This document shows, one piece after another, positions 1 through 24,799 of a DNA stretch of 24,799 bases. The position numbers were made by a program, and so were the translations under genes. Under the pieces are notes generated by a model that saw only the letters and a program-made list of their open reading frames with translations, did not search any database and was not told the DNA's origin. The DNA lies in the IMG/VR virus record IMGVR_UViG_3300044742_000044, positions 1-24,799 of that record; one strand, 5' to 3'. Positions within the stretch are counted from its first letter, which is position 1, and each line of letters begins with the position of its first letter. The stretch comes from a virus.

Positions 1-1
1 A

Positions 2-1429
2 GGCGCAGGCGTCATCTGGAACGATGTGATCGATGGCGACACGTTGCAGGTTGGAACAACTCAGGCGTTCATCCTGAGTGTCGATACTGGTCTGACGGTC
101 ATTACGCTGAAAGCCCCGTGGGCTGGGACCACTGCCGCAAGCGCTCCCTATATGATCTTGAAGAACTCATGGGAGCGATATGATCCAGCGATCACTCAAT
201 CCTGGGTCCGTGACATGCTGCAGAAGATCAATGCAGCAGGAGTGATCTACTCGGTCGCCACGACGCCGAACCCGGACATCGGCAACAATGGCGACTATGC
301 GCTGAGAACCAATTCGCCGGAGTGGACGCTTTGGCTCAAGGTCGGCGGGACATGGGTGTTGCAGGGTGACCTCCGTGAACCGCATGGCGTCCAGCAAAAT
401 GTCGCGTGGAATACCTCGATGGAGGTGTGCCAAATACCAACCGACTTCCTCACCAACAATGTGGCGCGGAATATCGTTGATGGATGGGAGGGAATGTTCA
501 AGCACGCCACGGCTTCCATTTGGTCAACGCAAACCGCCGCATCGAGGGAGTTTCCACAATGTTGTTATTTCTCCAATGCGGCAAATTTCTCGGCTCCAGC
601 GAGCGGCGACTTCGTGAAGTTTCGGCACAAAATTGAGGGATACCGGATTGCTCATTGGGGCTGGGGCGGTGATTCTGGTTTGATGCCTGGCAGTGTTGCG
701 TCGCCGATTGTTGTGGCGTTCCGCTATTACAATCAGCTTGGACCTGGAACGATCTTTGCCAAGTTATCGAATGCCGATCAGTCGCGCTGCTACTATCATG
801 AGTTCGCAATCGTCAACAACTGGAACTACGTCGCCTTCAACGTGCCGCCCGACACGGCTGGTACCTGGAACAAGAGCAACGGGGTTGGATTGACGTTTGA
901 AATATTTGCCGATGGCAAAGAGGCTGCGCCGGTTGTGGCGCTCGATGCCTGGGGCACCTTCAACAAAGTGCAGACCTTCAACGCAACGTCAAATTTATTC
1001 AACACGGCTGGCAATGCGTTCGCGATCACTGGAGTATTTATCTCGGCTGGAACGCAGTTGCCGCTCGTGAGCGATCTGCCCAAGCTGATGCGGCCATACG
1101 ACGAAGAAGTTCTCACATGCATGAGATATTTCTACAATGGCATTCCGGCGTTGGTCGGCGCAGTCTATTCGCCAACTACCGTGGTTGCGCGGGCGATGGC
1201 TTATCATCCAGTGCCGATGCGAGTTGCACCTGCCGTGTTGATGACCTCTCCGGTGTCTTTCCTGTCTGGTACTGTTGTCAGCGCAGCAACAACCATCACA
1301 TCAAATTATTCAACTGCCATCAAAGCTGAACTTGACTTTACGTTGGCATCCGGCATCCAGTACAATGGCGCGGTGGCAGTAGTATATGCTGGTGGAGGTG
1401 GCAACATCAACTTTGATGCGAGGATGTAG
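2..1429 (+). CDS. Tail fibre protein, 5'-truncated by the window edge
   Basis: This is the first of two tandem tail-fibre paralogues. The frame is open from base 2, and residues before the apparent GTG at 26 (GAGVIWND) still align with the neighbour (SGAIFVDV), so the true start lies outside the window. The N-terminal ~110 residues (DTLQVGTTQA, APWAGTTA, YMILKNSW, RYDPAITQ) match the next gene and probably attach the fibre to the virion. The middle contains IEGYRIAHWGWG and TGTWNKSNGVGL, a beta-sandwich-like module seen in phage receptor-binding proteins. The C-terminal part has RPYDEEVLTCMRYF and ends in DARM, a common tail-fibre ending. Unlike its neighbour it lacks the MTGLLTLSGDP-type segment. 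Its stop overlaps the GTG start of the next gene by one base (TAGTG). The tail-fibre class is well supported; the receptor is unknown. Confidence 0.85.
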   Translation, partial: GAGVIWNDVIDGDTLQVGTTQAFILSVDTGLTVITLKAPWAGTTAASAPYMILKNSWERYDPAITQSWVRDMLQKINAAGVIYSVATTPNPDIGNNGDYALRTNSPEWTLWLKVGGTWVLQGDLREPHGVQQNVAWNTSMEVCQIPTDFLTNNVARNIVDGWEGMFKHATASIWSTQTAASREFPQCCYFSNAANFSAPASGDFVKFRHKIEGYRIAHWGWGGDSGLMPGSVASPIVVAFRYYNQLGPGTIFAKLSNADQSRCYYHEFAIVNNWNYVAFNVPPDTAGTWNKSNGVGLTFEIFADGKEAAPVVALDAWGTFNKVQTFNATSNLFNTAGNAFAITGVFISAGTQLPLVSDLPKLMRPYDEEVLTCMRYFYNGIPALVGAVYSPTTVVARAMAYHPVPMRVAPAVLMTSPVSFLSGTVVSAATTITSNYSTAIKAELDFTLASGIQYNGAVAVVYAGGGGNINFDARM

Positions 1430-3006
1430 TGTCACTCGGGCAAATCTATAATCTCGGAACGGTAACTGTTACCAACGGCTCGGCGACGGTAACCAGTTCA
1501 GGTGCAATCTTTGTCGATGTGCTACTTGGTGACACGTTACAGGTCGGAACAACGCAAGCCTACGTGTCGAGCGTCAATGCGGGCTTCAATGTTATCACGT
1601 TAATGGCTCCATGGGCAGGAGCCACGGCGACTAACTCCGTCTACATGATCTTGAAGAACTCTTGGTCACGGTATGATCCTGCGATCACACAGGCGGTGTT
1701 GCGTGACTTCTTGTCGAAGATGGCCGATGCCGGGATTATCTACGCGGTTGATGGTACTGTGCCTGATCCTGGAATCGGCAATGATGGGGACTATGCGCTC
1801 AAGACCAATGTCCCTGCTTGGACCTTGTGGCTGAAGGTGACGGGTACGTGGGTAGTACAAGGTGACGTGCGGCCCGCCCCGCCTGACCCTGCGTTATTTG
1901 TGCATAAGGCTGGCGGCGTTGATGCCGTTATGACGGGCTTGCTGACGTTGAGTGGCGATCCAACTGCACCATTGCATGCTGTAACAAAGCAATGGGCCAC
2001 GCCGCTCGACGCGATGGCGTACAACGGAATGCAATACAATGGCAGCTTTGAGGTCAGCCAGCAATATGGCCACGGCAGCAGTCAGATAACGCCGGGTTAC
2101 GCTATCGATGGATGGTCGCACGGTCGTGTCGGTAGCATGACTACGGGTCTTGGCGCTTATGATGATACTCATGTTCCAGGTTTGCAATACACCTTGGTGT
2201 TTCACACTACCGTGGCGCAGACGACATTAGGCGGTGGCGACTATGCCTTCATGGCTCAACAAATAGAAGGCTACCGCATTGCACGTCTTGGTTGGGGAAC
2301 CGCCAGCGCCAGACCAATCACCATTGCGTTTTGGTCAGTGCATCAACGTGCTGGCGGTTACACTCTGAAGGTTGGCAACGCCACTTCTGATCGCAGCTAC
2401 TGCGCTGCATACGTACAAGCTGTCGCTGGGGTTCCACAATATAATGTTATTACCATCCCTGGTTGCACGACCGGGACATGGAATAAAACGAATGGCGTTG
2501 GCATCTTGTTTGGTTTCACGTTGGCAAGTGGCACGATTTACACAGCACCAGTTGCTAACACTTGGTACAATGCCAACTACATCGCAGCCCCCGGACAAGT
2601 CAATGGCGTTGAGACAACAGCAGATGGTATTTATCTGTTCGGGGTATTTGTTTTCCCTGGCACCCAAGCACCCGCCGCCGCGCAAGCGCCATTGATCATG
2701 CGCCCATTCGATCAGGAGTTATTGATCTGCCAGAGATATTTCCGCTATGAGACATTTTCTCCTGGTGGCTTGTGGTTGTTTTCAATTGATAACTCTGCAG
2801 GCTATCGTCGCGCAACCTATCACTTTAATCCCTACATGCGGATCGCACCGGTAGTAACAATTACCGCTACTGTTGGTGGCAGTACGTTCGTATCAGGTCC
2901 GTCAGCAAGCCTCTCCACTCCGTATTCATGTCAACTTTCAGCCGATATAACAACTGTTGGTGGATATGCCTACGTCGATTCACTCCTAGCCAGCGCGAGG
3001 TTATAA
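1429..3006 (+). CDS. Tail fibre / receptor-binding protein
   Basis: The 525-residue protein starts with GTG, one base overlapping the preceding stop. Residues ~1-130 duplicate the upstream fibre's N-terminal region. Residues ~160-190 contain HKAGG..AVMTGLLTLSGDP followed by HAVTKQ, the classic phage tail-fibre repeat that links shaft and tip. A second module (QQIEGYRIARLGWG, TTGTWNKTNGVGIL) matches the corresponding module of the paralogue. The C-terminal domain carries RPFDQELLICQRYF and ends in SARL. It most likely forms part of the fibre or tip that binds the host surface. The pair may have arisen by gene duplication followed by divergence of the tip. No intramolecular chaperone or enzyme motif (depolymerase, peptidase) is evident. 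Confidence 0.88.
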   Translation: MSLGQIYNLGTVTVTNGSATVTSSGAIFVDVLLGDTLQVGTTQAYVSSVNAGFNVITLMAPWAGATATNSVYMILKNSWSRYDPAITQAVLRDFLSKMADAGIIYAVDGTVPDPGIGNDGDYALKTNVPAWTLWLKVTGTWVVQGDVRPAPPDPALFVHKAGGVDAVMTGLLTLSGDPTAPLHAVTKQWATPLDAMAYNGMQYNGSFEVSQQYGHGSSQITPGYAIDGWSHGRVGSMTTGLGAYDDTHVPGLQYTLVFHTTVAQTTLGGGDYAFMAQQIEGYRIARLGWGTASARPITIAFWSVHQRAGGYTLKVGNATSDRSYCAAYVQAVAGVPQYNVITIPGCTTGTWNKTNGVGILFGFTLASGTIYTAPVANTWYNANYIAAPGQVNGVETTADGIYLFGVFVFPGTQAPAAAQAPLIMRPFDQELLICQRYFRYETFSPGGLWLFSIDNSAGYRRATYHFNPYMRIAPVVTITATVGGSTFVSGPSASLSTPYSCQLSADITTVGGYAYVDSLLASARL

Positions 3007-3009
3007 GAG

Positions 3010-3543
3010 ATGCCGAATGACGATTGGAGCTTTATGCCGCCAACGCCACCGTTTGTTATCCCTCCACCGGAGCCAAAAGAACAAGTGGTGACGTACACTT
3101 TCGCCAACGCAGAAGGCACTGCTGTGATCCGCAACGATGGCGCAGTGATTCCGAATGATCCAGACAATGCTGACTGGATCGCGTACCAGGAATGGGTCGC
3201 GCTGGGCGGCGTGACGATGCCTTACATCCAGCCACCGCCATTGAAGCCACCGCCAATTTCCAGAAGGCAGTTCTACCAGGAACTCGCTAACATGGGTTCA
3301 ATTACCCAGAATTCTGCGTTAGGCACGATGAAGACTGGCGCACTGCCCAATGAGATAGATAACTACATCAAATCCTCCAACGTGCCGAATGAACGGGAGT
3401 TCGAAGCCAATATGTTCTTCGTTGGTGCGCAGACGATCTCCATTGACGATGAATGGGTGCAAGGGTTGGCGGCCTATCTCAATACCGAGAACACAACGCC
3501 AGAGGCAATGGAAGCGATGTGGCTACGCGCGGCAAAGCTATGA
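3010..3543 (+). CDS. Tail-fibre-linked small protein, possibly assembly factor
   Basis: This 177-residue protein begins three bases after the fibre gene and overlaps the endolysin start by four bases (ATGA). It has a proline-rich N-terminus (PPTPPFVIPPPEPKE). A segment with a DPDNADWIAYQEWVALGG pattern recalls proteins encoded after phage tail-fibre genes, including tail-fibre assembly proteins. A second proline cluster (QPPPLKPPP) is followed by an alpha-helical C-terminal half beginning ISRRQFYQELA. No enzymatic motif is visible. Position and the NDPxNADW-like segment suggest a fibre assembly chaperone or minor fibre component, but that is inference. The Shine-Dalgarno sequence is weak, so translation is probably coupled to the fibre gene. 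Confidence 0.7.
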   Translation: MPNDDWSFMPPTPPFVIPPPEPKEQVVTYTFANAEGTAVIRNDGAVIPNDPDNADWIAYQEWVALGGVTMPYIQPPPLKPPPISRRQFYQELANMGSITQNSALGTMKTGALPNEIDNYIKSSNVPNEREFEANMFFVGAQTISIDDEWVQGLAAYLNTENTTPEAMEAMWLRAAKL

Positions 3544-4658
3544 GAACAATCACCGGCAAATGTTCGCACTTTGGTGGTCCCCGTGATACGGGAGTATCGC
3601 CAAGCGAGGGACTGGCGTTCATCTATGAGGTGGCGGATGCGCCGCATCTATTCCTGCCGCATCAGCCTCCAGGAACAACAGGCCTCGCAAGAAGATTGAA
3701 CCCAGAAGAGTTCTATGTTGCTTGCCGCTGGGACTATGATGAGACATCAAAGAATGAATTGCTCGGCATTATGGCATTGGTACGCTCGCCAAAGACCGGC
3801 AAACAGTTCATGGCCTATCCTGCGGACTGGGGACCGCATAAGGATACTGGCCGTGTTGCGGATTTATCGCCTGGGCTTATGGCGGCATTGGGCATTGAGA
3901 CAGACGATGAGGTTGAAGTGACCTTCCCGTATGAATTACCAGAAGAGGCTGACATGGGCATCTATAATTCTATCGTGATGTCCTCTGGACACGGCAAATA
4001 TGTCCGTGGTGCTTCTGGCTACCTCGATGAAGTTGACGAAGCTAGAAGTGTCGTGGAGAAGCTCGCCTTGGAGCTACGCATGCGCGGCTGCAATGTCGTC
4101 ACGTTCCATGATGATGTGTCCAAGACGCAAAGCGAGAACCTTAATCGCATAGTTGACTTCCACAATAGCAAGACGCGGCAACTCGACATATCCGTTCACT
4201 TCAATGCGTACCAGACAACTAGCAAACCCATGGGCACGGAGGTATTGTACGTGACACAGCAATCCCTAGCGACAGAGCTATCCAAGGTCATCTCTGAATC
4301 CGGTGGCTTTATCAATCGCGGTCCAAAGAAGCGGACTGATTTGTTCTTCCTCAACAAGACATCAGCGCCAGCGGTATTGCTCGAGGTTTGTTTCGTGGAC
4401 AGCGAGGCGGACACGGCGCAGTATGAAATGAACTTCAATCAGATATGTGCCGCCTTGGCGGATCACCTTGGCGGTGAAGTATCGAAGCCAACGCGACCAC
4501 CAATGCCAATGCCGCCAATCCCAGAGCCAATACCTCCATCGACACCACGGCCGCCAATACCAGGACCGATGCCGCATCCGCCAGTCGTGGAGGCGCGCGT
4601 CAATATCGAGATAACAGGAGACGTAATAGTAACCGTCAATGGCGTACCAGTTTCATGA
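3540..4658 (+). CDS. Endolysin: DPBB-like domain plus N-acetylmuramoyl-L-alanine amidase (Amidase_3)
   Basis: The ATG at 3540 overlaps the preceding stop (ATGA), giving 372 residues; an open frame extends further upstream inside the previous gene but is not needed. Residues ~1-130 resemble a double-psi beta-barrel module (ADWGPHKDTGRVADLSPGLMAALGI). Residues ~142-311 form a zinc amidase of the Amidase_3 type. Likely zinc ligands are H151 (SSGHG), E164 or E167, and H220 (SVHFNA), and E282 (LLEVCFVDSEAD) is the catalytic glutamate. The amidase cleaves the bond between N-acetylmuramic acid and L-alanine in peptidoglycan. A proline-rich linker (~317-348) leads to a short beta-strand tail. No signal peptide is seen, so release should depend on a holin. 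It opens the lysis cassette. Confidence 0.9.
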   Translation: MRTITGKCSHFGGPRDTGVSPSEGLAFIYEVADAPHLFLPHQPPGTTGLARRLNPEEFYVACRWDYDETSKNELLGIMALVRSPKTGKQFMAYPADWGPHKDTGRVADLSPGLMAALGIETDDEVEVTFPYELPEEADMGIYNSIVMSSGHGKYVRGASGYLDEVDEARSVVEKLALELRMRGCNVVTFHDDVSKTQSENLNRIVDFHNSKTRQLDISVHFNAYQTTSKPMGTEVLYVTQQSLATELSKVISESGGFINRGPKKRTDLFFLNKTSAPAVLLEVCFVDSEADTAQYEMNFNQICAALADHLGGEVSKPTRPPMPMPPIPEPIPPSTPRPPIPGPMPHPPVVEARVNIEITGDVIVTVNGVPVS

Positions 4659-4673
4659 AACAGGAGGCCACAA

Positions 4674-4886
4674 ATGATCAATACCTTGATCCACTTCGTC
4701 GTCTACCTAATCGTGCTTGGCGTCGTTGCTTGGTTGTTAATATACCTGGTCGACAATCTGCCAATGATGGCGCCATTCAAGCAAATCGCGCGGGTCGTGA
4801 TAACCGTGGTTTGCGTACTCATCCTGATCCTCCTTCTGCTTGATATGATCGGCATCGTCGATACTGGCCGACCCTTAGTCCGTTGA
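4674..4886 (+). CDS. Small two-helix membrane protein, candidate holin
   Basis: This 70-residue protein is preceded by a strong Shine-Dalgarno (CAGGAGG, 7 bases before ATG). It has two hydrophobic helices, about residues 5-26 (LIHFVVYLIVLGVVAWLLIYL) and 41-62 (VVITVVCVLILILLLLDMIGI), separated by a short loop. The pattern resembles small bacterial membrane proteins of the Thivi_2564 type, which also occur in phages. Its position directly after the endolysin makes a holin role likely, but the sequence alone does not prove it. Its stop TGA shares one base with the next ATG (TGATG), so the downstream gene is probably translationally coupled. Confidence 0.75.
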   Translation: MINTLIHFVVYLIVLGVVAWLLIYLVDNLPMMAPFKQIARVVITVVCVLILILLLLDMIGIVDTGRPLVR

Positions 4887-5167
4887 TGGTGAAAGATATC
4901 AAGTCATGGTTCGGGGAGAACCAAACATTGATACTCTTTCTGGGGGCGCAAGCCGTGGCTCTTGCAACAGCAGCAGCGGCGATCCTTGCTTACTCAGTCA
5001 AGCTGGAAACACGCGTGTCAATAATGGAGACGCGTGGTGCGGAATATTCCGTGGCGCGGATGGCAAAGATGGAGGAGCGCATCACGGTCCTTGAACAACA
5101 AGTCAAAAGCAACGAGGCGCAACTGCTACGCGTTGTCAATGAATTCTTAAGGGACAGAAGCAAATGA
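4886..5167 (+). CDS. Single-pass membrane protein with coiled coil, lysis cassette
   Basis: The ATG at 4886 overlaps the preceding stop (TGATG). A TTG three bases upstream is a weaker alternative. The 93-residue product has one transmembrane segment near residues 15-38 (LILFLGAQAVALATAAAAILAY). The rest is charged and heptad-like (ETRVSIMETRGAEY, KMEERITVLEQQVKSNEAQLLRVV), which predicts a coiled coil. This layout (N-terminal anchor plus periplasmic coiled coil) is like an inner-membrane spanin of the Rz type, and the location after a holin-like gene agrees. No Rz1-like lipoprotein is nested inside it, so the assignment is tentative. Confidence 0.72.
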   Translation: MVKDIKSWFGENQTLILFLGAQAVALATAAAAILAYSVKLETRVSIMETRGAEYSVARMAKMEERITVLEQQVKSNEAQLLRVVNEFLRDRSK

Positions 5168-5382
5168 ACGGACATGGTAGCAATATCGGTGCATTGTTGG
5201 ACGTGCTAAAGGCGCAACCGCTGATGCTTGGGCTATTGCTGGTGATCTTCTCGCTGATAGGATTTGTTTATCTGCAATCTGCTCAGTTCAATAATCAACG
5301 CGCTGAAAACGTCAAGTTATTTCTTGACGTGCAAAAGGAGGTGCAAAAGCTTCTGAGTCAGTGCATCATTCCGCCGAAATGA
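5164..5382 (+). CDS. Small membrane-anchored protein, lysis cassette
   Basis: This 72-residue protein starts in a four-base ATGA overlap with the previous gene. A transmembrane helix lies at about residues 20-38 (LMLGLLLVIFSLIGFVYL). A short amphipathic stretch (NVKLFLDVQKEVQKLLSQC) and IIPPK follow. There is no lipobox near the N-terminus, so it is not an obvious Rz1-type outer-membrane spanin. It could be a second holin, an antiholin or a unimolecular lysis accessory. It ends in an ATGA overlap with the 35-residue gene downstream. Confidence 0.7.
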   Translation: MNGHGSNIGALLDVLKAQPLMLGLLLVIFSLIGFVYLQSAQFNNQRAENVKLFLDVQKEVQKLLSQCIIPPK

Positions 5383-5486
5383 CTTATGAAACAATCAACT
5401 TCTGGATTATTTTTGGCGGCATTGTTGGAGCGCTTGGTATCTTTGTGATCCTCTTGTTGATTTGGATTAACTCTAGAGATTACTAA
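5379..5486 (+). CDS. 35-residue single-helix membrane protein
   Basis: This tiny gene begins at an ATGA overlap with the preceding stop and ends TAA. Its product is a single hydrophobic helix (WIIFGGIVGALGIFVILLL) with an acidic N-terminal tip (MTYETINF) and a short charged tail (NSRDY). Translational coupling and the position, just before a transcription terminator and at the end of the lysis cassette, argue that it is real. Candidate roles are holin, antiholin or pore modulator, none proven. At 35 codons it is easy for gene finders to miss. Confidence 0.68.
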   Translation: MTYETINFWIIFGGIVGALGIFVILLLIWINSRDY

Positions 5487-5503
5487 CTTTCCCCTCCGTG
5501 ACT

Positions 5504-5532
5504 AGCCCTGGCCGAGTGCTGGGGCTTTTTTT
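5504..5532 (+). terminator. Rho-independent terminator after the lysis cassette
   Basis: A 9-bp stem (AGCCCTGGC paired with GCTGGGGCT, including two G-T pairs) with loop CGAGT is followed directly by a run of T. It lies 18 bases after the stop of the 35-residue gene and probably ends the late transcript. Confidence 0.85.
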
Positions 5533-5563
5533 GTTTTACAATGAAAAGATTTACTACCGCCTG

Positions 5564-5577
5564 TCACAACCTTGTGA
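5564..5577. promoter_or_regulatory. 14-bp palindrome upstream of the PEP-CTERM gene (operator-like)
   Basis: The site reads TCACAA, CC, TTGTGA: perfect 6-bp arms and a 2-bp centre. It lies between the late terminator and the cargo gene. Its core ACAACCTTGT recurs exactly at 11868-11877, upstream of the winged-helix gene. A dimeric regulator site is the simplest reading. No convincing sigma-70 promoter was found next to it. Confidence 0.5.
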
Positions 5578-5586
5578 TAGCCTTGT

Positions 5587-5600
5587 GTTGTTCGAACAAC
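5587..5600. promoter_or_regulatory. 14-bp perfect palindrome (operator-like)
   Basis: GTTGTTCGAACAAC is fully self-complementary. Its centre is 23 bp from the centre of the palindrome at 5564-5577, about two helical turns, and it ends 20 bases before the ATG at 5621. The pair could be a repressor site controlling the PEP-CTERM gene, or a leader hairpin in its mRNA. Confidence 0.45.
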
Positions 5601-5620
5601 TCTCACCAGAGGTAACTCCA

Positions 5621-6400
5621 ATGAAAAGTCTCTTTGGCGCTGCGGTGGCAGCGTCGTTGCTTGTTCTCTCTCTTCTTCCCGCACAGGCGGCCACTCGCAC
5701 TCTCGGCGGCCAAGTCTGGACACTTGGTGGCACAGATCTGACACTGGGCGGTGTACCGGCTGGGAATCAACCGCAGAATGCTCCTTGCATTATTTGCGGA
5801 GCGAACCAACCAAATCAGACTAACATCGACCAGAACTTTGGTTACACGGACTACGGCAACCAAGGCAACCAGACCTCTGAGACTTACTTCTCTTCTGGTA
5901 TTCTCAGGGACACGAACCTTGCTACCGACACTATCTCTGCGGTCAACTACAGCGGTCAGCAGATCATCAACCTGATCACTGCACTGGGCGGCCAGAATGC
6001 GTTCTCCATCGGCATTGATGTGAACCAAGCCAATGGGCAGGGCGCACAGGTGTTGGAGTCGTTCTTCTTCCTCGATCTTACTTCACACACGGTCATCGCG
6101 TCGTTCTTGCCGGCTTTGGCCGATGACATCGCACTTCCGACCCTTAACAATGGGACGGGCTTTCCTGACTATTTGCTCAATGGTCTGACGACCGCTAGCC
6201 TTGATCCAAATCATCAGTATGCGTTCTTTGCTCGCATGACGAATACGAATGATGGTCCTGACTCATTCTTCATCGTCCCGGCTGTGCAGGCAGTACCTGT
6301 TCCAGGAGCCGTCTGGCTCTTTGGTTCAGGCATCGCTGGACTCGGTATGTTGAAGTTGCGTCGTCGTAAGCAACAGCAGAAGCTTCTCGCTGCGGCTTAA
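5621..6400 (+). CDS. PEP-CTERM sorting-domain protein (exported cargo protein)
   Basis: The ATG at 5621 has an AGAGG Shine-Dalgarno 8 bases upstream and begins a typical signal peptide (MKSLFGAAVAASLLVLSLLP, then AQA as a cleavage site near residue 23). The frame stays open upstream through the terminator, but that part is not credible coding. The mature part starts with repeated TLGG/LGG units and has a CIICG motif near residue 56. Residues ~225-250 form a PEP-CTERM type tail: VPVPGAVWLFGSG, a hydrophobic helix, then KLRRRK. In bacteria such tails are processed by exosortase-type enzymes during export to the envelope or matrix. The gene sits alone between two terminators with its own palindromic upstream region, like a phage moron. 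Exact function is unknown. Confidence 0.85.
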   Translation: MKSLFGAAVAASLLVLSLLPAQAATRTLGGQVWTLGGTDLTLGGVPAGNQPQNAPCIICGANQPNQTNIDQNFGYTDYGNQGNQTSETYFSSGILRDTNLATDTISAVNYSGQQIINLITALGGQNAFSIGIDVNQANGQGAQVLESFFFLDLTSHTVIASFLPALADDIALPTLNNGTGFPDYLLNGLTTASLDPNHQYAFFARMTNTNDGPDSFFIVPAVQAVPVPGAVWLFGSGIAGLGMLKLRRRKQQQKLLAAA

Positions 6401-6407
6401 ATGAATT

Positions 6408-6435
6408 GGGGAGGCTTAATCGCCTCCCCTTTTTT
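6408..6435 (+). terminator. Rho-independent terminator after the PEP-CTERM gene
   Basis: An 8-bp perfect stem (GGGGAGGC with GCCTCCCC) with loop TTAATC is followed by six T. It lies 8 bases past the PEP-CTERM stop and separates the + strand block from the converging minus-strand operon, whose last stop codon (6434-6436) touches it. Confidence 0.9.
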
Positions 6436-6661
6436 ATTTCACCTTAGCGCCAAGATGAATCATATAGTTCATCCCGTTCTTTTTAATGTCGGTCGTTCCT
6501 CCACACTCCTCGCATATACCAGCAATGTAAAAGCTATTTGGCTTGTCCATTGTTTGTTTACGTCCGCAATGCTGGCAGTTGAATTGTTGGTAAATGGCTC
6601 CGCCTTGTGCTAGGATCAATTCACACTTTTCAATAACCTCATCCCACGGATATAGTTTCAT
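6434..6661 (-). CDS. Small zinc-ribbon protein
   Basis: The start at 6661 forms an ATGA overlap with the upstream PEP-CTERM/VPLPA gene. The longer open frame upstream would lie inside that gene, so it is rejected. The 75-residue product has two CxxC pairs (C29/C32 and C50/C53; NCQHCGRKQTM and GICEECGG), giving a four-cysteine zinc ribbon. It contains KPNSFYIAG and NYMIHLG, a pattern common in short phage proteins of unknown role. It is the last gene of the leftward operon and stops at the convergent terminator. Confidence 0.8.
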   Translation of the reverse strand: MKLYPWDEVIEKCELILAQGGAIYQQFNCQHCGRKQTMDKPNSFYIAGICEECGGTTDIKKNGMNYMIHLGAKVK

Positions 6662-7194
6662 TTGCGCCTCCCGAATAGACCAAGCATCCCAAGACCAATC
6701 GCAAACAACGGCAACGTCGCTGGTAAAGGTACAGCCGCAACCGTAGGACCACCAGTCCAAGTACCAGGGACGATGCTTTGCGCAAAGCCTTGAGACCATC
6801 CGTCAATTCCATTTCTGGTGTACGGATCAATATATCCAAACGTATTGTATCCCTCCCAAGCTATGATGTGTTGGTCAGCGTCGAATGTTATTGAGAAGTG
6901 CCCTCGTCCAATATTGCTCGTGACGATTAGTGGGCCATAGCTCAAGCTGATTCCAGGGGCCCAATTAGGCAGCACGGAGTTCGCCTCCCAATTGAAGGAA
7001 TGTGTCGTGTTTGCTAGTGAGCCTCCCAGCAGGAGAGCTTCATCAATGCTAAATTGTCCGGTCCAGCCTACTGTTGAATTTGAACCGTAAAACAATGGCT
7101 GTCCTTGGTATGTGTACGTCAACACCGCAGCATCGCCAGGTGTTGTTGAGAGTAGCGCAACGGATAGCGTCGCCATCCGCAAATAGCTATTCAT
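6658..7194 (-). CDS. VPLPA/PEP-CTERM type exported protein
   Basis: This 178-residue protein starts in an ATGA overlap with the gene upstream and ends in another with the zinc-ribbon gene. The N-terminus is a signal peptide (MNSYLRMATLSVALLSTTPG, cleavage likely after GDA near residue 22). The mature part is beta-rich and aromatic (QPLFYGSNSTVGWTGQFSID, HFSITFDADQHIIAW). The last 24 residues begin VPLPATLPLF, continue with a glycine-rich hydrophobic helix and end GRRK, the signature of a VPLPA-type PEP-CTERM sorting tail. It should be exported and processed at the envelope in a host with an exosortase. Unlike the + strand PEP-CTERM gene, it is embedded inside a translationally coupled phage operon, so it is not a stray insertion. 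Confidence 0.83.
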   Translation of the reverse strand: MNSYLRMATLSVALLSTTPGDAAVLTYTYQGQPLFYGSNSTVGWTGQFSIDEALLLGGSLANTTHSFNWEANSVLPNWAPGISLSYGPLIVTSNIGRGHFSITFDADQHIIAWEGYNTFGYIDPYTRNGIDGWSQGFAQSIVPGTWTGGPTVAAVPLPATLPLFAIGLGMLGLFGRRK

Positions 7195-7400
7195 GTTTGT
7201 GGTCCTTTTGTTGCATCGTTGATTATCTGCTTCATTGCGTCCCAGTCGTCATTCCAGTTATCCGCCATGTGGTAGATTTTTTCGAGTGCCTTGCGCAGCC
7301 GCTCGATCTCGTCGGCGGCCTCATCTTCAAGCATGATCGGGTGATCCTGTACGAACTCATCATTGGCGCGTTTGCGCAGCCGTTCAACAATGTCAGTCAT
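7191..7400 (-). CDS. Small acidic helical protein, unknown function
   Basis: The ATG at 7400 has a strong Shine-Dalgarno (GAGGAGA) and gives 69 residues; an ATG ten codons upstream lacks one. The product is charged and alpha-helical (MTDIVERLRKRANDEF, EDEAADEIERLRKALEKIYHM), a pattern frequent in short phage proteins with the EAADEIERLR segment. It ends with an ATGA overlap with the VPLPA gene. No enzyme motif is visible. Role unknown. Confidence 0.78.
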   Translation of the reverse strand: MTDIVERLRKRANDEFVQDHPIMLEDEAADEIERLRKALEKIYHMADNWNDDWDAMKQIINDATKGPQT

Positions 7401-7410
7401 AATCTCCTCA

Positions 7411-7761
7411 TCATACACGGATTTGAACAACGGGTATCTTTGCCTTGGTCGCTCGCTTAATCATATCCTTAGTGCCCTTATCGCCGGGAAACGCCATAAC
7501 AACATCAGGCTTCCCTTCGACGAGCATCTTTGCGTTTCTTATTGGTCCTGCGGCGCGGCTATATTTCGACCAGTCCGCAGGGAACGGTACGAGTTCTATG
7601 CCGCGTTCCTTCGCCCATTCAGCGGCCAAGGTATCGGCTCCTGGCGCCATCCCAGAGATTACGCAAACGATGGAGCTAAACTCATGCGCCTCATCAAGCT
7701 TGCGATACAAAAGCGTTTTGTTTGTATAGTCTCGCCCACCGCAGACCAGAACCCGTCTCAT
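7411..7761 (-). CDS. SLOG/DUF2493-family nucleotide-binding-like protein
   Basis: The start at 7761 has a GGAGGAA Shine-Dalgarno and forms an ATGA overlap with the small gene upstream, giving 116 residues. The N-terminal MRRVLVCGGRDYTNK, then VISGMAPGADTLAAEWA and VVMAFPGDKGTKDMIKRA match the DUF2493/YspA branch of the SLOG superfamily. That Rossmann-like fold binds nucleotide-derived ligands. The glycine-rich GGRDY (residues 8-12) and GxxxGAD motifs are intact. Family members are common in phages and their role is not settled; sensing or processing of nucleotides is the usual suggestion. Confidence 0.88.
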   Translation of the reverse strand: MRRVLVCGGRDYTNKTLLYRKLDEAHEFSSIVCVISGMAPGADTLAAEWAKERGIELVPFPADWSKYSRAAGPIRNAKMLVEGKPDVVMAFPGDKGTKDMIKRATKAKIPVVQIRV

Positions 7762-7922
7762 TTTATTTCCTCCCGCATTGACTTGGTGATCTTCTTCATT
7801 GCCTCGATCCATTGCTTGACTAGCTCTTTGTCGATCTTACTGCCGTGTCGGGCTATCGCGCCTGTGATCTGGTGCAACTCGTGATGCCAGTTCCAAGGTG
7901 GGGCGAGCCGATTGTCTCTCAT
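7758..7922 (-). CDS. 54-residue protein, unknown function
   Basis: This small frame starts in an ATGA overlap with the gene upstream and ends in an ATGA overlap with the SLOG gene. Such double coupling is strong support for translation. The product starts MRDNRLAPPWNWHHELHQIT and continues as a basic amphipathic helix rich in K, E and M. No family is recognised. It carries the Shine-Dalgarno of the SLOG gene in its last codons (CGGGAGGAA). Confidence 0.65.
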   Translation of the reverse strand: MRDNRLAPPWNWHHELHQITGAIARHGSKIDKELVKQWIEAMKKITKSMREEIK

Positions 7923-8170
7923 GCATGCCCCGTCACTTCTGGTTGACCTTCAAAGCGCGCAATCATCTCCTTCATCAAGGAGATAATGTCGCGGCGATTG
8001 GCGCCATTGGAGATGTAGTTGACGCGGCCATCGCTGACTTGTCCGTAAGGGAATACAAGGAGCACAAATCCTATGTCCTTGTCCTTGCCTGTTTTGTCGC
8101 CGTTGTAAAGCTTATCAAGAGCCGTCGCGATTGAGTTCATCCTTATTGATTCTTCTTCGACAGAATTCAT
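7919..8170 (-). CDS. Conserved phage protein with KDIGFVLLVFP motif, unknown function
   Basis: The ATG at 8170 overlaps the upstream stop (ATGA) and has GGGGAGA upstream, giving 83 residues. An internal ATG ten codons later is a possible alternative. The core KDIGFVLLVFPYGQVSDGRVNYISNGANRRDIISLMKEMIARFEGQPEV resembles, from memory, a short protein widespread in proteobacterial phages and prophages, where it has no assigned role. The sequence predicts a small alpha/beta fold. It is coupled to the genes on both sides. Confidence 0.8.
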   Translation of the reverse strand: MNSVEEESIRMNSIATALDKLYNGDKTGKDKDIGFVLLVFPYGQVSDGRVNYISNGANRRDIISLMKEMIARFEGQPEVTGHA

Positions 8171-8340
8171 TTGTCGTTCTCCCCTAGTTCGATCTTGGCG
8201 AGCGATACCTTGACGCGGCGATTTCTTGAACTTGTGCTTATTGTGTTCTTGAGAAGCCCCCATTGCATACGTTTGTCGTGGTTGTCGTTGCGCGTTTTGC
8301 GGTTCTTAAAGTCTTTCATATGGCGCATTGAGGCTCTCAT
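8167..8340 (-). CDS. 57-residue basic protein, unknown function
   Basis: The frame starts at an ATGA overlap with the HTH regulator and ends at an ATGA overlap with the next gene. The product is strongly basic (MRASMRHMKDFKNRKTRNDN, then SSRNRRVKVSLAKIELGE), which suggests nucleic-acid contact, but no family is recognised. The last codons supply the GGGGAGA Shine-Dalgarno of the following gene. Coupling on both sides is the main evidence that it is translated. Confidence 0.62.
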   Translation of the reverse strand: MRASMRHMKDFKNRKTRNDNHDKRMQWGLLKNTISTSSRNRRVKVSLAKIELGENDK

Positions 8341-8825
8341 TTTGGTGACCTGCCGCTGACCTTGCCTAGGACGAGACTGTCTGAACCATCGTTCGACGGA
8401 TGGGTGACGATCTTGTGATCAGCGGCAGCACCATTGCCGGGTTTTACCGGCGCAGCCCTTCGATGATAGCGACTTGGCTTCTGCCGCAAAAGGCTATCTT
8501 GCTCCTTGCTGTCGTCTAGCACCGCGGAGAATAAATTATCCTTGACTATGATCGTCAAGATCGCATTCATTAATCGCGCGGGAGTTATCCGATACTTTTT
8601 TGCGCGATCCGCATAGGCATCGTGGACGCTCTTGTACATCGCGACATGCGCCACGGTCCGTGGTGATGACTCGATTGGCGGGAGCAGAAGGCTGATACCG
8701 TTATTGGAACAGAGTACCTTGATCGTGCTCGGTGTCGTGCCGATGATTCTGGCGATTTCAGTAACAGGCTTCCCGCTCTCAACCAGCTGGCGTAGCTCGC
8801 TGATATTGATGAATGGTTTATTCAT
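8337..8825 (-). CDS. Helix-turn-helix DNA-binding protein, first gene of the leftmost operon
   Basis: The start at 8825 has a GGAGGTG Shine-Dalgarno. The 162-residue product opens with a helix-turn-helix (ISELRQLVESGKPVTEIARIIGTTPSTIKVLCSNNGISLLLP, about residues 8-50). The alanine-rich turn and recognition helix TTPSTIKVLCSNN are clear. A second helical region (ADRAKKYRITPARLMNAIL) may support dimerisation or a second DNA contact. The tail is basic and disordered. It lies next to the GC-rich palindrome region 8900-9210 and leads the operon ending in the VPLPA protein, so it may be its regulator. That link is inferred from position only. Confidence 0.75.
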   Translation of the reverse strand: MNKPFINISELRQLVESGKPVTEIARIIGTTPSTIKVLCSNNGISLLLPPIESSPRTVAHVAMYKSVHDAYADRAKKYRITPARLMNAILTIIVKDNLFSAVLDDSKEQDSLLRQKPSRYHRRAAPVKPGNGAAADHKIVTHPSNDGSDSLVLGKVSGRSPK

Positions 8826-8899
8826 ACCAACACCTCCATATAATTACGTTTACCTTTTGTTACGCTATCCCTGAAAGCGAACCAGGCGAAAGCGATTTG

Positions 8900-9210
8900 A
8901 GTAGCATCGTCCGGGAGGCGATAAAACTGGCCGCCCTGCCTCCCGGTCCGATCCGGCCTCCGGGACGCGCCTACCGGCCTCCTACCGGCCTCCGGGAGGC
9001 CTCCGGAAAGAAGCCCTATCCGGGATAGGGCTAATTCCACGAAATAACACGCGCCTATAAGCCTTCCGGGACTGGGGGCTATCCCTACCTGCCTCGGTCC
9101 GGTTTATCGTGTCCTAGGGCTGTTTAAACGTGGCTAATCCGATGGGCCGTTTTACGGGCTTTTCCGCGCCTCCCGGTAGGCGGTATCTAAACACCGCCTC
9201 AAGGTCAAAA
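8900..9210. repeat. GC-rich intergenic repeat region I
   Basis: This stretch between the HTH gene and the gene ending at 9289 has no credible coding frame. It contains repeated GGCCTCC/GGAGGCC units, one copy of the 10-bp palindrome GGAGGCCTCC (8995-9004), the 15-mer GGACGCGCCTACCGG (8963-8977) and an inverted pair CCGGGAGGC/GCCTCCCGG (about 8913-8945). The 15-mer and the palindrome recur in region II (16926-17214). A hairpin AGGCGGT/ACCGCCT lies near 9178-9199. Possible roles are protein-binding array, replication origin element or transcript processing signals. Confidence 0.7.
9012..9032. repeat. 21-bp perfect inverted repeat in region I
   Basis: Arms AGCCCTATCC and GGATAGGGCT (10 bp each) flank a single G. 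As RNA it would need an enlarged loop; as DNA it is an ideal dimer-binding or cruciform site. No U-run follows on either strand, so it is not a standard terminator. Confidence 0.65.
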
Positions 9211-9230
9211 AAAGGGACCGGAGAAAACCA

Positions 9231-9258
9231 ATTTGGGGATGCGTGACCGATCCCAAAT
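9231..9258 (-). terminator. Hairpin after the helicase operon, weak terminator candidate
   Basis: Read on the minus strand, ATTTGGGAT pairs with ATCCCCAAAT (9 bp with one bulge) around a 9-base loop, followed by TGGTTTTC. It begins about 30 bases past the stop of the gene ending at 9289. The U-run is short and offset, so termination would be partial at best. Confidence 0.35.
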
Positions 9259-9288
9259 GGCTCCTCCGATCCAACGCAAACGCAACGC

Positions 9289-9555
9289 TTACAAATTGAC
9301 CGATCTCAAATCAATCGGCATGAAGTTGAAGTAGTACCTTGGACTGTGCGTGAACTCCAAGCATCCCTTGACGCCATCGCTCTTACGAACGACAGCGACA
9401 AAGGGCGCCAAAAAACCAAGCACGGTGAACTCGCGCTTGAGCTCCTCTGAGTCCCAACATGGCTCTTTTCTCTCAAGGACCAGTTCCAGATCGCGCAACG
9501 GCTGTCCCGTCTCAATCATCGTGCGGCGAAACTCCTCCGTGTGATCAACTACCAT
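9289..9555 (-). CDS. Conserved small phage protein, unknown function
   Basis: This 88-residue protein overlaps the end of the coiled-coil gene by 11 bases, with AAGAAGGTG upstream of its ATG. The sequence EELKREFTVLGFLAPFVAVVRKSDGVKGCLEFTHSPRYYFNF looks like a compact beta-rich protein. From memory it resembles short hypothetical proteins encoded near helicase and primase genes in proteobacterial phages. No catalytic motif is evident. It is the last gene of the helicase operon. Confidence 0.78.
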   Translation of the reverse strand: MVVDHTEEFRRTMIETGQPLRDLELVLERKEPCWDSEELKREFTVLGFLAPFVAVVRKSDGVKGCLEFTHSPRYYFNFMPIDLRSVNL

Positions 9556-9910
9556 TGGTCACCTTCTTTGTGAACTCCGAAGCAGCGGCGCGGATCTCCT
9601 GGGACAGGGTACTGGCCTCTTGGATCTGTAGATGGACGAGCTTGCCCTTCTCACGGATCGCGATGGCCGCCTCAGCGACATATTTCATGTCAGCGTCGCA
9701 CTCCCGCAAGGCCGCCTCCAGTTTCTGGATGCGGTCCTTGATGGCGTTCCCCATCTCCTCGACTTCACGAGCGGCATTCTCGTACTGCGCTTGTACAGCC
9801 TCTGCTGAGAGGCGTCCGAGGTCAGCCGCCTTCATTGCTGGGTCGTTATTGGTCCGTGATAGGACATGCCGCACGTCGCCTTCCAGCCGTTCTAAATCTA
9901 TCGTATTCAT
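9545..9910 (-). CDS. Coiled-coil protein next to the helicase
   Basis: The ATG at 9910 forms an ATGA overlap with the helicase stop and has GGAGTGG upstream, giving 121 residues; the open frame further upstream lies inside the helicase gene. The product is almost wholly alpha-helical (ERLEGDVRHVLSR, AEAVQAQYENAAREVEEMGNAIKDRIQKLEAALREC, KLVHLQIQEASTLSQEIRAAASEF) and predicts a long coiled coil. Tight coupling suggests that it works with the helicase as a loader or scaffold, which is inference. Confidence 0.75.
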   Translation of the reverse strand: MNTIDLERLEGDVRHVLSRTNNDPAMKAADLGRLSAEAVQAQYENAAREVEEMGNAIKDRIQKLEAALRECDADMKYVAEAAIAIREKGKLVHLQIQEASTLSQEIRAAASEFTKKVTNGS

Positions 9911-11481
9911 ATCAACCACTCCTTCCATGTATCGCCGCTGATTGTGGCGGCCATATCTATCTTGTCCCGCAATGCTTGGATGATTCGTGCATCCACGGTA
10001 TCCGGGACGATGAGATCGATGTAGACTACTGACTCTGTCTTGCCTATGCCTTGGGTTCTCTCCTCCGATTGCGAGCGGTGCTCTAGGTTGTTCGTGTTCG
10101 AGAAATAAATAACAGTGTCGGCCGCAGACCAGCGGCGCCCACGGCCACCAGCGGCAGGCGTACCGATCATGAACCGACAAGCTTCGTCTGTTTGGAATAT
10201 TTTCTCCTCCTCTTCTCTTGTTCCTTCATTGCCGCCCCAGAACCGGGCGACACAGCCCTCTCCAAACTCCTCCTCAAGGGCGGCACTTATGAACCGGACA
10301 TTGTAGTCATACGACGCCCAGATCACGGCCTTGCCTTCCACCTCACGCAAGAGGTCAATCAATGCCGCGGTCCGCTTCTCCGGTATCTCGTGTAGCTTAT
10401 CCATCTCATCCCGCGTGTGGCCGCACAAGACTTGATGAAGCCTTATCATCCGCGCCACGACACTCAGCGCGGTAACATGTTCCATTTCGGTTAGCTCTGC
10501 GGTCGCCTTCTCCTTGAGGCTTTTGTAGATACGCTTTTGCTCTGGCGTCATCTCAATATCACGCACGCTATAGAGTTTGGGCGGAAGGTCGTAACAATCT
10601 TCAAGCTTGACGCGGAACGAATGCGGCGCTATTCTGTCGCGTAGCTCATCCTCATTCTTATAGCCGACGATGGTATTGAACTTTTGGTACCAGATGCCGC
10701 GCCGGTCTAGCTCGTTCATTACCGAGTTACGATCCAAGGTGGTGACTTGTGTCATGACTCCATTGATTGTGACGCTCGTCCCAACGCGGCTTGCTAGGCG
10801 GCCTTGCAGTACTCCAGTAGGAAGCGTACACATTTTCTTTTCGATAGCGTAGCGAGCCTTGAAGGATGTGTATGTGCGATGGCCGAGGCTCCCTGGTTCG
10901 AGGAATTGGAACTGAAAGAACACATCGAGCGGCGAGCGTGGTGATATCAAGCCAGTCAATATGCGTCGATACTCCGCCAACGGACCTAGCTTCAAGGCGC
11001 GTTCAGTTCTTATGCTTTCGTTCTTTATTGTCGTGCTTTCATCGATGACGAAATAGACGCGGCGCTGTTTGAGGAAGTCTTCAGCAAGGCAAAAGGCTTC
11101 ATCAACCGCAGACAGAGCCTCGATATTGATAAGCAGTAACCTTGGACCGTTGCGGGCTTGCATAAAATATTTACGCAATAGCTGTTCCTTGGAAGCATTT
11201 TTCTTGCCACTCCGCCAGAGATAGATTTTGAGTCGCTTTTTGAGCGAAGGATCGACATGATCCTCCACCGCGTCGATCCAGGTCCGGTACACGCCGGCAG
11301 GAGCGATGACGAGAAGGTCATCAACCATCCCGTCAGTCTCAAGTTGACCAAAGTCATCGAGCGCAACCTTGGTTTTGCCGGTCCGCATCGCCATCTGCAA
11401 AGCGAACCACTTACGTCCGTGGAGATACGCCAGTGCTCGTGCTTGGTGATTCCACGGTTGCTTCAATGGTTGATATTTCAT
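9907..11481 (-). CDS. SNF2-family DEAD/DEAH-type helicase (superfamily 2)
   Basis: The ATG at 11481 overlaps the upstream stop (ATGA), giving 524 residues; an open frame before it lies inside the winged-helix gene. Motif I is MAMRTGKTK (residues 30-38), motif II DEST (147-150) and motif III LTGL (175-178). Motif VI appears as QSEERTQGIGK (about 471-481), close to the SNF2 consensus QSEDRxxRIGQ. Such ATP-dependent translocases remodel DNA or protein-DNA complexes, and phage members support replication or recombination. The glutamine and arginines of motif VI are present although GIGK replaces the usual RIGQ. It is coupled to a winged-helix protein before it and a coiled-coil protein after it. 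Confidence 0.88.
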   Translation of the reverse strand: MKYQPLKQPWNHQARALAYLHGRKWFALQMAMRTGKTKVALDDFGQLETDGMVDDLLVIAPAGVYRTWIDAVEDHVDPSLKKRLKIYLWRSGKKNASKEQLLRKYFMQARNGPRLLLINIEALSAVDEAFCLAEDFLKQRRVYFVIDESTTIKNESIRTERALKLGPLAEYRRILTGLISPRSPLDVFFQFQFLEPGSLGHRTYTSFKARYAIEKKMCTLPTGVLQGRLASRVGTSVTINGVMTQVTTLDRNSVMNELDRRGIWYQKFNTIVGYKNEDELRDRIAPHSFRVKLEDCYDLPPKLYSVRDIEMTPEQKRIYKSLKEKATAELTEMEHVTALSVVARMIRLHQVLCGHTRDEMDKLHEIPEKRTAALIDLLREVEGKAVIWASYDYNVRFISAALEEEFGEGCVARFWGGNEGTREEEEKIFQTDEACRFMIGTPAAGGRGRRWSAADTVIYFSNTNNLEHRSQSEERTQGIGKTESVVYIDLIVPDTVDARIIQALRDKIDMAATISGDTWKEWLI

Positions 11482-11828
11482 GCGGCCTCGATTTTGTTTT
11501 TGACGATGCGGAGACGCGCCTTCATATACTCCCGGTGCTGGGTTGGAGTTGCCTGGCGCGGCGCAAGGTGCCACTCAATAGGGACGGAGCCTCGTCTTTT
11601 GGATTTGATTATGCAAAACGGCTCATTGTTATTGTCGAGCTTCCTCATGAGCGCTGATAGATGATATGTCACAGTCTCACGCGGGAATAGCGGACGCTCC
11701 TTGCCTTTTGGATAGAACGCTTCAACAAGGTCAATGGTATTGCGCGGCTCGCTACTGAGTAGCGCAAATGCTCGGCGTTCCAGAGCCGAGTACTGGTAGC
11801 GTTTGTCAGTTGATAGTTTGTAGCTCAT
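11478..11828 (-). CDS. Winged-helix-like DNA-binding protein
   Basis: The ATG at 11828 has AAGGAAAACGGAA upstream and gives 116 residues; a longer frame upstream runs through operator-like repeats and is not favoured. Residues ~12-70 look like a winged helix: YSALERRAFALLSSEP, then TIDLVEAFYP, RETVTYHLSALMRKLDNN and a basic wing ending IIKSKRRGSVPIEWHL. The tail is basic and helical (HREYMKARLRIVKNKIEAA). It leads the helicase operon (ATGA overlap) and lies directly below an intergenic region full of palindromes, so autoregulation is plausible. Confidence 0.75.
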   Translation of the reverse strand: MSYKLSTDKRYQYSALERRAFALLSSEPRNTIDLVEAFYPKGKERPLFPRETVTYHLSALMRKLDNNNEPFCIIKSKRRGSVPIEWHLAPRQATPTQHREYMKARLRIVKNKIEAA

Positions 11829-11867
11829 TTCCGTTTTCCTTTTCCTGTAAAAGTTTTGCGTGCGACG

Positions 11868-11968
11868 ACAACCTTGTACGGTATTGACCGAACCCAACCT
11901 TGGGACCGCAGGTTGTCTTTCTGAAAGCCGATCCGCACGCTAACCGACCGAACATGCCAAGGTTGGGT
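11868..11968. promoter_or_regulatory. Cluster of CAACCTTG palindromes upstream of the winged-helix gene
   Basis: Within 101 bp there are three CAACCTTG-centred sites: ACAACCTTGT at 11868-11877, CCCAACCTTGGG at 11893-11904 and an inverted copy CCAAGGTTGGGT at 11957-11968. GACCGAAC occurs at 11886-11893 and again exactly 60 bases later. The 12-mers at 11892-11903 and 11957-11968 are exact inverted repeats. The arrangement looks like a multi-site operator for a dimeric repressor. No clear -35/-10 pair was identified. Confidence 0.55.
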
Positions 11969-11972
11969 AGCT

Positions 11973-12236
11973 CTAATCAATCACAAATGCTCCTTCGCGA
12001 ACATTCGCCATCTCGCCGAATGCCGTGGCGCGGATCAACATCATCTCGCCAAAGTCATTTTCAAAAGTTGGCGCTTGCCCCATCTGATAGTCATTGGAGA
12101 CATTGACCTGTTCGCGGAATGCCTCCTCTGCGAGGCATTGGGCTACGGCCTTGGCTTCCTCGTAAGACCGCAAGCGATTGCGGCTCCAGTACTCAACGCC
12201 ATTACGCCAAACGATAGTCTCAACGTAGTAGCGCAT
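11973..12236 (-). CDS. Small protein, unknown function
   Basis: The 87-residue product has a very strong Shine-Dalgarno (AAAGGAGGT) before its ATG. It starts MRYYVETIVWRNGVEYWSRN with beta-strand character. A helix follows (YEEAKAVAQCLAEEAFREQV), then a hydrophobic EMMLIRATAF stretch. It is probably a compact alpha/beta fold; no family is recognised. It is the last gene before the operator-like gap 11829-11972, so transcription from the right could read into the helicase operon. Confidence 0.72.
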   Translation of the reverse strand: MRYYVETIVWRNGVEYWSRNRLRSYEEAKAVAQCLAEEAFREQVNVSNDYQMGQAPTFENDFGEMMLIRATAFGEMANVREGAFVID

Positions 12237-12248
12237 GGCTACCTCCTT

Positions 12249-13304
12249 TTATATTTCATGCTTGACGAGATAGTCGTGTGTAACAAAGCCACGACTAGCA
12301 TCGCCACGCTCGTGCTCGGTGATCCAACTCTTACGTCCCTTACAGCGGGTACAATCCATATGCTTATCGTCCGCGCTCCATTCGTGATCGCAAAGCTTGG
12401 AGAGCGGATGCCGCCAGTCGATCCGCCAATGGCCCCTGACGCTATGAGCGCGGCGATGAGCGAGCGCCAAAGCGGTTCGGATGGTTTTGCGGTAGTGCTT
12501 TTGCGGCACGTTGATCGTGATTGTTTTGTGGGATAGGAAGCGCCGGTATTGTCCCCGTGCGACAAAGCCTTTGGATACTGCCGTGTCAGATAGCAACACA
12601 GGCAGATCATTTATCGTCGCAAGGAACGCCCAAATGCGACGCAGCAACCCAACCCATTCCCTTATTATGATTGCAAGTTTATCTGGTTTATTTGGAGTAT
12701 GGACCATAGGCGAGAATACAAACGCCGCACGATCTGTATTGTAGCCACGTATTCCTGTTGCTGCGTAACCGTGAGAGATGGATCTCTCAGAGAACGGGAG
12801 AGGCTTCCAAGGCAACACGGTCGTATCATCCGTAGTCCAAGCAATAGCCATCGGGAAGAATAACAAATCCCTACTCTCAGAAGAGACTAGATGGGCGATG
12901 AAGGCGGTGTCAATCTTTGGATGCTGCTGGATGAGCCAACCCTCAACCTCCGGGACTTCAGATGAATCGACGTAGTTGCGTCCAAGCAACTCAGTAGTCC
13001 GGGCTTGATGTGCCCGGATATTGTATTCGATCCATGTTGTGCCGTGCGGTAATCTAGCGTTCATGCGGAGCGACTCAAGCATCCGCATTAGCAAGGCATG
13101 GTTCCCTTGCTCCTTTTGAAACGCTTCGATTGAGAGGTCAGAAAGGAACCTCGACATATTATCATCAAGGACGAAGCGACGGGCTTTTGTGATCGCATCA
13201 CGCCATAGGCCACGCGCCTCAACAGGCCACAAGGTTGGGTTAGGAGAGTTACTGAAGCTGGCGCGGAATACTTCATCGTACAACGTTGGCGATTTCGGTC
13301 TCAT
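12249..13304 (-). CDS. Conserved phage protein with C-terminal zinc-binding motif
   Basis: The start forms an ATGA overlap with the gene upstream, giving 351 residues. The central region has GYAATGIRGYNTDRAAFVFSPMV. The C-terminal ~50 residues contain C305-x-H307 and C318-x-x-C321, spaced as CDHEW...CTRCKG, followed by RKSWITEHERGDASRGFVTHDY, a likely zinc ribbon. Preceding residues HRRAHSVRGHWRIDW are basic and aromatic, fitting nucleic-acid contact. From memory, proteins with this VRGHWR/CxHxW/RGDAS pattern occur in alphaproteobacterial phages and prophages without known function. It is among the largest accessory genes of the block. Confidence 0.78.
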   Translation of the reverse strand: MRPKSPTLYDEVFRASFSNSPNPTLWPVEARGLWRDAITKARRFVLDDNMSRFLSDLSIEAFQKEQGNHALLMRMLESLRMNARLPHGTTWIEYNIRAHQARTTELLGRNYVDSSEVPEVEGWLIQQHPKIDTAFIAHLVSSESRDLLFFPMAIAWTTDDTTVLPWKPLPFSERSISHGYAATGIRGYNTDRAAFVFSPMVHTPNKPDKLAIIIREWVGLLRRIWAFLATINDLPVLLSDTAVSKGFVARGQYRRFLSHKTITINVPQKHYRKTIRTALALAHRRAHSVRGHWRIDWRHPLSKLCDHEWSADDKHMDCTRCKGRKSWITEHERGDASRGFVTHDYLVKHEI

Positions 13305-13786
13305 AGCACACCCATCAACCAGCGCTGGCCCTTCTCCAAGCCAAGCTCATAGAGTTTTGGAGCGGTCTTATTGGCGTAGAAATAATCCAACAAGCCATAG
13401 CTATTGTTCTCGCGGATCGCCGCAGCGAGATAACTGACGTGGAATGGAACGCCGAAATAATCCGAGATGTGTCCATCATCGCCATTTCGGACAGTCGGAT
13501 CAACGACAAATCCATCGTCGGTAACGCACCAAGCATGGTCGATAGGTAAACCATAACAAGCGACCTTGCCCTCAACGTAGGTCAGTTTACTATTCCTGAG
13601 GGCGAGTTTGGCGGCGTTCATGAAGCATTGCTTCCGTGCGCCGCGACGGCCCTTGTAGGTATCTGGCCCAATCTGATAGTCCCGTCCGTGAGTAAGCATA
13701 AACCTAGAATAGACGTTATTGCCACTTGGACGGCTGAGCCTGAACAAAGTCTCAATCGTCTCAAAATGCTCTCGCATATAGCTCAT
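13301..13786 (-). CDS. Papain/transglutaminase-like fold protein with a Cys-His-Asp triad
   Basis: The start is preceded by AAAGGG with suitable spacing; a second in-frame ATG three codons later is a weaker choice. The 161-residue product has KQCFMNAAKLAL (C54), YVEGKVACYGLPIDHAW (H84) and DGFVVDPT (D96), the order and spacing expected of a papain-like Cys-His-Asp triad. Such phage proteins are annotated only as hypothetical in my memory. Possible activities are peptidase, amidase or acyl transfer on a host target; none is shown. It overlaps the 351-residue gene by four bases. Confidence 0.7.
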   Translation of the reverse strand: MSYMREHFETIETLFRLSRPSGNNVYSRFMLTHGRDYQIGPDTYKGRRGARKQCFMNAAKLALRNSKLTYVEGKVACYGLPIDHAWCVTDDGFVVDPTVRNGDDGHISDYFGVPFHVSYLAAAIRENNSYGLLDYFYANKTAPKLYELGLEKGQRWLMGVL

Positions 13787-13809
13787 TGGTGTACCCTTTG
13801 TGTTTGTGT

Positions 13810-14163
13810 TTAACGCTTACATCTCCAGTATTGATAGCCGCCGCGCTTTGTATAGTAGGTACGGCCCTTACCACGACAGATGTCGTGCTTTGGAGATGTC
13901 TTTGGTTTACGAACCTCATCATACACGGGAATGGGAGGCTCCTCATCTTGAAGTGGCTCAGGCTTGTACTCCGGTAGCTCCATAACGATCCGTTCAGTCT
14001 TGACCTTGACCGGAGTAGCGAGCGCAAGTGGCACGATTGCTTCTTGCCATTGACGCTCAAACGGTATTGGCGTTGGAGTAGGAAGTGACCGGAGCGAGAA
14101 TGCCCCGGCCACGACCATTATGAACGCTAGTAGATAAAGCAGCCTAAGCGGCGGCTTCTCCAT
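13810..14163 (-). CDS. Membrane-anchored protein with C-terminal Cys/Arg-rich motif
   Basis: The ATG at 14163 has GGAGAAG 8 bases upstream and lies within the last 20 bases of the preceding gene; a longer frame upstream is not favoured. The 117-residue product has a transmembrane helix near residues 6-24 (LRLLYLLAFIMVVAGAF). A proline-rich stretch (PTPTPIPF, EYKPEPLQDEEPPIPVYDE) and a short C-terminal module follow (HDICRGKGRTYYTKRGGYQYWRCKR). That DIC....RYWRC module recurs, from memory, in phage membrane proteins of unknown function. Topology is probably N-in with the tail in the periplasm. Confidence 0.72.
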   Translation of the reverse strand: MEKPPLRLLYLLAFIMVVAGAFSLRSLPTPTPIPFERQWQEAIVPLALATPVKVKTERIVMELPEYKPEPLQDEEPPIPVYDEVRKPKTSPKHDICRGKGRTYYTKRGGYQYWRCKR

Positions 14164-14797
14164 TTGTCGTAGCTTCTCCAGAACCTTCCTTCTTGAGAAG
14201 CTTATTGATCGTGAAGCGAGTAGTGCCGTCATCATAACGTACCTCACTCTGGTCCGGTCCTTCCGCGAGCAACACACCGGACTGTTCCAGGGCCGTGTCA
14301 TAGACACGGGGCTTGGTCGAGTTCACGTTGACGTTCTTTACCTCGCCCGCTTCAGCCTTAACTGCTTCTGCGCCCTTGGCCTTTGACGATTTGAACTTGG
14401 CCTTGGTCTCGCCAGCAAGCTTCTTCTCCAACTTGGCTTGAGCCTTAGCAAGCCGCAGGCCTTTGAATTTCTCGCTGATCTCCTTTGCCTTGATCGCCAG
14501 AGCGTCGGCTTTCTCGGCTTTTGCCTTAGCCTTCTCTGGAGTAAGTGGCTTGGCCTTTGCTACCTTGATCTTGACCTTTTCAGAAATGGCCTTGGCCTTA
14601 TCCTTGACGGCCTTGGGAAGCTTCGGCATCTTACTAATAAGCTTGCCGCTTTGACGGTCCCAAGACGCAGTTAAGTTTCGCGCCCGGTTTTCCTTCATGC
14701 CGATCGACACACCATACTTGATTGCGGCTTCGCGTCCGCTCTCCTTGTACTTGACTTCAAGCTTACCAATCTTACTGCCTTCCTTACGCTTCTTCAT
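14144..14797 (-). CDS. Lysine/alanine-rich DNA-binding-like protein
   Basis: The start at 14797 has AAGGAG upstream and overlaps the previous gene by 14 bases. The 217-residue protein begins with a helix-turn-helix-like segment (GSKIGKLEVKYKESGREAAIKYGVSIGMKENRARNLTASW). A long K/A/E-rich tract follows (KDKAKAISEKVKIKVAKAKP, KAKAEKADALAIKAKEISEKF), much like histone H1-type tails. A small folded tail (VRYDDGTTRFTINKLL) closes it. A role in DNA packaging, compaction or architectural binding is plausible. The repetitive lysine tract would also fit a linker. Function is unproven. Confidence 0.72.
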   Translation of the reverse strand: MKKRKEGSKIGKLEVKYKESGREAAIKYGVSIGMKENRARNLTASWDRQSGKLISKMPKLPKAVKDKAKAISEKVKIKVAKAKPLTPEKAKAKAEKADALAIKAKEISEKFKGLRLAKAQAKLEKKLAGETKAKFKSSKAKGAEAVKAEAGEVKNVNVNSTKPRVYDTALEQSGVLLAEGPDQSEVRYDDGTTRFTINKLLKKEGSGEATTNGEAAA

Positions 14798-14972
14798 GCA
14801 GCGCTCCTTGTGAATGGGATAGCGTGATCTTGTAGAGTTTGTCGCGACTGATAGAGATTGTGATTTGGTCGTCGCCTTCCTTGAGGTGTCTTATTAGGTC
14901 ACCGACCTCATGGAAGAGTTGCTTCAGAACCTCCTCGACTTTCTCTGGTTTGACTTTCAACACGGTACTCAT
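14784..14972 (-). CDS. 62-residue small protein
   Basis: The ATG at 14972 has AGAAGGA upstream. The product is helix then strand (KPEKVEEVLKQLFHEVGDLIRHLKEGDDQITISISRDKLYKITL). It overlaps the upstream 76-residue gene by 65 bases in a different frame, which is unusual, and the downstream gene by 14. Both frames look protein-like, so both are kept. No family is recognised. Confidence 0.62.
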   Translation of the reverse strand: MSTVLKVKPEKVEEVLKQLFHEVGDLIRHLKEGDDQITISISRDKLYKITLSHSQGALHEEA

Positions 14973-15138
14973 ATCGTAGTCCTTCTAGCTTTTGAGTAAG
15001 CAAAGCGACTTGCTTAGCGATAGGGATGCGACCGCTGGTCGCCTCCTCCTCTGCGAAGCTATCCAATTCAAGGATAAGCAATCGCAATAGAGCCTCCGGG
15101 CCATAAGCCCGGAGGTAGGTTCCAACTTCAATCCTCAT
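14908..15138 (-). CDS. 76-residue small helical protein
   Basis: The start at 15138 has GAGG about 6 bases upstream and overlaps the zinc-ribbon gene by 11 bases. The product is helical (GPEALLRLLILELDSFAEEEATSG, AKQVALLTQKLEGLRYEYRV) with a low-complexity end (SQTRESRGGSEATLP). That end is exactly the part overlapping the next gene (14908-14972), so the overlap may have arisen by loss of an earlier stop. Function unknown. Confidence 0.58.
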   Translation of the reverse strand: MRIEVGTYLRAYGPEALLRLLILELDSFAEEEATSGRIPIAKQVALLTQKLEGLRYEYRVESQTRESRGGSEATLP

Positions 15139-15310
15139 CTATCGCCTCATCACATTCGTAGTGCTCATGAATGTCTTTGCGATAGCGCGACATCTTTTCC
15201 TTCTCACACTTCAAGCAAGTGTAAGTTAGAAAGATACCGTAGCCGTCAAACTGCGGCTCGTGGATTTCTCCGGAGCCGCAGTTACAAGGTCTATGGCTAT
15301 ATTGTGCCAT
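15128..15310 (-). CDS. Small zinc-ribbon protein
   Basis: The start at 15310 shares one base with the upstream stop (TGATG) and has GGAG upstream. The 60-residue product has C9-x-C11 and C32-x-x-C35 (CNCGSGE and TCLKCEKE), flanking a DGYGIFLTY strand, then MSRYRKDIHEHYECDE. The pattern, a four-cysteine zinc ribbon followed by a basic YRKDI helix, is common among short phage proteins and may bind nucleic acid or protein. No specific role is known. Confidence 0.78.
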   Translation of the reverse strand: MAQYSHRPCNCGSGEIHEPQFDGYGIFLTYTCLKCEKEKMSRYRKDIHEHYECDEAIDED

Positions 15311-15408
15311 CAGATTACTCCGCTATAAAGTCCCGCCAGCAGAAAGACTACCAGCAAGAATACGGTCACAGCGGATAGCTCAAGCGTCGTTTCGATTAGT
15401 TCGCGCAT
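15310..15408 (-). CDS. 32-residue single-helix membrane protein
   Basis: The frame starts two bases after the previous stop with AAGGATGG upstream and ends in a TGATG overlap with the zinc-ribbon gene. The product is MRELIETTLELS followed by a hydrophobic helix (AVTVFLLVVFLLAGLY) and SGVI. Two-sided coupling supports translation. Tiny membrane proteins of this kind in early phage operons can act on host membrane proteins; here the target is unknown. Confidence 0.6.
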   Translation of the reverse strand: MRELIETTLELSAVTVFLLVVFLLAGLYSGVI

Positions 15409-15409
15409 G

Positions 15410-15739
15410 TTAGTCCATCCTTGATACTTCGAACGATCCATCCTTTTGGAGGATCATAACGATTGCGTAGTCGTAAACCACGATCAATTCATCGCGGAAC
15501 GGAATAGCAACCATTGGGTGTAGCATTGGATCACCCGGATAGCGCAACACGAGACTATCCTTGATCAATGTCCATCCATCCATCAAACGCCAGCCACCCC
15601 CAAAGGAGTATTTGTCGTCAAATTGCACACAAGCTGGACGAGGGTCTTTGAGATCAAGGAAGCCTGGGATGATTCCGACATGATGCTCGCTCGCTCGCTT
15701 ATTGAGGCTGACCATCACGATTGTGTCCTGTTGCTTCAT
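15410..15739 (-). CDS. Beta-rich protein, unknown function
   Basis: The ATG at 15739 overlaps the upstream stop (ATGA) and has GGAGGCGG before it, giving 109 residues; an open frame upstream lies in the previous gene. The sequence is beta-strand rich (DTIVMVSLNKRASEHHVGIIPG, WTLIKDSLVLRYPGDPMLHPMVAIPFRDELIVVYDYAIVMI), with a GGGWRLMDGW turn. It resembles a small beta-barrel. No catalytic motif or family is recognised. Confidence 0.72.
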   Translation of the reverse strand: MKQQDTIVMVSLNKRASEHHVGIIPGFLDLKDPRPACVQFDDKYSFGGGWRLMDGWTLIKDSLVLRYPGDPMLHPMVAIPFRDELIVVYDYAIVMILQKDGSFEVSRMD

Positions 15740-16044
15740 TTCGCCGCCTCCGGCTTCGTGATTGTGACGATGCCGTGCTTGTTCCACCAACGCAGGATAC
15801 GCTCGACATGGTTGCCGTATTTCTTGAAGCGGCCAAGTTTGCCCTTGGCTTCGCCTACGGTCTTACACGACTTCACCGCCTCGAACATTTTCGCGACAGC
15901 GGTCCCTTCGCGATAGGTCGCAGAGTTCACGACCTTCAACCGCGCATCGTCCACTAAGAGACGGCGAGACGGACGCCGGGCATTGACCTTCGCCTTTACC
16001 GCAGTCTTAGCCTTCGCAACGATCTTCTTTGCAGCTGTAGCCAT
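15736..16044 (-). CDS. Basic DNA-binding-like protein
   Basis: The ATG at 16044 has AGAAGGA upstream, giving 102 residues; a longer upstream frame is not favoured. The N-terminal ~30 residues are a lysine/alanine tail (AAKKIVAKAKTAVKAKVNARRPSRR) like that of histone-like proteins. Residues ~50-100 (EGTAVAKMFEAVKSCKTVGEAKGKLGRFKKYGNHVERILRWWNKHGIVTI) look like a winged-helix domain. The architecture (disordered basic tail plus winged helix) predicts DNA binding. It overlaps the next gene by four bases. Confidence 0.72.
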   Translation of the reverse strand: MATAAKKIVAKAKTAVKAKVNARRPSRRLLVDDARLKVVNSATYREGTAVAKMFEAVKSCKTVGEAKGKLGRFKKYGNHVERILRWWNKHGIVTITKPEAAK

Positions 16045-16129
16045 TTTAGTAATCCTTCTACACGGGTTATGGAGACACCTTCTGATGCTCCCCATTACCG
16101 CGCTCCTTAACGCGGCAACAGGCAACAGT

Positions 16130-16354
16130 TCAGTCTATTGTCGCCTTTGCGCGGCGTTTCTTCGCTTCCGCCGCCATCGACTCATCCGTGATGCCGTCTT
16201 GGTAGCCTTTGAGATACGCTAGGCTGCGTACCTCCTCGATCCATTTGAGGATCACTTCCGCGTCGGTGGTACTATTGAGTAGCTCATAGACCTTATCAGC
16301 GAAGGCTTCCGCCTCCTCCTCTGTTCTATGATCTGGTTCATCTCTATGCGCCAT
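16130..16354 (-). CDS. Small acidic helical protein
   Basis: A very strong Shine-Dalgarno (GGAGGAGGAA) precedes the ATG one base after the upstream stop. The 74-residue product is acidic and helical (EEEAEAFADKVYELLNSTTDAEVILKWIEEVRSLAYLKGYQDGI) and ends in a basic EAKKRRAKATID. The KGYQDGI segment is common in short phage proteins with no assigned role. An 85-base gap follows it, with a possible CCGCG/CGCGG hairpin. Confidence 0.72.
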   Translation of the reverse strand: MAHRDEPDHRTEEEAEAFADKVYELLNSTTDAEVILKWIEEVRSLAYLKGYQDGITDESMAAEAKKRRAKATID

Positions 16355-16355
16355 T

Positions 16356-16640
16356 CTATTCCTCCTCCCGGACGGGCAAAGCCGCCTTCATCTCATCAGC
16401 CCACTTTATAAGGTCATCAGCGGCGCGGAGATATTCTCCGCGCTTGTAGATTTTCTGCGTGATGTTCGCCGCAGCGCTCATCATCAGCTTTGGCGAGTAG
16501 GAACGATTCACCTTCATCCCGGTCTTAGCGTAAAACCGGAGAGCGCTGGCTATCGTTATCGCCCGGAACGCCGCTGTGGCGTCCGGTCCGACATAGGACG
16601 TGATCTTGCCGTCCTTGACTCCGAGATAGTTATCATCCAT
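16356..16640 (-). CDS. Conserved small phage protein, unknown function
   Basis: The ATG at 16640 has GAGG upstream and gives 94 residues; a longer frame upstream is not favoured. The core YLGVKDGKITSYVGPDATAAFRAITIASALRFYAKTGMKVNRSY, followed by YKRGEYLRAADDLIKWADEM, resembles a short protein family seen in many proteobacterial phages. It is probably an all-alpha fold. No catalytic residues stand out. It sits between two small genes with one- to two-base gaps. Confidence 0.78.
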   Translation of the reverse strand: MDDNYLGVKDGKITSYVGPDATAAFRAITIASALRFYAKTGMKVNRSYSPKLMMSAAANITQKIYKRGEYLRAADDLIKWADEMKAALPVREEE

Positions 16641-16642
16641 GT

Positions 16643-16882
16643 TCAGATCCTCAATGCTACGACTTGGCGAGCCTTGTCGTAAGTCTCGCCGTCGCAATCG
16701 TCATCATCCAGGAGCGTATCGGTCCCGTGATAATCGGAACGCTCAATGCGCGCCTCGCCATCGACGCTCCGGACCGGAGGAGCCAGAACGGTCCGCCAGT
16801 GGTCGTTGGCGGAGTAGGTAACGTGGACTTGAGCCTTGGGATCTTCATTGCTGAGGAGTTCGATTAGTTCTTGAACGGTCAT
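16643..16882 (-). CDS. Conserved small phage protein
   Basis: This 79-residue product starts with AAGGAA upstream. MTVQELIELLSNEDPKAQVHVTYSANDHWRTVLAPPVRSVDGEARI has the helix-strand pattern typical of short phage hypothetical proteins beginning MTVxELIxxLxxxDPxAxV. The rest is acidic (DTLLDDDDCDGETYDK). It is the first gene after the palindrome array 16926-17214, so an operator at 16913-16925 may control it and the genes downstream. Confidence 0.76.
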   Translation of the reverse strand: MTVQELIELLSNEDPKAQVHVTYSANDHWRTVLAPPVRSVDGEARIERSDYHGTDTLLDDDDCDGETYDKARQVVALRI

Positions 16883-16912
16883 TTCGATATTCCTTCTGTG
16901 CGTTGGATATTT

Positions 16913-16925
16913 TAGGTATTACCTA
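16913..16925. promoter_or_regulatory. 13-bp palindrome TAGGTA-T-TACCTA (operator-like)
   Basis: Perfect 6-bp arms with a one-base centre lie 31 bases above the start codon at 16882 on the minus strand. TAAAAT (minus strand, 16914-16909) overlaps it and could serve as a -10 element, but no -35 was found at the proper distance. A repressor site over a promoter is the likely reading. Confidence 0.45.
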
Positions 16926-17214
16926 TTCTCCGGGAGGCCTCCCGGAGGGTAGGACGGTCCGGAGGCTTTCGAGGCCTCCGGAAAAAGGGACGGATAGGAT
17001 AGGCACTTTATCCACCCGGAAACAGCCCGTAGGCGCGATTTACCGGGAGAGGCACCCTACCCTAGCGGGAGGCTTAGAAAAGCGCCCTAGGAAGCCTCCC
17101 TAGGGCTAGGAATAGGAGGCCTCCCGGAGGCTTAGAAGCGCCCTAGGGAGGCCTCCCGGTCCGGGAGGGTAGTAGGAGGCCTCCGGGATAGGACGCGCCT
17201 ACCGGAGGCCTCCG
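16926..17214. repeat. Palindrome array region II (GGAGGCCTCC repeats)
   Basis: This non-coding stretch holds five copies of the perfect palindrome GGAGGCCTCC, at 16933, 17115, 17147, 17175 and 17204. The last four start 32, 28 and 29 bases apart, close to three helical turns. A 20-bp perfect palindrome sits at 16928-16947. Two related ~34-bp units (17067-17100 and about 17126-17157) share GGAGGCTTAGAA, AGCGCCCTAGG and a closing CCTCCC. The 15-mer GGACGCGCCTACCGG at 17191-17205 also occurs in region I. Possible functions are an origin, a partition-like or enhancer site, or RNA hairpins. No spacers of CRISPR type are present. Confidence 0.8.
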
Positions 17215-17215
17215 G

Positions 17216-17545
17216 TTAGAAGCCCATCACCCGCGCGATGTCGGGCCACACTCGCTTAACGTAGGACGGATCGGCGGATTTGGACCGGCCTCGATTGAAA
17301 TTGGATCGGTCCGCGTACCACCACGAGCATTCGCTCAGAAAGGTATAACACATCTCATCGCTATCCATATAGCTTCCCCAGAGCGTCATCACGGCACGCT
17401 CCATCTCTAGGCCATCGACCGTTAAGAGGCGCTGGACCTTTTCCTTTTCCGGGAGCGGCAATCCTAGGTTCGATCCACCGGCCACAGCGGATAGGACGAT
17501 CAAGGTTCTCAAGTCCATTATCGTTTTCGTTTTAGATCGGGTCAT
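17216..17545 (-). CDS. Hypothetical protein
   Basis: The ATG at 17545 has GAAGGAACGG upstream, giving 109 residues; earlier in-frame ATGs lie inside the preceding gene. The product is mixed (DLRTLIVLSAVAGGSNLGLPL, VQRLLTVDGLEMERAVMTLWGSYMDSDEMCYTFLSECSWWYADRSNF). The C-terminal part is aromatic. It is not recognised. It ends directly at the start of the palindrome array and overlaps the preceding gene by 14 bases. Confidence 0.68.
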   Translation of the reverse strand: MTRSKTKTIMDLRTLIVLSAVAGGSNLGLPLPEKEKVQRLLTVDGLEMERAVMTLWGSYMDSDEMCYTFLSECSWWYADRSNFNRGRSKSADPSYVKRVWPDIARVMGF

Positions 17546-17735
17546 GTTTCCGTTCCTTCTTAATCTGGTTGATGAGGTAGCGAAATAAATCTGGATCGAA
17601 AGCTGGCCGGTCTTTTTTGAAAACGCGGCACAGCTCATCGACCATCTCACGAGACGGGTCATCCAATTCGCGGATGAGGTAGTCATAGTGCTTCTTTCCG
17701 AATAGTGGATCGGTAATTGGGAAGGGACTACTCAT
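17532..17735 (-). CDS. Small protein downstream of the VWA-like gene
   Basis: Two adjacent ATG codons (17738 and 17735) follow a GGGGGAGGGG Shine-Dalgarno; the second has the better spacing and is chosen, giving 67 residues. An earlier ATG at 17753 lies upstream of the ribosome site. The product (SSPFPITDPLFGKKHYDYLIRELDDPSREMVDELCRVFKKDRPAFDPDLFRYLINQIKKERK) is helical and charged. It overlaps the VWA-like gene's end, so it is probably part of the AAA+/VWA module as a small accessory. Function unknown. Confidence 0.7.
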   Translation of the reverse strand: MSSPFPITDPLFGKKHYDYLIRELDDPSREMVDELCRVFKKDRPAFDPDLFRYLINQIKKERKHDPI

Positions 17736-18567
17736 CATCCCCTCCCCCAACATACTCCTTCAAGGTCCGCTTCACCCAACCCACCGGGTCAGTCGTCATT
17801 TCGTCCGTCAGGAAGATCGGCGGGACGTAAAGTATCTCTTGGCCTTCGAAAACATTCGCCAGCCGCTCCTTCGCGGTAGCCTGATGCCTCCGAAAGTCTC
17901 CCAGCGGCCAGCCGCCGCCAGTCTCAAACTTTTCAGTAGCCATCTCGTATCCAAATCCGCGCGCAATCGACGTGGAGGCGATACGGAACGCCGCACGGGC
18001 CAGATCCAGCGGCGCGGTATCTATCCGCCACGCCACCGTTCCCGACACGCCATTATAGCCGCCACCTAGTCCGGTGCCGACCCAGAGCTCAACCGCGCGA
18101 TGGTCGCAGAGGAGGCGAACCAGCGCCAGTAGTACGGTCCCGCGATCCTGGATCCTTTTCGCGTCGATGCCGGCGCTAGAGGTCAGGTCCATATAGATAA
18201 CCAGCGGCGCGTTATTCTTCGTCACTCGCTTCCGCCGACGCATACACATCGGCTGGCCCGCCAGATAGGCCGGGATATTCGGAAACGCTCCAACGACGTC
18301 ATCAACCGTCTGGTATCCCTTCGACATTGGAACTTGGTCCTCGATTTTTTCCAACATCGCCTCGGACGCAGCGACCAGCGTCTCGTCACCGAGCATAATC
18401 TTATTCAGAAGCTCATCGAAGCTATTCCCACCGGACCAAGAGCGGTTCCGGGCGAGATAGCCCGTCAACCGCTTCTCAATCGACTTCACCGCCGGGATTA
18501 CCTCATCACTTTCCAGGAGCAGGTAACGGTCCGGGCGCTTATCGTAAGTCAGGTCAATCTGTCTCAT
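17728..18567 (-). CDS. VWA-like (MIDAS-type) partner of the AAA+ ATPase
   Basis: The ATG at 18567 lies two bases after the AAA+ gene's stop; a slightly longer frame is possible but overlaps it. The 279-residue protein has a VWA-like core from about residue 115: PLVIYMDLTSSAGID (D127, S130 and S131 of a MIDAS-like DxTSS), then RGTVLLALVRLLCDHRAVELWVG. The DxTSS replaces the usual DxSxS. Similar proteins are found beside MoxR/CobS-type ATPases in phages, and the arrangement recalls CobS-CobT. The N-terminal region is basic and contains an MCMRRRKRVTK stretch. A role in remodelling a protein complex together with the ATPase is likely. Confidence 0.78.
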   Translation of the reverse strand: MRQIDLTYDKRPDRYLLLESDEVIPAVKSIEKRLTGYLARNRSWSGGNSFDELLNKIMLGDETLVAASEAMLEKIEDQVPMSKGYQTVDDVVGAFPNIPAYLAGQPMCMRRRKRVTKNNAPLVIYMDLTSSAGIDAKRIQDRGTVLLALVRLLCDHRAVELWVGTGLGGGYNGVSGTVAWRIDTAPLDLARAAFRIASTSIARGFGYEMATEKFETGGGWPLGDFRRHQATAKERLANVFEGQEILYVPPIFLTDEMTTDPVGWVKRTLKEYVGGGDDE

Positions 18568-18568
18568 G

Positions 18569-19753
18569 TTACACCAACTCAATCTGTTTGCGTTGTTCGG
18601 GCTTCAGGTTCGCGAGGTAGGTCAACTCCGCCGCTTCATCGGAGGAGAAGCCACCCTCATCGATCAAGGTAGAACCGGCGAGCGAGGTACGCACGTCGAT
18701 CATCACCTTCAATCCAACGGCTCGGGCATTCGCCCTAGCGCGACGGACACGGGCCAGCCATTCTTTATTATTTACGATAGCGAACTCCAGGTCCAGGTCG
18801 ATGTCCCAGGAGATCTTAACCGGGAAGCGCGACAGGAACGCCGCGTCCAGTTTCGTCGCACCGGAATAGTTCGCGTCCATTCCCAAGCCCCAAGTGTTAG
18901 CGGTACAGATAATGATACAATCCTTGTGCCGCTTCACTTGCTTATCCGGGAAGGTCGCGACGCCATTCGCCAAGTGAGGGTTAACGGCGAGCAGCGCGTT
19001 CGGATCAGAGCGATCTACTTCATCGAACGTATACACGCCGCCAAATTCGTAGGCGTCGCGGAAAGGCGTCCGGTGATAGGTACCAGCGCCATCGATGAAG
19101 CCGAGCATCTCGTGTGGGAGAGAAATGGCCCCGTTAAAGTACCACTTCAATCCAAGCGCCTCAGCGACCTGCTTCGCTCCGGTCGTTTTACCGGAGGAAG
19201 CTTCACCGGAGAGGAAGATGCCGAGACGCTGGCCGTCCACGCCGCGCAGAGAGGCAATCTTCAGAAGCCTCTCAAAATTCTTATGGCGCGCACCGACAAC
19301 CTTAATCGCCTTTCCAGTCTCAGCATTCTTTACGACGATCTCAACTTTCCGAGGCAGCCGCTCATCGAGCGTCTTTACCACGGAGGCAACAACGCTATCG
19401 GAAAACTTTCCGTCGATCTTTTTCAAGACCGCGCCAACGATCAGCTCAGGATCAATCTTCTCCTTGCCGACCTTCTCCATAACCTTATCGACGATCTCCT
19501 CCACGTTTACGTTCGTGCCGGTATTAACGTGGATGTTAGCCTTAATGTGCTTCCGGTTCGCCCTAGCGAGGAGCGTCCCAACGAACAGTTCCTGCTTTTC
19601 GGAAAATGTTCGATCATTCTTTCCCATATAGATAAAGTCGCGAGCGGCCTTCACGCTATTGGGCTTAACTAATCCAGCCTTCTCCTTCTCGATCAAAATC
19701 GGGAGAACGGACTCAAGAGCGGCGAGGTTAGCCTTCAAAGAAGAAGAGATCAT
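18569..19753 (-). CDS. MoxR/CobS-like AAA+ ATPase
   Basis: The 394-residue protein starts with AAGGAA upstream. The N-terminal ~150 residues are helical and charged, possibly a partner-binding region. Walker A is GEASSGKTT (183-191) and Walker B YTFDEVD (241-247). Sensor 1 is ICTANT (N286) and the arginine finger lies in FLSRF (R309). The DAAFLSRF and GATKLD pattern matches the MoxR/CobS branch, whose members work with a VWA partner to remodel metalloenzymes or membrane complexes. The VWA-like gene follows immediately. The role in the phage cycle is unknown; DNA replication, host takeover or virion maturation are all possible. Confidence 0.88.
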   Translation of the reverse strand: MISSSLKANLAALESVLPILIEKEKAGLVKPNSVKAARDFIYMGKNDRTFSEKQELFVGTLLARANRKHIKANIHVNTGTNVNVEEIVDKVMEKVGKEKIDPELIVGAVLKKIDGKFSDSVVASVVKTLDERLPRKVEIVVKNAETGKAIKVVGARHKNFERLLKIASLRGVDGQRLGIFLSGEASSGKTTGAKQVAEALGLKWYFNGAISLPHEMLGFIDGAGTYHRTPFRDAYEFGGVYTFDEVDRSDPNALLAVNPHLANGVATFPDKQVKRHKDCIIICTANTWGLGMDANYSGATKLDAAFLSRFPVKISWDIDLDLEFAIVNNKEWLARVRRARANARAVGLKVMIDVRTSLAGSTLIDEGGFSSDEAAELTYLANLKPEQRKQIELV

Positions 19754-19814
19754 TTTAGTAGTTCCTTATTTGCTCCGTGCCTCGATGGGCTTGGAGTCTT
19801 TCGGTGGAAGGAAA

Positions 19815-19840
19815 GGGACGCTGGGTCATTCCAGCGTCCC
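19815..19840 (-). terminator. 10-bp perfect hairpin between two minus-strand genes
   Basis: GGGACGCTGG pairs with CCAGCGTCCC around a six-base loop. On the minus strand it is followed by TTTCCTTCC, a weak U-tract. It lies in the 101-base gap between the 78-residue gene and the AAA+ gene and could be a partial terminator, an attenuator or an mRNA-stability element. Confidence 0.6.
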
Positions 19841-19854
19841 CCAGAGGTAGTCAG

Positions 19855-20091
19855 TTACTTAATCTTCACCGGCGTTCCGGCCAGCGCCCAGTTCGCATCG
19901 ATCAGTTTCAGAAGAGCCACCCGCAGGGAGCGGTCCAGCTTCTCCTCCGTCTTATCGTACTGGTCGTCCAGTCGCTCGGCTTTATCGAAATTATTTACAT
20001 AGAGCCTCTGAGCCTGGTCGCCAATCTTTTCGTTCGCAGCGTAGGCTTTCGCAAGGTTCAGAAGGGTGGTCGCTTCTTTAATCGTTATCAC
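19855..20091 (-). CDS. Small helical protein with a GTG start
   Basis: The GTG at 20091 has a GAGGAGA Shine-Dalgarno 7-8 bases upstream, giving 78 residues; an ATG at 20106 has none and lies in the arm of a hairpin. The product is helical (EATTLLNLAKAYAANEKIGDQAQRLYVNNFDKAERLDDQYDKTEEKLDRSLRVALLKLIDANWAL). It is coiled-coil like and precedes the AAA+ gene in the transcript, after a hairpin. It may be an accessory of the AAA+ module. Family not recognised. Confidence 0.72.
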   Translation of the reverse strand: MITIKEATTLLNLAKAYAANEKIGDQAQRLYVNNFDKAERLDDQYDKTEEKLDRSLRVALLKLIDANWALAGTPVKIK

Positions 20092-20238
20092 GTTCAGTCT
20101 CCTCATCGGAGCGGTATTGCTCCCCGATGCGCCGCATCCCGTAGGTGCGACGCACTAGGAACAATCCTCAACATCCCTACTACGGCCACGGAGGGCATTC
20201 GGGATTTCCAACAGCCCACCGCGATTGGGTGGGGGCTT

Positions 20239-20313
20239 CGAAAAAGTTTTCGTCCGTACTGCGGTCGCGGTGGACATTCGGGTGGCGTCGATGCGCACTC
20301 GAAAACTTTTTCG
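20239..20313. repeat. 14-bp inverted repeat pair CGAAAA(AG/CT)TTTTCG
   Basis: CGAAAAAGTTTTCG at 20239-20252 and its exact reverse complement at 20300-20313 are 61 bases apart, centre to centre. Each copy is itself a 6-2-6 palindrome. They can form a long stem closing a 47-base loop in RNA, or serve as two dimer-binding sites in DNA. Confidence 0.65.
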
Positions 20314-20502
20314 CTTCTTCTCTCTCGCGGCATCCCGCTCGATTTACTAACCCTCGCAGCGCTACCGATCCAGGTTCTCGGCTTCACTCCGCTCAGGCGC
20401 TTTTGAGTCCGCTTTCCGGGAGGGCTTTCCTCCCTGCGCTCGGGTTAGTCCCGAGTAACCTTTTTATCTAGCGTCTCACGACGGTAGAACGTCCGGTAAA
20501 AT

Positions 20503-20650
20503 AGCCCTTTTTCGAGACAGATGAAAAGGGCTTTCGTAAGCCCTTATAAAATAACGCTTTTTTAGGTGCTAGTAAGAAGGTGTCATCCCGGAATTGTGAA
20601 AAACACCCAGTAAGGGCTGATTTCACAGGCACCGTTTTAAGTTTGAAATC
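20503..20650 (-). promoter_or_regulatory. Alternative-pairing leader segments, attenuator-like
   Basis: Read on the minus strand, AGCCCTTA (20618-20611), TAAGGGCTT (20546-20538), AAGCCCTTTT (20533-20524) and AAAAGGGCT (20511-20503) can pair as 1:2, 2:3 or 3:4, like a four-segment attenuator. Just upstream, GATTTCA (20650-20644), TGTGAAATC (20627-20619) and TTTCACA (20601-20595) give a second pair of exclusive stems. The 2:3 hairpin has an 8-bp perfect stem with a four-base loop. U-runs after it are short. Confidence 0.45.
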
Positions 20651-20665
20651 CGATATGCCGTTCTA

Positions 20666-21058
20666 TTACTTCGCCGTGCGTAGGACGGAGGAAATGACCT
20701 CCCAATTCCACATTTTCGGACCACCATCGGCGGCATAAACCCAAGGAGTTTTCTTCATCATATTTGGATCTGCGTCGCTGCCTTTGTAAATATAAATCTC
20801 ATCGGCATCCCGGTTCTGGCGGCGGATAATTATGAAGCTCCTTCCTCCGTGGCGAGCGTAGGCGGAGTGCCAGCCGATTTGCTCCGGACGAAACCGGACG
20901 ACCATCCCGGAGGTGGCTTTGTATTCGTTCCAGCCGCTTATCCCGGAGCTACACCAGTAGTGATCCGGGACACCGCCACCGCTCATCGGCGTCTCGATCA
21001 CGACCCAAAAATAGTCGCGCAGTTGCTTCCGGAACATTGGGCGTAATCCGCCATCCAT
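20666..21058 (-). CDS. PD-(D/E)XK nuclease, VRR-NUC/Holliday-resolvase-like
   Basis: The start shares one base with the upstream stop (TAATG) and has GGAGGAAG upstream. The 130-residue protein shows the core of the PD-(D/E)XK fold: GGGVPDHYW (P31, D32), GWNEYKAT (E45, K47), and the following helix carries Q60 (PEQIGWH), a residue often seen in VRR-NUC and archaeal-resolvase type enzymes. A preceding glutamate (E22, WVVIETP) may complete the metal site. It should be a metal-dependent DNA nuclease, perhaps resolving branched replication intermediates. It lies in a coupled cassette with the glycosyltransferase and polymerase genes. Substrate not predictable from sequence. Confidence 0.8.
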   Translation of the reverse strand: MDGGLRPMFRKQLRDYFWVVIETPMSGGGVPDHYWCSSGISGWNEYKATSGMVVRFRPEQIGWHSAYARHGGRSFIIIRRQNRDADEIYIYKGSDADPNMMKKTPWVYAADGGPKMWNWEVISSVLRTAK

Positions 21059-21963
21059 TAAACTTCCTCCGCCAGCCGCTCCTGGTCTTCACGGTCCATC
21101 CACATCGCGGATTTAATCTCGTGGCCGCGCCTCTTGGCGGCGAGCCGATAAGTCTGGTACAGTGGCCTTGAGATACGCTTGCCGTGGCGGTATTCGCCGA
21201 AATGCTTCGTGATCTGCGCGTGGACGCCGACAGTGGTAAGATAATCTTGGCTGTAATTTTGATTATCTGTGAGGTGTTTGCCGGACCGTCCGCTTGGAAC
21301 GAATATCTTTTTGCTTGGATCCTTTCGGAGCGGAGTATTGAATGTCTTGGCGACATAAAAGCCGTTGATGAGAGAGGTAACGAAAGTCGCCGGATCAGAT
21401 CCACCGCCAATTACGTTAAGACGCGGATCAATAAGTGGTCCATAGGCGCGGTCCTTGCCGCGCATGACGAGGCCACAGGCCGTTTCATAGAAGCCATTGA
21501 AAAATGGCTGGATGTAGCGTCCGGAATTTGCTCCGCCAAGGAAGCCCGTCATCTGGACCAATCCACATTCGGGATATTTCTTCAAATAATAGACAGCATC
21601 AGAATAACGCCGGCCAGTGGATACTCCAAGTTGTGTCGTGCTGCCGTTCGTGAAGCGGAAGTCATCATCAACCCATATCAGATAGTCAGCCTCGGCACGT
21701 TCCGCGAGCCAAAAGGAATGGAGCCGCGCCTCGACAAAATTGAACAGTGGCCCTTCTGGCGGCTTGCGATACGCAAAGTTGAATTCTACTCCTTTTGGAA
21801 GTGAGCGATCTATTTCAGCAAGATCATTAACCGTGTATGGATCTTGGTACGAGAGACATAATTGATATTTGTGCGATGAAACCATCGCGTGCCTGAACGT
21901 CGCAGCGACGCATGTCTTCATTTTCTCTGGACGATTAGAGATAACAACAAGGGCGATTTTCAT
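21058..21963 (-). CDS. GT-A type glycosyltransferase
   Basis: This 301-residue protein starts one base into the upstream stop (TAATG) with GGAGGATT upstream. The N-terminus MKIALVVISNRPEKMKTCVAATFRHA is a Rossmann-like start. YLIWVDDDFRF (D99-D101) is the DxD-type metal-binding motif of GT-A enzymes. VQMTGFLGGANSGRYIQPFFNGF and CGLVMRGKDRAYGPLIDPRLNV follow, typical of the acceptor half. It should transfer a sugar from a nucleotide donor. In phages such enzymes modify DNA bases, virion proteins or host surface; an assignment to the TET-associated glycosyltransferase class is possible but not verified. Its place between polymerase and nuclease favours DNA modification. Confidence 0.78.
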   Translation of the reverse strand: MKIALVVISNRPEKMKTCVAATFRHAMVSSHKYQLCLSYQDPYTVNDLAEIDRSLPKGVEFNFAYRKPPEGPLFNFVEARLHSFWLAERAEADYLIWVDDDFRFTNGSTTQLGVSTGRRYSDAVYYLKKYPECGLVQMTGFLGGANSGRYIQPFFNGFYETACGLVMRGKDRAYGPLIDPRLNVIGGGSDPATFVTSLINGFYVAKTFNTPLRKDPSKKIFVPSGRSGKHLTDNQNYSQDYLTTVGVHAQITKHFGEYRHGKRISRPLYQTYRLAAKRRGHEIKSAMWMDREDQERLAEEV

Positions 21964-22190
21964 TATTCAATCCTCCAACAACGCCATTTATCATTCCATT
22001 TGCGAACCGTGAACTTGTTATTATGTTTCCGGGCATAGCTCAAGGCCGCAACCCGGACCTTCTGATGCTCGGCTTTACTATCAACCTCGAAGCTGTCGCC
22101 AACCTCCATTTTATTGAACGGATATTTCCACTTGGCTCCCGGAGCAACCTTGGGAACGTCAATGCCCTTTGTGATTGGATAGTCCTTCAT
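21963..22190 (-). CDS. Small phage protein, YPFNKMEVGDSF family (DUF7303-like)
   Basis: The ATG at 22190 overlaps the polymerase stop (ATGA). The 75-residue product has YPFNKMEVGDSFEVDS near the middle and ends RKWNDKWRCWRIE. From memory this matches a widespread phage family with a PFxxMxVGDSF motif and an R.WRI ending, known as DUF7303, of unknown function. It ends with a one-base overlap with the glycosyltransferase start. No catalytic motif is visible. Confidence 0.82.
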   Translation of the reverse strand: MKDYPITKGIDVPKVAPGAKWKYPFNKMEVGDSFEVDSKAEHQKVRVAALSYARKHNNKFTVRKWNDKWRCWRIE

Positions 22191-24799
22191 TGGTCTATGT
22201 CCCCCAGATATTTGATACGATCTACTGATATCATCCTGAAGTTTGGCGGGACCGTTCCCTTAATTGCGTAGATGGCTTTGCCTGGACGGCCACGCTCGAT
22301 TATCGGCACTGCGTATTGTTCAAAGTCTTTGCGGTCCACCTTAACGAATATTTCATCAGTGTCGTCGCGGAAAAACATATTTAGATACTTGGTCGGTCCT
22401 GTTACGACTTCACCACCACGACGCCTGATATTGACTTCCTCATTTTCATCGCGCGGATTTATCCTGACTGCTATGGCGATCGCAAGGATCGGCTCGAACC
22501 TGCCGAATTTACCGCATTGTATGTCAATGAGATTATGCACCTTGCTGACGATGTTGATACTTTCTAAATCGGGATAATTGCGCTCGATAAATGCCTTGAC
22601 GGGATAGAGTGTCTTGATATCTGTCTTGGCTTCCTTAAGACGATTGGCGATTGTTGGTCTTAGCGGTATGCCTTTCTTGCGGGCGTTGATTATCTCGTTG
22701 ACGAACGCCGGTCCGATGCCCTTGATTGAGGTCAATGGTCCGATTAGCTTATTGTTAGCGATAGACCAAAGCTTGCCGCTGTGGTCCGGATCGACATCAA
22801 CATAGTCGATCCCTTCGCCTTTCATCTCGCGCAACAATTGAATCTGGCGGTCTGGCTCGCTCTCTGCGTCCAGCGTGGCCGCCGCAAATTCCAGCGGATA
22901 ATGCGCTTTCAAATAGCAGCAATAATAAGACACCAATCCATAGGCAACAGCGTGCGCCTTGTTAAACGCCCACGATCCCATCGAGCAAAGATCATCCCAC
23001 ATCTTGTCGGCGACACCTTGCGACATACCGCGTTTCATCGCGCCGATTTTCCAAGGATCACCGAACTGGTTAAAATATTCAACGCCCAACGACTTACTCA
23101 TTGCCTTCCGCAATGCTGTGACTTGTGCCCAACTTAGGTCGCCTATCTCCCGGCCCATCGTTAAGACTTGCTCTTGATAAATCACAATGCCAAGTGTCTC
23201 TTTTAGATATGGCTCGACTATGGGATGATTGTAAAGAATTGGCTCGCGCCCTGTGCGCCGCTTACACCAGAGGTTTGCTCCTCCGGTAGCCAATGGACCT
23301 GGACGTGCCAATGCCGTGATCGCGATGATATCATCAAGATGATTAATGTCTCGGACCTGCTTGACGAGATTTTGTAGGGCGATACCATTGAACTGGAAGA
23401 TACCGGCGAACTTAAAGTCATTGAGGATTTTGAATGCGAGCGGGTCATCCAGTGGTAGCTTCTCAAGATACCCATTGACTGATTTCTCTCCTATCAGCTC
23501 AAGTGTCCTTTCGAAAATAGATAGTTGTGTGAGGCCCAGAGCATCTATCTTCAACATATTGAGCGATTCAGCATCGTATTTATCACACATCGCGACATTG
23601 GTCTGCCCGTGAACGGCGACGTGATCGAGTATTGGGCTTTGCGTAAGTAACAATCCGGCCGCATGCTGCGAGGAGGAGTTCGGATGCCCCTCCATTTGCT
23701 GAGCGAGCTTCATGCTGGGAAAATCCTTGATCATAAGCCGGCCAGCGTCCGTGGACTCCAAGGTGTCCTCGATGGTTTGCCAAGCCCGCGCATCTCCCAG
23801 CGATCTTTCGACAATGGTATCTGATACCTTCGTCACCATCCATTTCGGTACACGGAGCGACGCACCGGCTTGGTTCAAGGCGGATGTCGGCTTAAAAAGA
23901 GTTACAGTTCCAAGACGTGCCACATGGTCCTTGCCGTATTTCTCCTCGGCATACTTGAATGCTTCAAAGCGCCGCGCATCAGAGAAGTCAATATCAATAT
24001 CCGGTAGATCGGCACGCGTTGTATCGATGAATCTTTCAAAGATCAATCCATATGGAATAGGATCCACCGCGGTGATGTTGAGGAGGTAACATACCAATGA
24101 TCCGCACGAACTACCTCGCGCAGGACCAACGATCATCTTGGTCTTTGCGTAACATACCAGATCAGCAATGATGAAGAAATAATCCTCAAACTTTTTCTCT
24201 TCGATCAAGTCTAGCTCTCTATCTAAACGATCACCATAAATGGGATCGGTTAGATTGATACCTAGTCTTTCAGCACCATCAAGGCATAACTCGCGCAATG
24301 TCCGGTTTTTCCTCGGAGTAAGTAGCTCGGCAGGTAACAACTTGGCGTTACATTTCGCAAAAACCTTTTTGCGGTTTGTGATTGCCTTCGATTTATGTAA
24401 ATCGGAAGCAATCCTAATAGACTTATCCCATTCATCATCCGATAGGATGTACATTGGATAGCTTTGTGTATTGCTACGCTTACCAAGCGCAACGCGATAT
24501 ATCTCCTTGTCCTTGGCTAATGGATAATAATTCTCCGAACAGGCAATGAATTTGAATTTGCGCTCGACTGCTTGCGTGTATAAGCCTTTGGGCAATGCGG
24601 GACTAAGTGCCATATACAAATCTTTGTCAGATGGATCGAGCAGTTCAAGTTGCGCCCGTTCACCAGCGATCTTGATAACACCTTCTGCGTTATTAACATC
24701 CTCGTAACGGAGATGCGGGGTTTTGGCGGCGATGCTAGTCGCTAAGTGTACGAGTTGATTGAGAGACTTTAAGTTGTCCTTGGCGAGGAACGTCATATT
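22187..24799 (-). CDS. dnaE: DnaE-type DNA polymerase III alpha subunit, N-terminus cut by the window
   Basis: The frame is open to the window edge; an ATG sits at 24796 but the residues that follow align to the middle of a PHP domain, so the real start is beyond. Catalytic aspartates are visible: PDIDIDF (D268 and D270 of the window's numbering from that ATG) and KIDALGL (D418). VGPARGSSCGSLVCYLLNIT is the expected palm segment, and SSSQHAAGLLL matches the fingers region of DnaE. HhH (IKGIGPAFVNEII) and an OB-like end follow, but the usual ~1150-residue enzyme has a further C-terminal domain that is missing here. It should be the phage's own replicative polymerase, polymerising DNA from dNTPs. 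Confidence 0.92.
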   Translation of the reverse strand, partial: NMTFLAKDNLKSLNQLVHLATSIAAKTPHLRYEDVNNAEGVIKIAGERAQLELLDPSDKDLYMALSPALPKGLYTQAVERKFKFIACSENYYPLAKDKEIYRVALGKRSNTQSYPMYILSDDEWDKSIRIASDLHKSKAITNRKKVFAKCNAKLLPAELLTPRKNRTLRELCLDGAERLGINLTDPIYGDRLDRELDLIEEKKFEDYFFIIADLVCYAKTKMIVGPARGSSCGSLVCYLLNITAVDPIPYGLIFERFIDTTRADLPDIDIDFSDARRFEAFKYAEEKYGKDHVARLGTVTLFKPTSALNQAGASLRVPKWMVTKVSDTIVERSLGDARAWQTIEDTLESTDAGRLMIKDFPSMKLAQQMEGHPNSSSQHAAGLLLTQSPILDHVAVHGQTNVAMCDKYDAESLNMLKIDALGLTQLSIFERTLELIGEKSVNGYLEKLPLDDPLAFKILNDFKFAGIFQFNGIALQNLVKQVRDINHLDDIIAITALARPGPLATGGANLWCKRRTGREPILYNHPIVEPYLKETLGIVIYQEQVLTMGREIGDLSWAQVTALRKAMSKSLGVEYFNQFGDPWKIGAMKRGMSQGVADKMWDDLCSMGSWAFNKAHAVAYGLVSYYCCYLKAHYPLEFAAATLDAESEPDRQIQLLREMKGEGIDYVDVDPDHSGKLWSIANNKLIGPLTSIKGIGPAFVNEIINARKKGIPLRPTIANRLKEAKTDIKTLYPVKAFIERNYPDLESINIVSKVHNLIDIQCGKFGRFEPILAIAIAVRINPRDENEEVNIRRRGGEVVTGPTKYLNMFFRDDTDEIFVKVDRKDFEQYAVPIIERGRPGKAIYAIKGTVPPNFRMISVDRIKYLGDIDQ

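Follow-up and report, generated by a model that had tools for sequence, protein, structure and literature searches.

Phage proteins built from a signal peptide, an exchangeable cargo, and a PEP-CTERM-type sorting tail

Why does a phage carry two genes whose products end like substrates of a bacterial envelope-sorting system? We analyzed the complete 24,799-base IMG/VR virus record IMGVR_UViG_3300044742_000044 (here, the window), in which a first-pass annotation had noted two such genes on opposite strands, P0001 and P0002. The PEP-CTERM/EpsH (exosortase) sorting system was described by Haft et al. in 2006 (PMC1569441) and is represented by the models TIGR02595 and PF07589; phages go unmentioned in that original study. 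We found P0001 and P0002 each to be built as a signal peptide, a cargo, and a sorting tail, and below we follow how these parts are conserved and exchanged, how common such genes are in viral contigs, and what they may do.

Two tailed genes in one phage

The window carries two tail-fiber genes, an Amidase_3 endolysin, a phage-type DNA polymerase III alpha, a helicase, and an AAA protein; the region is phage DNA, and the concern that it might be a fragment of host chromosome can be set aside. P0001 and P0002 meet where rightward late genes converge on leftward genes (Table 1). P0001 forms a separate unit after the lysis region, as it is flanked by two terminator-like hairpins, both kept in the related phage L004. 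A scan for the sigma-70 consensus, which covers that promoter type only, showed no consensus promoter directly upstream of the gene. In other phages (e.g., L005, L051, and L053), the P0001 homolog instead follows replication genes. P0002 lies within a leftward operon, overlapping its neighbors by 4 nt at each end, and neither of these two open reading frames (ORFs) had a PHROG match.

Table 1. Features at and around the two tailed genes (positions in the window)
Feature	Position	Strand	Description
Endolysin (Amidase_3)	3453-4658	+	First gene of the lysis region preceding P0001; start assigned mechanically, and the actual one may be later
Three small membrane proteins	4674-4886, 4883-5167, 5164-5382	+	Probable lysis cassette; 4883-5167 is a weak holin match
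Intrinsic-terminator-like hairpin and T run	5504-5526	+	Between lysis genes and P0001; kept in L004
P0001	5621-6400	+	259 aa; GAGG ribosome-binding site upstream; start conserved in homologs; signal peptide (residues ~1-24), phage-specific beta-sandwich core (~25-217), sorting tail (~225-259)
P0001 exchangeable core cassette	5692-6281	+	DNA homology with L005 is 5675-6281 only
P0001 sorting tail	6293-6397	+	VPVPGAVWLFGSGIAGLGMLKLRRRKQQQKLLAAA; class unlike that of closest core relative, L005
Terminator-like hairpin 3' of P0001	6408-6429	strong on both	T run on +; kept in L004
Small zinc-ribbon-like ORF (Cys pairs)	6434-6661	-	4-nt overlap with P0002 end; same leftward operon; from sequence reading
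P0002	6658-7194	-	178 aa; signal peptide, cargo, tail VPLPATLPLFAIGLGMLGLFGRRK
79-aa ORF	7191-7430	-	4-nt overlap with P0002 start; same leftward operon

P0001 runs from MKSLFGAAVAASLLVLSLLPAQA to AVPVPGAVWLFGSGIAGLGMLKLRRRKQQQKLLAAA, and P0002 runs from MNSYLRMATLSVALLSTTPGDA to AVPLPATLPLFAIGLGMLGLFGRRK. Both have a tail consisting of VPxP, a hydrophobic stretch, and a basic end, and both have an N-terminal signal peptide as judged by residue reading and a crude detector rule; the coordinates and frames given by the first-pass annotation were right. With the Pfam model PF07589 (cutoff, 20.7 bits), P0002 passes at 25.9 bits and P0001 falls short at 16.0. P0001 passes NCBIfam TIGR02595 (17.9; cutoff, 16). 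Each protein therefore combines the motif, hydrophobic helix, and basic cluster with a curated PEP-CTERM model over its cutoff, P0002 via PF07589 and P0001 via TIGR02595, and the model search that had been proposed as a check came out in favor of the assignment. The accompanying VPLPA label was loose: P0001 (18.5) and P0002 (14.6) both miss the cutoff of 25.35 of VPLPA-CTERM (TIGR03370). Both also miss the flocculation protein PepA model (NF033554; cutoff, 80) with scores of 20.0 and 25.5, largely from the tail.

Without a signal-peptide requirement, our generic tail detector fired on 23 of 14,460 shuffled ORFs. Tail conservation is stronger evidence than this chance rate: the VP, hydrophobic stretch, and basic residues are kept in 21 of 21 aligned P0001 homologs, nearly all of which were found by core and not by tail patterns.

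Two other loci in the window are recorded here. A 301-aa protein (positions 21058 to 21963, minus strand), without a Pfam or PHROG match, has a glycosyltransferase-type look by eye and is a possible further surface- or DNA-modifying accessory gene. On the same strand, a phrog_249 AAA ATPase adjoins a DUF7192/phrog_1909 protein (17728 to 18582 and 18569 to 19753).

Independent exchange of core, signal peptide, and tail

A core-based search gave P0001 relatives in 23 viral contigs, and with later loci the family comprises 59 unique sequences, 58 of which contain VPxP. Among 84,980 prokaryote species genomes, exact short peptide patterns of the core, which remote kin could escape, gave 78 matches and no true relatives. 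Named phages and plasmids yielded no relatives of P0001, P0002, the cargos, or the tails worth keeping. All P0001 cores that we found come from viral contigs; the earlier view of such proteins as normally encoded by hosts is right for the tails but not for this core. The core is strongly conserved in an alignment across 21 phages, with invariant or near-invariant motifs (PCxICG..QP.Q, FGY.D.GN, FSSG, ESF..LD, NGTG, and DGPDSF), and its dN/dS between the window and L004 is approximately 0.16; P0001 is therefore under purifying selection.

AlphaFold2 predicts P0001 to be a beta-sandwich with moderate confidence (mean pLDDT, 70). The model had no Foldseek match at an E value of ≤0.001, and a PDB sequence search gave nothing convincing. 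An Akkermansia enzyme domain was the best structural candidate (VIA Z, 7.0; root mean square deviation, 3.5; 117 aligned residues) and was rejected as lying within the usual noise. The P0002 model (pLDDT, 43) was unusable.

The same core is joined to several tail types, namely, VPVPGAVWLFGSG in the window and L004, VPLPAVG.G in L005, L007, and L046, and VPGPIVGAGLPG in most members. The tails of L044 and L049 resemble PEPxxWA-CTERM (6.8e-8 and 5e-6, both below the cutoff), the L044 homolog scores 20.7 with TIGR02595 (over the cutoff), and L054 carries a VPLPA-CTERM tail (27.6; cutoff, 25.35). Tail type switches at least seven times on the core tree, compared with a mean of 8.6 for shuffled labels. 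In a pairwise comparison, core and tail identities are uncorrelated (Spearman coefficient of -0.02; 210 pairs). The window and L005, which has the closest core, share 85% identity in the core and 42% in the tail, whereas for the window and L004 the values are 79% and 97%. In one assembly, a near-copy of the L005 gene (L006, positions 10001 to 10801) has a frameshifted tail and has therefore lost the sorting signal there, through either sequencing error or real loss.

The DNA follows the same boundaries. Over 20.8 kb of L005, homology to the window is confined to the stretch encoding the mature core (Table 1), with the signal peptide and the tail outside it. Altogether, the P0001 gene contains shared DNA in 181 of 210 phage pairs; 145 of the 181 share none elsewhere within the compared stretches (many of the records are fragments), and 132 of the matches are confined to the core within 24 nt. 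The reverse arrangement is seen between the window and L004, where the flanks and tail are 95 to 98% identical in DNA and the core is 78% identical; dS is 1.02 for the core and 0.31 for the tail. A degree of mosaicism at gene borders is usual in phages, which counts against a modular reading.

Cargo is also replaced inside a fixed frame. The contig of L005 (G003; 94,958 bases) contains two sister phages of approximately 46 kb each. At the matching locus, the second shares the signal peptide and tail of the first, but its cargo is unrelated. DNA homology between the sisters ends just past the signal peptide, at 32,596, and restarts at the tail, at 33,198. In L047, a signal peptide and tail like those of L058 are joined to another core. 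P0002 behaves similarly: the window and phage L010 share only 29 nt of DNA, where the P0002 gene starts, and in the L010 protein a different middle part lies between a P0002-like signal-peptide start and tail. Overall, 65 protein pairs from different cargo clusters have tails that are at least 80% identical.

In this 94,958-base record (IMGVR_UViG_3300021082_000020; L063 to L067), the two sister phages lie head to tail, with approximately 71 to 92% DNA identity between the halves; the arrangement is either a true tandem or the result of co-occurring relatives having been joined during assembly.

Tailed genes across viral contigs

We scanned IMG/VR for two tail types, of which one was present in 27 stretches and the other in at least 120; 146 such loci contain 162 ORFs with both a signal peptide and a tail according to the crude detector. 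Together with earlier finds, these ORFs fall into at least 22 cargo clusters, of which that of P0001 is the largest. Across 80 loci, many of the largest neighboring ORFs match terminases, portals, major head proteins, or helicases, and some match integrases; the loci are therefore phages or prophages. Two or more tailed genes occur in 21 viral loci, mostly in tandem. Of the first-pass interpretation, that a phage shipping two envelope-sorted proteins is unusual and may alter its host's surface or matrix, the tail type and the phage origin are supported; the rarity of pairs is not, given these 21 loci and the commonness of PEP-CTERM genes in viral contigs.

In 18 of 19 multigene loci, the tails of a phage are all of one type, a concordance equaled in 67 of 20,000 random draws; the sole discordant locus looks like a mislabel by the tail pattern. 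This concordance is supporting but not conclusive, since the loci were gathered partly by tail pattern. Taken with the exchanges described above, this shows a core that is swapped between phages independently of the signal peptide and tail, and concordant tail types within each phage.

Two cargos resemble cellular PEP-CTERM families along their lengths at below-cutoff levels, one in L054 (positions 6784 to 7413; FxDxF family, 4.7e-10) and one in L027 (15423 to 16082; THxN family, 7.9e-19). A separate cluster of 13 phage proteins (L136, positions 1201 to 1896, with L075, L080, L081, L087, and L095) has a Cys and a QLAIW motif and looks thioester-domain-like; it matches Pfam TED at an E value of 0.041, below the cutoff, and is a possible covalent adhesin carried by phages.

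The tail pattern VPGP.(V/A)GAG.PG is very common in IMG/VR viral contigs. Most of the GAGLPG-type tails tested matched none of the curated sorting-tail models, and in genomes this tail type gave one chance-like match among 398 of one phylum and none among 289 of one class. The pattern may mark an unmodeled exosortase class of one host group.

Putative role and relation to known systems

We consider P0001 and P0002 to be, probably, accessory phage genes ("morons") that hijack the host's exosortase/PEP-CTERM-type C-terminal sorting to display cargo. P0001 has the marks of a moron, with hairpins on both sides of a single gene, a core common to phages without other homology in the compared DNA, and replacement by another cargo in a sister phage. 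After export, signal peptidase would take off the N terminus, the tail would stop the protein in the inner membrane, a host exosortase would cleave at VPxP, and the cargo would end up on the outer surface or in the matrix. Each phage would carry the tail type that its current host's enzyme accepts, and a cargo could therefore move between phages of different hosts by acquiring the signal peptide and tail of the recipient. Cutting by a host exosortase and matching of tail to enzyme are suggested by the known system (PMC1569441) together with the observed modular pattern. More broadly, many soil phages may well carry such a portable display, in which the frame consists of a host-matched signal peptide and an exosortase-sorting tail, the 22 or more cargo clusters are exchanged inside it by recombination, and phages of different hosts trade surface weapons or shields shown via the host exosortase.

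Any exosortase acting on these tails would have to be the host's, because the phages encode tails without one. None of 26 related virus records contained an exosortase, and we thus infer the processing enzyme. A six-frame search for EpsH in three metagenome-assembled genomes (MAGs) bearing one tail type was also negative; such negatives are weak, as nothing was found even in a MAG with 16 PEP-CTERM genes. The P0001 tail pattern occurs in three stretches of species genomes, in MAGs of Desulfobulbaceae, Methylococcaceae, and one other bacterium, and is not host identifying. Relatives of the polymerase and terminase come from phages of many hosts, at <50% identity.

What the displayed cargo does is a more tentative matter. 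We place infection-blocking surface display first, ahead of matrix effects and, third, an uncut membrane anchor; the cargo could alter what binds or enters the infected cell, i.e., cause superinfection exclusion, a role that we favor over the others while holding it as a possibility. That the proteins enter the exopolysaccharide matrix and hold infected cells in flocs or biofilm seems doubtful. PEP-CTERM genes are linked to exopolysaccharide loci (PMC1569441), the phage cargos include the relatives of the FxDxF and THxN families, and the profile of the floc protein PepA is matched in part by the two window proteins, but that match is far under the cutoff and mostly tail, and the search turned up no cellular relative of the P0001 core, which leaves no evident sign of a borrowed matrix protein in the case of P0001.

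It is also unlikely that the tail is a mere C-terminal anchor keeping P0001 and P0002 uncut in the inner membrane and facing the periplasm, e.g., for lysis timing, a spanin-like function, or a superinfection block at that membrane. Any VPxP tail would serve as a stop-transfer anchor too, P0001 directly follows the lysis region, and the related virus records lack a detected exosortase. However, a plain anchor does not need the VPxP kept in all but one of the unique family members, the tails fit recognized sorting-tail classes and are concordant within a phage, and a terminator stands between the lysis genes and P0001, whose homologs lie beside replication genes in other phages. A decoy function, in which the tail itself is the effector and stops surface export by overloading or blocking the host exosortase, is improbable: many unrelated cargos do share the same tail types, making the tail the common element, but a decoy needs no conserved cargo, and the P0001 core is conserved under purifying selection. 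Least probable are host genes caught in metagenomic phage contigs as contamination or prophage flanks, with no phage role; some contigs do carry integrases, and four (L189, L200, L208, and L217) have GGLLGWWRRRQ-type tails, a type associated with rhizobial chromosomes, but the genes sit among the window's phage genes, virion and replication genes neighbor the tailed loci, and the P0001 core was found in dozens of viral contigs and in none of the species genomes searched with its peptide patterns.

The preferred reading, sorting by a host exosortase, would give phages a route to modify the exterior of environmental Gram-negative hosts, and the tail could then help to predict the hosts of uncultured phages. 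We found no report of PEP-CTERM-tailed phage proteins, or of such a route, in the open-access literature searched. Exosortase substrates are numerous, mostly of unassigned function, and few are tractable; the phage versions are small and under strong selection, and the joining of a single core to several tail classes is a natural experiment on tail specificity.

Envelope morons and superinfection-exclusion proteins are known to use lipoprotein signals, plain membrane helices, or outer membrane barrels. Like P0001, they are single-gene units between terminators that are targeted to the envelope and traded between phages. With the PEP-CTERM/EpsH system, P0001 and P0002 share the N-terminal signal peptide, the VPxP/PEP motif near the C terminus, the hydrophobic helix, the basic end, and matches to curated models; unlike in that system, they are phage encoded and have no exosortase gene alongside. 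The cellular FxDxF and THxN families resemble the cargos of L054 and L027 and are not the families of P0001 or P0002. The tails of individual members of the P0001 core family resemble either VPLPA-CTERM (TIGR03370) or PEPxxWA-CTERM (NF035944), but in contrast to those classes, one phage core is joined to several of them. The new point is this modularity of phage export-and-sorting proteins.
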